64,000 bases of DNA. It comes from Bacilli bacterium. GTDB taxonomy: Bacteria; Bacillota_I; Bacilli_A; RFN20; CAG-288. The stretch spans positions 1-64,000 of the forward strand of contig JALCRV010000012.1 in NCBI GenBank assembly GCA_022652945.1. The letters are read 5' to 3'. Both the position numbers and the translations under genes were made by a program. Positions 1 to 64,000 of the stretch are shown in pieces (position 1 is the stretch's first letter; each line of letters starts with the position of its first letter). Below the pieces are notes generated by a model. That model saw only the letters and a list, made by a program, of their open reading frames with translations, was not told where the DNA came from and did no database searches.

Positions 1-138
1 TGTCATATATATCGAGCCTTGTCTTAGGCTTATTGCCACTTTTCATATGATTTTTCCTTTCTTGAGTGGCGGAGATTATTTGATTATATATGAAAGATCG
101 AATGTTTCATTCTATTTGTCATCTAACAATAGCCTTTT

Positions 139-939
139 TTACTTAGAATCCATCTCTTCTCTGATTGAGAGATCAGCTTCCGCTTTATCAAAGCGGGCAT
201 ATAGATCTTCTACGGTTAACTTCTCTTTTTCTTTCTGAGGGATATCAGCGATAATCCTTCCGGAAGAAATCATAATCAGTCTATTGCCGTATTTAATGGC
301 ATCTCTCATATTGTGGGTAATCATCAAAGCGGTCAGATTGAACTCTTTAATTAACTGCTCGGTCAAACCCATAATCTTCTTTGAAGTGGTCGGATCCAAA
401 GCGGCCGTGTGCTCATCAAGCAACAATAGCTGAGGACGCTTTAAAATCGCCATCAGCAGAGTGATCGATTGTCTTTGTCCGCCTGATAAGGAAGAAATCT
501 TATCTGAAAGCCTGTTCTCTAAGCCCAAGTTTAAGGGAGCCAGGTATTTCTTATAAGTGATATCGTATTCTTTTTTTAAGGCCCACTTCAGAGTTCTTTT
601 CTCACCTCTTTTTAAAGCTAAGGCGAGATTTTCCTGAATGGAGATATCTCCGATTGTGCCGATATTCGGATCCTGGAAGACTCTACCGATCAATTTCGCT
701 CTTTCATGTTCTTTTAAGTTAGTCACATCTTTCTCATCAAAATAGATGCGACCGAAAGTAGGCTTTAAAGAACCAGCGATCGTATTAAGCAGAGTTGACT
801 TACCCGAGCCGTTAGAGCCGATAACCGTAATGAAATCCCCGTCGTTAATCGTCAGGGAAATATTCTTCAAGACATGGTTAATCGGTTGGGAAGGATTGTT
901 CGTCTCGAAATCTTTGGAGATGTGTTCAAGTCTAATCAT
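139..939 (-). CDS. ABC transporter ATPase of a TrpXYZ-type aromatic amino acid importer
   Basis: This 266-residue protein is an ABC ATPase that should power the permease encoded just upstream. The Walker A motif GSNGSGKST lies near residue 41, the signature LSGGQ near 153, Walker B LLLLDEHTAALD near 175, and the switch histidine is in MITHN. Walker B is followed by DEHTAALD rather than the commoner DEPTSALD, as is usual for this PF04392-linked family. The ATG overlaps the permease stop in an ATGA arrangement, so translation is probably coupled. It is the third gene of a binding protein-permease-ATPase operon controlled by the leader region at 2926-3203. The substrate, an aromatic amino acid and probably tyrosine, is inferred from that leader. 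Confidence 0.9.
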   Translation of the reverse strand: MIRLEHISKDFETNNPSQPINHVLKNISLTINDGDFITVIGSNGSGKSTLLNTIAGSLKPTFGRIYFDEKDVTNLKEHERAKLIGRVFQDPNIGTIGDISIQENLALALKRGEKRTLKWALKKEYDITYKKYLAPLNLGLENRLSDKISSLSGGQRQSITLLMAILKRPQLLLLDEHTAALDPTTSKKIMGLTEQLIKEFNLTALMITHNMRDAIKYGNRLIMISSGRIIADIPQKEKEKLTVEDLYARFDKAEADLSIREEMDSK

Positions 940-1895
940 AAACTGACACCTCCTTGCTCCGCTTCTAAGTCTTTATTGATGTTGATCTTAGCGTCTTTGA
1001 GAAGTTTCTTCCTCTTCATTTTCTTCTTTACTTCATTTAAGCAGACCACCAGAGTGATAAAGCCCGCTTTCACCAGATTAAGATAAGAAGTGTTGAAGGA
1101 AGGAATCTCGATGATGACATCGAGAATCAACCAGTAAATCAAAGCTCCAACGACAACGGAGATCAAAGAGATCTTAAATGACTTGTTTCCAAAGCAGACT
1201 TCACCTAAGAAAAGAATCGTCAAGCCTATCACGATCGCCCCTTGTCCGGCAGTCGGATGGGTATGCTTATTCATCTGAGCATATAAGGCCCCAGATAAGG
1301 AAATCAAAGCGGCTGAAAGAATCATACCTAAGATATACATTCTATCCGTGTTGATTCCTTGGGCCTTAGACATTTGTCCGTTCTTGCCGGAAGCTCTTAA
1401 TGCCAGACCTAACTCAGTTCCGAAGAACCAATACATCAGAAGCATAATTGCTAAAACGGATAAGGCTAATAAGACAATCTTTACCGCTGTCAGATTATCA
1501 AATAAGAGATTGAGCTTCGTAAAGATTGAATAAAAGCCTGAATTGATGCTGACATTGCCTTTGGAAATAACGACGTTAGGTGTATATAAGGCAATCATGA
1601 TAATAATGCCGGCTAGCAGAGGATTAATCTTCAAGTAGATATGTAAGGCGGCATTAAGATAGCCGACCGCCATACCGCAAAGAACGGATAGGATCAAAGC
1701 TAATAAAGGCTCCACCCCAACATTGATTAAAGTAAGAGAAATAATCCCCGCGAACGGGAAGAGCGTATCGACTGAAAGATCGGCGATATTTAAGACCTTA
1801 TACGAGATAAAGACACCAAGAGCTAAGATTGTCCAAATCAAAGCCTGCGTTGGTACGTCCGTTCCGAGAAAGCTGAAAATAGTACCTAAATCCAT
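936..1895 (-). CDS. ABC transporter permease (TrpY-like) of the aromatic amino acid importer
   Basis: This 319-residue integral membrane protein has about eight or nine hydrophobic segments and the branched-chain-permease-like fold of the TrpXYZ family (motifs ISYKVLNIADLSVD near the start and GLALRASGKNGQMSKAQGI in the cytoplasmic coupling loop). It would form the channel for the ATPase it overlaps by 4 nt. Its start lies 6 nt after the binding-protein stop with no clear ribosome site, which suggests translational coupling. It is the only permease of this type in the window, so the second binding protein at 3249-4238 probably uses it too. That sharing is an inference. Confidence 0.88.
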   Translation of the reverse strand: MDLGTIFSFLGTDVPTQALIWTILALGVFISYKVLNIADLSVDTLFPFAGIISLTLINVGVEPLLALILSVLCGMAVGYLNAALHIYLKINPLLAGIIIMIALYTPNVVISKGNVSINSGFYSIFTKLNLLFDNLTAVKIVLLALSVLAIMLLMYWFFGTELGLALRASGKNGQMSKAQGINTDRMYILGMILSAALISLSGALYAQMNKHTHPTAGQGAIVIGLTILFLGEVCFGNKSFKISLISVVVGALIYWLILDVIIEIPSFNTSYLNLVKAGFITLVVCLNEVKKKMKRKKLLKDAKININKDLEAEQGGVSL

Positions 1896-1901
1896 AATCG
1901 A

Positions 1902-2894
1902 TTACTTCTGTCCGTCGATAATCGTTTGAATGGAAGCGGGGACTTCAATCCCGGTGGCAGTGAAGAACTCAGAGTTCAAAGCGAGAGGGAAAGAATCAGC
2001 TAAAGAACAAGGGATGGTCTTAATATCCGTACCGTTAAGAATCTTCGCAGCCATCTTGCCGGTGGTCTTGCCTAATAAAGTGTAATCGACGGAATAACCT
2101 AATGAGCCGCCGGCCGTGGTGGAGTTAGAATCAGCGCAGACGGTGACGATCTTCTTTTCAATCAGCAAATCTTTTAATCCTGTGATAGCGTTGGCGACCG
2201 TATTATCAGTCGGGACGAAGAGGCCTTTGATTCCTTGGCCGATCATACCGTTAAGAGTTGACTCTAGATCCGCCGCCTGAGAGAAGCCGCCATCGACTAG
2301 GGTGATGCTATCCGCAGCACAGGCCGCTTGCGCTTCATTCTTTTGAACTACCGAATTAGATTCTGAAGAGTTATAGAGGATACCGACTTTCGTGATTCCA
2401 AACTCTTTGAACAGATCGATATTCTTGGCGGTCGGGCCGGCATCGGAAGTGCCAACGACGTTATCATGCTCGGTAAACGAAGTAACCAAACCTTCGCCAA
2501 CCGGATCGGTCACAGCGGAGAAAAGAATCGGTAATGTAGTTTTCTTTAAGTCTTCCGCAGCTGCTTTAAGAGCCTTGGAAGATGAAGTAGCAATTCCAAA
2601 CACCATGTCTGAGTTGGATACTAGATTAGTAGCCATTGAGTTTTCCGAGGAGGCGTCTCCTTCGGGAATCTGAACAGTGAAGTCAATCTTATCTTCGCCC
2701 CAACCTTCGGCGGCTAATTCTTCTTTAAAACCCTTTTGCGCTGCGTTAAGAGCCGGATGGGTGACAACTTGAAGAATGCCGATTTTCTTTTTCGAAGCTG
2801 TTTGGGAAGACGTGGTAGAAGAACCGCAGGCAGAAAGACCGATAGACATCATTCCGATCGTCATAAGACCTAATAAACAATTTAGCTTTTTCAT
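1902..2894 (-). CDS. Aromatic amino acid binding lipoprotein (TrpX-like, ABC_sub_bind family), probably tyrosine
   Basis: This 330-residue substrate-binding lipoprotein has a signal peptide and the lipobox LSAC near residue 23. The body has the type I periplasmic-binding fold of family PF04392 (GILQVVTHPALNAAQKGF near the N-terminus, then FGIATSSSKALK and LFSAVTDPVGEGLV). Known members bind tryptophan, phenylalanine or tyrosine. A strong AAAGGAGG ribosome site precedes the ATG. It heads the importer operon and lies behind a leader that encodes a tyrosine-rich peptide and ends in an intrinsic terminator, which points to tyrosine as the ligand. It is clearly paralogous to the protein at 3249-4238. 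Confidence 0.88.
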   Translation of the reverse strand: MKKLNCLLGLMTIGMMSIGLSACGSSTTSSQTASKKKIGILQVVTHPALNAAQKGFKEELAAEGWGEDKIDFTVQIPEGDASSENSMATNLVSNSDMVFGIATSSSKALKAAAEDLKKTTLPILFSAVTDPVGEGLVTSFTEHDNVVGTSDAGPTAKNIDLFKEFGITKVGILYNSSESNSVVQKNEAQAACAADSITLVDGGFSQAADLESTLNGMIGQGIKGLFVPTDNTVANAITGLKDLLIEKKIVTVCADSNSTTAGGSLGYSVDYTLLGKTTGKMAAKILNGTDIKTIPCSLADSFPLALNSEFFTATGIEVPASIQTIIDGQK

Positions 2895-2925
2895 AATGTG
2901 TTAACCTCCTTTCAGGTAACTTGTG

Positions 2926-2962
2926 AAGAAAAAAGCCTGAGACTGTGCATGGCCTCAGGCTT
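2926..2962 (-). terminator. Attenuator terminator in front of the tyrosine-type binding protein gene
   Basis: On the minus strand a 9-bp stem (AAGCCTGAG with CTCAGGCTT) is followed at once by a run of T. It sits between the leader peptide and the binding-protein ATG, so it must be read through for expression. A second hairpin, CCTTGG/CCAAGG at 3001-3033, lies upstream. The GGCCT just after the leader stop codon can pair with the AGGCC in the terminator loop, a possible antiterminator. Confidence 0.85.
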
Positions 2963-3063
2963 ACCTATCTGGAAATCATGTTTCAAACTGGTTCAGTCAG
3001 CCTTGGCGATGCGTTTTATGCTTCTTACCAAGGTTTGAATCGTTTGTTCTTACCGTTCAGGCC

Positions 3064-3147
3064 TTATGAAAGAAGCTCCTTTTTAAAGCAGTAGCGGTAA
3101 TAGTAATAAGAGGTGACGATTAAAGTCGCATTTAGTTGACGCTTCAT
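3064..3147 (-). CDS. Tyrosine-rich leader peptide of the transporter attenuator
   Basis: This 27-codon ORF has an excellent ribosome site (AGGAGG, 10 nt before the ATG). It reads MKRQLNATLIVTS, then four consecutive Tyr codons (TAT TAC TAT TAC), then Arg, Tyr, Cys, Phe and KKELLS stop. Five of 27 codons are Tyr. The ORF is followed by competing hairpins and an intrinsic terminator, the arrangement of ribosome-mediated attenuators such as those of his, phe and trp operons. Starvation for charged tRNA-Tyr would stall the ribosome and favour read-through into the importer operon. The last codons and the sequence around the stop codon match those of the tryptophan leader at 4398-4445, so the two are probably duplicates. 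Confidence 0.85.
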   Translation of the reverse strand: MKRQLNATLIVTSYYYYRYCFKKELLS

Positions 3148-3174
3148 TTTCGCTTTTCCTCCTGTTATGAGAAA

Positions 3175-3203
3175 AATATAAACCTTTAGAAAATAGAATG
3201 CAA
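3175..3203 (-). promoter_or_regulatory. Sigma-A type promoter of the tyrosine leader transcript
   Basis: On the minus strand, TTGCAT (3203-3198) and TATATT (3180-3175) are separated by exactly 17 nt. The predicted start lies a few bases before the leader ribosome site, which makes the leader transcript short (about 270 nt to the gene). The -35 region resembles the promoter of the tryptophan leader. Confidence 0.7.
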
Positions 3204-3248
3204 CTCTTTTTTGAAAATGAGAGGCGGTTACTGAAACTTCCTGATACG

Positions 3249-4238
3249 TTATTCATGGATAATTACCCCATTCCCCAAGGGGGCTAAATCGGAAGGAAGG
3301 GTATAGGCCGTCTCTTTAAAATAGCTGTCGTTGATATATAGATTGTAGACTTCTGATTTTTCACAAGGAATCGTTTCTGTTTTTTCTCCTTTTAAAATAC
3401 GAGCAGCAAGTTTTCCAGTCTGGATACCTAAGGAATAATAATCTGTGGCATACCCTAAAGAACCACCGTTTTTAATCTCCGAGGCATCCCCGCAGACAGC
3501 GAGGACAGAATGCTGAAGGATTTTTTCTTTAATTGAAGCCATAGCAGCAGCTACCGTATTATCTACCGGGATAAATAATCCTTTAATTCCTTGCCCAATC
3601 ATGCCTTCTAAAGTCGACTCCAATTCGGAAGTAGAAGAAAAGCCACCGTCGACCAAAGTAAGATTAAGTTCTTGGCAAGCGCTTTTGGTCTCTTCGAATT
3701 GAACGATAGAGTTTGGCTCTGTCAGATTATAAAGGATCCCGATTTTCTCGATGCCCTCAAATTTCTTAAATAACTCAATGTTTTTATAAGTGGGCCCGGC
3801 ATCGGAAGTTCCGACGATGTTAGCGTGTTCTGTAAAAGACTTCACCAATCCCGCCTTGACTGGATCTGTTACTGCGCAGAAAACTAAAGGCAGATCATCC
3901 TTATTTACGTCTTCGATAGAAGTTTTCAAGGCTAAAGCTGAAGGGGTAGCGATTCCGCAGACCAACTGACAATTATCTCTTAAATTAACCGCCATAGAGT
4001 TCTGAGTGGAAGCATCTCCTTCCGGATTCATAATCGTAAAGCTAACGTTATTATCTTCTTCGTATCCTCCTTGTTTCATCCCGGCGATAAAACCTGTTCG
4101 GCAGAGATTAAGCCCATCGTGGGTGACAAACTGTAAGATACCGACTCTAGGTAAAGAAGAGGCGGAAGAGGTAAACGAGCAGGAAGCTAATAAAAGAGAC
4201 AGCGATGCAGCAGTAAGCAACAAGATATGTTTTTTCAT
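3249..4238 (-). CDS. Second aromatic amino acid binding lipoprotein (TrpX-like), probably tryptophan; no own permease
   Basis: This 329-residue lipoprotein is a paralogue of the protein at 1902-2894, with matching blocks GILQFVTHDGLNLC, CGIATPSALALK, VFCAVTDPVKAGLV and IGQGIKGLF. The lipobox is LASC near residue 20. The ATG at 4238, preceded by AAAGGA, was chosen because it starts the signal peptide; an earlier in-frame ATG at 4298 would run through the terminator hairpin. No permease or ATPase follows. The gene ends about 100 nt before the tyrosine leader promoter. Its leader carries tandem Trp codons, so tryptophan is the likely ligand, delivered through the permease of the neighbouring operon. 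Both points are inferences. Confidence 0.85.
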   Translation of the reverse strand: MKKHILLLTAASLSLLLASCSFTSSASSLPRVGILQFVTHDGLNLCRTGFIAGMKQGGYEEDNNVSFTIMNPEGDASTQNSMAVNLRDNCQLVCGIATPSALALKTSIEDVNKDDLPLVFCAVTDPVKAGLVKSFTEHANIVGTSDAGPTYKNIELFKKFEGIEKIGILYNLTEPNSIVQFEETKSACQELNLTLVDGGFSSTSELESTLEGMIGQGIKGLFIPVDNTVAAAMASIKEKILQHSVLAVCGDASEIKNGGSLGYATDYYSLGIQTGKLAARILKGEKTETIPCEKSEVYNLYINDSYFKETAYTLPSDLAPLGNGVIIHE

Positions 4239-4270
4239 GATTTTTATTTCCTTTATGTTTTCCGGGGACA

Positions 4271-4302
4271 AAAGAAAAAGCCTTGGCTGATACGCCAAGG
4301 CT
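4271..4302 (-). terminator. Attenuator terminator in front of the tryptophan-type binding protein gene
   Basis: On the minus strand the stem AGCCTTGGC/GCCAAGGCT (9 bp, 6-nt loop) is followed by TTTTTCTTTT. The 5' arm repeats sequence present in the upstream hairpin at 4324-4363, so the CGCCAAGG segment there can pair either with its own partner or with the terminator 5' arm. This is the mutually exclusive pairing expected of an attenuator. Confidence 0.87.
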
Positions 4303-4323
4303 TCAGATAAACTTTCTTCAATC

Positions 4324-4363
4324 CCTTGGCGCTCTCAATTACGAGGACTTCGTTTCGCCAAGG
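4324..4363 (-). promoter_or_regulatory. Competing hairpin of the tryptophan attenuator
   Basis: GCCTTGGCG and CGCCAAGG form an 8-bp stem on the minus strand. The second segment is also complementary to CCTTGGCG in the terminator 5' arm, and its CGCC can pair with GGCG just downstream of the leader stop codon. Which pairing wins under ribosome stalling needs a folding calculation. Confidence 0.65.
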
Positions 4364-4397
4364 CTCGGATAAGTCAGAAGAGACTGTATTTTCGCCT

Positions 4398-4445
4398 TTA
4401 TGAAAGAAGACCTGCACTGAGGCGCCACCAATTGATCGATGACAT
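4398..4445 (-). CDS. Tryptophan leader peptide of the attenuator (tandem Trp codons)
   Basis: This 15-codon ORF reads MSSINWWRLSAGLLS stop, with two adjacent TGG codons at positions 6 and 7. A ribosome site AAGGGA lies 5 nt before the ATG. A longer in-frame start at 4469 exists but lacks a well-placed ribosome site. Tandem Trp codons, a short leader transcript, alternative hairpins and a terminator before the structural gene are the hallmarks of trp-type attenuation, which in Firmicutes is usually replaced by T-box or TRAP control. The ending LLS-stop and the flanking CTTCTTTCATAA are shared with the tyrosine leader. Confidence 0.87.
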   Translation of the reverse strand: MSSINWWRLSAGLLS

Positions 4446-4498
4446 AACAGTCCCTTTGTTTTCTCTCATTATCGGTTTCTCTTGCTCCCGGATGTTTA

Positions 4499-4528
4499 TA
4501 TTTAACAACTTAGAAGAGAAGAATGCAA
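4499..4528 (-). promoter_or_regulatory. Promoter of the tryptophan leader transcript
   Basis: On the minus strand, TTGCAT (4528-4523) is followed after 17-18 nt by TTAAAT/TAAATA. The sequence GTTGCATTCT with a following pyrimidine-rich stretch is shared with the tyrosine leader promoter at 3175-3203, which supports duplication of the whole control region. The upstream exporter gene ends at 4539, so the full leader must fit in about 250 nt. Confidence 0.6.
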
Positions 4529-4538
4529 CCATCTTAGA

Positions 4539-6359
4539 CTAGACGTAATACTTGGCTTGTTCGTTAAACATCGTTGCATAGATGCCTTTTTCATCCTTCA
4601 TCAGGCTCTGATGGTCGCCTTCCTGGATGATATGGCCTTTATCGAGGACGATAATATGATCGCAGAACTTCGTGGAAGACATACGGTGAGAGATAAAGAC
4701 GGAAGTGCGGTCATTAACTAGCTTTTCAATAGACTGATAAACCGTTAATTCGCTTAAAGGATCAAGGGCAGAAGTTGGCTCATCAAGAAGGATGATAGGA
4801 GAGTCTTTATATAAGGCTCTCGCTATAGCAATCTTCTGGGCTTCACCACCGGATAATTCAGTTCCGTCTTCGATATAGTTATAAAGATAGTTATCTAATC
4901 CATGAGGTAGTTTCTTGATGTTGTTATAGTCGTACCCGGTTAAATCTAAACACTTTTTGACTTTCTCTTCATCGATGTCATTTGCGGAGGCGGCGACATT
5001 TTCTTTTAACTTAAAGCCGAATAAGGAGAAATCCTGGAAGAGAATTCCAAGGACTTTTTGATAAGAAGCGAAGTCAAAAGTATCAATGTTCTTGCCATCG
5101 TAATCAATCTCACCTTTTTCAGGGAGGTAGAAACGAGCGATTAGTTTGATAATGGTTGATTTACCAGCTCCGTTACGCCCGACGATACCTAGTTTCTTCT
5201 TAGGATCAATCCGGAAGGAGACATCTTCCAAGGCGTAAGTATCGGTGTTTGGATATTTGAAGTAGACATGCTTGAATTCAATAATCCCTTTGGAATCTGC
5301 TGAGACTTTTTCACCTTTATCATCTTGATCTTCCGCCTCGATATAGGCGAAGTAATTGCTTATGTACTTTAATTGCAGCAAGGTCTGAGCAATCCCTCCC
5401 ATGGTGTTGCCTAAAGAATCAGCGAAAGTGGAGATAGCTCCGACTAAAGAAATAATGGCGCCGACCGAGATGATACCGTAATAGGCTTTGGCTCCGACAT
5501 AAAGATAAGAACATAAGAGAATGAGGGAGTTAGCTGCGGTCACAAGGGCGTTGATCCAGCCTTCAATCCTGCCTAGTTTTCCATAGCGTTCCTTCATGAT
5601 TGCCCCTTGGCCATCTAGAATCGATCCGAAGAGGTCTTTCAAACGATATATACGAATATCCTTGGCGTAACGGTAATCTTCCATGATGGTATAAAAATAA
5701 CTGTAGCGTCTATTGATATTGGTGTTTTCTAGATAGAAGGTATACATCACCTTGTTAATGATAGACATCAGGAATACGGAGATGATAACCATAAAGACAA
5801 TAAGACCGATGATGACTAAGAAAGAATAAGGATTGTTAAGGAAATTGAACCAGGGATCGCTGCTGGTTTTATCGATAGAGATAAAGGCTTGACGGAAAAG
5901 GATGACGGAATAGATAACCGTCATAACACCTTTAAATACCGAGCTTAAAGAGACATTGATTAAGCTGGCAAAACTTCCGCTGCCGTTAGCCCCTTCTTCC
6001 GCTTTGGTTAGGATAGCTTTTAAATCTTTGCTCTCTAACTTACCGTAACTTAGCGATAAGGCCTTATCAGCGATAAGAGTTTTTAACTTCTCGTTAAGAG
6101 TTTCGGATTCGGCGTTCTGATAGATAATTGAAATTCTGGATAACAGAGTAAGCAAGGTAACTAAACTGATTAGAAGGATGGCAACTTTCATGGTTTCTTC
6201 ATAAGAGGATCCATTTAGAAGCATATCCAGAATCTTCCCACCGAAATAAAAGGAGACGAAAGGAATCGCCGGAGAAGTGATATCTTCGATTAAAACGGCA
6301 AAGGTGAATAATGGAGAAAGCTTAAATCCATATTTTAAAGCCTTAAATAACGTTTTCAT
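4539..6359 (-). CDS. ABC exporter half-transporter (TM domain fused to ATPase), second subunit of a heterodimer
   Basis: About 606 residues: a six-helix transmembrane domain in the first 340, then an ATPase domain with Walker A GRNGAGKST, signature LSGGE, Walker B IILLDEPTSALD and the switch histidine in FISHR. It should act as a membrane exporter or flippase with the half-transporter upstream. The ATG at 6359 was chosen because an AAGGAGG lies just before it; the first possible start at 6422 is deep inside the upstream gene. The chosen ORF overlaps the partner by 17 nt. The substrate cannot be told from sequence; peptides, lipids and drugs are all possible. Confidence 0.88.
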   Translation of the reverse strand: MKTLFKALKYGFKLSPLFTFAVLIEDITSPAIPFVSFYFGGKILDMLLNGSSYEETMKVAILLISLVTLLTLLSRISIIYQNAESETLNEKLKTLIADKALSLSYGKLESKDLKAILTKAEEGANGSGSFASLINVSLSSVFKGVMTVIYSVILFRQAFISIDKTSSDPWFNFLNNPYSFLVIIGLIVFMVIISVFLMSIINKVMYTFYLENTNINRRYSYFYTIMEDYRYAKDIRIYRLKDLFGSILDGQGAIMKERYGKLGRIEGWINALVTAANSLILLCSYLYVGAKAYYGIISVGAIISLVGAISTFADSLGNTMGGIAQTLLQLKYISNYFAYIEAEDQDDKGEKVSADSKGIIEFKHVYFKYPNTDTYALEDVSFRIDPKKKLGIVGRNGAGKSTIIKLIARFYLPEKGEIDYDGKNIDTFDFASYQKVLGILFQDFSLFGFKLKENVAASANDIDEEKVKKCLDLTGYDYNNIKKLPHGLDNYLYNYIEDGTELSGGEAQKIAIARALYKDSPIILLDEPTSALDPLSELTVYQSIEKLVNDRTSVFISHRMSSTKFCDHIIVLDKGHIIQEGDHQSLMKDEKGIYATMFNEQAKYYV

Positions 6360-8193
6360 TTTCGCTTCCTCCTTCTTTGTAATAATGAGCTTGGACTTGG
6401 AAGACTTTCTTATATTCTCCATTCAATTTCATCAGTTCTTCATGGGTTCCTTCTTCGATGATATGACCGTCTTTTAAGTAAAGAATCCTGTCGCAGAAGC
6501 GGGTGGAGGAGAGACGGTGAGAAATAAAGAGAGAAGACTTGCCTTTAGTCAGCTCCCCGTATTTTTGATATAGTTCGCCTTCCGCGATCGGGTCTAAAGC
6601 GGAAGTCGGTTCATCAAGCATCAGTAAAGGCCCGTTCTTATATAAGGCTCTAGCCAGCATTAGTTTCTGCATTTCGCCACCGGAAAGCATTATTCCACTG
6701 TCGTCGAGGTTCTGAGTTAAGACGGTATCTTCTTTCTTGGGAAGGTTGTCGATCTTCTCTTTTAAACCGGCCTCCTCAATCGCCTTCATGAGTTTGGCCT
6801 TATCAATCTTTTTATCATCGAGCGTGCAGGCGATATTGCCTTTGATGGAAACTCCGATAACTTGGACATCCTGGTTAATAACGGAAAGGAGAGAATAATA
6901 ATCATCGATATTGAATTCATCTAAATGATGGCCATCGATCAGAATCTCGCCTTCGGTGGGCATATAGAATCCGGAGAGGAGTTTGATGATCGTAGTCTTG
7001 CCAGCTCCGTTTTCTCCGACTAAGGCGATCTTCTCCCCGGGGGAGACTTTAAAAGAAAGATGGGAAATAGTCGGTTTACTAGCATCCTTATAGGTGAAAG
7101 ATACATCTTTAAATTCGATAGTCATCGGCAGAGGAAGCGAAGTAATATTAAGACCCTTACCTGTATTGAATTGGCTATCAGCATCTAAGAAAGCAATTAA
7201 GGCGGAGACTTCTTTAGAAGAAGTCAGTAATGAGAAGATTTCCGAGCCCAGCAATGTCAGATATGTCGAGATTCCGTTAATCACGGAAATCATTAAAGTA
7301 AATTGGGCAGCGGAGACGCTCTTATCAACTACGAAACCTTTGATTAAAAGGGAATAGGCTACAAAGTCTCTAAAATAACCGAACAAGGAATCGGAAAGAT
7401 TGGGCAGGAAAAACAAAGAGTGCTGAATTAGCTCGTATTTTCCAAACAACGCCACCTGCTTGTTCATCAAGGAATTGAAAAGATAGGCTAGGTGATAATT
7501 TCTGATATCCTTACCCTTCAGTTCGTCTTTCGAGATGTCATAGACATAATTGATTTTGTTTTCTGCTTTAGTAATAGGATCCAGATATTTTTCAAACTTA
7601 ACAGAGGCGAAAGCGGATAACGCCAGATTAACAATTACCATCCCGAGAAGAATCAGAACAACCTGATAAGAAATCAATGAGGAAGTAGAGATTAAAACAA
7701 TCAAGCCACCGAAACTGATCAGGATGGTCGGGACATGCTTAAACATTCCTTCCACTCCGATCCAGTTGCTGCCGGTCGCATATAAGCCTTTGGCTCTCTT
7801 TTCCTTGCCTTCTTTGCTTTCGTAGTAATCATAGTCGCAACTTAGGCATTTCATAAAAGACAGCTTCATAACAGCGATACAGCGGATGAATGTTTGATCC
7901 CAGTTCAATGTAGAACGCTTCATTTCTTGATAAATCTGAAGGAGAATATAGACTCCGAAAATAATTGAAACCCACATCGCAAACTGACCGAAATCTTTAT
8001 GGTCGGTCAAAAAATAAACCGCTAATGAAGGAATTGTTAACAAAGTCATGGGCAGAACAATAGATATGAGAATAAAAAGAGGCAGTGTCAGACAATAACG
8101 CTTAGAGTAATTCCAAGCATTTTTATAAACGAACTTTAAACTTTTGTTTAAAGATTGAATCTGATTCGGCTTTTTTGATTTTGCTTTTTCCAT
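6343..8193 (-). CDS. ABC exporter half-transporter, first subunit of a heterodimer
   Basis: About 616 residues with the same layout as the overlapping downstream gene: six membrane helices, then an ATPase with Walker A GENGAGKTT, signature LSGGE, Walker B LLMLDEPTSALD and the switch histidine in FISHR. The presumed start is the ATG at 8193 with a weak ribosome site; an upstream TTG at 8220 is possible. The two genes overlap and were probably translated as a unit to give a heterodimer. No substrate gene, such as a bacteriocin precursor or accessory protease, was seen beside it. Confidence 0.88.
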   Translation of the reverse strand: MEKAKSKKPNQIQSLNKSLKFVYKNAWNYSKRYCLTLPLFILISIVLPMTLLTIPSLAVYFLTDHKDFGQFAMWVSIIFGVYILLQIYQEMKRSTLNWDQTFIRCIAVMKLSFMKCLSCDYDYYESKEGKEKRAKGLYATGSNWIGVEGMFKHVPTILISFGGLIVLISTSSLISYQVVLILLGMVIVNLALSAFASVKFEKYLDPITKAENKINYVYDISKDELKGKDIRNYHLAYLFNSLMNKQVALFGKYELIQHSLFFLPNLSDSLFGYFRDFVAYSLLIKGFVVDKSVSAAQFTLMISVINGISTYLTLLGSEIFSLLTSSKEVSALIAFLDADSQFNTGKGLNITSLPLPMTIEFKDVSFTYKDASKPTISHLSFKVSPGEKIALVGENGAGKTTIIKLLSGFYMPTEGEILIDGHHLDEFNIDDYYSLLSVINQDVQVIGVSIKGNIACTLDDKKIDKAKLMKAIEEAGLKEKIDNLPKKEDTVLTQNLDDSGIMLSGGEMQKLMLARALYKNGPLLMLDEPTSALDPIAEGELYQKYGELTKGKSSLFISHRLSSTRFCDRILYLKDGHIIEEGTHEELMKLNGEYKKVFQVQAHYYKEGGSENENVI

Positions 8194-8245
8194 AAAGTGA
8201 GCTTCTTTCGATGAGAACAATATAAAACGTTTAAGGAAGAGAAAA

Positions 8246-8271
8246 AAGCAATTGTCCGTTGCTTTTTGAAA
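8246..8271 (-). terminator. Hairpin with T-run upstream of the exporter operon
   Basis: AAAGCAA/TTGCTTT with a 6-nt loop, followed on the minus strand by a T-run. The stem is symmetric, so it could stop transcripts on either strand. It lies 53 nt before the exporter start and may be a back-up terminator for the DUF2188 gene. Confidence 0.45.
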
Positions 8272-8290
8272 GGGAACCTATAATTGACAA

Positions 8291-8351
8291 GAAAACAAAA
8301 AGCCTTACGAAAGAAGAAGCCACGGAAATGGGTTCTCGGATACGTAAGGCT
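8291..8351 (-). terminator. Terminator of the DUF2188 gene
   Basis: AGCCTTACG and CGTAAGGCT form a 9-bp stem around a long loop, followed on the minus strand by TTTTTGTTTTC. It starts 34 nt after the stop codon. Confidence 0.75.
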
Positions 8352-8384
8352 GACTTAGCTTAGTGTTAAGAAGAAAAGAGACGA

Positions 8385-8627
8385 CTACTTCTTCTGGATC
8401 TTGCCTTTATGGGCGCCTTTAGAAGCGTGAGTCAGATAAGAACCGCCTTGGTTGGCAGCCATGGTCTTAGCAGCGGCTTCCGCTTCGGCTTTAGTGTCAT
8501 AAAGCTTAATGGCTTTTTCACCACCGGCGTACTTGATCTGCCACTTGCCATCTTCGCGTTTAGCGACGTGATAGACTCTGGTAGCCTCATCAGCTTTTTT
8601 GGTGGCATCACCTGTTTTGTTAATCAT
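8385..8627 (-). CDS. Small DUF2188-family protein
   Basis: An 80-residue basic protein with the DUF2188 pattern: VYHVAKREDGKWQIKYAGG, then DTKAEAEAAAKTMAANQGG and a short lysine-rich end. The family is widespread, small and of unknown function. The ATG at 8627 is preceded by AAGGAG at a good distance; a longer start at 8660 has none. It stands alone with its own terminator. Confidence 0.8.
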   Translation of the reverse strand: MINKTGDATKKADEATRVYHVAKREDGKWQIKYAGGEKAIKLYDTKAEAEAAAKTMAANQGGSYLTHASKGAHKGKIQKK

Positions 8628-8913
8628 TTTCTCAATCTCCTTTTTTCCATTATAAAACAAAAATGCGAAATAATGGATGAAAATTTTAATATTACATCCT
8701 CTATTACGCTTACTATTCGGGCCTTTTTACTATTCGTCTCCCATTTATCACCAGCAGAAGCCCAGTATTTTTATTTAGAGCTTATTATTCATATCATAAA
8801 AAGATCTTTTCAGATAATGTTAGCTTATCAAGGCATTTCAAAACAAATTAAGCAAAGATTATTACTATACTGTTTTTCAATTTGCTTTTTCTTTATCCTG
8901 GTACATATTAATG

Positions 8914-9231
8914 GTGGAAGGAATGTCTAGGAAGACGCTTCCAAGTACGAGACGAGAAGAGATGCGGAGCCTGCAGCTGACGAAAAGCCTCATCTGATAA
9001 GTGCCGTCGTTCCTTTTTCTAGAAGTGAAGATCTGGGTCGGAGATTGATGATTTCTGAGATGATCGTTTCTAGCCGATACGGAGTGTTGTGTCGAGTGAT
9101 ATATGAGGCACTTAGTCTAGGAAGATGAGATGTGAAGAGTTGGCGAGACATTGATGCCTGTTAATTCGTTTCCGTACCTAAGCATTCCTTCCCATTTCTG
9201 TTTTAACCCCTCGAAATCGAGGGGTTTTGTT
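8914..9231 (+). ncRNA. Candidate structured non-coding RNA, about 300 nt, class unknown
   Basis: No credible ORF fills this stretch. A 10-bp perfect stem closes it: GGAAGGAATG (8916-8925) pairs with CATTCCTTCC (9183-9192). Inside follow TAGG/CCTA (8928-8931 with 9177-9180), GTACG/CGTAC, a hairpin GGAAG-ACG-CTTCC (8930-8942) and a long-range AAGTGCC/GGCACTT (8999-9005 with 9107-9113). A strong terminator comes 12 nt after the closing stem. A TTGCTT element at 8882 and an AT-rich -10 near 8904-8911 put the start close to the stem. It is more GC-rich than its surroundings. Signatures of tmRNA, RNase P and SRP RNA were not found. It could also be a long 5' leader of the MFS gene, but that gene has its own promoter. 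Confidence 0.55.
9205..9231 (+). terminator. Intrinsic terminator of the candidate RNA
   Basis: AACCCCTCGA/TCGAGGGGTT is a 10-bp stem with a tight loop, followed by TTGTT. It directly follows the closing stem of the candidate RNA. Confidence 0.85.
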
Positions 9232-9314
9232 ATAGCTTTTTATACTTTAGTCGTAAAAGATGATAATAATCCTATATATTTAGCAATCCCGGTTTTAGAG
9301 AAGAAGATACATGC

Positions 9315-9347
9315 TATAATTTCAAAGTCCGGACAATATGATCCGGA
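9315..9347 (+). promoter_or_regulatory. Extended -10 promoter and 5'-UTR hairpin of the MFS-psuG operon
   Basis: TGCTATAAT gives an extended -10 at 9315-9320. The short 5'-UTR then holds TCCGGA-N8-TCCGGA (9328-9347), a self-complementary hairpin 10 nt before the ATG. No ribosome site is seen. Confidence 0.55.
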
Positions 9348-9356
9348 TTAAAAATT

Positions 9357-10598
9357 ATGGAAAAACTAGCTCCCAGCAAGAAGAACTTCATTCTCTTAAT
9401 TATCATTTCCGCCTTCCGCTTTATGGGGGATTCTTATTTCTATTCGTTTTTAACTAGATATTTTAAAACTTTCATCACCGATGATTTTCAACTTGGCTTA
9501 TTGACCGCTTTGATTCCTTTTATGGCGGTGATTGGAAATCTCTTGGTCTCTAATGTCGCCACCTCCTTCCGCAAAAGGAAAATCATCTTCCTGATCTGGA
9601 CAGTCTTAGAATCCGCCGGCATTATCGCCTTCGGTTTCTATAAGGCTTTCTGGTATGTCTTAGTACTCGATATTATCTGCAATTTCTGCTCCAATTCCTT
9701 TTATAACTTATGGGATACCTTCTTGGTCGCTATCACCGACCGAGCTGGGAAGTCATATGCTTCCGGGAGATTCTTTGGAACCTTGTTTTACTTAATCGGT
9801 GTTTTCTCCGGTGGTTTGGTTTTAACTGATATCGGCTATCCTTTTACTTTCTTAATCGCTGGCAGCATGATGATCATCGCCGGTATTTTCTTCTTGTTCC
9901 TTACCTTTACAAATGAAGACATTGCCAAGATGGATAGGGAAGAAGATAGCGGAGGTAAAAGCACCTATAAAGAAGTCTTTAAGAACAAAGGTTTCATCCT
10001 TTATATGTTCGTAGCAGCCGTCTTTCTCGGCTGCATCTGGGCTTCAGATAATATCTTCAACCAGTACACCGCCGATTTAAAAGTCAACGATCGTGATTTC
10101 GGCTTTTCTTACGGATCTACGATGATCGGTGAAGGGCTGATGCTTCTTTTATTCTCTAGAGTAAAAAAGCCCTCGACATTTAAAAAGCTTCTGATGGCCT
10201 CTATTGCCATCTTTATCTTCCGGGTTACGATGTTTGCCATTCCCAATCTGAACCCGACTGTCTATTTGGTGGTTGAATCTCTCCGCGGTGTCTCTTACGG
10301 CTTAATCCTGGTTACTAATATTAACCTTATTAAGAACATTCTCGGAGTTAAACTTAGATACCCCGGATTCTTCTTATTAGTTGCTATCGATGAACTGTTC
10401 GCCGCTATCGTTGATCTGGTCGGACCGAGAATCATCACCCTCTCTTCTTATACCGTGATGTTTTCTTCTTTCGCCGCTTTAGGTGCCCTTTGTCTTCTCG
10501 GTCTTTTCTTTGTTAAACTTAATCCTCCCCTTGAAGAAAACCTTAAGGAGAAGACAAGTAAACAAGAGGAAGAACAAAAGCCTATAATAAATGCATAA
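9357..10598 (+). CDS. MFS transporter in an operon with psuG
   Basis: A 413-residue, twelve-helix major facilitator with the cytoplasmic loop (TNEDIAKMDREEDSGG) between the two halves. The motif RKRKII after helix 2 matches the usual basic loop. The C-terminal tail is charged and cytoplasmic. It lies 13 nt before psuG, so pseudouridine or another nucleoside is a reasonable substrate guess, from context only. There is no Shine-Dalgarno before the ATG; instead a hairpin lies in the UTR. Confidence 0.75.
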   Translation: MEKLAPSKKNFILLIIISAFRFMGDSYFYSFLTRYFKTFITDDFQLGLLTALIPFMAVIGNLLVSNVATSFRKRKIIFLIWTVLESAGIIAFGFYKAFWYVLVLDIICNFCSNSFYNLWDTFLVAITDRAGKSYASGRFFGTLFYLIGVFSGGLVLTDIGYPFTFLIAGSMMIIAGIFFLFLTFTNEDIAKMDREEDSGGKSTYKEVFKNKGFILYMFVAAVFLGCIWASDNIFNQYTADLKVNDRDFGFSYGSTMIGEGLMLLLFSRVKKPSTFKKLLMASIAIFIFRVTMFAIPNLNPTVYLVVESLRGVSYGLILVTNINLIKNILGVKLRYPGFFLLVAIDELFAAIVDLVGPRIITLSSYTVMFSSFAALGALCLLGLFFVKLNPPLEENLKEKTSKQEEEQKPIINA

Positions 10599-10611
10599 GG
10601 AGCAAGAAACT

Positions 10612-11523
10612 ATGGAAATCGCTGAGATCGCTAAAATGATAAAAAACCTTCCGGATTTTACCGGGAAACCCGCTGTCGCTCTGGAGACGACTATCATCTC
10701 CCACGGCATGCCTTATCCGCAGAATGTCAAAACAGCACTCGCTGTTGAACAGACCATTCGTGATCAAGGAGCGATCCCTGTTACGATCGGCATACTCGAT
10801 GGTGAAATAAAAATCGGCATGACTCCGGATGAAATTGAAGAGTTCGGACGTCGGCATGCGGAAATTATGAAAGTCTCCCGTCGCGATTTGGCTTACTGCG
10901 TCTCGCAAGGGAGATCTGGCGCGACTACGGTGGCGGCGACGATGATCCTTGCTTCCTTAGCCCATATTCGCGTCTTTGCGACCGGAGGATTAGGCGGGGT
11001 GCATCGGGGAGCTCAGCAGACCTTTGATATATCCGCTGATTTAGAGGAATTTTCCCGCTCGCCGATCGCTGTCGTCTGTTCCGGGCCGAAGGCAATCTTA
11101 GATATCCCCTTGACCTTGGAATATCTGGAAACTAAAGGTGTCCCGGTCATCGGTTACCAGACTCCTAATCTCCCGCTTTTCTACACTAGGGACTCTAAGT
11201 ATCATCTGGAAGCGGAGACCGATACTCCGGAAGCTGCAGCGAAGTTAATCGAAACCACTTCTTTGCTTAATCTGCATCAGGGCATGATTTTTGCTAACCC
11301 GATTCCTGCTGAATACTCCCTCGATGGGGCGAAGATGGAAAAGGTAATCGAAGAGGCGGTTAATGAAGCGGATGACAAAGGCATCAAAGGAAAGGACTTA
11401 ACTCCTTTCTTACTCGCTAAGATTGTCGAACTGACCGGTGGGAAGTCTTTGGAAGCCAATATCGCCTTGATTAAGAACAATGCGAAAGTTGCTGCCCAGA
11501 TTTCCAAGGCCTTAAATAAGTAA
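10612..11523 (+). CDS. psuG: Pseudouridine-5'-phosphate glycosidase
   Basis: A 303-residue enzyme that reversibly splits pseudouridine 5'-phosphate into uracil and ribose 5-phosphate. Diagnostic blocks include ALETTIISHGMPYPQN near the N-terminus, SGATTVAATMILA, FATGGLGGVHRGA and GVPVIGYQTPNLPLFYTR. Length equals the family norm. The ATG at 10612 was chosen for the AAGGAG 9 nt before it; the earlier ATG at 10591 overlaps the MFS stop. No pseudouridine kinase is adjacent, so the substrate must be phosphorylated by an enzyme encoded elsewhere. Confidence 0.95.
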   Translation: MEIAEIAKMIKNLPDFTGKPAVALETTIISHGMPYPQNVKTALAVEQTIRDQGAIPVTIGILDGEIKIGMTPDEIEEFGRRHAEIMKVSRRDLAYCVSQGRSGATTVAATMILASLAHIRVFATGGLGGVHRGAQQTFDISADLEEFSRSPIAVVCSGPKAILDIPLTLEYLETKGVPVIGYQTPNLPLFYTRDSKYHLEAETDTPEAAAKLIETTSLLNLHQGMIFANPIPAEYSLDGAKMEKVIEEAVNEADDKGIKGKDLTPFLLAKIVELTGGKSLEANIALIKNNAKVAAQISKALNK

Positions 11524-11537
11524 AATGCAGATAAAAG

Positions 11538-11568
11538 ACGCAGGGGTGAAATCTTCCTGCGTTTTTTA
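11538..11568 (+). terminator. Terminator after psuG
   Basis: ACGCAGG/CCTGCGT stem followed by a T-run, 15 nt after the psuG stop. Confidence 0.85.
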
Positions 11569-11630
11569 ATGTCTCAAAAGTTGATGAACTAACACGGAAA
11601 ATATGCTTAAATATATGCAAGGTAAAAAAT

Positions 11631-12323
11631 ATGAAACATCTTCAATGTATTCTTTCCGGAGTTTTAGCCGGTTTAGCGATCGGGCTGGGCGGAGGAATCT
11701 TTTTAGTCTGTTTAGCAACGATTACTGCTTCTCCGATGGCCGGGAGAATCCCCGGCTCTTTGTTGTTCTCCATCGGCTTATTCTTAGTCTGTTCTTTAGG
11801 CTTATGCCTCTATACGGGAAAAATCGGGTATGTGTTTGAAAACCGCCCGGCTTATCTTCTTAGCTTATTGGAAATGTTAATCGGGAATGCTTTCGGAGCA
11901 GTGGGATTAGGGTATTTAGTCTCTGTCACCTCTTTAAATAAAGTTATCGGCACGACAGCAACTAGCTGCGCTCAAGGCAAGATCCTTGAAATGGGTCAGG
12001 GAGGAGGACAGACGTGGTATTCATGTCTGATCAATGCCTTCTTCTGCGGAGTCTTGGTCTTCTTAGCGGTCGATATCTTTAAGAAAAGCGAGAATCATCT
12101 GATTAAAGTAATAGGTTTAGTCGGTTGCGTGACTTTATTTGTTGCCTTGGGTTTTGAACACTGCGTGGCGGATATGTTCTACTTCGGAGTTTCGAATATG
12201 TGGGGTTTGCATTTTAAGGAAGCTTTCTTGGCGATGTTGCTTTTTATCCTTGGGAACTCTTTAGGCTCTATCGCAATCTGGGCTGCTTTGAAGTATATTA
12301 AAAAGCCTTTATCCCAGGCCTGA
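11631..12323 (+). CDS. Formate/nitrite transporter (FNT) family channel
   Basis: A 230-residue membrane protein with six helices and FNT-family motifs: the N-terminal glycine-rich AGLAIGLGGGIFLVCLA, LLEMLIGNAFGA in the first half and the family's conserved histidine in GFEHCVADMFYF near residue 180. Family members pass formate, nitrite, hydrosulfide or lactate as homopentamers. Which anion this one carries is not clear. It is monocistronic between two terminators; AAGG lies 8 nt before the ATG. Confidence 0.85.
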   Translation: MKHLQCILSGVLAGLAIGLGGGIFLVCLATITASPMAGRIPGSLLFSIGLFLVCSLGLCLYTGKIGYVFENRPAYLLSLLEMLIGNAFGAVGLGYLVSVTSLNKVIGTTATSCAQGKILEMGQGGGQTWYSCLINAFFCGVLVFLAVDIFKKSENHLIKVIGLVGCVTLFVALGFEHCVADMFYFGVSNMWGLHFKEAFLAMLLFILGNSLGSIAIWAALKYIKKPLSQA

Positions 12324-12350
12324 TTTTATCTGATCTTATTTTGATTTTTA

Positions 12351-12372
12351 GGCGGTCAAGACCGCCTTTTTA
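12351..12372 (+). terminator. Terminator after the FNT gene
   Basis: GGCGGT-CAAG-ACCGCC followed by TTTTTAT, between the FNT stop and the groE promoter. Confidence 0.88.
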
Positions 12373-12388
12373 TATTGTTTGCAACTTT

Positions 12389-12430
12389 TTAGCACTCTAG
12401 CCTTGACATTGCTAAAATGTTGTATAGAAT
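12389..12430 (+). promoter_or_regulatory. Degenerate CIRCE operator over the groESL promoter
   Basis: TTAGCACTC (12389-12397), 9 nt, then CATTGCTAA (12407-12415). The left half is perfect; the right differs from GAGTGCTAA in its first three bases (CAT for GAG). A -35 TTGACA lies inside the element (12403-12408), with TAGAAT (12425-12430) as the likely -10. This implies heat-shock control by HrcA, whose gene is not in the window. Confidence 0.8.
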
Positions 12431-12465
12431 AATAGAGGTAACCTTAAAGGAGGTTGATTGATAAA

Positions 12466-12747
12466 ATGATTAAACCGTTAGCTGATTATGTCGTTTTACA
12501 GGCCAAGCCGGCTGAGAAGAAAGTCGGCAGCATCATCCTTGCTACTGAGGATAAGAATAAGTCTAATGTCGCTACTGTTATCGCTGTCGGTCCTGGTAAG
12601 AAAGACGAGAAGGGCAATCTGATTGCGATGTCGGTTAAGGTCGGAGATCGCGTTCTTTATAAGGAATACTCCACCACCGATTATAAAGAAGGAGATAATA
12701 AATATCTCTTAGTCAGAAACGAAGATATTATCGGAATCGTTGAGTAA
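12466..12747 (+). CDS. groES: Co-chaperonin GroES
   Basis: A 93-residue protein that caps the GroEL chamber. It contains IKPLADYVVLQ at the start, the mobile-loop region KKVGSIILA and VGDRVLYKEYS near the middle. The ATG at 12466 follows AAAGGAGG; a TTG at 12454 overlaps that ribosome site and is unlikely. First gene of the groESL operon under CIRCE. Confidence 0.95.
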   Translation: MIKPLADYVVLQAKPAEKKVGSIILATEDKNKSNVATVIAVGPGKKDEKGNLIAMSVKVGDRVLYKEYSTTDYKEGDNKYLLVRNEDIIGIVE

Positions 12748-12776
12748 CTTTTTTAAAGAAAGGGTAATGAAAATAA

Positions 12777-14399
<1,623 letters not shown>

Positions 14400-14431
14400 A
14401 CCGCTAAACGGCTTAATAATTAAAGATTTAA

Positions 14432-14468
14432 GGCTGCTAAGGAATAAATCCTTAGCGGCCTTTTTTTG
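14432..14468 (+). terminator. Terminator of groESL
   Basis: GGCTGCTAAGGA and TCCTTAGCGGCC form a 12-position stem with a G-T pair, followed by seven T. Confidence 0.9.
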
Positions 14469-14570
14469 TTGAATAAAACGTCATCGTCTATGACTTTCCT
14501 CGAGAGATATTGATTTTGAATATTATCAACAAATTAATAGGTATTTCATTCCATCTTTTAGTTGAAAAGA

Positions 14571-14699
14571 TCAAAGGAACATCGCCATGTAGAGAGGCAA
14601 CTGAAGATAATCTCCATCCTTTTTCACATCTTCTTTTCCAATGATGAAACGTTCTTTGAGACGAGAAGGGTATTTTTTCACAAATTTATCGATGGAAGA
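14571..14699 (-). pseudogene. C-terminal remnant of a COG1373/DUF4143-type ATPase
   Basis: On the minus strand an open frame ends in about 42 residues that read like the C-terminus of the DUF4143 ATPase family: a KFVKKYPSRLKERFIIGKED stretch followed by GDYLQLPLYMAMFL and stop. No ATPase domain is found upstream. The reading frame breaks at a perfect 16-bp tandem duplication (14717-14748) and at the 33-bp repeats. It is best read as the tail of a decayed gene. The match is by eye, from the ending pattern only. Confidence 0.5.
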
Positions 14700-14716
14700 A
14701 TGCAAATTTACAAAAT

Positions 14717-14748
14717 ATTCAGCATTATTAATATTCAGCATTATTAAT
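14717..14748. repeat. Perfect 16-bp tandem duplication
   Basis: Two adjacent copies of ATTCAGCATTATTAAT. A 16-bp duplication shifts the reading frame of the minus-strand remnant next to it and may have helped to inactivate it. Confidence 0.9.
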
Positions 14749-14754
14749 GAGTGG

Positions 14755-14886
14755 ATTTGCAAATTGCTCAAGGTTGGAAGTGCATCAATTTACAAATTGC
14801 TCAAGGCTGAAAGTGCATAAATTTACAAATTGCTCAACACTTTTAACCCCCAGATTTACAAATTGCTCAAGATTTTTTATACCGAT
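14755..14886. repeat. Four 33-bp tandem repeats with TTTACAAATTGCTCAA core
   Basis: Copies start at 14755, 14788, 14821 and 14854. Each begins with ATTT(A/G)CAAATTGCTCAA; the rest of the unit is less conserved. On the minus strand the core reads LEQFVN-like in one frame but is interrupted by a stop. The TTTACAA part resembles the boxes found in the AraC-type promoters of this window, and 33 bp is about three turns of DNA. The copies are adjacent, without spacers, so this is not a CRISPR array. Confidence 0.85.
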
Positions 14887-15289
14887 AATTAAGATAAACT
14901 GCTGGTCCGAGGTTTTGACTTTTAGTCTAAGTCATGCCTAATGGCAAAATTGATTATCTCGTCTGTCTGGATTAAAAGTTCGTTTATGCTTTGGTGACTT
15001 ATCTTGTCACCGATAAGTAAACAGGAGAAAGGGAATTCTTAACCGAGGCTGTCAAATTTGTCTAGCTCTCCGAAAAACGAATTGGCTTTGCGGTCTTTGG
15101 AAACCTTGGGTTAAAGGGTTGAACAGTTCTTTAAATTTCCGATTTTTCCTTCCACCAGTTGATTCTTTTTTGCTTCTTTTTTCTGATTCGTATTGATAAT
15201 ATGCTGTCCATCAAGCAATTTTCTTTTACTTATGGCTTTCTTTTAGACAAATAACTTATTTTGTTTTTCCTTAAATCCTTAATTTGAAG
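14887..15289. other. Intergenic stretch without a recognisable gene
   Basis: About 400 bp upstream of the GPH transporter. It contains GGTGAC/GTCACC (about 14994-15012), a 6-bp inverted repeat without a T-run, and no ORF with coding character. It may be decayed DNA continuing from the pseudogene remnant. Confidence 0.5.
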
Positions 15290-15310
15290 TAAAATCATCA
15301 TTGTTAACTT

Positions 15311-16732
15311 ATGCTCGAAAACCGTATTTTCAATTCCCGGGTCAATCCGGATAAAATAACCTTCAAAGAACAGCTGGTCGGCTTTTTCATTTCGCCTGCT
15401 GGCATGGGTGCCTTAAATGCCTTATTAGCTTCTTATCTTAACCTTTATTACACTGATGTCTTAAAGCTGACCTTAGTCTGGAACGGAGCTTACTTAGTCC
15501 TGCTGCCGATTCTATCTAAGCTTTTATCCATTTTATTCAATATTCTTTTCGGCAAGGTTATCGATAAGACAAAAGGTAAAAACGGCAAAGCCCGTCCCTG
15601 GATTTTAATATCTGCTCCTTTAATCTTGGTTTCCGGGATTCTTTTGGCGGTTCTCCCTTCCTGGGACTTAAACTGGCAGCTAGCCTGGATCTTTATCACT
15701 TATAACTGCTATTTCTCCTTAGCCGCTAATATGTACGGCATGGCTCATTCTTTAATCGTTCCTTTGGCCACCAGGGATGTGAAGAAGAGAAATCGTCTCT
15801 CGATTATTTCTTCGATTGGCTCCACATTTGGAAACGGGGTGTTCGCCGTAGGTATTTTCGCTATGCTGATCCTGCCCTTATTAAGAGTTGACCCGAGCAA
15901 ATGGCTTCTGGCTTTGTCGTGCTATTCAGTAGCTGCCTTTGTCTTGGTGATTACAGAATATTACTTTACTTATGAAAGAAACGGCGGAGAAACTGTTGAA
16001 AGAAAAATAAAAATCAAAGAACAGATGAAAATGCTGTTCTCCGATCATTACTGGGTTTTAATCGCTTCTTTAACTGCGGTTTTCGCTTTCGGGACGGAGG
16101 TCAGAAATATCTCTGTCATGTATTACTGCGAATGGACCTTAGGGACTTATGAACACGCGACAGAATACTACGCCTTAATTCAACTGATCGGAGGTTTTCC
16201 TCTCTGGGCTGGAGCGGTGGTAATCGATCCTTTAGTCAGAAAGTTCGGTAAGAGGATGCTGATTGTCATCGGAATGTTAATCGCCGCTTTCGGAGACTTT
16301 TTAGAGTTCGGCTTAATGAGAAATGTTTACGGAGTAGTCTGTGGAGCCGTTATCAGGAATATCGGGTTAGTCCCGATTCTCTATGCTTTGTCATCGTTGT
16401 TCGCTGATACCTTAGATCACGCGGGAGCGAAAAACGGACGCCGTTCGGATGGGGCCGCCATCGGTGCGGATAATGTTATCAGAACCATTTCTGCTGGATT
16501 AGGGACCGGGTTTGTTAATCTGATGCTTTTTATCTACGGCTACCAGGCTCCGGACGCTTCTTTAACGGTACAGAACCCACAGAATGAAGGAATGCAATTG
16601 GCTTTCGCTATCCTTTTTGCCTTAGTGCCGGGAATCTGCGCTGTTGTTATGAGCGTTATCGCCTTTTTCCTCGATGTGGAAAAGCATATGCCAAACCAAG
16701 CTAAACCGCTTGAAGAGAAGACAGAAAACTAA
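15311..16732 (+). CDS. GPH-family sugar:cation symporter (MelB/XynP type)
   Basis: A 473-residue, twelve-helix symporter of the glycoside-pentoside-hexuronide family. It starts with LVGFFISPAGMGALNALLASYLNLYYTDVL and has the family loop GKVIDKTKGKNGKARPW after helix 2. It would import a glycoside, pentoside or uronide with a proton or sodium ion. A paralogue lies at 37924-39339. TAAAAT at 15290-15295 is 15 nt before the ATG and no ribosome site is present, so the mRNA may be nearly leaderless. It lies just upstream of an AraC-type regulator. Confidence 0.85.
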   Translation: MLENRIFNSRVNPDKITFKEQLVGFFISPAGMGALNALLASYLNLYYTDVLKLTLVWNGAYLVLLPILSKLLSILFNILFGKVIDKTKGKNGKARPWILISAPLILVSGILLAVLPSWDLNWQLAWIFITYNCYFSLAANMYGMAHSLIVPLATRDVKKRNRLSIISSIGSTFGNGVFAVGIFAMLILPLLRVDPSKWLLALSCYSVAAFVLVITEYYFTYERNGGETVERKIKIKEQMKMLFSDHYWVLIASLTAVFAFGTEVRNISVMYYCEWTLGTYEHATEYYALIQLIGGFPLWAGAVVIDPLVRKFGKRMLIVIGMLIAAFGDFLEFGLMRNVYGVVCGAVIRNIGLVPILYALSSLFADTLDHAGAKNGRRSDGAAIGADNVIRTISAGLGTGFVNLMLFIYGYQAPDASLTVQNPQNEGMQLAFAILFALVPGICAVVMSVIAFFLDVEKHMPNQAKPLEEKTEN

Positions 16733-16830
16733 ATTCTAAAAATCTCGGATTGTAAAATAATAAATAGATATTGCAACAAAACTTGCAAGACTCTTTTAGT
16801 AGTGTAAAATAATATATATAAGGATTAACA

Positions 16831-18054
16831 ATGAAAAAAGAAGTGGTGGAATATGTCGTAAGGAATATCCTGCTTGATGAAGGACTTTGCGGTGGAATTT
16901 ACGATCATAAAAACGGGGCTTTTTTAATCAGGACATCTGAAAACAATCTTGATTTAGCGATTCTTTTTAAAGATAAGCTTTTAAATAAGGGAAGGGATAT
17001 CTCCATTTATACCTCCCACGATTTTTTGCTGTTCGGTTATGTAAAGATCAAAGGCACCGATAACTTTATCCTGGCGGGGCCGGCTAAAGCGGAAGCGAAG
17101 GTCTCTGATTCTACCCTTCGCAGTCTGATGGCTGACTACAACCTGGACTTAACGCAATCCTCTTCTGTCGCCTCGCTTCTTAAAGATGCTCCGCAGATGG
17201 ATTTTGCTACTCTTTTATCAATTCTTTATAAGATATATGTCATCGTCAATGATGAGATTCCGCCTTCCGATCAGTATTTTGATTCTTACGATGGCTTAAA
17301 GGAGGGGACGATTCCTCAAGCTGTCTATAAAGATACCGTAAGGATCAATGATGAGGAAGAGATGTCCGGAGCTGATTACTCGAAGTATTATGAGGATCAG
17401 CTGGTTTTATATATTCAGTCGGGAAATCCCGATGATTTTGAAAAGATCGTCCCGAATAAGTTCCAGTCACGGACGATGCTTTACGATATGGAAGATATCA
17501 GGCAATATAAAGATCGCATCATTTCTTGTATCGCTATTGTTTCTAGGGCCTCGATTGAAGCGGGGCTAGATACTACTACAGCCTATAAGCTTAATGATAT
17601 TTATATCAACAAGATTGAAAGGTCTTCTTCAATCGAACAGATGAATATCATCGTTACCCCGATGTTTAAGGACTTCTGCTCCAGAGTCGGAGAACTGCGT
17701 CTGAAAAAGACTGATAATCCGACCCTGAATCGAGCGATGACTTATATCAATGAACATTTAAGAGAAAAGCTTTCGACCTCCATTGTCGCTGATGCAATCA
17801 ATGTCTCCCAGTCTTATCTATCTATTAAGTTTAAAAAAGCGACCGGGATGAATTTTACAACATATATAAACCAGCAAAAAGTCGAAGAAGCAAAAAGGCT
17901 TTTAAGGCTGACTGATAAGCCTTTAACCGATATTTCAAATTATTTGTCTTTTTCTTCTCAGTCGTATTTTCAGAATATTTTCCGTAAGCAAGTTGGGATT
18001 ACACCTCTGAATTACCGCAACAAGAAAAACGAAGAAACAAAAAAGGCTAAATAA
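16831..18054 (+). CDS. AraC-family regulator with an N-terminal ligand-type domain (copy 1)
   Basis: A 407-residue regulator. Residues 1-150 form the N-terminal domain shared by five regulators here, with the motif FGYVKIKGTDNFILAGPA; the middle has DRIISCIAIVSRASIEAGLD; the last 100 carry the double helix-turn-helix (TNPTLNRAMTYINEHLREKL, SQSYLSIKFKKATGMNF and the second AraC helix FSSQSYFQNIFRKQVGITP). It is the most divergent copy: the otherwise conserved DK(D/E)SD part is replaced. It follows a GPH symporter and converges with copy 2, overlapping it by 8 nt. Two TTGCAA boxes (16771, 16783) lie upstream, with a -10-like TAATAT at 16810. Confidence 0.85.
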   Translation: MKKEVVEYVVRNILLDEGLCGGIYDHKNGAFLIRTSENNLDLAILFKDKLLNKGRDISIYTSHDFLLFGYVKIKGTDNFILAGPAKAEAKVSDSTLRSLMADYNLDLTQSSSVASLLKDAPQMDFATLLSILYKIYVIVNDEIPPSDQYFDSYDGLKEGTIPQAVYKDTVRINDEEEMSGADYSKYYEDQLVLYIQSGNPDDFEKIVPNKFQSRTMLYDMEDIRQYKDRIISCIAIVSRASIEAGLDTTTAYKLNDIYINKIERSSSIEQMNIIVTPMFKDFCSRVGELRLKKTDNPTLNRAMTYINEHLREKLSTSIVADAINVSQSYLSIKFKKATGMNFTTYINQQKVEEAKRLLRLTDKPLTDISNYLSFSSQSYFQNIFRKQVGITPLNYRNKKNEETKKAK

Positions 18055-19249
18055 AGTGTTTGTTGTTTTCGGCCCGGTACTGTTTGGGAGTGGTGCCGGT
18101 GACTTTTTTAAAGATGTTTTGGAAGTAGGATTGCGAGGAGAAGGAGAGGTAGTTAGAGATATCTGCTAAAGGCTTATCCGTATAAGCCAGGAGCCTTTTA
18201 GCTTCCGTTATTTTCTGCTGATTGATATATGAAGGCAGATCCAAGCCTGTCTTTTTCTTAAATCTCGCTGATAAGTAAGAAGGGGAAATATGCAAATATT
18301 CACCGATTATATCCCCGGTCAGCTTTTCTCTTAAGTGCTCGTTAATGCAGGCCATAGCTCGGTTGATGACCGGGTTATCAGTGCTTAAAAAGTTGATCGA
18401 GGAAATACGAGTGCAGTAATCTTTTATCATCTCTCCTTGCATTGTATCCGTATCGGGGATGGAACGGGCTTCTTCGATTCGCTTCATATAAATATCCTGC
18501 AAAAGATACGCGGTTGAAGGATCTAAGCCGCCTTCCATCGCGGAATGGTTGACCAAACTTAATAAAGCGAAGCAGCGATTTTTATGCTCTCTGAGGGCTT
18601 CAGGGGCGGAAGAATAATTCATCCGATCTCTTTTTCCGTAGAAAAGGAAAAGGCCTTTAAAATTGCCGGAGCGGATACATTCCATCATCCGCTTTTCTTC
18701 TTCAAAAGAATAAGCGGGTGTTTTCGGAGTTGAGGGTATTTCATCCTGATTATCCGCATAAACATCATCGAAAGTTGGCTTAAATAATCCATCCTTGCCA
18801 TTGGGAGCTTTGATATAAGGTATTTCATGGTTAACAGCAGCATCTAAGGCAGAAAGAGCTTGAAAAAAAGCCCCGATTGTCATCATCGGTAACCCGGAGA
18901 TGAAGTCTTTGATCTTATCCGCTAAGTTTAAATCGACGTTTTCTTTGACTATGTAATCTCTTAATGCCGTTTCTGAAACCATACCTAGGACATTATAAGG
19001 ACCGAAAAGGATGGAATAGTCCGTATCCTTATCGCGAACGATTCCGTAAGCCATCAAAGAAGAGACGATAATATATCCGCAGTTTGTAGTTTGGCTAAGC
19101 AATAAAGAAGCGTGCCTTTGGATGACATCGGAATACCGATCCTTGGTTTGGATAACTTCTAAAGGCTCGTTTCCTTTATAAATTACGATGTTGACATCTC
19201 TCATTAAGAGATTCGTCTGGGCCAGGCATTTTAGGACGTTTATATCCAT
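18047..19249 (-). CDS. AraC-family regulator with shared N-terminal domain (copy 2), divergent from a binding lipoprotein
   Basis: A 400-residue regulator with the N-terminal motif YGIVRDKDTDYSILFGP near residue 70, a linker with SFEEEKRMMECIRSGNF, the helical middle block and a C-terminal double HTH ending FSSQSYFQNIFKKVTGTTPKQYR. It is transcribed away from the binding lipoprotein at 19457; the 200-bp gap holds the two-box operator at 19275-19327. By analogy with other AraC activators near sugar transporters it probably controls its neighbour. The ribosome site is weak. Confidence 0.85.
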   Translation of the reverse strand: MDINVLKCLAQTNLLMRDVNIVIYKGNEPLEVIQTKDRYSDVIQRHASLLLSQTTNCGYIIVSSLMAYGIVRDKDTDYSILFGPYNVLGMVSETALRDYIVKENVDLNLADKIKDFISGLPMMTIGAFFQALSALDAAVNHEIPYIKAPNGKDGLFKPTFDDVYADNQDEIPSTPKTPAYSFEEEKRMMECIRSGNFKGLFLFYGKRDRMNYSSAPEALREHKNRCFALLSLVNHSAMEGGLDPSTAYLLQDIYMKRIEEARSIPDTDTMQGEMIKDYCTRISSINFLSTDNPVINRAMACINEHLREKLTGDIIGEYLHISPSYLSARFKKKTGLDLPSYINQQKITEAKRLLAYTDKPLADISNYLSFSSQSYFQNIFKKVTGTTPKQYRAENNKHFI

Positions 19250-19274
19250 TCCAAGTTATCCTTCTATAACGATA

Positions 19275-19327
19275 TTACAAAGATAATTACGAAAGTGCAA
19301 TATATGAAACCGCTTATTTTTTAACAT
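19275..19327 (+). promoter_or_regulatory. Two-box AraC-type operator and promoter of binding lipoprotein 1
   Basis: Box 1 TTACAA at 19275, box 2 GTGCAATATA at 19295 (20 bp apart), and -10 TAACAT at 19322, 27 bp from the start of box 2. The layout is the same as at 22544 and 34261. Box 2 would overlap the -35 position, as for class II activators. Confidence 0.65.
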
Positions 19328-19456
19328 AATTAAAGTATAAGGCGGTTTCCTAGTTGCTGCTGTTTTTGATCCTTAAGATGACAAAACCAGCTAGCTATAC
19401 GTAAAAGACTCATTGATTAAGCTTGAAAATCTTAGCTTTTAAAGGAGGAAACATCA

Positions 19457-21250
19457 ATGAAGAAAAAGTATTTGAGCTTGATGGCTGTCGTGTTAATGTG
19501 CTCAACCACATTAGTAAGCTGCGGCGGAGATAGCGGTTCGAATAATTCCGGAAGTTTCGATGAGGCGGCTAACACCTTCTCGGTTTGGCAGCCGTACGGA
19601 GCTGATTCCGGCTACTATTCTAACTTCTCCGATAACCCGGTTGTCAGTTATCTGACTAAGCAGAAGACCTGGGGTGATGATAAGGCTAGTCTGAAGTTTA
19701 ATTATTCTATCCCTGGTACCGGCTCAGAGTCTTCGTCATTTAATACGATGATGGCTGCTGATGAACTGACGGATCTTTTTGTTCCGTATATCAACGGTTC
19801 CTTAAACTTATATAACAGCGGTTACATCATGGATATAACCGATTATGTCAATAAGTACATGCCTAATTACTTAGCGTGGCTGGATAAGCATCCGGCTGAA
19901 AAGTCTAACTCTTTTGTCAATATCAATGGCGAAAAACGAATCCTGGAGCTTTATGATTACTCCGATTCTGCCACCCCTTGGTGCGGCTATTCTTACCGTC
20001 GTGACTGGCTGGTCAAATACGGAACTAATCCGGTGACCGGTGCGGCCTTTACAGGCGGTTGGAGCGCGGATGGCAAGACCTGGACTGATGATGTGGTCTT
20101 CCCGACTTCGAAGACGAAAGAGCCTATTTATATTTCCGATTGGGAATGGATGTTTGGGATTTTCACTAAAGCTCTTAAAGCTGAAAATATCTCCGATGGC
20201 TATTGCACCACTATCTATTATCCTGGCTATTTAGGAACCGGCGATTTGGTTTCTTCCTTCGGTGGTGGCGGTCCGATCTGGTATAAGAAAGACGGCACCG
20301 TTTATTTCGGCGGTACTTCCGATAACTTCCGCGCTTATCTTCAGGGCATGAATACCTGGTATAAAAACGGCTGGATCGATAAGCATTTCACCGAACGGAC
20401 TTCGGAAATGTTCTATCAGACTGATACTAAAGGAGTTACCACTGGTAAAGTCGGTCTGTGGTATGGCCCGTCCGCTTATTTAGGCGGGAAGATGAAGAAT
20501 ATGATTCCGGATAGCTGCATTTATTACGCTAAGGATCCGATCAATGATATCTACGGACCGGATTCCGCTAAGAATGTTGCTCCGTTCACTCTGTTCCAGC
20601 CGAGCTTAACCGGACTTTCACTCTCGGTTAACTCTAAAGCCGCTGGGAAGAAGAATCTGCCGGCCTTATTCAATATGTTGGATTACCTTTATTCCGATGA
20701 AGGCTCCATGCTGATGGGCTTAGGTCTTTCTAAAGAACAATATGAAGAAAGCCAGGATTCCTTCTATACCTCTAAAGGTTTAACTAACGGGGCTTATTCC
20801 TGGGTCGATAAGAATGGCGCTGATTGGGTTGAAGGCACTTCAACTGGTGATAAACTTTATAAGCTCGATCAGAAATTAATCGATGACAGTTCCTTAGCGA
20901 CCGCCGCTACTGGCACTAGGATTATCGGCCGTAAATGGGGCACTTCCAATAAGTATTGGACGGAGGATCCGGTCTTTGTCGAATCCTGCAAAGCTTATAT
21001 GGAATATAAAGCCACCGGCTGGTTTACCAACGCTGAGACTAATGCCGAGACCGCCGATGAAGCGGCTGAATACAGCGGCATTTATTCCAAGGTCAACGAA
21101 TTCATGGGGAAGACTTGCCCGACTTTCATCAATGGAAGCAAGGATCCGTTCAATGATTCGACCTGGAGTTCTTACTGCAGCGGCTTAAATAAATATAAGC
21201 CGGATAATTCTACGAAGATGTTCCAAAGAGTCGTTGATTTATTCAAATAG
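19457..21250 (+). CDS. LplA-like sugar ABC transporter binding lipoprotein (1 of 5)
   Basis: A 597-residue extracellular solute-binding lipoprotein with lipobox LVSC near residue 22. The shared core includes YYSNFSDNPVVSYLTKQKTWG, the CGYSYRRDWLVKYGTNPVTG block, ISDWEWMFGIF and a C-terminal FINGSKDPFNDSTWSSYCSG. Length and layout fit the LplA group of family 1 binding proteins, which bind oligosaccharides or glycoside fragments. AAAGGAGG precedes the ATG. No permease is adjacent; the pair at 35912-37873 is the only candidate in the window. The sugar is unknown. Confidence 0.82.
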   Translation: MKKKYLSLMAVVLMCSTTLVSCGGDSGSNNSGSFDEAANTFSVWQPYGADSGYYSNFSDNPVVSYLTKQKTWGDDKASLKFNYSIPGTGSESSSFNTMMAADELTDLFVPYINGSLNLYNSGYIMDITDYVNKYMPNYLAWLDKHPAEKSNSFVNINGEKRILELYDYSDSATPWCGYSYRRDWLVKYGTNPVTGAAFTGGWSADGKTWTDDVVFPTSKTKEPIYISDWEWMFGIFTKALKAENISDGYCTTIYYPGYLGTGDLVSSFGGGGPIWYKKDGTVYFGGTSDNFRAYLQGMNTWYKNGWIDKHFTERTSEMFYQTDTKGVTTGKVGLWYGPSAYLGGKMKNMIPDSCIYYAKDPINDIYGPDSAKNVAPFTLFQPSLTGLSLSVNSKAAGKKNLPALFNMLDYLYSDEGSMLMGLGLSKEQYEESQDSFYTSKGLTNGAYSWVDKNGADWVEGTSTGDKLYKLDQKLIDDSSLATAATGTRIIGRKWGTSNKYWTEDPVFVESCKAYMEYKATGWFTNAETNAETADEAAEYSGIYSKVNEFMGKTCPTFINGSKDPFNDSTWSSYCSGLNKYKPDNSTKMFQRVVDLFK

Positions 21251-21280
21251 ACCTTTAGAGCTGATTTATCTGAAGCTGAA

Positions 21281-21310
21281 AGATGCGCCCCTTATTGGAG
21301 CGCATCTATT
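21281..21310. terminator. Bidirectional terminator between convergent genes
   Basis: AGATGCGC/GCGCATCT, 8-bp stem, with A- and T-rich flanks, between the lipoprotein stop (21250) and the convergent regulator stop (21311). Confidence 0.75.
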
Positions 21311-22522
21311 TTATTTGTCGTCGTTATTCTTCTGGTATTTCTCACGGTATTTCTTCGGGGTGATTCCAGTGATTTTCTTAAAGATATTTTGAAAATATGA
21401 TTGGGAAGAGAAGGAAAGATAATTGGAGATATCACTCAAAGATTTATCAGTGAAAGTCAGGAGTCTTTTCGCTTCGTTTATTTTTTGAGTGTTGATGAAG
21501 GTCGGTAGATCGATTCCGGTCTTTTTCTTAAAGCGCATTGAAATGTAACCGGGAGCCAGGTGGAGTTCTTTGGCGATGGATTTAGAATTGATTTTTTCTC
21601 TTAGATGTTCATTGATAAAGGAAATAGCGCGGTTAACAGTCGGGTTATCCGTGTTGTATTTACAGATGCTGTAGACTTTATTGCAGGCTTCCTTGATACC
21701 TCCGAAAACAGCTTGGCTGACAGCCGGTTGGGTTTCACAAGCTTCGACCTGCTGGACGTAAAGGGAATTAATAGAATAAGCCGTCGAAGGATCTAGTCCG
21801 CCTTCCATCGCTGCATGGGTTACCAAGGTAATAAAATAAATAGCTCGATCCTTATAGTCTCTTAAAGGATCGGTTGAATACTCCGGGTTACGGAGGTTGG
21901 TATCTGATAAGATTTGGAAAAGAGAACGGAAATTGCCTTCTTTTACGCATTCCATAACTTTCATTTCATAATCGAAGGTGTTTTCAGGATGAGCGGGGGC
22001 TTCTTTTTGTTCGATGGTTTTTACTTCTTCGGCGTAGGCGGAATTTAGGGAGTCTAAATCGTAGGTTTCTGTTTCCTTTAAAGATAATTTCACTTCTTCA
22101 TGATTTACCGCGGCGTTCATTCCGGAAAGAAGATTGAAAAATGATGGAATGGACATCTTCGGCAGGGAAGAAATGAATTCCTTAAATCCATCGACGTAGA
22201 CTAGATCAAGATCGAATTTAATCATCAAATCGCGGACATCTTCGTCCTTTAAGGAATCGCGGATGACGAAGGGACCGAAGATCACAGAAAGATCGGAGTC
22301 TTTATCAAAAACGATACCGAAAATGTAAGTGGATTGTAAGATCATGTAATCGCAATTATGCTTTAAAGTGAGCATGCTTTTAGCCGCTAAGGCGACCTGG
22401 TCCACTTCTCCAGGTTTCGTATCAAGGCTTTTTAAAACTTCATGACCTTGGTAGATCCTCGCCTCGGTCCTGGTGAGATCGATAAAAGGCTTAACGATCG
22501 CTTCAAAAATCTTGCTATCCAT
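21311..22522 (-). CDS. AraC-family regulator with shared N-terminal domain (copy 3), divergent from a binding lipoprotein
   Basis: A 403-residue regulator with N-terminal motif FGIVFDKDSDLSVIFGPF, the middle block KDRAIYFITLVTHAAMEGGLD and the AraC double HTH ending FSSQSYFQNIFKKITGITPKKYR. It is divergent from binding lipoprotein 2 across a 114-bp gap that contains the conserved operator. No clear ribosome site precedes the ATG. It resembles copy 2 most closely in the N-terminal domain. Confidence 0.85.
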   Translation of the reverse strand: MDSKIFEAIVKPFIDLTRTEARIYQGHEVLKSLDTKPGEVDQVALAAKSMLTLKHNCDYMILQSTYIFGIVFDKDSDLSVIFGPFVIRDSLKDEDVRDLMIKFDLDLVYVDGFKEFISSLPKMSIPSFFNLLSGMNAAVNHEEVKLSLKETETYDLDSLNSAYAEEVKTIEQKEAPAHPENTFDYEMKVMECVKEGNFRSLFQILSDTNLRNPEYSTDPLRDYKDRAIYFITLVTHAAMEGGLDPSTAYSINSLYVQQVEACETQPAVSQAVFGGIKEACNKVYSICKYNTDNPTVNRAISFINEHLREKINSKSIAKELHLAPGYISMRFKKKTGIDLPTFINTQKINEAKRLLTFTDKSLSDISNYLSFSSQSYFQNIFKKITGITPKKYREKYQKNNDDK

Positions 22523-22543
22523 GTATGTCTCGTTGATTTGATA

Positions 22544-22596
22544 TTACAAAACCGTTTTAAAAATTACAATATACGAAGTACGTTATTTTTTAAGAT
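22544..22596 (+). promoter_or_regulatory. Two-box AraC-type operator and promoter of binding lipoprotein 2
   Basis: TTACAA at 22544 and TTACAATATA at 22564 (20 bp apart), -10 TAAGAT at 22591. Key positions match the region at 19275-19327 with no gaps: GATATTACAAA, CAATATA and TTATTTTTTAA recur at identical spacing. Confidence 0.7.
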
Positions 22597-22636
22597 AATA
22601 GTAGAAAATGGCTTATCAGTTATCAAGGAGGGCTAT

Positions 22637-24436
22637 ATGAAAAGAGCTAACCATCTTGTTTTGAAACTTTCAGTGGCGGCTTTAAGTCTTTTGGCTTTAG
22701 CGGGTTGTGGAAGCGGGGAAGATTCTCCTCTTTCATCGACGGCTGGCGTCCTCTCTAACCAGTTCTCTTACTGGCTGCCTTATTCCACTCCTTCTACTTA
22801 TTACAGCGATTATAACGACAATCCGATGATGAGGTACCTTACTAAGTACCATAAATGGGGAGCGAACAAAGATGAATTATCGTTCACTTTCGATATCCCT
22901 TCTTCGGATGCGGTCGATTCTTCCTTCTCCACGATGTTGGCGGCTGATGATCTTGATGATCTTTTCATGCCGGTCACCGAAAAAACAACCAATCTTTATG
23001 AAGATGGTTACGTCATGGAACTGACCGATTTAGTAAAGCAGTATATGCCTAACTACATGAACTGGATTAACAATCATGCCTCCGCCAGAAATTCCGCTTA
23101 TGTGAAAGTCAACGGGGAAAAGAAAATCATCGAAGTCGGCTCTTACGGAGCTAAGGGCGAGCCTTGGTGCGGATATCAATACCGCCGCGATTGGTTAGTT
23201 AAATATGGGACCAATCCGAAAACCGGGAAGGCATTTACCGGTGGGTGGAATGCTGATAAGACAGCCTGGGAAGATGATGTGATATTCCCTAACGAAACAA
23301 GCGCTCCGATTTATATTTCCGACTGGGAATGGATGTTCAACATCTTCGCTAAGGCTTTAAAAGCCGAAAACATCAGCGGTGGTTATTGTACTTCTCTTTA
23401 CTACATGGGTTTCATCCCGATGGGAGACTTAGTTAGCGCGTTTGGAGGAGGAGGCCCGACTTGGTATATCAATGATAAGACAGTCGAGTTCGGCGCGAAC
23501 TCTGATAACTTCCGCACCTACCTGACCGCGATGAACAGCTGGTATAAGAAAGGTTGGGTGGATACTCACTTCACCGAACGGACCAGCGATATGTTCTATT
23601 TAACTGATACGAATGCTGTTGTTAATGGCAAGGTCGGCTTATTCTTGGGCCCGACTTCCTATTTAGGAAATGGCTTGAAGGAGACGATGCCCGATGCCTG
23701 CTTATATCCGGCCGCAGAGCCCATTAACGATACTTACGGAACCGCGGAAATGAAAGGTGTTGAGCCTTACTGTTTCTATCAGCTCGGCGATGTCGGGACT
23801 CCGATGGCCATCAATTCTAAGGCGAAGGATAAAAAGAATATTCCGGCTTTGCTGGAAATGTTGGATTATCTGTATTCCGATGATGGTTCATTCGTGAACT
23901 CGGTTGGCTTCTCTAAGGAAATCTACGATGAATGCCAGGATCCTTTATATAAGAAATATGGTTTCACCGAGGGAACTTATACCTGGGTTGATGCTAATGG
24001 CGATCCGTGGACTGAGACTTCCACCGGAGAGAAAAAGTTTAAGACCGATGAGCGTTTAACTGCTAATTCTGACTTAAATGCTGCCTTAGTCAGCTGCCGC
24101 CTGCCGGGAAGAGGCTATGGAAACGACAAGAAATATAGGACGGAAAGCAAGATCTATCTTGATGGCATAAATACCTGGTCGAAATATACCGCTTCCGGTG
24201 ATTTACTTACTAATTCCGCAGTTAAAGCCGGAATGTCCACCGAGGATGGTCTGAGTGTAACGAAGATTAACAACTCCATCAGTGAGTTTATGTCTAAAAA
24301 TGTCCCGACTTTCATTACTGGGGCAAGAAACATCCTCGATGATAGTACTTGGAATAGCTTTAAATCCGGTCTAGGGAAATATAAGCCGGAGACGGTGACG
24401 GCGATTTATCAGTCGATTATCGATAGCTTCGATTAA
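22637..24436 (+). CDS. LplA-like sugar ABC transporter binding lipoprotein (2 of 5)
   Basis: A 599-residue paralogue of the protein at 19457, with lipobox LAGC, CGYQYRRDWLVKYGTNPKTG, ISDWEWMFNIF and the C-terminal FITGARNILDDSTWNSFKSG. The ATG at 22637 follows AAGGAGGG; a much longer in-frame start at 22442 would overlap the divergent regulator and the operator and is rejected. Possible ligand: an oligosaccharide, not identified. Confidence 0.82.
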   Translation: MKRANHLVLKLSVAALSLLALAGCGSGEDSPLSSTAGVLSNQFSYWLPYSTPSTYYSDYNDNPMMRYLTKYHKWGANKDELSFTFDIPSSDAVDSSFSTMLAADDLDDLFMPVTEKTTNLYEDGYVMELTDLVKQYMPNYMNWINNHASARNSAYVKVNGEKKIIEVGSYGAKGEPWCGYQYRRDWLVKYGTNPKTGKAFTGGWNADKTAWEDDVIFPNETSAPIYISDWEWMFNIFAKALKAENISGGYCTSLYYMGFIPMGDLVSAFGGGGPTWYINDKTVEFGANSDNFRTYLTAMNSWYKKGWVDTHFTERTSDMFYLTDTNAVVNGKVGLFLGPTSYLGNGLKETMPDACLYPAAEPINDTYGTAEMKGVEPYCFYQLGDVGTPMAINSKAKDKKNIPALLEMLDYLYSDDGSFVNSVGFSKEIYDECQDPLYKKYGFTEGTYTWVDANGDPWTETSTGEKKFKTDERLTANSDLNAALVSCRLPGRGYGNDKKYRTESKIYLDGINTWSKYTASGDLLTNSAVKAGMSTEDGLSVTKINNSISEFMSKNVPTFITGARNILDDSTWNSFKSGLGKYKPETVTAIYQSIIDSFD

Positions 24437-24460
24437 AGTAATCTCAGATTTATTTTGTTA

Positions 24461-24494
24461 AGAAGGCCCTCCAAATGGTCGGCCTTCTTTTTTT
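24461..24494 (+). terminator. Terminator after binding lipoprotein 2
   Basis: AGAAGGCC/GGCCTTCT stem followed by seven T. Confidence 0.85.
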
Positions 24495-24575
24495 GCTTTT
24501 TTACAATTTATTAATATCAAGCGTAAGATTGTTTTTTTGATTTCTCTTATGTTTAAAGGCAGAGGAGTTAAATTA

Positions 24576-26396
24576 ATGAAAAGATTTGTAAAACGCATGG
24601 CGGTTAACTTGGTCTTGATTTTAGCTGGGAGCAGTTTAGTTAGTTGTGGTGGAGAATCAAGCGCTTCAGGTACGGGAACAAAAAGCGCTTCTTTTTCTTA
24701 TTGGCTAGGCACGATTGATCAAGGTTATTACAATGACTACGCAGAGAATCCGGTGATTAAATATCTCACTAAATATAAGAAGTGGGGAAAGGATAAAGAG
24801 ACAGCGGTCGATTTTTCCTTTATCATTCCTCCTGTCGGAGAACAAACTAACAATCTTAATACGATCCTTTCTTCCGGAGAATACCCCGACCTTTTAGATG
24901 CCTCTTATTTTTCTGATAGCATTGAGTCCCTCTATGAAGATGGGGTCATCATGGATCTTAGTGAGTATGTCGAGAAAGACATGCCTAATTATAAGAAATG
25001 GCTGGATAATCATCCTGATTATGCCAAGACCGCTAAAAATGTAATTAACGGGGAGACTAAATATTTGCAGCTTTATACCTATCACGATACCGGGGAAGCG
25101 TGGGGAGGATTCTCTTATCGCCGGGATTGGATCGCTAAGTATGGAAAAAATCCTTCGACCGGTGCTTCCTTTACGGGAAGCTGGGATGAAAAGGGAGTCT
25201 GGAATGACGACGTGATTTTCCCTTCCGGCGGGAAAGATCCAGTCTATGTCTCCGATTGGGAATGGATGTTTAAGATTTTTGATTTAGCCCGGGCCGATCT
25301 TGGTATCAGCGACGGTTATGACTTCTCTATGTATTATCCTGGGTATATCGAAACGGGAGATCTTGTCGATGCCTTCGGTGGCCATGGCCCGATGTTTTAT
25401 GCTGCAGATGGCAAAATCGAGTTCGGTGGGGTTTCTAACGGATTCAGGACCTACCTTCAGATGATGAATCAGTGGTATAAGAAAGGCTATTTGGATAATA
25501 AATTCGCTGAGCATTCTTCCGATATGTTCTATCAAGTTGATACGAAGAAGGTTTATTCGGGAAAGGTCGGAATGTGGTACGGGATGGTTTCTCAGCAAGG
25601 GAAGGGATTGGATATTTCCCAGGGTAAACCTGATTCAGCGACGAATGGTTATACGAACGGAATCTGCGTCTACGGCGCTAGACAACCTATTAATAACACA
25701 TACGGCACCGATGCTGAAAAGAACGTGACTCCTTATAATTTCTTCGGCGTTTCTTCAGAGAAGACGGCTACGGTCATTTCCACTAAGGCTACAGATAAAG
25801 ATTTGGATGCTTTATTCTCTTTCTTGGATTATCAGTTCTCCGAAGAAGGAGCTATCTTGAATTCCATGGGACTTTCTAAAGAGCAGTACGAAGAATGCCA
25901 AGATCCTCTTTATACCAAATACGGGCTGACTGATGGCGCCTGGTATTATTGCGATCAGAACGGGGATAAATGGGTCGAAGGTACTTCCCAAGGTGATAAA
26001 TATTACCATATGGCTCCCGCCTGTTCCGCTGATAATGCGTTTAGCAATGCGATGAAGAATAACCGTGTCTTCGGTCGGCAATTCGGCTCTAACCATACTT
26101 TTGCCGGCTACGATACGGAGACTACCCACGCTATCGCTGAATGGCAATACTTTGAAGATACCGGTTCATTTAAGAAATCCTTCACCTCTCAGTTAGGGGT
26201 GGAAGCAAGCTTAGCTAACTCCAAGATCATGACTTCTTTAAGAGAATTCATGAATAAACAAGCCCCGGGCTTTGTAAACGGCAGCAAAGATGCGACAAAC
26301 GACGATACCTGGAACTCCTTTTGCGGAGCTTTAAAGAAGTATAAATATCAGGATTACATCGATAATCTGCAGGTTATTTTGGATTCGTTAAAGTAA
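24576..26396 (+). CDS. LplA-like sugar ABC transporter binding lipoprotein (3 of 5)
   Basis: A 606-residue paralogue with lipobox LVSC, YYNDYAENPVIKYLTKYKKWG, GGFSYRRDWIAKYGKNPSTG, VSDWEWMFKIF and FVNGSKDATNDDTWNSFCGA. It is closest to copies 4 and 5 (shared GYTNGICVYGARQPINNTYG block). The ATG at 24576 follows GAGGAG. It has no divergent regulator; a single TTACAA lies at 24501 but the second box and spacing are not conserved. Confidence 0.82.
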   Translation: MKRFVKRMAVNLVLILAGSSLVSCGGESSASGTGTKSASFSYWLGTIDQGYYNDYAENPVIKYLTKYKKWGKDKETAVDFSFIIPPVGEQTNNLNTILSSGEYPDLLDASYFSDSIESLYEDGVIMDLSEYVEKDMPNYKKWLDNHPDYAKTAKNVINGETKYLQLYTYHDTGEAWGGFSYRRDWIAKYGKNPSTGASFTGSWDEKGVWNDDVIFPSGGKDPVYVSDWEWMFKIFDLARADLGISDGYDFSMYYPGYIETGDLVDAFGGHGPMFYAADGKIEFGGVSNGFRTYLQMMNQWYKKGYLDNKFAEHSSDMFYQVDTKKVYSGKVGMWYGMVSQQGKGLDISQGKPDSATNGYTNGICVYGARQPINNTYGTDAEKNVTPYNFFGVSSEKTATVISTKATDKDLDALFSFLDYQFSEEGAILNSMGLSKEQYEECQDPLYTKYGLTDGAWYYCDQNGDKWVEGTSQGDKYYHMAPACSADNAFSNAMKNNRVFGRQFGSNHTFAGYDTETTHAIAEWQYFEDTGSFKKSFTSQLGVEASLANSKIMTSLREFMNKQAPGFVNGSKDATNDDTWNSFCGALKKYKYQDYIDNLQVILDSLK

Positions 26397-26420
26397 ATCT
26401 GCTAAGAAGACTTGAATTTA

Positions 26421-26466
26421 AAAAGGAACTGATTAGGAAGGATTTTCCTCTCAGTTCCTTTTTTGA
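26421..26466. terminator. Terminator between binding lipoprotein 3 and the convergent GDSL gene
   Basis: AAGGAACTGA/TCAGTTCCTT stem flanked by A- and T-runs, so it can serve both strands. Confidence 0.82.
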
Positions 26467-26469
26467 TTT

Positions 26470-27129
26470 TTATAAGGACTTTTTAATGAAATCGAGAATC
26501 AGATCAGCAAGGTAAGCGGAGCCTTTTTCGTTAGGATGAAGACCATCCGCTAAATATTGAGAAGCCGTAGCTTTGTTCTTCTCAGAGAGCAAGGAGTCAT
26601 CATAAAGATCTAGATAAGGGATGGAGTTTTCTGCGCAGAGTTTTTTAATGACATCGACATAATCTTTTAAAGGTTTATAAGGCTTTAAATGGGTTACCGC
26701 TTTTACGTTATCAGCATCGTATCTGTAAGAAGGAGTGATAAAGAAAATCTTACTGTGAGGATACTTCTTTTTCAAAGTCTGGATTAACAAATTAACAGCT
26801 CCGCAGAAAGTATAAGGATCTTTATCTCCTTCCTTACCGAAAGGAGCGGTCCCGTGTCCGTAATCGTTAGTACCACCAAAGACACAGATGATATCGGCCT
26901 TTTCGTCCATCAGTTCCGTTCTTAAGAGGAAATCATAATCCCAAACGGCATAATCGGAGACTTCGTTCTGTCTGGCGAGTCTTGTCCCGCCGACTCCGTA
27001 GTTCTTGACGATTTTAAATAAGTTCTTTCTTTTAATAATCTCGACAAAAGAGTCCTCTCTTTTTTTCGGACCATATCCCTCAGTGATACTATCCCCGAGG
27101 AAATAAATAGATTTACCTTTGATTTCCAT
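26470..27129 (-). CDS. SGNH/GDSL-family hydrolase, probably a carbohydrate esterase
   Basis: A 219-residue hydrolase without signal peptide. Block I FLGDSITEGYG carries the nucleophile serine, block II GVGGTRLARQ the glycine, block III GGTNDYGHG the asparagine, and block V DGLHPNEKG the Asp and His. Such enzymes remove acetyl groups from sugars or lipids; its place among sugar genes favours a carbohydrate acetylesterase acting in the cytoplasm. TATAAT (minus strand, 27153-27148) lies only about 18 nt before the ATG and there is no ribosome site, so the mRNA may be nearly leaderless. Confidence 0.82.
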   Translation of the reverse strand: MEIKGKSIYFLGDSITEGYGPKKREDSFVEIIKRKNLFKIVKNYGVGGTRLARQNEVSDYAVWDYDFLLRTELMDEKADIICVFGGTNDYGHGTAPFGKEGDKDPYTFCGAVNLLIQTLKKKYPHSKIFFITPSYRYDADNVKAVTHLKPYKPLKDYVDVIKKLCAENSIPYLDLYDDSLLSEKNKATASQYLADGLHPNEKGSAYLADLILDFIKKSL

Positions 27130-27244
27130 GTTTAAATTACCGCTTTTATTATAAGCGTTCTCGTTTTAATTAGATGGACATTAAGTTAAGTAGTCTGCTT
27201 TTTAAAGTTTTAGATGAGGGTTTATGTAACATCAAAACATTTAG

Positions 27245-29308
27245 TTATTCTGCGCTTACTTTAATCACGTGCTTCGCTTTTAGATATGAACAGAAGACAA
27301 TTAAAACGGAAAGGACCAGACTAAGAAGGATAGAGATAACTCCGGGCCACGGTAAGGATAAAGAAGAGCTGACGAACAATTTAGCGATTAAAGCCCATAA
27401 GCCATAGGTCAGAGGAATAAAGAGAACTAGACTTGTTAGGAAAAGCATTCCTGTTTCTACAATTAATTTATGTTCCAGATCTTTTCTGTCGCTTTCTTGT
27501 TGCTGGTTCTCGTTATCTAAAGCGGCAGAGTCCAAAAGCAAGGAACTGATTAAGAAGAAAGAGCATAAAGAAAGACCGACAAATAAAGCTAGGAAGACAT
27601 ATTTAACTACATTTAGTTTCTCTGAGACCGAGATAGCCTTCTCATAAGTCTGGTTAGCTAAGTGAATATTTCTATTTCCGCTAGCTAAGCAGAAATCCAC
27701 CGCTTTTTTCACCTCGGCGGTTTCTTGGCCTTTAGGTAAAATAAAGGCGGTGTAGTAATCATAAATATTAGCGCAGAGGATTTTTCCTTCGTTTTCTGTC
27801 ATCATAATTTCGGAATCCAAGGTCAGACCCGCTAAATTCAGACTGGTCTTAAGAGAAGAAGAGCCGGAATTATAAGAGCAGATAAATTCTCGATTTTTAA
27901 AATAGGTGTCCTTATAACTAGAAAGATAATAGCTTAAGAGTTTTAAGGAAATCTGATGGCCTTCTTCGTACACCTTTACTTGGATGCTGCCACCAGCATC
28001 GATGGAATTATAGATATCAGCCGCATAAAGAGCGAAGATGTCTTTTTTCTCGCTCTCCGGGATGTTTTCTGGAGTCTGAGTGCCTTTAGAGGTGTAATAG
28101 GAGGCGATGTATTTATCTTTCGGGAATTCGTTATTATCGAAAGCTTCTTGATAGTACTTATCAGTTACATATCTGATGCCGTAGCCAGAAAGGCTTTGAA
28201 AGAAATTCAAAGGAACGACCGTTAAAGTCTGATCGGAGGTAGCGGAATAAAGGCAATCCTTAGGTAAGGTGACTTGTAAACTCTGTGGTAAGATATTGTT
28301 CCTATAAAGGAAGTAAATATAATCTTTAAAAGGCAGGACAACATCATTATCTTTAATAACGGCCTTTGAATCAAAAAAGGTGGCTTTATTTTTATTGCTT
28401 TCATCAAGAATCTTGGCTCCGTAACTTGAATTTGAAAAGGCTACAGGTAAGGAAGAAGCAAGAATACTCATATTTGGATCTTTAAAAGAAAAGACATCCT
28501 TGGCCTTTTGGAATTTGGAATACACATCCGAAGAAACAAAACCGAGATTAAGATAGGAATATGACTTCTTCTCGAATAGTTCCTGACCTAAAGCGTGCAC
28601 TTCCGTTGTTTGAGCTTTTGGTTCTTTTTCATCAAAGGCTTCTTTCCAGTAATCAAAATAAGGTTGGAAATGCTCAAGGTTAAATCCGGTATTTAAGATA
28701 CCGGAAATCGTTAGAGCATCAGAGTTCCTGAAATAAAGTTTTTGACCCAGTAAAGCTGAAGGATCTTTTAAGGCCTCTGGAGTTAACGCTGTTCCGTTTT
28801 CTGCTGTTCGGTCTTCATATCCTCCAAGAGAAAATAGGGCATATTGGAAATCCGTCAGCATAATAGACTGGGTGGCTTTCGGGAAATCCCCGGCCATTAA
28901 GGAATAAGAAGCTGGTAGATCAGTTAATTTATCGATGGAGACCAGATTATTGATCGGATCGAAAATCGAATATAAATAGCCCTTGCTTTCTTGGCAAGAA
29001 TCTAAAAGGGACATTCCGCCTTCGACGCTTGGGACTAATCCTTTTACTGCTATCCCCATCTTATCTGAAGCTTGTTTTAGTTCCTCTTCAGTAAGTCTTC
29101 CTTCGCTGACATTTAAGGTAAGATAGTCATCATTAGCTTTTTCTAATGAATAAGAGACATAATCTGCCTTATTTTGCTTAACAAGGCTAGTAAAGACCGC
29201 TAATGAACTAAGAGCGAGAACTAAGGACAGAAGACTGGCTGATAATTTCAGTTTTCTATTTTTAAAAAACGCCATGATATCAGCCGTGTTTTTCTTTAGT
29301 TCTTTCAT
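27245..29308 (-). CDS. FtsX/MacB-like membrane protein with a large extracellular domain
   Basis: A 687-residue protein with one N-terminal membrane helix (about residues 20-44), an extracellular domain of roughly 500 residues, and three C-terminal helices (around 570-680). This one-plus-three layout is that of MacB/FtsX-type ABC permeases, which work mechanically rather than as channels. No matching ATPase is adjacent, which is unusual. The extracellular part was not recognised. Start at 29308 with GGAGG. The promoter contains a 12-bp homopolymer (see 29351-29379). Confidence 0.6.
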   Translation of the reverse strand: MKELKKNTADIMAFFKNRKLKLSASLLSLVLALSSLAVFTSLVKQNKADYVSYSLEKANDDYLTLNVSEGRLTEEELKQASDKMGIAVKGLVPSVEGGMSLLDSCQESKGYLYSIFDPINNLVSIDKLTDLPASYSLMAGDFPKATQSIMLTDFQYALFSLGGYEDRTAENGTALTPEALKDPSALLGQKLYFRNSDALTISGILNTGFNLEHFQPYFDYWKEAFDEKEPKAQTTEVHALGQELFEKKSYSYLNLGFVSSDVYSKFQKAKDVFSFKDPNMSILASSLPVAFSNSSYGAKILDESNKNKATFFDSKAVIKDNDVVLPFKDYIYFLYRNNILPQSLQVTLPKDCLYSATSDQTLTVVPLNFFQSLSGYGIRYVTDKYYQEAFDNNEFPKDKYIASYYTSKGTQTPENIPESEKKDIFALYAADIYNSIDAGGSIQVKVYEEGHQISLKLLSYYLSSYKDTYFKNREFICSYNSGSSSLKTSLNLAGLTLDSEIMMTENEGKILCANIYDYYTAFILPKGQETAEVKKAVDFCLASGNRNIHLANQTYEKAISVSEKLNVVKYVFLALFVGLSLCSFFLISSLLLDSAALDNENQQQESDRKDLEHKLIVETGMLFLTSLVLFIPLTYGLWALIAKLFVSSSLSLPWPGVISILLSLVLSVLIVFCSYLKAKHVIKVSAE

Positions 29309-29350
29309 TTTTCCTCCTCGCGAGAAAATATTTTCATTTACCCCAAAGCC

Positions 29351-29379
29351 ATTGTAGCATGTTTTTTTTTTTTATTATT
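29351..29379 (-). promoter_or_regulatory. Promoter with a 12-bp A-tract filling its spacer
   Basis: On the minus strand TGCTACAAT gives an extended -10 (29356-29351). The 17 nt upstream of it consist of twelve A and CATGC. Length change in the A-tract would alter the -35/-10 spacing. Confidence 0.5.
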
Positions 29380-29499
29380 TGTTCTTTTCTTTACATTTAT
29401 ATGACAAACTTTTACTAAATCCGAACACTTGAAGCATAATGAAGTTGTAAACATTTGACATTCATTGTAAATTATAAGTAAGGACCAAATAAGTACCGC

Positions 29500-30729
29500 A
29501 TGGATAGCAAATTACTTTCCTACGTCTTAAGTGAAATACCGCCTAGCTACTCGACGGCTATTTCGGTTTATAAAGGGAAAAAACCTGTAAAGCCTTTAAC
29601 TACAGATGACATTGATTTAATTAAACCCTTCTGGAATAACACCTTTGCTTCAAAAGAGCGCGCCTCTTGGTGGATGTATAAGGATTATCTGATTTATGGA
29701 GTCGTAAAGGATAAGGAATCGGATCTTTCCGTAATCCTTGGTCCGATGCGCACCGTTGTTTTTAATGATGAAGAAGCGCGGGATGTTCTTTTAGCCGCTC
29801 ATCTTGACCTTAATAAAATCGATGATCTGAAAGTAAAACTGAACGGCCTTTTAAAAATGAATATCGGTGGTATTTATTCGATGCTGAACTATCTTGATGT
29901 GGTCATCAACCATGAAGCAATTGAACCTAAGACTTTCTTTGCTAAAGACGATCAGATTGAGAAGACTGACATCATTAAAAGCGAAGCGGAATTAATTGAA
30001 AACCGTGGTCAGATTTCAGGTGGGAAAGAGGCTTGGAGATTTGAGCAAGAACTGATTCTTTTAGTCTCCGAAGGGAAATTCCATCGTCTAGGAAGCGGAG
30101 AGACTTTAACATATAAAGCGCGCACTTCGTTTTTTGGAGTCGATCCTTTAAGACATTACCAGGATCGTTGCCTGTCTTCGATTACCTTGGTCTCCAGAGC
30201 GGCGATGGAAGGCGGGATGGAACCTGACACCGCGTATTTCCTCCAGGATCTATATACCGAAAAGATCGAAGCGGCTACCAATATCAAGGAAATGGAAGGC
30301 ATCCAATCAGCGATGCTAAGAGACTTCTCAGAAAGGATGAATTCCTTGCATTTTAGAGATACGGATAATCCGACCATCAATAGGGCCATCAGCTGTATCG
30401 ATGAGCATGTTAGGGAAAGGCTGACGACCGAGACTTTGGCTTCTTATATGAATGTCTCACCATCTTATCTTTCAGTTAAGTTTAAAAAATGTGTCGGGAC
30501 TAATATTCCCGGCTATATCAATGCTCAGAAGATCAAGGAAGCTAAGAAACTTTTGAAGTTTACTTCTAAACCATTATCGGATATTGCGGAATATCTTTCT
30601 TTTTCCACTCAGTCCTATTTCCAAAACACCTTCAGGAAAATCACCGGTATGACCCCTAATGATTATCGTAAACAGGGTGGGGAAGATAAGACAAAAGATA
30701 AGAAATTGAATAAAGCCCAACAAGATTGA
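29500..30729 (+). CDS. AraC-family regulator with shared N-terminal domain (copy 4)
   Basis: A 409-residue regulator with YGVVKDKESDLSVILGPM in the N-terminal domain, the middle block QDRCLSSITLVSRAAMEGGMEPDTAYFLQD and the double HTH ending FSTQSYFQNTFRKITGMTPNDYR. The tail is lysine-rich. It lies upstream of the esterase at 30807 but a terminator separates them. TTGTAA occurs at 29444 and 29465 with TATAAG at 29473. There is no clear ribosome site. Unlike copies 2, 3 and 5, it is not divergent from a binding lipoprotein. Confidence 0.85.
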   Translation: MDSKLLSYVLSEIPPSYSTAISVYKGKKPVKPLTTDDIDLIKPFWNNTFASKERASWWMYKDYLIYGVVKDKESDLSVILGPMRTVVFNDEEARDVLLAAHLDLNKIDDLKVKLNGLLKMNIGGIYSMLNYLDVVINHEAIEPKTFFAKDDQIEKTDIIKSEAELIENRGQISGGKEAWRFEQELILLVSEGKFHRLGSGETLTYKARTSFFGVDPLRHYQDRCLSSITLVSRAAMEGGMEPDTAYFLQDLYTEKIEAATNIKEMEGIQSAMLRDFSERMNSLHFRDTDNPTINRAISCIDEHVRERLTTETLASYMNVSPSYLSVKFKKCVGTNIPGYINAQKIKEAKKLLKFTSKPLSDIAEYLSFSTQSYFQNTFRKITGMTPNDYRKQGGEDKTKDKKLNKAQQD

Positions 30730-30746
30730 TATATAGGAATAACTGA

Positions 30747-30785
30747 AAGGCTTTTAATAAGGTTAAATTTAACAAGCCTTTTTTA
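30747..30785 (+). terminator. Terminator after AraC copy 4
   Basis: AAGGCTT/AAGCCTT stem with internal pairing GTTAAATTTAAC, followed by a T-run. Confidence 0.75.
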
Positions 30786-30806
30786 AGGCGGAAAGGAAAC
30801 AAAATC

Positions 30807-31787
30807 ATGAAAGTCACAGTCGAAAAGATTTTAACAAACGGAGCTAATCTGACCTGTTATGTCATGGATAAGTCAAAGGAGATGCCGGGTAACGACATCC
30901 GCCCGGCGGCTTTGATTTTCCCCGGGGGCGGTTATACGATGTGCTCCGATCGCGAAGCTGAACCGGTCGCGATGGCCTTCTTAGAAAGAGGCTTTAATGC
31001 CTTCGTTCTCCGTTATACAACTGGGAATTATATGAAAAACCAGATGAACGGGACTTTTGAAAAGGCCTTAATGGAAGCGGAAGCTTCCTTGAAGTATTTA
31101 AAGGATAATTCTAAAGAGCTTGGAATCGATCCTAAGAGAATTGTCACTATCGGTTTTTCTGCCGGTGGACATCTGGCGGCTGCTTTAGGAACTTTAGGGA
31201 AGGATAAACCGGAAGCCTTGATTCTCGGTTATCCGGTTACTAAAGAAGCGGATGTAAGAGGTCTGGGGTTAGGTAAGGTACCTGATCTGCCTTCTGCAAT
31301 CGATAGAAATACTCCGCCGTGTTTTATCTTCTCTACCCAGGGAGATGGCTTAGTCCCGATTGCGAATTCTTTGGATTTTGCTAGCAAGCTTTCCGCTTAT
31401 GGGATTCCTTTTGAGCTTCATGTGTTTTTAACTGGCCAACACGGCCTATCGATCGCTACGAAAGTATCCGGGCCGGTGGATGATGATGTGGCTAAGTGGG
31501 TGGAGTTAGCTATTCGCTTTATCGAAAACTTAGAGAAGGATGAATATCCTCATGCTCCCCGTCCGATCTCGGAAGGCTGTTCTTTAGATACTAAAGTCGG
31601 TGAATTGGTCAACCATCCTTTAGCTTCCAAGATCATTGAAAAATATATTCCTGGTTTCTGCCAAGGAGCGAAGATGAATCCTTTAGCTAATGCGATGGCT
31701 CTGCGTTCAATTCTGGATTTTATGCCTAATGGGCTTTCTAAAGAGAACAAGAAGAAATTAGAAGAAGAACTGAAAGGTATTAAGTAA
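30807..31787 (+). CDS. Alpha/beta-hydrolase, probably an acetylxylan- or feruloyl-type esterase
   Basis: A 326-residue protein without signal peptide. PGGGYTMCSDREAEPVAMAF gives the oxyanion glycines; GFSAGGHLAA holds the nucleophile serine near residue 117; the late QHGLS supplies a histidine. This matches the BD-FAE/AXE esterase group. The last 80 residues form an extra helical tail (KVGELVNHPLASKIIEKYIP then a methionine-rich helix) like the tail of the GH2 enzyme at 43901. AAAGGA precedes the ATG. Confidence 0.8.
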   Translation: MKVTVEKILTNGANLTCYVMDKSKEMPGNDIRPAALIFPGGGYTMCSDREAEPVAMAFLERGFNAFVLRYTTGNYMKNQMNGTFEKALMEAEASLKYLKDNSKELGIDPKRIVTIGFSAGGHLAAALGTLGKDKPEALILGYPVTKEADVRGLGLGKVPDLPSAIDRNTPPCFIFSTQGDGLVPIANSLDFASKLSAYGIPFELHVFLTGQHGLSIATKVSGPVDDDVAKWVELAIRFIENLEKDEYPHAPRPISEGCSLDTKVGELVNHPLASKIIEKYIPGFCQGAKMNPLANAMALRSILDFMPNGLSKENKKKLEEELKGIK

Positions 31788-31844
31788 TATTCTAGGCTTT
31801 CAGCACTTCCGATTTAACTGATAAGCAGCTGATGTCTTAAAAAG

Positions 31845-31906
31845 AGGAGAGGAATCATTGGTAAACCTAATCTTTTACCATCTTTCTTCTCCTGTATTTT
31901 TTAAAA
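31845..31906 (+). terminator. Terminator after the esterase
   Basis: Outer stem AGGAGA/TCTCCT and inner GGTAAA/TTTACC, then ATTTTTT. Confidence 0.75.
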
Positions 31907-31979
31907 TAGCCCCCTATGAGGATGCAATTGTAGATTTATATAGTTTTTTATGAAAAGACATAAAACATTAATGTAAATA

Positions 31980-32009
31980 TTTTTTTTGGTGGGGGGGAAG
32001 TGTTATTAT
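31980..32009 (+). promoter_or_regulatory. Putative promoter containing T8 and G7 homopolymer tracts
   Basis: Eight T (31980-31987), GGT and seven G (31991-31997) lie just upstream of a -10-like TATTAT (32004-32009), inside the expected -35/-10 spacer. A ribosome site GGGAGG lies 7 nt before the ATG. Confidence 0.4.
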
Positions 32010-32032
32010 TCAGATAAGGGAGGAAATAAAAA

Positions 32033-32665
32033 ATGAAAAGGAAAAAGCTTATTTTTAGTCTTTGTCCCTTATGTTTAGGTGCTTTGCTTTTAACCGGCTG
32101 TGGCACTACCTCAGCTTCTTATACGTATTCGGTTGATGTCTACCCGGGGTATAACGGAAGCAATAAACCTTACCGTCTCGACTTTGAAGAAGATCCTCTC
32201 ATGGGTAAGGATGAAATCTTTAAAGATGATACTAAAGCCCGTAAGTTAACAGCGGCCTCCGCTTATCTTTCCTTTTTCCCAGAAGGGAAATACACGATTG
32301 CCAATATAGCGAATGGTTTCTTGTATTACGGATTAATCATGACGGATAACGGGGAAAAAGATATTAAGTTCTTCGATAGAGATCTAACTCAGTATATCGG
32401 TTTAAGCATGATGCCGGGAGTAATCTTGGATGGGATCATCTCCCAAGGCACCCATAGTTATATTCTTTGTTGGGATTATTTTAGCGGAGCGGCTTTTAGT
32501 GTCGATGATGCCTTGAAGGTCTTAAAAGCTAAAAAAGAACAAACCTTCGATATTTATTTCGGAAATACCTGTATTTACTTCTTATCAAAAGAAACTGGGT
32601 TTGATAAGAGCTGTCTTTCTCTCTTCGATGAAAATATTAAGCCCTTAACGGATTACGGTGCTTAA
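32033..32665 (+). CDS. Lipoprotein of unknown function
   Basis: A 210-residue lipoprotein with lipobox LTGC near residue 23. The mature part is about half polar with several aromatic residues; no family was recognised. Its stop is 15 nt before the LRR lipoprotein at 32681, so the two are co-transcribed. Its promoter contains homopolymer tracts that could vary in length. Confidence 0.6.
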   Translation: MKRKKLIFSLCPLCLGALLLTGCGTTSASYTYSVDVYPGYNGSNKPYRLDFEEDPLMGKDEIFKDDTKARKLTAASAYLSFFPEGKYTIANIANGFLYYGLIMTDNGEKDIKFFDRDLTQYIGLSMMPGVILDGIISQGTHSYILCWDYFSGAAFSVDDALKVLKAKKEQTFDIYFGNTCIYFLSKETGFDKSCLSLFDENIKPLTDYGA

Positions 32666-32680
32666 AGGAGGAAAAGAACA

Positions 32681-33934
32681 ATGAAATCAACAAAATTAAT
32701 TCTTCCTCTGATCCTCGTTTCTTCATTCCTTTTTTCCTGTTCGAATGTTTCGCCTCAGCAAACGATCAGTCAAGACGGCATCAAATATGAACTGGCGGAA
32801 GATAAGGCTTCTTATGCTATAGCCGGTTATGAAGATAGCCTAGAAGGGAAGGTCAGTTTACCTGGGAAGGTAAACGGAGCGACGGTTAAATCCCTTAAGT
32901 CCCAAGCCTTTAAAGCGAACTCTAAGATTACTTCTGTCATCTGCCCCGACTCGATTGAGACCATTGAAGAAGGAGCCTTTTATGATTGTGCTTCTTTAAG
33001 CGAAATCGACCTCGGCAAAGGAGTTAAGGACATCGCTGATGTGGTGTTCTATAAAGATCCGCTTTTAAAGCACATTTCTATGCCTTCCTCTATCGAAAGC
33101 ATCGGTGTCTTTAACTTCAACGGATGCGCATCGTTAGAATATAACATTAAAGACAATGCTTATTATTTAGGTAATTCATCTAATCCTTTCTCACTGTTAT
33201 GGTCGATCGATACTAAAGCCTCGGAGGTGGAGATTCCTTCTCAATGCGCAGTGATCGCTCCCGATGCATTTAACAATGTCAGGAATTCTGTTTTAAAGAA
33301 AGTCCTGCTGCCTTCTTCTTTAAAAGGAATGGGATTAAGAACTTTTTATAATTCTTTCTATCTAGAAGAATGCAATCTTCCTAAAGAGGCGCCTTTAAAG
33401 ACCATACCGGAAGCAGCCTTTTTCTCCTGTTGTTCTTTAAAAGCCATCCAGATACCTAATAAGGTTGAGGCTATCGAAACGGAAGCCTTCTATAACTGTA
33501 AAAGTCTAACTAGCCTTGTGCTTCCTGATAGTCTTCTTTCCCTCGGGGTAAGTTCCTTTAGAAAATGCGAAGGCTTAACAGAAATCACCTTAGGGAAGAA
33601 TCTTACTTCCCTTGGAGATAATGCCTTCATGGATTGTATCAGCCTTGAAAAGTTGACCTTGCCTTCCTCCTTAAAGGAAATCGGTAAGCAAGCCTTCCTA
33701 AGCTGCTCCTCTTTAAATCAACTGGTGATTCCAGAAAGCGTCACCTCGATTGCGGATTACGCTTTTGCAGGTTGCACTAACCTTTCTTTATTCTTCAAAG
33801 CCAGTTCGCTTCCTAGCGGAGTCTCTTCCTTATATAAGCCTTCTTCCATGATGGCTTATTTCTATTCGGAAGGGAAGCCGACCAGCGAAGGCTCCTATTG
33901 GCATTATCAGAATAACATTCCGACCGCTTGGTAA
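32681..33934 (+). CDS. Leucine-rich-repeat (BspA-like, LRR_5) lipoprotein
   Basis: A 417-residue surface lipoprotein with lipobox LFSC. About ten LRR_5/BspA-type repeats follow (for example LTEITLGKNLTSLGDNAFMD, LEKLTLPSSLKEIGKQAFLS). Such proteins are common in gut and oral bacteria and bind host or partner cells. AAAGGAGG precedes the ATG. Second gene of the operon with the unknown lipoprotein. Confidence 0.88.
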   Translation: MKSTKLILPLILVSSFLFSCSNVSPQQTISQDGIKYELAEDKASYAIAGYEDSLEGKVSLPGKVNGATVKSLKSQAFKANSKITSVICPDSIETIEEGAFYDCASLSEIDLGKGVKDIADVVFYKDPLLKHISMPSSIESIGVFNFNGCASLEYNIKDNAYYLGNSSNPFSLLWSIDTKASEVEIPSQCAVIAPDAFNNVRNSVLKKVLLPSSLKGMGLRTFYNSFYLEECNLPKEAPLKTIPEAAFFSCCSLKAIQIPNKVEAIETEAFYNCKSLTSLVLPDSLLSLGVSSFRKCEGLTEITLGKNLTSLGDNAFMDCISLEKLTLPSSLKEIGKQAFLSCSSLNQLVIPESVTSIADYAFAGCTNLSLFFKASSLPSGVSSLYKPSSMMAYFYSEGKPTSEGSYWHYQNNIPTAW

Positions 33935-34234
33935 ATCATAAATTTCTTTTCTAAAAAAAGAGAAGTTATTTTATTGCTCAGTTAAGCCAGTTCTGTTTTT
34001 CCTTGCACTTTTTTATTTTCACAGATATTTACAAATTGTAAGAATATTTGTTAGTCTCTTTTACATATTTCAACCTAGGAAACCATTAAAAAGGGTGGCC
34101 CTTATTTAAAATTAGTTTCTAAAAAAGCTCAATAAGTAAGGCATATTTATTGACTGCTAAGAGCCGGTTTCTTTTTAAAGCCCATTTATTCTTTTGCGTT
34201 TTTCTTTTGCACTTAGTTGGCTTTGCTTACTTGG
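33935..34234. other. Intergenic AT-rich stretch
   Basis: About 300 bp with no ORF of coding character. It holds a short AAGGG-TGG-CCCTT hairpin near 34092-34104, a TTTACAAATTG near 33 kb-end (34030), and AT-rich tracts. The operator of the next gene follows at 34235-34313. Confidence 0.5.
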
Positions 34235-34248
34235 TGTAAGCGCATACT
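34235..34248 (+). promoter_or_regulatory. cre-like site (CcpA)
   Basis: TGTAAGCGCATACT, close to the cre consensus, 13 bp upstream of the first operator box of the following gene. Confidence 0.55.
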
Positions 34249-34260
34249 TTGTTTACGGTT

Positions 34261-34313
34261 TTACAATTGCAGCCGTTATTTTACAATACCCGGAAGCCAG
34301 TACTTTTTAAGAT
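34261..34313 (+). promoter_or_regulatory. Two-box AraC-type operator and promoter
   Basis: TTACAA at 34261, TTACAATA at 34281 (20 bp apart) and -10 TAAGAT at 34308, 27 bp from box 2. Spacing is identical to 22544-22596. Confidence 0.7.
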
Positions 34314-34351
34314 TAAGGTGGTTTGATGAGAAACTAATCATGGAGGTATTT

Positions 34352-35740
34352 ATGAACAATCGCAAACCCTTAGTTGCTGTTCTGTCTCTGTTAGCCGGTA
34401 TCGGCATGCTCACTTCTTGTGGCACTCCTGCTGCTTCTTCTGTTGCTTCATCTGCGGCTTCTTCCGCTGCCGCTTCTTCTTCCGCTGTTGCTGCTTCTTC
34501 CGAGGTTGCTTCTTCCGCTGCCGTCTCTTCTGAAGAGGTGGTTCCGGATTATTGCAAAGGCTTCTACGAAGCTGCGATCGGTGGTGGCGCTTATAAGTGC
34601 TACGTCATCCTTCATACCAACGGCGTCTATTACGCTTCCTTTGCAAATGATGGTATGAAGGTTGCTGGTTACTATGATTATTCCGAGACTTCAATCGACT
34701 ATACATATAAAGATGGCGATAACGATGTCACCGTCACTTGCCCCGCTCAGATTCATTGCACTGAGTTCGATGGCAAGGAAGTTGGCACTTACGGTCTTAA
34801 AGATGGCGTCCTTTATGGCTTCAAGGCTATCAGCTGGGCTGTCAACTGGACTCAGAACACCAAGGATGCTTTACCGATCACCGAGGAAGGGAAGACCGTT
34901 GTCACCTTTACTTTGGAAGGCAATGAGTTCTCCACGCTCGAACTTAAGCACACTGGCACCTACATCGATACTTTAGGCGCTGATGAAATCGATGGCACTT
35001 GGGCCAAGACTGATAACGGTTTTAATCTCACTTCCGATAAAGGCGAGAAATATACCGTCGTCTATAACGAAGATAAGACCAAGGCTACTTATACCGATCC
35101 GAAAGGTGCGACTTTGACGATTCTTCCTCCGGTTGTTGAAGTAGATCAGTACCTCCTCACCGGTACCTATAAAGGCAGTGAAGATGGCGCGGTCACTTAC
35201 GGAGCTAACGTCCATCTCTACGAGTCTAAGAATGCTCTCGTCGAAGTCACGGTCGAAGGCACCGTTAATTCCACGGTCACCGGCACTTGGACTATCGATG
35301 ATGCTACCAAGAACATTACCTTGAAGATTGGCGATGCCAATACTGACATTACTTATAACGCCAATCTTGATCAGTACACCGCCAATTATGTCTTGGTTAA
35401 CAACGGAACCACTATTGCGACGATTCCTGTTGCGACCGCTTTGAATGCTTACTTCACCTTCACCGGCGCTTCGATGCTAATCTTAAAGTGCTTCAAGACC
35501 GGAACTGGTGAACTCTTCATCAATTATGGCGGAGAAAAAGATACTGGCATCGCTGCCACTTGGACTTATGACAAAGCTACTTATAAGCTCGGTGTGGCTA
35601 TCGGTGGAGTCGATCAGACTTTGACGATGGATGCGACCACTCACGCTTATTCCTTTACCTACACCGCTTCTTTAGGTGGCAACGATATTACTGATACTCT
35701 TACTTGCCCGGCAGAACAATGGGGCAAGCTGACCGTTTAA
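34352..35740 (+). CDS. Surface lipoprotein with Ser/Ala linker and repeated beta-type domain
   Basis: A 462-residue lipoprotein: lipobox LTSC, then a Ser/Ala-rich linker of about 40 residues, then 370 residues of Thr/Asp-rich, beta-prone sequence with repeated GTY/GTW turns (GTYIDTLG, GTWAKTDNG, GTYKGSEDG, GTWTIDD). The linker is like that of surface proteins spaced from the membrane. GGAGGT precedes the ATG at 34352; an earlier start at 34217 would include the promoter and is rejected. Its operator and a cre-like site suggest sugar-linked expression. No domain was recognised; carbohydrate binding is a guess. Confidence 0.7.
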   Translation: MNNRKPLVAVLSLLAGIGMLTSCGTPAASSVASSAASSAAASSSAVAASSEVASSAAVSSEEVVPDYCKGFYEAAIGGGAYKCYVILHTNGVYYASFANDGMKVAGYYDYSETSIDYTYKDGDNDVTVTCPAQIHCTEFDGKEVGTYGLKDGVLYGFKAISWAVNWTQNTKDALPITEEGKTVVTFTLEGNEFSTLELKHTGTYIDTLGADEIDGTWAKTDNGFNLTSDKGEKYTVVYNEDKTKATYTDPKGATLTILPPVVEVDQYLLTGTYKGSEDGAVTYGANVHLYESKNALVEVTVEGTVNSTVTGTWTIDDATKNITLKIGDANTDITYNANLDQYTANYVLVNNGTTIATIPVATALNAYFTFTGASMLILKCFKTGTGELFINYGGEKDTGIAATWTYDKATYKLGVAIGGVDQTLTMDATTHAYSFTYTASLGGNDITDTLTCPAEQWGKLTV

Positions 35741-35765
35741 TTAGTTTCGCTTCGGTAATTTATTC

Positions 35766-35805
35766 TCAAAGAAGGAATAATGTCTAACCTCCGTTCCTTC
35801 TTTGA
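35766..35805 (+). terminator. 12-bp perfect hairpin after the Ser/Ala-linker lipoprotein
   Basis: TCAAAGAAGGAA pairs with TTCCTTCTTTGA. It lacks a strong T-run, so it may protect the mRNA end or act with the next hairpin. Confidence 0.5.
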
Positions 35806-35824
35806 ACATTTGATTTCAGGTATC

Positions 35825-35868
35825 GAGGAGGCCGGCTTGAGCCGACCTCCTCGTACTTGTTTATTTAT
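35825..35868 (+). terminator. Probable terminator before the permease operon
   Basis: GAGGAGG-C-CGGC-TTGA-GCCG-A-CCTCCTC, followed by a mixed T-rich stretch. Leakage could let the upstream promoter also drive the permeases. Confidence 0.6.
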
Positions 35869-35911
35869 TTTATTATTCGTGATAGGCTATTTTTAACAAG
35901 GAGAAACTGAA

Positions 35912-36907
35912 ATGAATAACTCGGCGTCAGTAGTTAATGGCCAAGCCAAACCTCAAAAGAGAATTATTAAGGCGCTCCCTAAGAAATCAAGAAGAGAGCT
36001 TTGGAAAAGGGACATCCGCAAGAATTGGCCGATGTATTTGATTTTTTTACCGATTGCTGCTTATTTCATCATTTTCTGCTACGTCCCGATGGTTGGTATA
36101 GTTATCGCCTTCGAACGTTATTCGCCGACTAAAGGCATCCTTAGAAGCCCATGGGTCGGCTGGGAAAATTTCGCTGATCTATTTAACGGTGATACTTTCG
36201 GCCTCGTCATGAGAAATACAATCTTTATGGCTTTGCTGAATCTGACAATCGGTTTCCTTGCTCCGGTTGTCTTCGCTATTCTCCTTTCACAGGTCAAAGT
36301 AAAGTGGTTTAAGAGAGTTACCCAAATCTGCTCCTATATGCCTAACTTTATCGCGGCCGTCGTCGTTTCCCAATTGGTTATTGAATCCTTAGGGTCCAAC
36401 GGTGCCATTACGATTTTCTTCAGTTGGTTCGGAGCCCCGGCCGATAAGAACTGGCTGGCAGATACCACGATCCCAGTCTTCTGGTTAATCAATACCTTCA
36501 TCGGTGTCTGGCAGGGCTTAGGCATGGGCGCCATCGTCTATTCTGCGGCCATCGCCTCCGTCAATCCTAACTTACATGAAGCCGCCGCTATCGATGGAGC
36601 CAACAGATGGAAGAGATTATGGCATGTCACCGTCCCTTCGATCACTCCGTTGGTCGTTTCCATGTGGACTTTATCAATCGGCACGGTCTTCTTAGTAGGC
36701 TTTGATAAAATCCTCCTTCTTTATAAGCCGATCACTTACGATGTCGCGGATTGCTTAGCTACTTATACTTATCGTTATGCCTTCGGCACCTCGACTAACT
36801 ACGGCCTTTCTTCCGCTTCCGGCTTATTCCAGTCGGTAGTCGGTACATTCTTATTGATCGTTTCCAATTACCTGAACCGCAAGTTCACGAATTGGTCGTT
36901 GTTCTAG
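35912..36907 (+). CDS. LplB-type sugar ABC transporter permease
   Basis: A 331-residue permease, six helices, with a basic N-terminal tail. The EAA loop is HEAAAIDGANRWKRLWHVTVP. It resembles the LplB half of transporters for oligosaccharides. Its partner follows 18 nt downstream. As the only permease pair in the window it probably serves several of the five binding lipoproteins. An energising MsmX-like ATPase is at 42357. AAGGAG precedes the ATG. Confidence 0.9.
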   Translation: MNNSASVVNGQAKPQKRIIKALPKKSRRELWKRDIRKNWPMYLIFLPIAAYFIIFCYVPMVGIVIAFERYSPTKGILRSPWVGWENFADLFNGDTFGLVMRNTIFMALLNLTIGFLAPVVFAILLSQVKVKWFKRVTQICSYMPNFIAAVVVSQLVIESLGSNGAITIFFSWFGAPADKNWLADTTIPVFWLINTFIGVWQGLGMGAIVYSAAIASVNPNLHEAAAIDGANRWKRLWHVTVPSITPLVVSMWTLSIGTVFLVGFDKILLLYKPITYDVADCLATYTYRYAFGTSTNYGLSSASGLFQSVVGTFLLIVSNYLNRKFTNWSLF

Positions 36908-36925
36908 AAAGGGGAGGGTGAAATC

Positions 36926-37873
36926 ATGAACGAAAGTATCGTTGAGGCTCGTAAAATCCACGCTGTCCCGAAATCCAAGAGAAGCAACCGTTATAAGGGT
37001 GGGATGATTGAAAAACCTACCGCTGGCGGTGTCGTCGCTGATGTTTTGATTTATATTTTCATGGTCTTTGTCATCTTTGTCTCCGTCGTCCCGATGTGGC
37101 ACGTCTTAATGTCTTCCTTCTCCTTCGGCCAAAAGCTGATGGCGCATTCCGGTCTGGTTTTCTGGCCGGTCGGCGGCTGGAACATGGGTGGCTATAACCT
37201 GGTCTTCCAGGATTCCAATATCGCTTCCGGTTACGGCAACACTTTAATCTATGTTATCGGCGCTACCGTGGTCGGTTTGGTTTTGGAAGTCATTTCTGGT
37301 TACGTTCTTTCACGTAAGATTCGTTATAAGGGGTTGCTTTCCTTCTTTATTCTTTTCACTATGATGTTCTCCGGCGGCCTTGTCCCGACTTACATGGTCA
37401 TAAGAAAGCTCGGCATGGTCGGCACCAGATGGGCTTTGATCATCCCTGGTTCCACCAATGCTGCCTTCATCTTCATCATTATGAATGCCTTCCTTCAGGT
37501 TCCTGAATCCACCGTCGAAGCGGCAGAAATCGATGGAGCGGGCCATTTCACTTTGATGTTCAGAATCATGTTGCCGCAGGCCATGGCTCTGACCACTGTT
37601 ATCATTCTTAACTCCGTCCTCTTACAGTGGAACTCTTGGTACGCTGCTTCCATCTACGTTGCCACGAAGCGAGACTTGTGGCCTTTACAGCTATGGATAA
37701 AGCAGATTGTGGCGGATAACGTTGAGTTCCTCAATACTTCTAATCCTGATTACAACAGATATCTGGTGCAGTACGGTGTTATCACCATCGCTACTTACCC
37801 GATTCTGATCGCTTTCCCTTTCTTCCTTAAATATATCGAAAAGGGTGTCCTGCTCGGTGGTGTTAAGGAATAA
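36926..37873 (+). CDS. YtcP-type sugar ABC transporter permease
   Basis: A 315-residue permease of the carbohydrate uptake 1 family, six helices, with the EAA loop VEAAEIDGAGHFTLMFRIMLP. It pairs with the protein at 35912 to form the membrane channel. The terminal YIEKGVLLGGVKE is the typical end of this family. Ribosome site AAAGGGGAGGG. Confidence 0.9.
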   Translation: MNESIVEARKIHAVPKSKRSNRYKGGMIEKPTAGGVVADVLIYIFMVFVIFVSVVPMWHVLMSSFSFGQKLMAHSGLVFWPVGGWNMGGYNLVFQDSNIASGYGNTLIYVIGATVVGLVLEVISGYVLSRKIRYKGLLSFFILFTMMFSGGLVPTYMVIRKLGMVGTRWALIIPGSTNAAFIFIIMNAFLQVPESTVEAAEIDGAGHFTLMFRIMLPQAMALTTVIILNSVLLQWNSWYAASIYVATKRDLWPLQLWIKQIVADNVEFLNTSNPDYNRYLVQYGVITIATYPILIAFPFFLKYIEKGVLLGGVKE

Positions 37874-37923
37874 ACTTTTCAACTGACTGAGACTGATGGC
37901 AACCGTAAGAAAGGAGACGTTAT

Positions 37924-39339
37924 ATGTTGATCGAAAAACCTTTCTTCGATAGCCGGGCAAAAGATGATAAAATAACTAAGAGAGAAAAGATCTTCGGTTA
38001 TTTCATCTCTCCAGCCGGGATGGCCGCTTTGAACGGTATCCTAGGTGGATATGTGAATATCTTCTATACCGATACGTTGAAACTCTCCGGACTCTTCCTA
38101 ATACTCTTGCCAATTATTTCGAAGATTATCTCTTCTATCTTCACTGTATTTTTTGGAAGGATAATCGATAAGACCAAATCGAAGCAGGGTAAAGCCAGAC
38201 CTTGGCTCTTACTCTCCGCTCCCTTATGTGCCATCTCCGCTGTCTTCTGTTTCTTCATTCCGCAGTTAAATGAAGCCGGCCAATTAGCTTGGATCTTCAT
38301 CACTTATAATCTCTATTTCTCCTTCGCGTACACGATGTACTCGATGTCTCACTCCTTGCTGGTTCCTCTCTCCACCTCAGATGTGAAAGAAAGGAATTCG
38401 CTATCCGTCTGGGCGATGATCGGTCAAACCCTCTTGATGGGGACTATGACTGCTATCGTCTTCACTATCTTCCTTTATCCCTACATCAAGAAAAGGGACA
38501 GCCTATGGCTCCCGGTAATTTCCGGCTTTGCAGCTTTGGCCCTGATCTTGACGTTTGTCGAATATTACTGGACGTTGGAGAGAAATGGCGGGAAAAGCCA
38601 AAACTCTTCCACCCTTTCCTTCCAAGCACAGCTGAAGGCTCTTTTTACTGATAAATTCTTTGTGCTTTTATTGGTAATCACGGCCCTTAGCACCTTCGCT
38701 TCCCAGGTGAAGAATCTTTCTTTGATGTACTACTGCTCCTGGGATATCGGGACTTACGAGACGGGTGAGAAATATTATGCGTTAATCCAGGTGGTTGGAA
38801 ATTTACCTCTCGGTTGGGGCTCATTCCTGATCTTCCCTCTGATGAAAAAGATGAGCAAGCAGAAGATGACTATCTTCGGTCTGTTCCTGGCTTTTATCGG
38901 AGACGCTATCTGTTTCTTCTTCCCGCGTAATCTCGGAGTAGTTATCGCTGGTCAACTGGTCGCCTCGGTCGGCTTGATTCCGTTGACCTTCATTATGACC
39001 TCCTTCCTCGCCGATGCCTTAGACCATGTCGCTTATCATGGAAACGGTCGTTCGGATGGGGCGGGAATGAGTTCGTATCACATCGTCATCAATATCTTTG
39101 TCGGTTTAGCTCAAGGGTTTCTTAATCTTATGCTCTCTTTATTCAACTATCATTCTCCCGATACGACGCTTACCACGCAAGCGCCGCAGTCAGAAGAGAT
39201 GCAGAAGGCCTTTACGTTTATGTTCTCCGGACTGGGGATGATTATCTACCTAGCCTTAGGAGTAATCTTCTGCTTCTTCAATATTGAGAAACATATGCCT
39301 CCTAAAGAGAACAAAAAAGAAGCCAACCCGCCAGCTTAA
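37924..39339 (+). CDS. GPH-family sugar:cation symporter, second copy
   Basis: A 471-residue paralogue of the symporter at 15311, with FGYFISPAGMAALNGILGGYVNIFYTDTL and GRIIDKTKSKQGKARPW. Located between the permeases and the ATPases of the uronide locus, it may import glucuronides or hexuronates, as other GPH members do. AAAGGAG precedes the ATG. Confidence 0.85.
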   Translation: MLIEKPFFDSRAKDDKITKREKIFGYFISPAGMAALNGILGGYVNIFYTDTLKLSGLFLILLPIISKIISSIFTVFFGRIIDKTKSKQGKARPWLLLSAPLCAISAVFCFFIPQLNEAGQLAWIFITYNLYFSFAYTMYSMSHSLLVPLSTSDVKERNSLSVWAMIGQTLLMGTMTAIVFTIFLYPYIKKRDSLWLPVISGFAALALILTFVEYYWTLERNGGKSQNSSTLSFQAQLKALFTDKFFVLLLVITALSTFASQVKNLSLMYYCSWDIGTYETGEKYYALIQVVGNLPLGWGSFLIFPLMKKMSKQKMTIFGLFLAFIGDAICFFFPRNLGVVIAGQLVASVGLIPLTFIMTSFLADALDHVAYHGNGRSDGAGMSSYHIVINIFVGLAQGFLNLMLSLFNYHSPDTTLTTQAPQSEEMQKAFTFMFSGLGMIIYLALGVIFCFFNIEKHMPPKENKKEANPPA

Positions 39340-39362
39340 AAGTAAGAAGAAAGGAAGAAAAG

Positions 39363-40130
39363 ATGGCTTTAAACGCTGCTTCACACCTGATCGAGATTTC
39401 CGATTTCTCCGCTTATTTTGAAGAGAAAAAGGAAAAAGATTACGTGGTCGGGCTCGACCACATCTCTTTAACCATCGATCAAGGTGATTTTCTTTGCATC
39501 CTCGGTCCTTCCGGATGTGGGAAAACAACGCTTTTAAGATCCATCTTAGGTCTGATCGATCTGACGGACGGAAAAATCCTGATCGAAGGAGTCGATGGGG
39601 AAAACCTTCCTATCCAGCAACGTAATTTCGGCTATGTCTCGCAGGAATATTCCTTATATCCGACGATGACTGTTTACGATAATATCGCCTTTCCTTTACG
39701 GAGGATGAAGGCGCCTTATCAGGAAATCGATTCAAGGGTAAAACAAGCGGCAAAGGATTTAGGAATCAGTTATTTCTTATCTAGAAAACCCGGGGAATTA
39801 TCCGGCGGGCAGCAACAGAAGGTCGCGATAGCTCGCGCGATCGTTAAAAATCCGATCGCTTATCTTTTCGATGAGCCGTTCTCCAATTTGGATCCGGAGC
39901 AAAGAAGCGAACTGAGGACATTAGTAATGCATCTGCATGCTCTCCTGAATACGACTTTTATCTTTGTGACTCATGACCGGGATGAAGCTTTGACCTTAGG
40001 CAATAAGTTAGCGATCATGAACGATGGCCATATCGTCCAAGTCGGGACGAAGGAAGAAGTGGTTAAGCATCCGGATTCGATGTTCGTAGCTGATTTTTTC
40101 AGAGGTTCAGCGTATGTCGGAAATGAATAA
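39363..40130 (+). CDS. ABC ATPase of the sugar/MsmX superfamily, short form
   Basis: A 255-residue ATPase with Walker A GPSGCGKTT near residue 48, Q-loop in FGYVSQEYSLYP, signature LSGGQ, Walker B IAYLFDEPFSNLD and switch histidine FVTHDRDEA. It lacks the C-terminal TOBE domain of sugar ATPases (which end near 370). It overlaps the next membrane gene by 17 nt, so it may work with the three membrane proteins downstream rather than with the LplB/YtcP permeases. Confidence 0.82.
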   Translation: MALNAASHLIEISDFSAYFEEKKEKDYVVGLDHISLTIDQGDFLCILGPSGCGKTTLLRSILGLIDLTDGKILIEGVDGENLPIQQRNFGYVSQEYSLYPTMTVYDNIAFPLRRMKAPYQEIDSRVKQAAKDLGISYFLSRKPGELSGGQQQKVAIARAIVKNPIAYLFDEPFSNLDPEQRSELRTLVMHLHALLNTTFIFVTHDRDEALTLGNKLAIMNDGHIVQVGTKEEVVKHPDSMFVADFFRGSAYVGNE

Positions 40131-40614
40131 ACAGGAATTAATGGCCTTAAAGAAGAAAAGAGACCTAGCTATCTGGATCCTGTCTTTCGCTTTTTTAGCG
40201 GTGATCGGTCTTTCTTTGGCTTTGCTTTTTATCTCTACCAGGGAGAACAATCTTTGGCAGAAGACTCTCGTTATCTTCCTGAATATCGTTTTCGGTTTTG
40301 TCTTTATCGGTTATTTTTATCTTTCTTTGCTTCCGTCTAGCCGCCTTCTGTCCTTTTATAAGAAAGCCGAGTTGGGAAAAGGAGTGAAGGAAGAAATAAA
40401 AGGGAAGGTCAGCGCGATTTCATCTTCTCTTTTAACCGTCAGGACCTTCAGCTGCTATAAAGTTGAAGTGGAGGATGAAAAGAAATCCCGTTCCTTCTTC
40501 CTTCTAGAGAATGTCAGAAAAGAAGATCTTAAAGTCGGAGAACTTATCGAAGCTAAGATCTTTGATCAGATCTGCTACGCTTATGTTTTAAAGGAGGGGG
40601 AAGAGAATGAATAA
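40114..40614 (+). CDS. Membrane protein, two helices and a small cytoplasmic domain, function unknown
   Basis: A 166-residue protein with two helices (about 20-41 and 50-72) and a soluble C-terminal domain with beta-rich KEEIKGKVSAISSSLLTVRTF and ELIEAKIFDQICYAYVL. No family recognised. It overlaps the ATPase by 17 nt and the next gene by 8 nt, a tightly coupled set. The start may also be the ATG at 40123. Confidence 0.6.
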   Translation: MSEMNKQELMALKKKRDLAIWILSFAFLAVIGLSLALLFISTRENNLWQKTLVIFLNIVFGFVFIGYFYLSLLPSSRLLSFYKKAELGKGVKEEIKGKVSAISSSLLTVRTFSCYKVEVEDEKKSRSFFLLENVRKEDLKVGELIEAKIFDQICYAYVLKEGEENE

Positions 40615-41218
40615 AGCCCAGTTCAATAACCACCTTCTTTACCATTGGCCTTTATATCTTTTATGGGCTGGAGGAGTCTTTGCCGTGTGGTTAACCGGCT
40701 TTAGCCAACACCTAGCTTTAAAGGATAATGAACAGCTGCGTTTTGTCGTCTGCTCTGAGAACTTCGTCTACGATAAAGCGGAAAAAGAACTGAAGGAAAA
40801 ACTTCCTTCTTTGACTGAGCAGAAAGTTGAGCAGATCACTGCGGAAGTCTATTCTTTAGAGAATCTGACCGATGAGATATTAGCGATCCGCTCAATCGAT
40901 GCGACAGATTTTCTGATCCTTCCGGAAAGCAAATTGAAAAAAGATGAATGCAAGACTTACTTCTTAGAATTGAATTCTGATCTGAAGGCAGCTTTCAACG
41001 GATATCAATATTATGAGGAAGATGGCTTGTCTTACGGGATTAAGTTAACTCATGAAGGACGTTACTTCTCATATATGAACCAAGCTGATACGAACGCATA
41101 TATCCTTTTCTTCTTCCCCGACAGTGTAAATCTAGGACAGAAGAATAATCTCGGGAATCTTCAGGATGACGTTGCTCTCCAATCCGCTATCTATCTGGCG
41201 GGAAAGGAGGGAAGCTAA
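40607..41218 (+). CDS. Single-helix membrane-anchored protein, function unknown
   Basis: A 203-residue protein with one helix near residues 14-31 and an extracellular domain of about 170 residues. The ATG overlaps the upstream gene's end. The ribosome site is GGAGGGG. Segments such as DFLILPESKLKK hint at a binding-protein-like fold but that is only an impression. It lies between two other membrane genes of the same set. Confidence 0.6.
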   Translation: MNKAQFNNHLLYHWPLYLLWAGGVFAVWLTGFSQHLALKDNEQLRFVVCSENFVYDKAEKELKEKLPSLTEQKVEQITAEVYSLENLTDEILAIRSIDATDFLILPESKLKKDECKTYFLELNSDLKAAFNGYQYYEEDGLSYGIKLTHEGRYFSYMNQADTNAYILFFFPDSVNLGQKNNLGNLQDDVALQSAIYLAGKEGS

Positions 41219-41219
41219 A

Positions 41220-42338
41220 ATGGGCTGGTTAGTAAGAAAACCCAAGATTGCCTCCAAGGATTTTAGCCCGCTGAATCTGCCGAAGACCCGTAAAGAAGTC
41301 TTCCAAGATGTCCTTAAACATCACTGGCTCAATCTCTTGCTGCTCGGGTTAATGAGTTTCCTCTTTGTCTCACCGCTTATCATCTCTAGGCTTTATCTCT
41401 TCATTGTCCGCGGGAATGTTTCTCAGGCTTTAGCTCAAGGTAGCCTTACTCAGGAAGATGCCAGCCTCGCCTGGCTTAATCTCTCCAATCTATTCAGCCT
41501 TATCAATATCCCTCTCTATCTGATTCTCGGAATCGGGATGGCGGGGATCATGAGAATCATCAAACGCTATTCCTTCCTCGATAATGTCTCGTTCAAGGAA
41601 GACTTCGCCCTCGGTATCAAGCAGAATATCTGGCAATACCTGCTGCTGTTCCTGCTCTTTGGTCTTATCGCCTTTATCGCCGATTACGTTGAAAACCTTT
41701 CAACCACAATCTCCGCATCCGGTGAGGTCTATTCCTATCTAGGGGTCATTCCTAGAGTAGTCGCGCTCTTATTGATGTATCCGATCTTCGCTTATTCCTT
41801 GGTCGCTGTCTCCATCTATACGAATAAATTCTTCCAGCAGACTAAAGTCGGATTGATCTGTTACTTAAGTAAGTTCTGGCTGAGTCTGCCGATGTTGGCT
41901 CTTTGTTCCTTACCTCTGATTGTGACTCTGATCAGAAACTTCTACTGCTACTTAATCGGAGGCATCTTAAGCGGAATCCTTCTACCCTTCATGCTGCTGG
42001 GCTGGTTCTGCTGGACGATGAAGATTCTCGATGAGAAGTTTAATCCGGGACGTTATCCAGACTTAGTTAACCGCGGTTTATTAGGTTTACAAGCTGAAGC
42101 GGATCCCGAGTTAAAGAAGCTAGAAGAGAACCGTCAGAAAGCAAAAGCGGGCGGTGAAGAGTATAAAAGGGAATTGGAAGAACAGAAAGCTTCCCATCCT
42201 GAAACTATAAAGTCATCTGAAGAGGCTGTTAAACCACCGATTTCCCCGCCACCTATTAAGGCTATTAAAAAGAAAGGCGGAGGAAGTAAGAAGAAGACGA
42301 AGCAGACTGACGAGCAGACAACAAACGGCTCTAATTAA
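41220..42338 (+). CDS. DUF624/YesL-like polytopic membrane protein
   Basis: A 372-residue protein with about six helices (residues 45-300) and a long charged cytoplasmic tail rich in Lys, Glu and Pro. VFQDVLKHHWLNLLLLGL and FKEDFALGIKQNIWQYLLLF recall DUF624 (YesL) proteins, which sit beside LplB/YtcP permeases in Bacillus, but the match is loose. Start at 41220 after AGGAGG. Its stop lies 18 nt before the MsmX-like ATPase. Confidence 0.6.
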   Translation: MGWLVRKPKIASKDFSPLNLPKTRKEVFQDVLKHHWLNLLLLGLMSFLFVSPLIISRLYLFIVRGNVSQALAQGSLTQEDASLAWLNLSNLFSLINIPLYLILGIGMAGIMRIIKRYSFLDNVSFKEDFALGIKQNIWQYLLLFLLFGLIAFIADYVENLSTTISASGEVYSYLGVIPRVVALLLMYPIFAYSLVAVSIYTNKFFQQTKVGLICYLSKFWLSLPMLALCSLPLIVTLIRNFYCYLIGGILSGILLPFMLLGWFCWTMKILDEKFNPGRYPDLVNRGLLGLQAEADPELKKLEENRQKAKAGGEEYKRELEEQKASHPETIKSSEEAVKPPISPPPIKAIKKKGGGSKKKTKQTDEQTTNGSN

Positions 42339-42356
42339 AAAAAGGAGAAATAAATT

Positions 42357-43838
42357 ATGGCAACCGTCACATTGAAGAACGTCTATAAGTATTACGAGAA
42401 GAATGAGATTCCTGCTGTCGCTGATTTTAACCTTGAAATCAAGGATAAGGAGTTCGTGGTCTTTGTCGGACCTTCCGGCTGCGGCAAATCGACCACCTTA
42501 CGTATGATCGCTGGCTTGGAGGAAATCACCGCCGGTGAGATTTATATCGGTTCACGAAAGGTCAATGAAGTCGAACCGAAAGACAGAGATATCGCGATGG
42601 TCTTCCAGAACTACGCTCTGTATCCGCATATGACTGTCTATAACAATATGGCTTTCGGTCTGAAGATGGGGAAGTTCCCTTATCCGAAGATGGGCCCGGA
42701 TGGTAAGCAGGTAATCGGCATCGATGAACGTAAAGTCCGCACTCTGCAGGGACAAGTCAACCGGATGGAGAAGGAAAGAAACAGACTCGCTATTATTCAA
42801 AGCCAAGACGAACTGGCGGAAATGGATAAGAACATCAACGAGCTGCAGATGGAGCTGAGAAAAGCAGCGGCGACTCCGGTTCCGCTCTTCGATATGAAGC
42901 ACATGCCGAAAGCTGAAATCGATAAGAGAGTTAAGGATGCTGCTCAGATCTTAGGCATCACCGAATATTTAGGCAGAAAGCCTAAAGCCCTCTCCGGCGG
43001 CCAAAGACAGAGAGTCGCCATCGGACGTGCTATCGTCAGAAATCCTAAGGTCTTCTTGATGGATGAACCGCTTTCTAACCTCGATGCTAAATTGAGAAAT
43101 ACGATGAGAGGCGAAATCCTTCTGCTTCGTAAGAAGATCAACACCACCTTCATCTACGTTACTCATGACCAGATCGAAGCTATGACTCTGGGTGATCGTA
43201 TCGTTATTATGAGAGATGGCTTTATTCAGCAGGTCGGGACTCCGCAGGAAGTCTTCGATGATCCGACCAATCTCTTCGTCGCCGGCTTTATCGGCACTCC
43301 GCAGATGAACTTCATCGATTCGCGCTTAGTTAAACTTTCGAATGGTAAGTATGCGGCGGAAGTCTACGGCAAGAATATTGTCTTGTCCGATGAGAAGAGC
43401 AAGATGCTTGCCGATCATAAAGTCCCGGAGATTCCGCTTGTCTTCGGTATCCGTCCGGAGCATATTACTCTTTGCAAGGCTGATGACCCGATCGCTCATA
43501 AGGCGAAGGTCGATGTTTCCGAAATGATGGGTTCGGAAATCTATATCCATGCGACTCCGGACTTTGCGGGCGCTCAGGATATTGTTGTCCGTGCTCCGAC
43601 CATTAATCTTTCGCCGGCTGAAAGAAAAAATATCGTCGATGGCGGTGATATTTATTTCAAGATGGATGAGAAGGCTTCTCATTTATTTGATAAAGCTGAT
43701 GAAGTCAATATCTTCCATAAGCTCGATAAGCATTTCGGACCTGTCGCTCCGGTTGCGCCGGCAACTCCGGCAGCTCCGGTTGCGCCGAAGGCGGAAGTCA
43801 AGGCGAACCAAGACGTTAAGAAAGACGAAAAGAAGTAA
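42357..43838 (+). CDS. MsmX-like sugar ABC ATPase with a 75-residue insertion and a Pro/Ala-rich tail
   Basis: A 493-residue ATPase. Walker [10 protein letters not shown] (38-46), Q-loop VFQNYALYP (82-90), signature LSGGQ (212-216), Walker B VFLMDEP (232-238) and switch histidine 270, then the C-terminal regulatory/TOBE region to about 445. Usual members are near 370 residues. The excess lies in a charged, coiled-coil-like insertion between residues about 107 and 182 in the helical domain that contacts the permease, and in a tail of about 30 residues of Pro/Ala/Val then Lys/Asp. MsmX energises several importers in Bacillus, so this one may serve several binding lipoproteins. Confidence 0.88.
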
Positions 43839-43854
43839 TTATTCTGATGCCTGG

Positions 43855-43886
43855 AAGGCCGGATTATTAATCCGGCCTCCCGTTTT
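43855..43886 (+). terminator. Terminator-like hairpin inside the operon
   Basis: GGCCGGATT/AATCCGGCC followed by TCCCGTTTTTT, 15 nt before the GH2 start. It may reduce, not stop, transcription into the glycosidase genes. Confidence 0.65.
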
Positions 43887-43900
43887 TTAAGGAGCAGATT

Positions 43901-46159
43901 ATGCGTAAAATAACCCCTATAGATCAAAACTGGAATTTTATAAAGAAGACCTTGCCTCTAGAGGAAGCAAGTAAAGAAAAAGGAATCGAGATCAATCTGC
44001 CTCATACCTGGAATAATAAGGATGGGCAGGATGGTGGCAATAATTATGTCCGCGGGAAGTTTTGGTATCTTCATTCCTTCGCTTACCATTTAAAAGAAGG
44101 AAATGAATTGTGGTTAGAAGTTGAAGCGGCTTCTCAAAAAGCGGAAGTATATATCAATGGGGAATTAGTTGGTTCTCATGAAGGCGGCTATTCCGCCTTT
44201 CGAGTTAATTTAACCCCGTTTGTCAAAGATGAAAATCTCTTAGCTATCAGCGTCGATAATTCACCTTCCGATTCCATTTATCCACAATCGGCTGACTTTA
44301 CTTTTTACGGTGGGCTTACAAGACACGTCCTGTTAATCGAAGTGCCTTCTTCCCATTTTGCTTTAGATCATTTTGCTGACTTCGGCTTTAAAGCTGTGCC
44401 TTTTTTGAAAGACGGGGAATGGTATATTGAGCTTTCCTCTTCCATTACGAATATCAGAAATGATGAGAAGGTCAACGTAACTATCGCTAACCAAGAAGGG
44501 AATGCGATTTATGAAATCGCTCTTGCTCCGGGAGAAAAGAGAAATATCCACGCCTCATCCCCGCATCTTTGGAATGGTCTAGAAGATCCATATCTTTATC
44601 AGATTCAAGCGGATTTAGTTCAGAAAGAAAAAACTCTGGATTCTGTTTCTTTTAAGATAGGCTTTAGGTCTTTCTCGTTTGATAAAGAAAAAGGCTTCTT
44701 CCTGAACGGAAAAGCATATCCTTTAAGAGGGGTCGCTAAACATCAAGACTTTAAGGATAAAGGGTCCGCTGTTTCGGATGCTGATTTAAGACTTGATATG
44801 TCTTTAATTCAAGAAGTCGGTGCGAATATCGTCCGCCTTTCCCATTATCAGCATAGTCAGCTCTTTTATGATTTAGCAGATGAAAATGGTCTAATTATCT
44901 GGACTGAGGTGCCTTGCATTTCAATTCCCTTAGAAAACGGGCTCGCTAATTGGGAAAGCCAGTTAACTGAACTTATCTGCCAATGCCAAGAACATCCTTC
45001 GATTATTTGTTGGGGCCTTTCTAATGAAATAACTCTGAGCGGAGAGAAAAAAGGACAAGTAAAAGACCATCAGATCCTGAATGATTTAGCTCATCAGTTG
45101 GATCCGACTCGTCCGACCACCATGGCGCATATTTCATCTTTAAGCATTGATTCTTCTTTGATTAAAGTGCCTGATCTTTCCGCGTACAATCTTTATTTTG
45201 GTTGGTATGTCGGAATGACTTCTCAACTGGGCCCGTGGCTAGATAATTTCCATAAGACTAATCCGGATATTTATCTAGGCTTAAGCGAATACGGAGCGGA
45301 TGCTAATCCTTTATATCATTCTTTAACTCCTCAGGCTGGTGATTATACGGAATCTTATGAATTAAAGCTTCATTATGAAGCCTTAAAGACAATTCAAGAA
45401 CGCCCTTATCTATGGATGACTTCCGTCTGGAATATGTTCGATTTCGGGGCTGATTCCCGCATGGAAGGAGGTAATCCGGGTTTTAATCAGAAAGGTTTAG
45501 TAACCGCTGATCGAAAACTCAAGAAGGATGCCTTCTATATCTATAAAGCCTTCTGGTCAAAAGAACCTTTCGTTCATCTGACCGAAAGAAGATATGTCGA
45601 GCGAGTGGAGAAAGAAGAGACTATCCAAGTGATCTCTAATCTGCCTTTTGTTGAACTGTCCTTAAATGGCGAAAAACCTTTAAGACAAGAGGGAAAGTAT
45701 CTTTTTCCCTTCCAAGTCAGCTTAAAAGAAGGGAAGAATATCATTAAAGCGACTTCAGGTATCTATTCTGATCAAATCGAAGTTAATTTAGTAATAGATA
45801 ATCAAGGTAAATACATTTGTAAGGCGACTAATGATTTAGTCTCTAATTGGTTTGAGAAAAAAGATGATGTGAGCGCTCCGGAGGGGATGTTCTCTATTTT
45901 GGACCAAGTGAAGGATGTTATGAAATCTAAAGAAGCCTTGATGGCTTTTATGAAGCTGTTCCCGATGGGTAGTAACGGCGGTATGGGCGATAAGCCTAAA
46001 TCGAATCAGATGTTTGATGATAATATAATGACGATGATAGGTGGAAAGACTGTTGAGAACTTGCTTTATATGATGGCTGGGCAGAATAAGAACATTAACG
46101 AAAAGACCGTGAAGCAATTCAATCAGATTCTCAATACAATTCCGAAACCTAAAAAATAG
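43901..46159 (+). CDS. GH2 glycosidase, probably beta-glucuronidase or beta-galactosidase
   Basis: A 752-residue cytoplasmic GH2 enzyme: jelly-roll, Ig-like and TIM-barrel domains (the barrel begins around residue 280). The acid/base Glu is in WGLSNEITLSG, the nucleophile Glu in GLSEYGADANP. NLYFGWYVG and FNQKGLVTADRKLKKDAF match the beta-glucuronidase side of the family (the N-x-K motif binds the carboxylate), though some galactosidases have the latter too. The following uxuA and reductase genes favour glucuronides. The C-terminal 90 residues form an extra helical tail. AAGGAG precedes the ATG. Confidence 0.85.
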   Translation: MRKITPIDQNWNFIKKTLPLEEASKEKGIEINLPHTWNNKDGQDGGNNYVRGKFWYLHSFAYHLKEGNELWLEVEAASQKAEVYINGELVGSHEGGYSAFRVNLTPFVKDENLLAISVDNSPSDSIYPQSADFTFYGGLTRHVLLIEVPSSHFALDHFADFGFKAVPFLKDGEWYIELSSSITNIRNDEKVNVTIANQEGNAIYEIALAPGEKRNIHASSPHLWNGLEDPYLYQIQADLVQKEKTLDSVSFKIGFRSFSFDKEKGFFLNGKAYPLRGVAKHQDFKDKGSAVSDADLRLDMSLIQEVGANIVRLSHYQHSQLFYDLADENGLIIWTEVPCISIPLENGLANWESQLTELICQCQEHPSIICWGLSNEITLSGEKKGQVKDHQILNDLAHQLDPTRPTTMAHISSLSIDSSLIKVPDLSAYNLYFGWYVGMTSQLGPWLDNFHKTNPDIYLGLSEYGADANPLYHSLTPQAGDYTESYELKLHYEALKTIQERPYLWMTSVWNMFDFGADSRMEGGNPGFNQKGLVTADRKLKKDAFYIYKAFWSKEPFVHLTERRYVERVEKEETIQVISNLPFVELSLNGEKPLRQEGKYLFPFQVSLKEGKNIIKATSGIYSDQIEVNLVIDNQGKYICKATNDLVSNWFEKKDDVSAPEGMFSILDQVKDVMKSKEALMAFMKLFPMGSNGGMGDKPKSNQMFDDNIMTMIGGKTVENLLYMMAGQNKNINEKTVKQFNQILNTIPKPKK

Positions 46160-46174
46160 AAAGGACAGTATTTT

Positions 46175-47218
46175 ATGAAACTTACATTCCGTTGGTATGG
46201 TCCTTCCGACCGAGTGACTCTTGATCAGATCAGGGAAATCCCGACGATGAGCGGAGTCGTAACAGCAATTTACGATATTAAAGTCGGAGAAGAGTGGCCT
46301 TTAGATAAAATCCTGGCCTTAAAGAAAATAGTTAACGCTAAAGGCTTAGAGATGGAAGTCATCGAATCGGTCCCGGTCCCGGAAGATATTAAATTAGGTA
46401 CAGGGAAAAGAGATTATTACATCTCCAATTACATCAAAACCATCAAAAACCTCAGCAAAGCCGGGGTTAAATGCATCTGTTATAACTTCATGCCGGTCTT
46501 CGATTGGTTGAGGACGACTCTCGCTTATCAGAATAAAGACGGATCGACCTCCTTGGCCTACTTGGAAGAAGACTTTAAGAAGTTGGATCCGAAGAATCTG
46601 CATCTGCCGGGTTGGGATGAATCATATAAGCCGGAAGAACTGCAAAAACTGCTTTCCGCTTATCAAGGCATGTCGCATGAGAAGCTTCTAGCTAATATGG
46701 TCTATTTCTTAAAAGCAATCATGCCGGCTTGTGAAGAAGGCGATGTCAAAATGGCGGTGCATCCTGATGATCCGCCTTGGGATATCTTCGGATTGCCGAG
46801 AATTGTCTCTAACGAAAAGGATTACGAAAACTTATTTAAGGCGGTTCCATCTAAATGTAACGGCGTTACTCTCTGCACCGGGTCATTAGGGGCCTCAAGA
46901 GCTAACGATGTGCCGGCCTTAGCGGATAAGTTATCTAAAGAAAATCGTGTCTTCTTCCTTCATCTTAGAAATATCCGCCACTTCGGGACAAATGATTTCC
47001 AAGAAGTCGGACATCCTTCCCCTTGCGGATCGTTGAATATGGCGGCTATCGTGGAAGCCTTAGTAAAGAATGGATTCGATGGTTACGTCAGACCTGACCA
47101 CGGCAGGACAATCTGGAATGAACCTGGTAAACCGGGTTATGGATTATTCGACAGAGCTTTAGGAGCAACTTACATTGCAGGCCTCTTTGAAGAGGCGGAA
47201 AGGAGATATGCAAAATGA
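46175..47218 (+). CDS. uxuA: Mannonate dehydratase
   Basis: A 347-residue enzyme that converts D-mannonate to 2-keto-3-deoxygluconate in glucuronate breakdown. Signature parts: LTFRWYGPSDRVTLDQIREI at the start, MAVHPDDPPWDIFGLPRI in the middle and DGYVRPDHGR near the end, which hold metal-binding His and Asp/Cys residues of the TIM barrel. Length is close to Bacillus-type UxuA. It ends in a 4-nt overlap with the reductase. UxaC (isomerase) and later kinase/aldolase genes are not in the window. Confidence 0.95.
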   Translation: MKLTFRWYGPSDRVTLDQIREIPTMSGVVTAIYDIKVGEEWPLDKILALKKIVNAKGLEMEVIESVPVPEDIKLGTGKRDYYISNYIKTIKNLSKAGVKCICYNFMPVFDWLRTTLAYQNKDGSTSLAYLEEDFKKLDPKNLHLPGWDESYKPEELQKLLSAYQGMSHEKLLANMVYFLKAIMPACEEGDVKMAVHPDDPPWDIFGLPRIVSNEKDYENLFKAVPSKCNGVTLCTGSLGASRANDVPALADKLSKENRVFFLHLRNIRHFGTNDFQEVGHPSPCGSLNMAAIVEALVKNGFDGYVRPDHGRTIWNEPGKPGYGLFDRALGATYIAGLFEEAERRYAK

Positions 47219-48051
47219 AATTGCCTTTTAAAATCGATCTGAGTGAGAAAGTCGTTGCGATTACGGGAGCCGGAGGTGTTCTGATGTCCGAGTTCGCTCG
47301 TGCTTTAGCCGCCTGCGGAGCAAAGGTGGCTTTATTGGATATCAACGAAGAAGCAGCGAAAAAATACGCTGCGGAAATCGGGGAGAATGCAATCGCCATC
47401 AAGACAAACTGCCTTGATAAAGCCTCCATTCAACAGGCTTTAGAGATTGTCCATGAGAAGTTCGGCAAGGTCAATATGTTAATTAACGGCGCCGGAGGCA
47501 ATTCTCCGAAAGCTACGACCGATAATGAGACGATGAATAAAGAGATGCTGGAAAATGAAGGGAAGGATTTCTTCTCTATCGATGAAGCCGGCTTAAAGTT
47601 CGTCTTCGATCTCAACATCACTTCCGCCTTTTTAGTTACCCAGGTGTTCGCCAAGGATATGGTTGAGACCGGTGGGAACATTATCAATATTTCTTCGATG
47701 AACGCTTTCCGTCCGTTAACGAAAATCCCTGCTTATTCTGCAGCGAAAGCTGGTATTTCTAACTTCACTGAATGGTTAGCTGTGCATTTTGCTCCCTGCG
47801 GGATCCGCTGCAACGCGATCGCCCCGGGCTTCTTCTCCACCAAGCAGAATGCCGCTTTGCTCTTTAATCCGGATGGGACTCCGACTGCCAGAACCGGAAA
47901 GATCCTTAACGGCACTCCGTTAAAGAGATTCGGTGAGACTTATGACTTACTGGGGGCTTTGTTATTCTTAGCTTCCGATGAGGCTTCCGGATTTGTCACC
48001 GGTGTTGTTCTGCCGGTTGATGGTGGCTTTAACGCTTATTCGGGCGTCTAA
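47215..48051 (+). CDS. SDR-family reductase, probably D-fructuronate (mannonate) oxidoreductase
   Basis: A 278-residue short-chain dehydrogenase. The nucleotide-binding motif is VAITGAGGVLMSEFARAL, the NAG-like part INGAGG, the catalytic SSMN, and YSAAK with Tyr and Lys. It overlaps uxuA by 4 nt, so it very likely reduces fructuronate to mannonate, the reaction done by UxuB (a different fold) in E. coli. SDR-type reductases of this role are known in Firmicutes and Thermotoga. Confidence 0.88.
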   Translation: MKLPFKIDLSEKVVAITGAGGVLMSEFARALAACGAKVALLDINEEAAKKYAAEIGENAIAIKTNCLDKASIQQALEIVHEKFGKVNMLINGAGGNSPKATTDNETMNKEMLENEGKDFFSIDEAGLKFVFDLNITSAFLVTQVFAKDMVETGGNIINISSMNAFRPLTKIPAYSAAKAGISNFTEWLAVHFAPCGIRCNAIAPGFFSTKQNAALLFNPDGTPTARTGKILNGTPLKRFGETYDLLGALLFLASDEASGFVTGVVLPVDGGFNAYSGV

Positions 48052-48073
48052 AAGATTAAATAAAGATATGAAA

Positions 48074-48110
48074 ATACTCGGGAAGGATTTAATCTCCCGA
48101 GTATTTTTTT
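48074..48110 (+). terminator. Terminator of the uronate operon
   Basis: ATACTCGGGA/TCCCGAGTAT stem followed by seven T. Confidence 0.9.
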
Positions 48111-48138
48111 ACTTCTTTTTAGGCTTTAACGGAATTTA

Positions 48139-49983
48139 TCAGTCGTTATTTAAGACGTAATATAAAGACCAATCGCGGCTGATGGCTTGCTGAGAACGTC
48201 TGAGGAGATCTTTCGGTGCTGACCAGACGATCGCTTGCGTTTTGCCGGTGGTGATACCTTTTTCATTGAAGGTATCGACAGCGAAGTAGTAATCCATCTG
48301 TTCCGTATCGAGGAAATCGAGGATGACAGAGTCTTTGCCGTAGACTTGATAAGAAGAATAAAGCTTATCGGGGGCAATGCCGTAACGGACATTGGCTCCG
48401 ATGGCATCTTTAACATGGCCCCAAGTGATGACGGCGCGTTTAGTGAAGATTCTCATCCCTTTAGCCTTGGCTTGATGAGGGAGCCTTCCTTTACCGATTC
48501 CGAAGACTCTTAGCCCGGAGATAGCCATAACTGAATGGTAAGGGAATTCGATTCCGGTTACTCTGATATAACGGATATGAGCTGGGATGTCAAAATGGAA
48601 ACCGTCGTGACAGTAATTGGTCTCGGCTTTCGAACGATCAGCGAGGATGGTCCACTTTTTGCCATCTAAGCTGCCTTCTAAGATGTAGCGGGTGTGGAGG
48701 ACTGATTCGGTATCGATATATCGTTTCTGATAAGCGCTGACAAGCATTTTTGAATCATCGGTGACAACTGCTTTTTTTACGTCTTCATCAGCGAAATTGA
48801 TCTGGATGAAATGAACGTTATAATTGGCTCCGAGGTCGAGCTTTAGCCATTCGCCTTCCTTAGAGGAAGCCGCGGCCCACCAGGTACGGATATTTTCATC
48901 GACTGCTTTTTTCGGCTCATGTCCCTTTTTAAAAGAAGAAACACGGACCTTTTTCTTATAAGAAAGCAGCATCCATTCAGGCTTAATCGACCACGGGTCG
49001 AATTTGCCTTCTGGAATCCTTAATGGGTAATCAGCGAAGTTCTGATTGCAGAAAAGAATCCCGTCTTTATCAAAGCCAGCGGGGAAAAGACCGATTCTTC
49101 TCTCAAAGTTGGCGTTGACTGATATTCTCATCGAAGCGGTATGCCAGAAATTGCCGAACTTATCTTGGATTGTCGAGCCGTGACCGGCCGCGGTGATAAA
49201 TCCGCCAGGTCGGGTGGAGAATGGATTGGAAGCCTGGACTTTAAAAGGACCTAAAGGCTTATCGGAAACGTACACTCCATCACCGTAGGCGTAATACTGC
49301 GTGCCGGGGCAAGCGTATTGGAGATAGTACTTGCCGTCGTGCTTGTTCATATAAGCACCTTCGATATAAGGATCATCGGAAAGGTATTTCTTCATCTGAG
49401 CTTGGATAGCTCTTTCTTCCGGGTCTTTGATTATCTTTCTTTCCTTATAAAGTTTCGTCTGTTCCCAGCCGGATTTGTCCATTCGGTTCAGGAAGAGAGT
49501 CTGAGGTTTTCCAAGAGGCAGCATAGTCTTCGGATCGAATTCTTGTCCTTGGATTGGAGTTTTATTAGAGCAGCCCCAATACAGATAGACTTTTTTATCA
49601 TCATCCTCAAAAAGGTCGGGATCCCAGAAAGGGAAAGGTGAACTGACTTTCTGGAATCCTTCCTTTAACGGATCGTCGCTTACATAAATCGAAGAAGGCT
49701 CAAAACCATGCGAAGCGCAGAAATACACTTTGCCATCGATTTCTCTGACATCGGGAGCATAAGCGTACATTTCGGTATGCTCTTCTTTAAAAGACCAGGT
49801 GAAAAGGTCATCGGAATACCAGAATCTTCCGCTCATGGAGCAGAAAAGATAATACTTATCCTTAAATAAGAGCAGGGTCGGATCAGCGGCTTCACGATGA
49901 GGAGGATTTTTAGATCCCATTCCTTGTTCATAATGCTGGAAACGATATTCCAGATTCAAGGGATTAATCAGTATATGGTCCAT
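48139..49983 (-). CDS. GH43-type glycosidase with C-terminal F5/8-type carbohydrate-binding domain
   Basis: A 614-residue protein with a five-bladed propeller. The catalytic residues are probably the Asp in AADPTLLLF, the Asp in FPFWDPDLF and the Glu in YIEGAYMNK. A region near residues 360-500 (AVDENIRTWWAA, GEWLKLDLGANYNVHFIQINF) is an F5/8 type C (discoidin-like) domain; a fibronectin-III-like end follows. Substrate: arabino- or xylo- oligosaccharide, or beta-galactan. No signal peptide, so it acts on imported sugars. The start at 49983 follows AAAGGAG; an ATG 6 nt upstream overlaps the ribosome site. Confidence 0.82.
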   Translation of the reverse strand: MDHILINPLNLEYRFQHYEQGMGSKNPPHREAADPTLLLFKDKYYLFCSMSGRFWYSDDLFTWSFKEEHTEMYAYAPDVREIDGKVYFCASHGFEPSSIYVSDDPLKEGFQKVSSPFPFWDPDLFEDDDKKVYLYWGCSNKTPIQGQEFDPKTMLPLGKPQTLFLNRMDKSGWEQTKLYKERKIIKDPEERAIQAQMKKYLSDDPYIEGAYMNKHDGKYYLQYACPGTQYYAYGDGVYVSDKPLGPFKVQASNPFSTRPGGFITAAGHGSTIQDKFGNFWHTASMRISVNANFERRIGLFPAGFDKDGILFCNQNFADYPLRIPEGKFDPWSIKPEWMLLSYKKKVRVSSFKKGHEPKKAVDENIRTWWAAASSKEGEWLKLDLGANYNVHFIQINFADEDVKKAVVTDDSKMLVSAYQKRYIDTESVLHTRYILEGSLDGKKWTILADRSKAETNYCHDGFHFDIPAHIRYIRVTGIEFPYHSVMAISGLRVFGIGKGRLPHQAKAKGMRIFTKRAVITWGHVKDAIGANVRYGIAPDKLYSSYQVYGKDSVILDFLDTEQMDYYFAVDTFNEKGITTGKTQAIVWSAPKDLLRRSQQAISRDWSLYYVLNND

Positions 49984-49995
49984 AAACATCTCCTT

Positions 49996-52671
49996 TTAAA
50001 TTACTTCGAACAGCCCGACTTCACCGGTTAATCCGGAGGCCGGATCAGCTTTCGACATCTGCAACTTGAATTGATCGTAAGGATTTAAAGCACCGCTATG
50101 AAGCCATTCGCGGAAGAGCGTGGTGGAGACTTCAATCATCAGATGATTAGTCCCTTCTTTCAATTCACCTTCGAGGTTAAAGATCATTTCCGGCACGGTT
50201 CTCTTACCTAAAGAGTAGCCATTAAGGAACACTTGGACACCTTCATCAGCATCGCTGATCTTTAGAGCTAACTTTGCGTTCTTCGTGGAACTGAAATCAA
50301 ACTCATAACGGTAAATACCAGAGAATGCCGGTTCATCCTTATCCGCCCGGTCAGGTAGGCTGACCTCTTTAGAATCGATGAAGTTAGGATAAGAAAGGGC
50401 CTGGGTTTGAGAACGGATTGCTTTCGTGAAGGTCATGACTTTCTTACCTAGTTGCAGCGGGGCATTAGCTTTTTCCTCCGCTTCTTCATCGAAAACGATA
50501 ATGAAGGAATGCAAAGGCTCCACTTTTAATTTCAAGACGGTCTTCCCATCTTCTTGATGGGCGTTGACTTTTTCTAGAGTATTATCCATCGCCTGATAGC
50601 GGGCACAGTGGCCTAAAGTCGGTAATCTTACTTCACCTTCCCAGGTTTCTTTGGCTTCATTAACGATCATGTAACGCTCGCTGGAGGCTGAATAATGAAG
50701 GATACGGATTCTTTCTGATGCAGGGGAAATCTCTACATCGCGGATCTTTAAATCATCGATGACTTTACCTAAGTCTTCCAGCTTTACCACCTTGATATCG
50801 CTGATAAGCTTCAAAGCCTGATGGGTAGCTCCGATGATGCCTTTAGGCAGGGAATTGACGAAGAAAACGGGGCAGCCCTGCTCTTTTAATAGCAGCAAGC
50901 CATCCGCTAGGCCTTGCGGGATGAACTCCGCTTCTGGGACGACGATAGCCTTATATTCCTGAGTGTTGACCTTTAAGGTTTTACCGATTACGGTCTTGTA
51001 ATGCTCGGTTTCCGTAAAGATATCGCTAGGCAAGACATCGCAGAAAATCTGCTCATCGTACATCTTTCTTAAAGGTGTCTCAAAAGGCATGGCTTTGCCA
51101 GCCCACTCGGCTTCCCCGTGGTAGATAACACCCACGGAAGAAATATGGTGTCCGTTGCTGAAAAGCTCAGCCGCCCGATTCATATAACGGAATAGCAATC
51201 CGCAGTAAGGATATTCAGGGTTATGCCCATGAGCGTAGAAATGCGGAGGGCAATCAGGATCAGGATAGGCCTTAGGCGAAAAAGCGTGCGGAACGAAGTT
51301 ATTAATATTCCTTACGAGGAAATGATCGGCGAGATAGCTCATCAGCTTCATGCCTTCTTCCCAGCCGTAAGCTCCGAAGATTTCGCACATCGCCCTTCCT
51401 TTTTTCCTCGGCTCAATCGCCGCGGCTGAAGCACCTAAAGCAGCGAGGCCATAATGGTAAAAAGGGCCATCGCGTTGAATGCCGAAACTGACCTCGTTAG
51501 GTAGGTTATCTTCTCTTTGCGGCAAGACTTGATTGCCGATATCATCGATACCGGACATATCTTGGCCATCCAGACCTCGGAAGTAATGACCTAAGGACGA
51601 ACCGGTCTTGCAGTGATGACCGGAATCTTCGATGACGTGGCCGATATACATGACTCCATGTTGATGGCACCAGTCAGCAATCTGATGGGAGAAATCCTTT
51701 TCGACTAAGCGGGAAACCGAGTCCATATAGACATAACGGATTAAGGCTTGTTGGGCTTTATTAGGTGAAGAAGTATTTAAAAGGTAGAGAAGAGAACGCC
51801 AATTCTGTCCGATGGAGTCGGCTTTCTCATCCATGAGCTTTTCTAATTCCTCGCTCCAAGGCAGATCTTGATTGGTCCCGAGGAAGTTGGTGGACATATA
51901 CATTAAACCGTTGCCTAATTCAGGCTCATCGGAGAAGAAACCTAAAATGGTCTTGCCGAAATACTGCTTATAATGCTCGTAATGCTTTTCATAGACATTG
52001 TCGAGCAGTAATTTGCAGGAAGGGAAAGACATCATATTGATATAGTTGCGATGGTAACCGGCATTTCTGGTAAGGAAAGTGATTCCGATTCTGTATTTGC
52101 CTTCCGGCTTATTCCAGATTAAAACCCCGTCTTTGATATAAGGAGTCAAATCGATAGTTTCGTTACCTAAAAAGGCTTGGACAGCCAGAAGGCGGTCATC
52201 GTTGAATTCTCTCTGCTTTTGTCCAGCGGTCATTTTAAGGATTGCTTCGACAAACATATTTCCTTTTTCGTGGGTGATGACGAAATTGTCTTTAATATTT
52301 AAATTTATTTCTTCAGCCTTTTCTTCATAGTCGACAAAGTGGGTATAGACCGACTGACGGCAGAGATAATCCGGGGCCTTTTCAACCGCTCCGGCCGCGT
52401 ACCCGGTCGGGAAATGGGAATCATCAAGAATCCAGACTTTCATATCTTGGCTCTTGGCTTCTTTAAGAATGACATCCATATCCTGCCACCATTTCGGTCC
52501 GCAAAAATCCGGATGAGGACGGGATTCGACGCAGAAGGCATCACAACCGGCTTGCTTAATTGCGCCGACATATTCCCTTAAGGTTTTTTCGTCTTCTCCG
52601 TGCTGCCAGAAAAAAGGTAGCATATGGTTCTGGCCGAAGCCTTTTAATAAACCTTCCAAGGTTTTATCCAT
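49996..52671 (-). CDS. GH106-like glycosyl hydrolase (alpha-L-rhamnosidase related)
   Basis: An 891-residue cytoplasmic enzyme. The N-terminal barrel has LPFFWQHGEDEKTLREYVGA and CDAFCVESRPHPDF, with VWILDDSHFPTGYAAG, as in the GH106/alpha-L-rhamnosidase-like group. The C-terminal 130 residues are a beta-sandwich (SGIYRYEFDFSS, VQVFLNGYSLGKRTVPEM) like the carbohydrate-binding parts of GH2. Substrate is not certain: rhamnosides or related deoxysugars. AAAGGA precedes the ATG. It starts an operon with the GH43 gene 12 nt downstream. Confidence 0.75.
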   Translation of the reverse strand: MDKTLEGLLKGFGQNHMLPFFWQHGEDEKTLREYVGAIKQAGCDAFCVESRPHPDFCGPKWWQDMDVILKEAKSQDMKVWILDDSHFPTGYAAGAVEKAPDYLCRQSVYTHFVDYEEKAEEINLNIKDNFVITHEKGNMFVEAILKMTAGQKQREFNDDRLLAVQAFLGNETIDLTPYIKDGVLIWNKPEGKYRIGITFLTRNAGYHRNYINMMSFPSCKLLLDNVYEKHYEHYKQYFGKTILGFFSDEPELGNGLMYMSTNFLGTNQDLPWSEELEKLMDEKADSIGQNWRSLLYLLNTSSPNKAQQALIRYVYMDSVSRLVEKDFSHQIADWCHQHGVMYIGHVIEDSGHHCKTGSSLGHYFRGLDGQDMSGIDDIGNQVLPQREDNLPNEVSFGIQRDGPFYHYGLAALGASAAAIEPRKKGRAMCEIFGAYGWEEGMKLMSYLADHFLVRNINNFVPHAFSPKAYPDPDCPPHFYAHGHNPEYPYCGLLFRYMNRAAELFSNGHHISSVGVIYHGEAEWAGKAMPFETPLRKMYDEQIFCDVLPSDIFTETEHYKTVIGKTLKVNTQEYKAIVVPEAEFIPQGLADGLLLLKEQGCPVFFVNSLPKGIIGATHQALKLISDIKVVKLEDLGKVIDDLKIRDVEISPASERIRILHYSASSERYMIVNEAKETWEGEVRLPTLGHCARYQAMDNTLEKVNAHQEDGKTVLKLKVEPLHSFIIVFDEEAEEKANAPLQLGKKVMTFTKAIRSQTQALSYPNFIDSKEVSLPDRADKDEPAFSGIYRYEFDFSSTKNAKLALKISDADEGVQVFLNGYSLGKRTVPEMIFNLEGELKEGTNHLMIEVSTTLFREWLHSGALNPYDQFKLQMSKADPASGLTGEVGLFEVI

Positions 52672-52742
52672 AATTGTGATTTCCTTTCTCGGCTGGTTTT
52701 GAGGAGCAAAAAAGCCAGCGCCTTTTAATCTATGTTAAACAT

Positions 52743-52795
52743 AATTTAATCTAGGATGAAGATACGTTATTGTAATATCGTACCCCGGGTTGTAA
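52743..52795 (-). promoter_or_regulatory. Two-box AraC-type operator and promoter of the GH106-GH43 operon
   Basis: Minus strand: TTACAA (52795-52790), TTACAATA (from 52775; 20 bp apart), -10 TAAATT (52748-52743), 27 bp from box 2. Same layout as the binding-lipoprotein promoters. Confidence 0.65.
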
Positions 52796-52821
52796 AAAAT
52801 CCTGCAATCGACTCATTTTTC

Positions 52822-52835
52822 TGAAAGCGCTTATA
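52822..52835 (+). promoter_or_regulatory. cre site (CcpA) between the divergent glycosidase genes
   Basis: TGAAAGCGCTTATA, close to the cre consensus with the central AGCGCT palindrome. It lies between two divergent AraC-type operators and could repress both directions. Confidence 0.65.
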
Positions 52836-52850
52836 TATTTGTTGGATTTT

Positions 52851-52903
52851 TTACATTCTTGTAATATATTTTGCAATAAGCTTTAAGATAGATACTTTAA
52901 TCT
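52851..52903 (+). promoter_or_regulatory. Two-box AraC-type operator and promoter of the second GH2 gene
   Basis: TTACAT at 52851 and TTGCAATA at 52871 (20 bp apart), -10 TAATCT at 52898 (27 bp). Weaker than the others but with the same spacing. Confidence 0.5.
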
Positions 52904-52933
52904 TTGGCTGATACTTAAGGAGGAGACATTTAT

Positions 52934-55369
52934 ATGAAGAGAATCGATTTAGATCGTGGTTGGCTTTATAATCCTGGTCCGGAATTTCCATTTTCTTTCG
53001 TGATGGGGGAAAAGGGCGAAGAAGTCAATTTACCTCACGACATGGGTATTTCCTACGATGTCACTCCTGAAGGCGTAAAATCATCCGGCTTTTATAAAGG
53101 AAGGATGGGCAGGTATACTAAATACCTCGATGTCTTACCGGAATGGGAGGATAAAGATGTCATCCTTTCGGTGGATGGAGCGTATAAGGATGCGGAGATC
53201 AATATCAACGGCAATCTCGCTATGATCCATCACTATGGATATGCACCTTTTACTGCCTCTTTAACTAAATATTTGAAAGAAGGCGAGAAGAATCGCTTGA
53301 TGATCTTTGTGAACAATTCTTCCCAGTATGATGGCCGCTGGTATACCGGAAGCGGGCTTAATAGACACGTCCAGCTTTTAATCGGGGAAAAGGTCCATCT
53401 TTCCGCTTATCCTATCTATGCGGTAACTGAAAGAGTAGAAGATGGCGCCGCATATCTTAATGTCTCAGCGGAAATTGAAAACCATACAGCGGAAGAAAGC
53501 CTAATGGGCTGCAAGATCCTTCTTTATAAGGATGGAGAGGAAAAAGCCTCGGGCTATTTTAAGACAGTAATTCCTCCTTTAGGTCAAAGGGGAGGCTTTG
53601 TCCGTTTAGAGGTCGCTAATCCGGCTATCTGGGATGTTGATCATCCTGAACTATATACGATTAAAGCGGTTTTAGATAACAATGACGAAGACGAGACTGT
53701 CTTCGGTATAAGGACGATTACTATCGATAGAAGAAACGGCTTAAAACTTAACGGAAAGAAAATAAAAATCAAAGGTGGCTGCGTCCATTGTGGAGCGGGG
53801 ATTCTAGGCGGAGTCGAAAGTTACGATAGTTGGTATTATCGCTTAAAGCAGCATAAAGATAACGGCTTCAATGCGATTAGGGCCTCGCATAATCCCTTCT
53901 CTAAGGATTTCATTTTAGCCTGTGATCGGCTGGGGCTTTTGGTCCTCGATGAAGCCTTTGATATGTGGAATATGCGCCAAGGCGATTTCGCTTCCGATTA
54001 TCATAAGGACTTCGCTGATCATTGGAAGGAAGACCTGACGGCTTTTATTAAAAGAGACCGCAGCCATCCTTCGGTCTTTATGTGGTCGGTCGGTAATGAG
54101 ATACCGGAAAGAAATGGTGTTTCTTCAGGCTATGAGGTCGGAGCTGAGTTAGTTGAGTACGTGCGTTTATTAGATCCGACCAGACCTGTCAATTCTTCTT
54201 TACCTGTGACTTTTAATGGCTTGGATGATTTCCAGACGAAGAGGATGATGGGCGCCTGGTTTGAAGATATGAAGAAAGGCTTTAAGGCTAATCCGGAGGG
54301 GTTAGTTGTTTCCTTAGATAATTCTTATTCGATGGAAATCTACGGGCCTTTAAACGAGCCTTTTGCTTCTCAGCTTGATGTCTGCGGTTATAACTATGTC
54401 GATTACCGCTACGAAAAAGACGGAAAAGACTATCCTACTCGGATTATCTGTGGCACTGAGTCCTATCCTAGAGACTTTTATAATATCTGGAAAAGAGTTA
54501 ATGAGTTCGCTTATGTTATCGGGGACTTTACTTGGACGAGCCAGGACTATATCGGAGAAGCTGGTTTAGGGATTAGCGCTTATCTAAGTGAAGAAGAGGC
54601 GAAGAAACTTCCTCCGATGAGAGGAATTCCTGTCGAATATCCTTGGAGAACAGCTTTCTGTGGAGACTTTGATCTCTGCTCTGAAAAGACCCTGCAACTT
54701 AATTACCGCAAGGTGGTCTGGGGAGATAAGAACACCTATATTTATGTGCATAATCCCGCTAATATCGGTAAGGTTGAAGTCCTGGCTACCTACGGCTGGC
54801 CGGAAGAATACCATTACTGGACCTTTAAAGGCTATGAAGGGAAAAAGATCATCGTTGATGTTTTCTCAAACGGAGAAGAAGTCGAACTTTTGATAAACGG
54901 GATCAGCCAAGGCAAGGTAAAGCCTTCGAGAGATATCGCAAGATTTGAAGTTACTTATCTGGCGGGAAATGTTGAAGCTATCAGCTATAAAAACGGCAAA
55001 AAGATTTCCCAAGACAAGATTGAGACCATCGGGACTAAACGGTTTATTCGTTTAGCGTCCAATGTCTCTTCTTTAAAATCCGATGGGCAGTCTTTAGCTT
55101 TCATTAAAGCGGAAATCGTCGATGAAAAAGGAAGGGCAGTCCTCCTTGAGGATTTAAAAGCCCAGGCTTCTTTTGAAGGGCAAGGGAAGCTTTTGGCCTT
55201 CGGGAATGGTCGGCCGAAAACCGCGGAGAATTATACCAAGATGGAATTTACTTCTTATCTGGGTTATTGGCAGTTAATCGTCCGGGCAGGATACGAAAAA
55301 GGAATGGCAAAAGTCACTATAAAAGCCGAGGGTCTAGAGGAAGAAAGTTTGACCTTACCGATTATCTAA
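52934..55369 (+). CDS. GH2 glycosidase, beta-galactosidase-like, long form
   Basis: An 811-residue cytoplasmic GH2 enzyme. N-terminal sandwich (RIDLDRGWLYNPG), then the Ig-like and barrel domains; the acid/base Glu lies in WSVGNEIPERNG and the nucleophile Glu in IICGTESYPRDF. Downstream beta domains (NPANIGKVEVLATYGWPEEY, VDEKGRAVLLEDL) match the DUF4982/C-terminal Ig modules of beta-galactosidase-like GH2. AAGGAGG precedes the ATG. Divergent from the GH106-GH43 operon. Substrate specificity is not clear. Confidence 0.85.
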   Translation: MKRIDLDRGWLYNPGPEFPFSFVMGEKGEEVNLPHDMGISYDVTPEGVKSSGFYKGRMGRYTKYLDVLPEWEDKDVILSVDGAYKDAEININGNLAMIHHYGYAPFTASLTKYLKEGEKNRLMIFVNNSSQYDGRWYTGSGLNRHVQLLIGEKVHLSAYPIYAVTERVEDGAAYLNVSAEIENHTAEESLMGCKILLYKDGEEKASGYFKTVIPPLGQRGGFVRLEVANPAIWDVDHPELYTIKAVLDNNDEDETVFGIRTITIDRRNGLKLNGKKIKIKGGCVHCGAGILGGVESYDSWYYRLKQHKDNGFNAIRASHNPFSKDFILACDRLGLLVLDEAFDMWNMRQGDFASDYHKDFADHWKEDLTAFIKRDRSHPSVFMWSVGNEIPERNGVSSGYEVGAELVEYVRLLDPTRPVNSSLPVTFNGLDDFQTKRMMGAWFEDMKKGFKANPEGLVVSLDNSYSMEIYGPLNEPFASQLDVCGYNYVDYRYEKDGKDYPTRIICGTESYPRDFYNIWKRVNEFAYVIGDFTWTSQDYIGEAGLGISAYLSEEEAKKLPPMRGIPVEYPWRTAFCGDFDLCSEKTLQLNYRKVVWGDKNTYIYVHNPANIGKVEVLATYGWPEEYHYWTFKGYEGKKIIVDVFSNGEEVELLINGISQGKVKPSRDIARFEVTYLAGNVEAISYKNGKKISQDKIETIGTKRFIRLASNVSSLKSDGQSLAFIKAEIVDEKGRAVLLEDLKAQASFEGQGKLLAFGNGRPKTAENYTKMEFTSYLGYWQLIVRAGYEKGMAKVTIKAEGLEEESLTLPII

Positions 55370-55372
55370 AAC

Positions 55373-55386
55373 TGTAAGCGCTTAAT
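55373..55386 (+). promoter_or_regulatory. cre site (CcpA) upstream of binding lipoprotein 4
   Basis: TGTAAGCGCTTAAT, close to the cre consensus with a central AGCGCT, directly after the GH2 stop codon and 13 bp before the AraC-type operator box. Confidence 0.65.
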
Positions 55387-55398
55387 TAGTATAAGTCT

Positions 55399-55452
55399 TT
55401 GCAATTTATATACGGTTGTTTGCAACAACCATCCCTTTCGTCTTGTTAGGAT
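55399..55452 (+). promoter_or_regulatory. Two-box AraC-type operator and promoter of binding lipoprotein 4
   Basis: TTGCAA at 55399 and 55420 (21 bp apart); -10 TAGGAT at 55447, 27 bp from box 2. Confidence 0.6.
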
Positions 55453-55482
55453 AAAACCAGATAAGATGAAAGGAAGGTAGTT

Positions 55483-57315
55483 ATGATGAAAACAAAAAGG
55501 CTGATTTCTTCTTTATTAGCGGTCTTAGTCGCTATTCCAGCTTTAACCGGCTGCGGAGGGGAGACCTCTTCACAAGCTGTTAGCCAAGGTGGGATTACTC
55601 CTGAAGACAAGAGAACCTTTACTTATTGGATCGGTCAAGGAGACACCAACTATAACGGATACGATGTTAATCCGGCTATAAATTTGACGACTAATTATAT
55701 GAAATGGGGTGCTTCTCAGCAGAAGATTACGGTTAATTTCACCGTTCCGCCGACTGGGCAAGCCGCCAGCAACTTAACAACGATGCTGGGGACTGGAGAT
55801 TACACCGATGTGATCGAAGCGACTCAGGCCCCTAACGGTGTCAGAGCTCTTTACGACGAAGGCATCGCCATGGATCTTACTCCTTATGTCGATAAGTACA
55901 TGCCGAACTATAAAAAATGGTTGGCCTCTCATCCGGAGTACGCAAAGACCGCCACAAATGATGTCGATGGAGAAAAGAAGTACATTCAGATTTACTCTTA
56001 CCATGATACAGTGGATCCGGTCTGGGGTTACCAGTATCGCCGTGATTGGGTGGCTAAATACGGTAAGAACCCGACCACCGGAGCTTCCTTTACGGGTGGA
56101 TATGATGCTAACAAAGTCTGGACTGATGATGTGATTTTCCCTTCGGGTGGTTCGGATCCTATCTATATCTCCGACTGGGAATGGATGTTCCCGATTTTCG
56201 AAGAAGCTAGAAAAGCGGAAGGCATCAGCGATGGTTATGATATTTCGCTTTATTACCCTGGATTTTTTGAGCCGGGCGATTTAGTTGATGCTTTCGGTGG
56301 GCATGGTCCGATGTTCTATAACGATGATGGGACGGTTAAGTTCGGAGGCACTTCCGATGGGTTCCGTACCTATCTTAAGGCGATGAATAACTGGTATAAC
56401 AAAGGTTGGCTCGACAAAAAGTTCTCTGAGCATTCATCCGATATGTACTGGACTCTTGATACGACGAAAGTCCATTCCGGAAAGATTGGTATGTGGTACG
56501 GTCAGCAAGGATGCGTCGGCGATTTGCTCGATATTTCTGAAGGGAAACCTAACTCTTCGGAAAATGGATATACCAACGGTATCTGCGTCTACGGTGCTAG
56601 ACAGCCTATTAACAATACTTACGGGAGCGATGCGGAGAAGAATGTCACCCCTTATAATTTCTATGCGACTTCTCTTGAATATTCTTCTTATATTGTCACC
56701 AACAAGGCGCAGGATAAAGATCTTGATGTCCTCTTCTCCTGGATGGATTATTTCTATTCTGATGCAGGAGCTTTGCTTTCCGGAGTCGGTCTATCTAAAG
56801 AGGAATACGAACTGACCAAAGATCCTTACTATACGAAATTCGGCTACACCGAAGGAGCGTGGTATTACTGTGATTCAAATGGCGAAAAATGGGTTGAAGG
56901 AACATCCAAAGGAGACAAGATGTGGAGATTCGTCGAAGGATTAGCTGATGATACAAACGTTAAGAATGCTCTATGTGGTAACCGTGTGGCTAATAGACAA
57001 CTAGGGACCAGCAAGCAGTATCTGACTTGGTCTAAGACATATCAGCATGCCGTCGATGAATGGAAGGCTTACGATGCAAAAGGCAATTTCCACGGTTCCT
57101 TAACTTCGCAGGTTTCTTCTGAGAAGGCCTTGGAGAACTCGAATATCTTAACGAAAGTCAGAGACTTCATGAATACTAGAACCCCTGATTTCATCTCCGG
57201 AGTTAAGAATATCAGCGATGATACCTCGTGGAACGGATATTGCGCTACTCTTGGAAAGTACAAATACACGAATTATGTAGCGAATGTCCAAGAAGTCGTT
57301 GATCTATTTAAATAG
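55483..57315 (+). CDS. LplA-like sugar ABC transporter binding lipoprotein (4 of 5)
   Basis: A 610-residue paralogue with lipobox LTGC, WGYQYRRDWVAKYGKNPTTG, ISDWEWMFPIF, CVYGARQPINNTYG and FISGVKNISDDTSWNGYCAT. Closest to copies 3 and 5. It follows the GH2 gene at 52934 but has its own cre site and operator. AAAGGAAGG precedes the ATG. Its ligand may be a substrate of the neighbouring glycosidases; this is inferred from position. Confidence 0.82.
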   Translation: MMKTKRLISSLLAVLVAIPALTGCGGETSSQAVSQGGITPEDKRTFTYWIGQGDTNYNGYDVNPAINLTTNYMKWGASQQKITVNFTVPPTGQAASNLTTMLGTGDYTDVIEATQAPNGVRALYDEGIAMDLTPYVDKYMPNYKKWLASHPEYAKTATNDVDGEKKYIQIYSYHDTVDPVWGYQYRRDWVAKYGKNPTTGASFTGGYDANKVWTDDVIFPSGGSDPIYISDWEWMFPIFEEARKAEGISDGYDISLYYPGFFEPGDLVDAFGGHGPMFYNDDGTVKFGGTSDGFRTYLKAMNNWYNKGWLDKKFSEHSSDMYWTLDTTKVHSGKIGMWYGQQGCVGDLLDISEGKPNSSENGYTNGICVYGARQPINNTYGSDAEKNVTPYNFYATSLEYSSYIVTNKAQDKDLDVLFSWMDYFYSDAGALLSGVGLSKEEYELTKDPYYTKFGYTEGAWYYCDSNGEKWVEGTSKGDKMWRFVEGLADDTNVKNALCGNRVANRQLGTSKQYLTWSKTYQHAVDEWKAYDAKGNFHGSLTSQVSSEKALENSNILTKVRDFMNTRTPDFISGVKNISDDTSWNGYCATLGKYKYTNYVANVQEVVDLFK

Positions 57316-57351
57316 ACGAATCAGATAAGACTTAAAACTGTTGCTCGAGTT

Positions 57352-57418
57352 CATGATGTGTACTTCTCCTTTCGGCACTTCATTGTGCCGGGGGCTTAGG
57401 GGTACACATCATTTTTTT
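57352..57418 (+). terminator. Long terminator after binding lipoprotein 4
   Basis: An 11-bp outer stem ATGATGTGTAC/GTACACATCAT encloses an inner CGGCAC/GTGCCG hairpin and is followed by seven T. The size and inner hairpin are unusual for a simple terminator. Confidence 0.8.
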
Positions 57419-57486
57419 ATTGCTTAATAGGATGAAGAATAATAAAATATATCTATAACTTATTGCGGAAAGGCTTATTTAAAGCC

Positions 57487-58335
57487 ATGAAAAAAGTGAA
57501 TTATTTAATGATTCTTTCTTTAGTCGGCGTTGTCTGTTTAGGCAGTTGTGGCGTGGAAACTTCCATTACTCCTAAAGAAGCAAGGGAGAAGGTTCTTGCT
57601 ATTCTAAATAAACAGGACTCGCCTGATTTTGTGCAGCCTCAAAAATTTACGTTCACTTTCAAAAATGACGAAAAAAATACCATCCCAGCTGTCTCAGGTA
57701 ATACAACAATCGATAATAAGATTCTCTTCGATGGTGAAAGCCACTACTATTATTATGAAAAATACATTAAAAGAGAAAATAACATACAAATCTCGCTTAA
57801 GGACAAAGAGAGTACTAGGGAAATTATTTATTTAGATGGGATGAATTTAGTCACAAAGATCAGCAATGACGAGGCCGATTTCACTGTTAGCAGCAGCTCT
57901 AATGCTACTGAAGAACAAGCTGTAGATGCCTTTAATAAAGCCATGTCTTCGCGGTTAAAAGATGGGCTTTATTCGATTTTTAGCGCTTATATTGGTAGTG
58001 TGCTCTCGTTTGCAGGCGCCGCCGCTAGCCTTTTATCAAGTTCTTCATCGTCTGAAGCAAATTCAGGCTCTGAATCACCTCATAAATTCTTTTTCTCTTC
58101 TAAAGGCGATGGGAACCTCACTGCGGTTAATTCATTTGATGTTAGCGATCAGGAAGTGATTGATTCTGTATCCCACACTATTGCCGTAAGCGGAACTAAT
58201 ACATTTGTTTTTGATAATTATCTTTTCTCAAAGCATGTAATAGATGAAACGGAAAAGTTTGATGACACAGGCACTTGTAAGGAAAAATCAACTGAAGAGA
58301 TACAATGGGGAACTTGCGATACTAGCGTTAAGTAA
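57487..58335 (+). CDS. Lipoprotein of unknown function
   Basis: A 282-residue lipoprotein with lipobox LGSC near residue 20. The mature part has charged and Tyr-rich segments, a hydrophobic Ala/Ser-rich stretch near 175-195 (AGAAASLLSSSSSSE), and no recognised family. Its start is the ATG at 57487; no strong ribosome site is seen and an in-frame TTG at 57463 is less likely. It converges with the regulator at 58404. Confidence 0.55.
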   Translation: MKKVNYLMILSLVGVVCLGSCGVETSITPKEAREKVLAILNKQDSPDFVQPQKFTFTFKNDEKNTIPAVSGNTTIDNKILFDGESHYYYYEKYIKRENNIQISLKDKESTREIIYLDGMNLVTKISNDEADFTVSSSSNATEEQAVDAFNKAMSSRLKDGLYSIFSAYIGSVLSFAGAAASLLSSSSSSEANSGSESPHKFFFSSKGDGNLTAVNSFDVSDQEVIDSVSHTIAVSGTNTFVFDNYLFSKHVIDETEKFDDTGTCKEKSTEEIQWGTCDTSVK

Positions 58336-58403
58336 ATAACGATATAGGAACGACAAATTTCCTGTTAGTGTTCTTTCACCTTCTTTTTTTGCTGACTGAA
58401 GGT

Positions 58404-59612
58404 TTAATTTTGCTTTTGCTCGTTCTCTTTTCGGCGATAATCTAAAGGCGTCATACCGGTTATTTCCTTAAACACGTTTTGGAAATAAGATTGGGAAGAG
58501 AAAGAAAGGTAGTTCGAGATATCCGCTAAGGCTTTAGTGGTCATTTTCAGTAAACGCTTAGCTTCTTCGACCTTCATACGAGAAATAAATGGCAGGAATC
58601 GTTCGCCGGTTTCCTTATGGAAATTAGATGAAAGATAGCTCGGGGAAATATGGAAAGCCTCGGCGACATCTTTGGTCGTTATCTTTTCACGGATATGCTC
58701 GTTGACAAATCGTTGGGCACGGTTAACAATCGGGTTGCCGGTAGAATTGTTTTTCGCTTGCCCGACCCGGGTACAAAGATCAATCAAAAAACGATATTGG
58801 ATTTCCTGCATTTGGCTGATGGTTTCCGCATCTTCGATTTTCTGAATATACATATCGTTCAAAATGTAATCAGTTGTGATATCTAACCCTGCATCCACGG
58901 CCGCGCGGCAGAGAATCGCAATAGAAGAAATACAACGGTCTTTATAAGAGCGCTCAGCGCTTAAAGACATCAGTATGGTCCGGCTCTTATAGGTGTAAGG
59001 GAAGTATTCTTTGAGCTTTTCTGGTTGGCCAGCTTGGATAAAGGTGACTTGGCGGTCTTCAAAGTAACGACAGAATTCAGCTCCTTCCATCTCTTCTTTT
59101 GCTATTAGCTCGGCGCTTTGGTCGTAGGAAGAAGCAAGGCTTTCGCTAATATTTATTTGTGGGATGACAGTTAGATCTACACCTTCAAGATCATGATTGA
59201 CAGAAACGTAGAAAGAAACGATCGCGCCACGGAAATCGTAAAGATTATAAGAGGAGGTAATTTTAAGTCTCTTATATAGCTCGTTCTTTTTGTCAGTCGG
59301 CAGATTTATTTCCTTGGCGATTCTTTCCGCTAGATTCATCGAAGATTTTTCTAACATGATCGGTCCGAAGATAGCGGTGTAAGTAGTGCCTTTATTTCTG
59401 ACGACTCCGAAAGCTAGAAGGGAATCGGTGACATAGAGACATTGATTTTCAGGAAGGCTTAATAATTTGCCCGCATAGTAAGGAACTAAAGAAAAGCCGC
59501 TTTCAGGCGTATGATATTGCTCTTCTTTTGTTTTTCCGTTATATATGGTGACTTCAAAAGAAACGGTTGAAGTATTACTTAACGCTAGCCATTTGAAAAT
59601 TTTTATATCCAT
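58404..59612 (-). CDS. AraC-family regulator with shared N-terminal domain (copy 5), divergent from a binding lipoprotein
   Basis: A 402-residue regulator: N-terminal motif FGVVRNKGTTYTAIFGPI, linker EEMEGAEFCRYFEDRQVTFI (as in copy 1), middle block RAAVDAGLDITTDYILNDMYI and double HTH ending FSSQSYFQNVFKEITGMTP. It is divergent from binding lipoprotein 5 across about 230 bp. The linker is closest to copy 1, so copies 1 and 5 form one subgroup. Confidence 0.85.
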   Translation of the reverse strand: MDIKIFKWLALSNTSTVSFEVTIYNGKTKEEQYHTPESGFSLVPYYAGKLLSLPENQCLYVTDSLLAFGVVRNKGTTYTAIFGPIMLEKSSMNLAERIAKEINLPTDKKNELYKRLKITSSYNLYDFRGAIVSFYVSVNHDLEGVDLTVIPQINISESLASSYDQSAELIAKEEMEGAEFCRYFEDRQVTFIQAGQPEKLKEYFPYTYKSRTILMSLSAERSYKDRCISSIAILCRAAVDAGLDITTDYILNDMYIQKIEDAETISQMQEIQYRFLIDLCTRVGQAKNNSTGNPIVNRAQRFVNEHIREKITTKDVAEAFHISPSYLSSNFHKETGERFLPFISRMKVEEAKRLLKMTTKALADISNYLSFSSQSYFQNVFKEITGMTPLDYRRKENEQKQN

Positions 59613-59774
59613 TTTGTAAAACTAAAAACCTTTCTGAGTCACGTATATTATAATACATTTCAACTTTTATATATTATCTAAGAAAAAAGGCCTGTATTAC
59701 TTGATGTTTCTCTATAAGCATCAAAATATGTAACGCCTTTCTTTTAATACTTTACTATAAATAATGGTCATTTT

Positions 59775-59807
59775 TTACAATACCATCATTCTTCTTTGAC
59801 GTATCTT
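59775..59807 (+). promoter_or_regulatory. AraC-type operator half and promoter of binding lipoprotein 5
   Basis: TTACAATA at 59775 and -10-like TATCTT at 59802, again 27 bp apart. The upstream box is degenerate (TTACTATAA at 59752). A cre-like TGAAAACGTTA lies at about 59819. Confidence 0.45.
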
Positions 59808-59842
59808 GATGGCAATGATGAAAACGTTAGGAGGACTTAACA

Positions 59843-61672
59843 ATGTTTTCAAAAAATAAGATGGCGAAAGTAGTGCTGGTGTCGCTTTTCTCTTTAGGGG
59901 CTTTAAGCGGATGCGGAGCAAGCTCTGGCTCAGAGAATAGCTCAACGGCGGGGGAAACCAGCGAGACTTTCTCTTACTATCAGGCGGTTGGGGAATCCAC
60001 TAATGAATATTCCAACTATTCCGATAACCCTTCAATTAGATACCTGACAAAGTACATGAAATGGGGCAAGAACAAAGACGTCAACATCAACTTTGATTTT
60101 TCTGCTCCGGCAACTGGAGCTTCTTCCGATGTTATCAATACGATGATTGCTTCCGGTGATTATACCGATATCATGGATACCACCGGTTGCTCGACTTCAG
60201 TGGCTGATCTTTATGCCGATGGAGTCGCCTTAGATTTAACCGATATGGTTAAAGAATACATGCCCAACTATCTAGCTTGGCTGGATAAACATGAAGAATA
60301 TAAGAAGGTTTGTTTTACTAAGGTAAACGGCGAAGAAAAGATTTTAAAGATTTGCGACATGAATGATTCTGCTGACCCCTGGGGTGGATTTAATTACCGA
60401 AGAGATTGGCTTGTTAAATATGGAGCAAATCCGACCACTAAAGCCGCTTTCACCGGCGGGTGGAAAGACGGAGTCTGGACGGATGATGTGGTTTTTCCTT
60501 CGGGTGAAAAGGATCCTATTTATGTCTCCGACTGGGAATGGATGTTCGGAATCTTTAAGACTGCTTTAACTGATCAAGGGATTTCTGATGGTTACGCTTT
60601 CCAGATTCCGTATAACGGTTCCTGGGGGACTGGTGATGTTATCGATTCTTTCGGGGCGGGTCCGAGTTTCTATCTTGACCAAGATAAAAAGACGATGAAG
60701 TTCGGTGCGACTTCCGAGGCTAGCCGCGAATATCTGAAGCTAGTCAATAAATGGTATAAAGCCGGTTATATTGATACGAAATTTGCTGAGCATTCCACAG
60801 ATATGTTCTATTCGGTCGATACAACCAAAGTCAGCAATGGCAAGGTTGGAATGTGGTACGGTCTGCTTCACCAGTGCGATAATGGAATGGATCTTTCTAG
60901 TGGTAAGGAAAACAGTTCCGTGAACGGATATACCAATGGAATCTGCGTCTTTTCCGCTAGGCAACCGATTAATAACAGTTTTGGTGCAACTTCGATGCAG
61001 AATATCACTCCGTTCTTCTTTTATGAATTAGGTCTGATTAATGTCAACATCATTATTACTTCTAAAGCTCAGGGGAAGAATATTCCTGCTTTGCTGACAC
61101 TTTTGGATTACCTTTACTCGGATGAAGGGGCTTTTCTTTCCACGATTGGACTATCCAAGGAGCAATATGAGATCTCTCAAGATCCGGTCTATAAAAAACT
61201 TGGGCTGACCGAAGGAGCGTGGTATTACTGTGATGAACAGGGTATTCCTTGGGTTGAAGGGACTTCGACTGGTAAAAAGATGTGGAGAGAACAGCAATTG
61301 CTTCTTGATGATGAAGGTTTAAGAGGCAGAATGTTCGGTAACCGCTTCATGGGAAGACGTTTAGGCAACGGGAATAAATTTGTCCATAAGAGTGCTACTT
61401 ATCTTCATTCGCTTTCTGAAGTGAGCATGTTTGATTCTAATTTTGCGATGTTCTATGCCGCTGAGCAATCTTTAGCGGGCGATGATGCTTTCTCCTTTGG
61501 TAAAATCAATACTTCCATCAATGACTTCATGAGTAAAAATTGCCCGAAATTCGTCAATGGTGTTATGGATATCAATAATGATGCAACCTGGAACAGTTAC
61601 TGCCAAGCCTTGAATAAATATAAGCCTGATACTGGAGTTTCGATTCTGCAGAACTGCTACGATAATATGTAG
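59843..61672 (+). CDS. LplA-like sugar ABC transporter binding lipoprotein (5 of 5)
   Basis: A 609-residue paralogue with lipobox LSGC, GGFNYRRDWLVKYGANPTTK, VSDWEWMFGIF, CVFSARQPINNSFG and FVNGVMDINNDATWNSYCQA. It ends with a short Asn-Met. GGAGGA precedes the ATG. Divergent from AraC copy 5, which is its likely regulator. Confidence 0.82.
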   Translation: MFSKNKMAKVVLVSLFSLGALSGCGASSGSENSSTAGETSETFSYYQAVGESTNEYSNYSDNPSIRYLTKYMKWGKNKDVNINFDFSAPATGASSDVINTMIASGDYTDIMDTTGCSTSVADLYADGVALDLTDMVKEYMPNYLAWLDKHEEYKKVCFTKVNGEEKILKICDMNDSADPWGGFNYRRDWLVKYGANPTTKAAFTGGWKDGVWTDDVVFPSGEKDPIYVSDWEWMFGIFKTALTDQGISDGYAFQIPYNGSWGTGDVIDSFGAGPSFYLDQDKKTMKFGATSEASREYLKLVNKWYKAGYIDTKFAEHSTDMFYSVDTTKVSNGKVGMWYGLLHQCDNGMDLSSGKENSSVNGYTNGICVFSARQPINNSFGATSMQNITPFFFYELGLINVNIIITSKAQGKNIPALLTLLDYLYSDEGAFLSTIGLSKEQYEISQDPVYKKLGLTEGAWYYCDEQGIPWVEGTSTGKKMWREQQLLLDDEGLRGRMFGNRFMGRRLGNGNKFVHKSATYLHSLSEVSMFDSNFAMFYAAEQSLAGDDAFSFGKINTSINDFMSKNCPKFVNGVMDINNDATWNSYCQALNKYKPDTGVSILQNCYDNM

Positions 61673-61709
61673 ATTGCCAGTCTTTTCAAGCGTTATTGCA
61701 TATCTGATT

Positions 61710-61737
61710 GATGCCTCTTTACGGGGCATCTTTTTTG
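61710..61737 (+). terminator. Terminator after binding lipoprotein 5
   Basis: GATGCC/GGCATC stem (with a C-G extension) followed by six T. Confidence 0.82.
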
Positions 61738-61835
61738 TATTAATAAAATAAACATCATATTTTAGGCTTCTTTTCTTGTGCCTCGATGATAAATAAACAC
61801 TTTGTGAACTCGAATATTTGCTAAAATACCATTGT

Positions 61836-63410
61836 ATGAACAGAATAAAACCTTTAACGCTTAAAGAGTTAGAAAAGCAGGTAGCTGAAGCCCATGCGGT
61901 CTCTTTAGATGCTGTAATAAAATGCGTCTCCAAAGTACTTAAGCATAAAAACAGCTACTCTCCTATAGTAGTAGCGTATGCTTCCTATATCTTAAGTGTC
62001 TGCTATCTATATCAAGCGCGCTATGAAGAAGCCAACAAAGTCCTTCAACCGATTGTTTTGAACTATCTAAAATATCCTTTTAAGCCTTTTATCGTTGATG
62101 CTTTTACCGTTCTTGGCGGTCTGGCGATGTCCAACGAAAATTATTACTTGTCCTTGTTTTATTTTGAAACGGGGTTAAGGATTGCCCAAAAGCATCGGTG
62201 CGATTCTTCTTTTCCACAAATCTACTCTAACATGGGAGCGACTTACGGGGCTATCAAACAATATGACAAGGCTGAGGAATGCTTTAAAAAGGTCCTTGAG
62301 TATCCTTCGATTGTTTCCCAGGCGGATGATACATACTTTCATCTTAACTGTAGCTTATCTACCATCGCTGTCGAGACGAAAGATTACGACACCGCCGAAA
62401 AGTATTATGAAAAAGCTTTCGATTATATCAAAGGACATTTTGATGCAGACTGCCAGGCTTATCTGAAAATCTTAAAGGCGAGGATTCTCCAAGGCCAAGG
62501 CAAGGAAGAAGAGCTTAAACAACTGCTGAACGAATTAAGTAACCCAGATAAAAAACCTTGGAACCAGTCTTTGATGCAGTTAAGCGGTTATCAAGATATG
62601 TGCCGGGTGGCTATCGATGCAAAGGATGAAAAGCTTTTTAACACCTACCTTGAGGCCTATCATGCTATCGAGACTTCAGGTGAAAGTTTAATCGGCGATC
62701 TTTCTTTGGTTGCTATGGAAGGGGAGATGGCTTACCTGCAGCAGGATTATAAGAAAGCGGCGGAGAAGTTCCGTCAGAGATACGAATTAGGTGACAAGAC
62801 CGCTAGAAAGGCGGAAAACAATTTCGAAAGCGCCATTTCCGCTCGCTTGGCTTTAGCGGAGCTTGCTAAGAACTATCAGATTACTAAGAAACAAAACCGT
62901 GACTTGAAGAATGAATCGGAAACCGATTCCTTGACGAAGATTTATAATCGCCATGCCTTTAACCGCACGGAAGCTGCTTTCAATAAAAAGATGTCTTCGT
63001 TCTCTTCGTTCGGTTTAGCGATGGTCGATTTCGACTCCTTCAAGTCCATCAACGATACCTACGGGCATCTTTGCGGCGATAAGGCCTTAAGGGCTTTAGG
63101 TAATTCCTTAAAGAGAATCGATGATAAGAATATCCGCTCGTTCCGTTACGGCGGAGATGAGTTTGTCTTAGTCTTTTTAAATCAAACCGATGAAGAAGTC
63201 CTTTCCATTTTGAAGAGGATTCAAGCTGAACTGGCTTCAACTTTGTTAGTCGGGGATGATGGTAGGAGTCCTTCTTTAACGATTTCCGCCGGGATCTATA
63301 ATCAAAAGGCACCTAAGGGAATCATTACGGAATATATCTCCAAAGCTGATAAAGCCTTGTATCTTGCGAAAAATAACGGCAAGAATTCTATTCAATTCTT
63401 CGCTGATTAG
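61836..63410 (+). CDS. TPR-repeat protein with C-terminal GGDEF domain (probable diguanylate cyclase)
   Basis: A 524-residue soluble protein. Residues about 30-330 contain TPR-type repeats (YEEANKVLQPIV, YDKAEECFKKVLEYP, YDTAEKYYEKAFDYI). The C-terminal 170 residues are a GGDEF domain with SLTKIYNRHAFN, DFDSFKSINDTYGH and the intact active-site GGDEF in YGGDEFVLVF. It would make cyclic di-GMP. No membrane helix and no signal peptide. TGCTAAAAT at 61819-61827 is only about 9 nt before the ATG, with no ribosome site; an alternative TTG at 61818 lies in the -10 and is rejected. Confidence 0.9.
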   Translation: MNRIKPLTLKELEKQVAEAHAVSLDAVIKCVSKVLKHKNSYSPIVVAYASYILSVCYLYQARYEEANKVLQPIVLNYLKYPFKPFIVDAFTVLGGLAMSNENYYLSLFYFETGLRIAQKHRCDSSFPQIYSNMGATYGAIKQYDKAEECFKKVLEYPSIVSQADDTYFHLNCSLSTIAVETKDYDTAEKYYEKAFDYIKGHFDADCQAYLKILKARILQGQGKEEELKQLLNELSNPDKKPWNQSLMQLSGYQDMCRVAIDAKDEKLFNTYLEAYHAIETSGESLIGDLSLVAMEGEMAYLQQDYKKAAEKFRQRYELGDKTARKAENNFESAISARLALAELAKNYQITKKQNRDLKNESETDSLTKIYNRHAFNRTEAAFNKKMSSFSSFGLAMVDFDSFKSINDTYGHLCGDKALRALGNSLKRIDDKNIRSFRYGGDEFVLVFLNQTDEEVLSILKRIQAELASTLLVGDDGRSPSLTISAGIYNQKAPKGIITEYISKADKALYLAKNNGKNSIQFFAD

Positions 63411-63566
63411 TTAAAAGGCCTTTAGATGTTTTTTCTTTTTTAAGGAATCTTTTTTATTCTGCCTTTCTTAAATCAGTTTTTTGCAATATTGTTCATTTTT
63501 CAACTATCCTTCTATTTAGAATCATTTAGAATATTGATGTTATCTTTTTTAGATCGGAGAGTTGGT

Positions 63567-64000
63567 ATGGATAAATTAAAGGCATTTAGCCGCAAGAACT
63601 GGTTGGCCTTCCTCTTATTTATGTGCCTTTTTATCAATGGGTTCCAAGCGGGAGGCAATCAGGCCTTCCTAACGGAAATCGGGGCGGAACTAGGGGTGGA
63701 GACTAAAGTCCTCGGTTCTTTAGCGGCGGCTCAGTGGTGTGCGGTGATTATCGCTCCCTTAGTGACGGGAGTTTTTGCTGATAAGGTCGGGAAGAAACCG
63801 TTCATGCTTATTTTCTTCTCGGTGTTTTTTCTAGGCTCTTTGGTCTTAATCTTCGCTAAAACCTTAATACTTTATCTGATTTTTATCTTTATCCTCGGTC
63901 TTTCCTTATCGATTTATCAGTTTATTTCGATGGCGGCGATGGCGGACTGCTACCCTTTAACTCAAGGTAAAAAGATGGGATACATGACTTCTCTTTATCC
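63567..64000 (+). CDS. MFS transporter, N-terminal part cut by the window edge
   Basis: Open frame from the ATG at 63567 to the end of the window (144 residues, no stop). Four or more helices are visible, with the MFS loop DKVGKKPFM after the second. The weak ribosome site GGAGA lies 9 nt before the ATG. Substrate unknown because the rest is missing. Confidence 0.8.
   Translation, partial: MDKLKAFSRKNWLAFLLFMCLFINGFQAGGNQAFLTEIGAELGVETKVLGSLAAAQWCAVIIAPLVTGVFADKVGKKPFMLIFFSVFFLGSLVLIFAKTLILYLIFIFILGLSLSIYQFISMAAMADCYPLTQGKKMGYMTSLY

Follow-up and report, generated by a model that had tools for sequence, protein, structure and literature searches.

The classical leader-peptide attenuators, those of E. 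coli trp, his and pheA, combine a short open reading frame carrying a run of the cognate codon with alternative hairpins that depend on ribosome position and with an intrinsic terminator. The textbook leader peptides respond to His, Trp, Phe, Leu, Ile, Val and Thr. Among Gram-positive bacteria, leader-peptide attenuation has been predicted for His leaders in Bacillus (PMC2965389) and in Peptostreptococcaceae and Erysipelotrichales (PMC9413887), and Acholeplasma aroF has a Phe uORF candidate, uORFC-13-1 (PMC8632094). These Firmicutes precedents amend the view, taken in a sequence-only reading of the DNA described here, that the mechanism is typical of Proteobacteria; they differ from the present case in concerning other amino acids and genes, with no Tyr leader and no binding-protein transporter of this kind. 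The same transporter family is controlled by premature termination in Streptococcus suis trpXYZ (PMC9382623), but there a Trp T-box senses the tRNA directly, without a leader peptide. Two Rfam families are also related. The trpB motif (RF04312) is a published strong candidate for an orphan riboswitch with conserved sequence, for which its authors could not exclude a classical attenuator (PMC11109978). sRNA_2410 (RF02863), which RNA-seq of E. faecium revealed as a transcript of 195 nt, is catalogued as a free sRNA and belongs to those followed experimentally (PMC5593968).

The window (the whole stretch of 64,000 nucleotides that was analysed) contains a Tyr leader and a Trp leader, each of which is very probably a ribosome-mediated transcription attenuator with five pairing segments, controlling aromatic amino acid uptake. 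Apparently this is classical ribosome-mediated attenuation in an undescribed tyrosine version: as the earlier reading supposed, no tyrosine leader peptide is described in the open-access literature searched, which misses most subscription journals. Relative to the classical attenuators, the system would sense tyrosine, serve uptake instead of synthesis, use five segments instead of four and occur in Bacilli instead of Proteobacteria.

Leaders and genes of the window

All features lie on the minus strand, in the gene order Trp leader, BP2, Tyr leader, BP1, permease, ATPase. The source genome is 2.09 Mb long and 92.7% complete. BP1 (1902-2894) and BP2 (3249-4223) are substrate-binding lipoproteins matching the PF04392 ABC_sub_bind profile with 171 and 190 bits (cut-off 25.9), and their proteins are 52% identical; the leaders thus do precede two paralogous binding proteins, as first read. 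The Tyr-leader operon continues with an ABC permease (PF02653, 936-1895) and an ABC ATPase (PF00005, 139-939), both assigned by profile match. Between BP2 and this operon there is no permease or ATPase belonging to BP2, which therefore probably uses the transporter of the Tyr-leader operon.

The Tyr leader peptide, MKRQLNATLIVTSYYYYRYCFKKELLS (3064-3147), has 27 codons and contains SYYYYRYC; the Trp leader peptide, MSSINWWRLSAGLLS (4398-4445), has 15 codons and contains NWWR. Translation reproduces exactly the lengths and codon runs first reported. YYYY is found in just one of about 2390 short ORFs within the window, so the Tyr run is not a product of chance. The frame of the Trp leader stays open further upstream, with a second possible ATG at 4469. 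A good ribosome binding site had been claimed for both leaders; this holds for the AGGAGG of the Tyr leader (3158-3163), but the AAAGGGA of the Trp leader (4451-4457) is only a moderate match. The claim of shared promoters likewise stands in part: TTGCA is common to both leaders and to those of two relatives in the family (L003 and L004), but neither promoter passes a consensus scan. The candidate Tyr-leader promoter, TTGCAT-17-TATATT (3175-3203), has 8/12 consensus and falls under the scan cut, no clear -10 was seen before the Trp leader, and both candidates are weak by consensus.

The two control regions align with each other better than 300/300 shuffles. They have the stretch CTTCTTTCATAA in common, followed by GGCC in the Tyr leader and AGGC in the Trp leader, one base off the register of the GGC originally described. 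Strong intrinsic terminators are found at 2933-2962 for the Tyr leader (-17.9 kcal/mol, z -4.1) and at 4277-4304 for the Trp leader (-19.7 kcal/mol, z -5.7). Each leader of the window accordingly presents a short ORF with a ribosome site, a codon run and a terminator before the gene. Two other modes of control were considered for these leaders and rejected. Neither has an Rfam match to a T-box or a TGGNACCGCG T-box sequence; T-boxes are present elsewhere in the genome. As for a TRAP-binding leader, the longest chain of (G/U)AG triplets at 2-3 nt spacing is 1 (Tyr) or 2 (Trp).

Pairing segments and the position of the ribosome

Segment 1 of the Tyr leader (GCTTCTTTCATAAGG, 3062-3076) overlaps the leader end and stop codon, and pairs with segment 2 (CCTTGGTAAGAAGC, 3020-3033) in the fold of the stalled transcript. 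Segment 2 can alternatively pair with segment 3 (CGCCAAGGCT, 2999-3008) as an anti-antiterminator, and segment 3 with segment 4 (2952-2962) as an antiterminator. Segments 4 and 5 (2933-2943, then a T-run) are the 5' and 3' arms of the terminator and are placed by terminator scan and fold, as are the Trp segments 4 (4293-4304) and 5 (4277-4287, with its T-run). The remaining Trp segments are segment 1 (CTTCTTTCATAAAGGC, 4394-4409), located by control-region alignment and folds, segment 2 (GCCTTGGCGAAACGAAG, 4348-4364), located by folds, and segment 3 (GCGCCAAGG, 4324-4332), located by ribosome-position folding.

A shortage of charged tRNA-Tyr or tRNA-Trp would stall the ribosome on the codon run, its leading edge halting a few bases before segment 1. 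The 1:2 helix could then form, leaving segment 3 free to pair with segment 4, so that no terminator arises and transcription continues into the binding-protein gene. With ample amino acid, translation would proceed to the stop codon, where the ribosome would cover segment 1, and pairing of 2:3 and 4:5 would end transcription. Transcription and translation of the leaders, the stalling and the response to starvation are all things that we infer. In the window's family 21-27 bases separate the last Tyr or Trp codon from the stop, and a stalled ribosome should therefore expose segment 1 while one at the stop codon should cover it.

The free folds of both stalled window transcripts contain exactly 1:2 and 3:4 (z -2.6 and -3.0). 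Alternative-pairing folds of both leaders, a check proposed in the earlier reading, thus agree with the competing hairpins that it placed together with a terminator after each leader. The 1:2 pairing consists of GCUUCUU/AAGAAGC plus AAGG/CCUU in the Tyr leader and of CUUCUUUC/GAAACGAAG plus AAGGC/GCCUU in the Trp leader; its counterparts are AACUUCUU/AAGAAGUU plus AAGGUUU/AAACCUU in L004 and AACCUUC/GAAGGUU in L003. Judged by eye, the pairing is preserved in these four sequences despite base changes.

The effect of the ribosome was modelled in 57 leaders by masking out the bases it covers, with shuffled controls and a co-transcriptional measure. The foldings are equilibrium estimates, and the leaders are related sequences, so that p-values overstate independence. 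Mean sequestration of segment 3 is 0.71 with the ribosome at the stop codon and 0.41 with the ribosome stalled at the last Tyr; shuffled controls give 0.43-0.47. Between stalling at the last cognate codon and arrival at the stop codon, sequestration goes from 0.31 to 0.74 in the window Tyr leader and from 0.22 to 0.83 in the window Trp leader. The equilibrium antiterminator probability alone (0.76 stalled versus 0.61 at stop) separates the ribosome states less well than the co-transcriptional measure. It is unaffected by ribosome position in the window Trp leader (0.72 versus 0.72), where the switch appears only when the order of synthesis is modelled. The modelled effect is small in relatives with the Tyr run very near segment 1 (leaders ending in YR). 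By computation, then, the antiterminator depends on ribosome position and is exclusive with the terminator. Folding with no ribosome leaves segment 3 of the window leaders sequestered at 0.74 (Tyr) and 0.73 (Trp), which suggests, as a weak prediction of the model, that an untranslated leader would lead to termination as in E. coli trp.

Conservation of codon runs and binding pockets

The family to which the window belongs is small (23 genomes covered here). Two other members have BP1 orthologues, each behind a Tyr leader that ends in LLS like that of the window; their peptide ends are DYYRYYYFRKNLLS and FYYYYYYFYGKKLLS. Across the order, a homologue is encoded in 79/279 genomes, and 71 upstream regions were examined for a short ORF in which five or more of eight residues are Tyr/Phe. 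Such a leader is present at 62/71 homologous loci, compared with 7/71 on the reverse strand and 62/710 shuffles. Two more of the 71, both near contig ends, also have leaders, one of them with eight consecutive Tyr codons, MQKLSKTTKYFNESVSYYYYYYYYLRENRVDSTILT. This brings the total to 64/69 assessable loci, nearly all from the window's order, with L079 and L107 left out of the 69 because their upstream sequence is too short to judge. At four of the five leaderless loci a T-box takes the leader's place, its specifier appearing by eye to be UGG (Trp), and the distant homologue L005 has neither leader nor T-box. T-boxes and leader peptides thus replace each other on one gene family.

The Tyr codons of the leaders comprise 187 TAT and 101 TAC; since both are used, it is the amino acid that conservation preserves. 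Within the order the peptides have only their aromatic runs in common, with lengths, starts, flanks and C-termini varying freely, and the pairing segments diverge fast while the codon runs persist. A terminator is present at 55/58 leaders checked, usually 56-112 nt past the stop. The sequence-only reading had anticipated that related genomes would keep the codon runs while flanking codons drift, which is the pattern at these 64 loci for Tyr; loss of the runs while the hairpins stay, which it named as contrary evidence, was not encountered in the loci examined. Comparison therefore strongly supports attenuation by cognate codon runs. The Tyr leader is near-universal before this transporter across the whole order, yet apparently missing from the literature searched. 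The window's Trp leader is present as a single copy in the family, with no orthologue in the relatives searched; a search among relatives with the leader peptide as query, which is too short, found only the window.

Solved structures offer a marker of specificity that is independent of the leaders. CD0873 binds Tyr through a pocket with Glu-263 and Tyr-279, VC_1101 binds Phe (Ala, Tyr) and SP1069 binds Trp (Ala, Gln-284) (PMC6816091). At the aligned positions, the Tyr-leader proteins of the order have E or D plus Y (24/24; the two contig-end loci read E/Y and D/Y by eye), and the four proteins behind Trp T-boxes have A or V plus Y (4/4). Enterococcal Trp-leader proteins have V or A plus Q (20/20), and enterococcal Tyr/Phe- and Phe-leader proteins S or A plus Y (32/32). 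In the relatives, leader codons thus agree with the pocket residues, BP2 being the exception. The closest solved relative of BP1 is the tyrosine-binding CD0873 of C. difficile (6HNI, PMC6816091), with which it has the equivalents of Thr-237 and Tyr-279 in common; Glu-263 of CD0873 is Asp in the window's family. With its Thr/Asp/Tyr pocket, BP1 is predicted to bind tyrosine. BP2 has the acidic residue (D) and Y found in Tyr binders, without the Gln that marks Trp binders, but carries Val at the position of Thr-237, a Thr kept in 56/56 comparable Tyr/Phe-leader proteins. Thr-237 adjoins the residues around the Tyr hydroxyl. As the BP2 pocket is mostly of the Tyr type, a ligand switch is unproven, and so is the proposal that the two paralogues handle different amino acids, even though the Thr is lost.

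The protein tree places BP2 together with BP1, L003 and L004 (100/99), in a group nested in the Tyr-leader clade of the order (98/99), apart from the enterococcal Trp protein. The earlier suggestion of a duplicated control region with re-targeted codons gains support from this nesting and from the alignable control regions. The Tyr version would be ancestral in the order, and the Trp version would have arisen when the control region was duplicated together with its gene and the codons were changed; the simplest history is one of duplication with re-targeting from Tyr to Trp. Because BP2 is basal in the family, that event may predate this genome, with losses elsewhere.

Enterococcal leaders and the Rfam families

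Enterococcus alishanensis has four paralogues, with leaders ending in QYYYSYFR, RFFFSFFR, RYYFSYFR and RWQNWRR. In further Enterococcaceae, all 20 Trp-group genes tested (20/20) have a leader of the type ending in WQNWRR or of the WQxW type. Nearly all Tyr/Phe-group genes examined have a [YF]-rich end (e.g., YYFSYFR, AYFSYFR or FFFSFFR), L026 being one for which no [YF]-rich leader was found. The enterococcal Phe proteins form one clade (100/100) among the Tyr/Phe-leader proteins. Among 21 enterococcal Trp leaders, helix 1:2 is paired in 98.8% of cells. The 1:2 plus 3:4 conformation shows 13 compensatory cells versus 4.4 in shuffles (0/500), and all of the compensatory changes lie within 1:2. 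Helix 2:3 pairs in all 21 but hardly varies, and is therefore uninformative. Taken together, leaders and proteins give a natural series of changes in the amino acid sensed under an unchanged switch, matched by a two-residue code in the pocket, and the evolution of regulatory specificity can be traced in RNA and protein alike.

In the enterococcal Trp leader, the RF04312 model starts with segment 2; the leaders immediately precede the motif, and its gathering score is reached by the Trp leaders L047 and L049. The motif occurs in 160/295 Lactobacillales genomes (E 0.001), with 52 above the family cut-off. At the best 30 Lactobacillales loci, a leader with ATG and ribosome site, at least two Trp codons and an end just before the motif is found in 26/30, compared with 10/1770 control positions. 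Because of these leaders, we interpret RF04312, for the Lactobacillales at least, as the 3' portion of a Trp leader attenuator, with segments 2-5 standing before the same transporter family or trpB. Sites with a Trp leader include some before genes that read as trpB (L178, L185 and L189). Across 392 genomes of the phylum, the search gave five weak matches, two of them clearly spurious (L067 and L069).

A riboswitch or T-box that binds its ligand or tRNA directly, as proposed for RF04312, would make the short ORF incidental. The publication of that motif as a strong candidate and the T-boxes before four homologous genes of the same order lend this some substance, but a riboswitch needs no leader of the kind that precedes most of the best RF04312 sites, codon runs persist in the order despite rapid divergence of the segments, and in the window no Rfam family reaches its cut-off, RF04312 and RF02863 included. 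We regard it as very unlikely. Slightly less so, though still improbable, is that the nascent peptide senses free amino acid in the ribosome tunnel, as in TnaC-like arrest, and not tRNA charging through its codons. It draws on the Enterococcaceae, where strong conservation of the peptide ends extends past the aromatic residues (QLNNRYYFSYFR and SWQNWRR); the freely varying peptides of the window's order speak against it. Moreover, TnaC-type arrest switches on when the amino acid is in excess and serves a degradation gene. Hardly credible at all is a role for genuine leaders in translation reinitiation or general growth-rate sensing without amino-acid specificity. Reinitiation at leader peptides has been proposed in general terms (PMC4833913), but here the leader stop lies far from the gene start with a terminator between, and the leader codons correspond to the kind of pocket in the protein encoded downstream.

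The reading that leader-peptide attenuation governs these genes can be extended. It is likely that an aromatic-uptake leader attenuator is spread in Bacilli and has been repeatedly re-targeted among Tyr, Phe and Trp mainly by codon change (Tyr throughout the window's order, a Tyr-to-Trp change in the window and a Tyr-to-Phe change in Enterococcus), and that what were taken for a riboswitch (RF04312) and an sRNA (sRNA_2410) are instead pieces of it. This claim does not extend to a common descent of the RNA in the two groups. The most consequential by-product is this account of the two Rfam families, which offers a testable answer for an orphan riboswitch candidate and for an unexplained enterococcal sRNA. 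Enterococcal Tyr/Phe leaders match RF02863 at or above its gathering score, and both these and the Phe leaders overlap it. Within the enterococcal Tyr/Phe attenuator, sRNA_2410 takes in the leader end, the hairpins and the region of the terminator, and it is most simply read as the terminated attenuator transcript.

Trp leaders, T-boxes and the genes beside them

The unit formed by a Trp leader and the trpB motif (Rfam RF04312), a published orphan riboswitch candidate re-read, at least in Lactobacillales, as the downstream part of the Trp leader attenuator, precedes trpX-type transporter genes as well as genes reading as trpB at loci from other genomes (L047, L049, L178, L185 and L189). Uptake and synthesis thus both seem to be controlled by one attenuator type. 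At L131, L136, L138 and L143, T-boxes with an apparent UGG specifier are found at genes for homologues of the binding protein that have no leader peptide. To judge from sequence, T-box and leader-peptide sensing are exchanged for each other within one gene family and one order. Directly upstream of the window's own Trp leader (4398..4445, minus strand), two adjoining genes for ABC exporter half-transporters lie on the same strand (4539-8220).

Tyrosine-rich and mixed leaders

The Tyr-rich leaders MNSTLTNLYDYSYYC and MNSNLTTRFYYSYYC (L066:1420-1900 and L068:1420-1900) are followed on their 3′ side by trpB-motif-like hairpins and then by a gene for a BrnQ-type (PF05525) transporter, which may therefore carry tyrosine. 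Enterococcal mixed leaders (YYFSYF) are accompanied by Ser/Tyr pockets, the residues at two aligned specificity positions of the PF04392 binding proteins (L014, L020-L033). This combination hints that the binding proteins accept Tyr as well as Phe.

A variant Tyr attenuator

In L115, a relative, the Tyr attenuator seems to have lost segment 3 in a deletion of about 45 bases. Such a loss would be expected to leave the attenuator permanently terminated. The deletion may be an assembly error.
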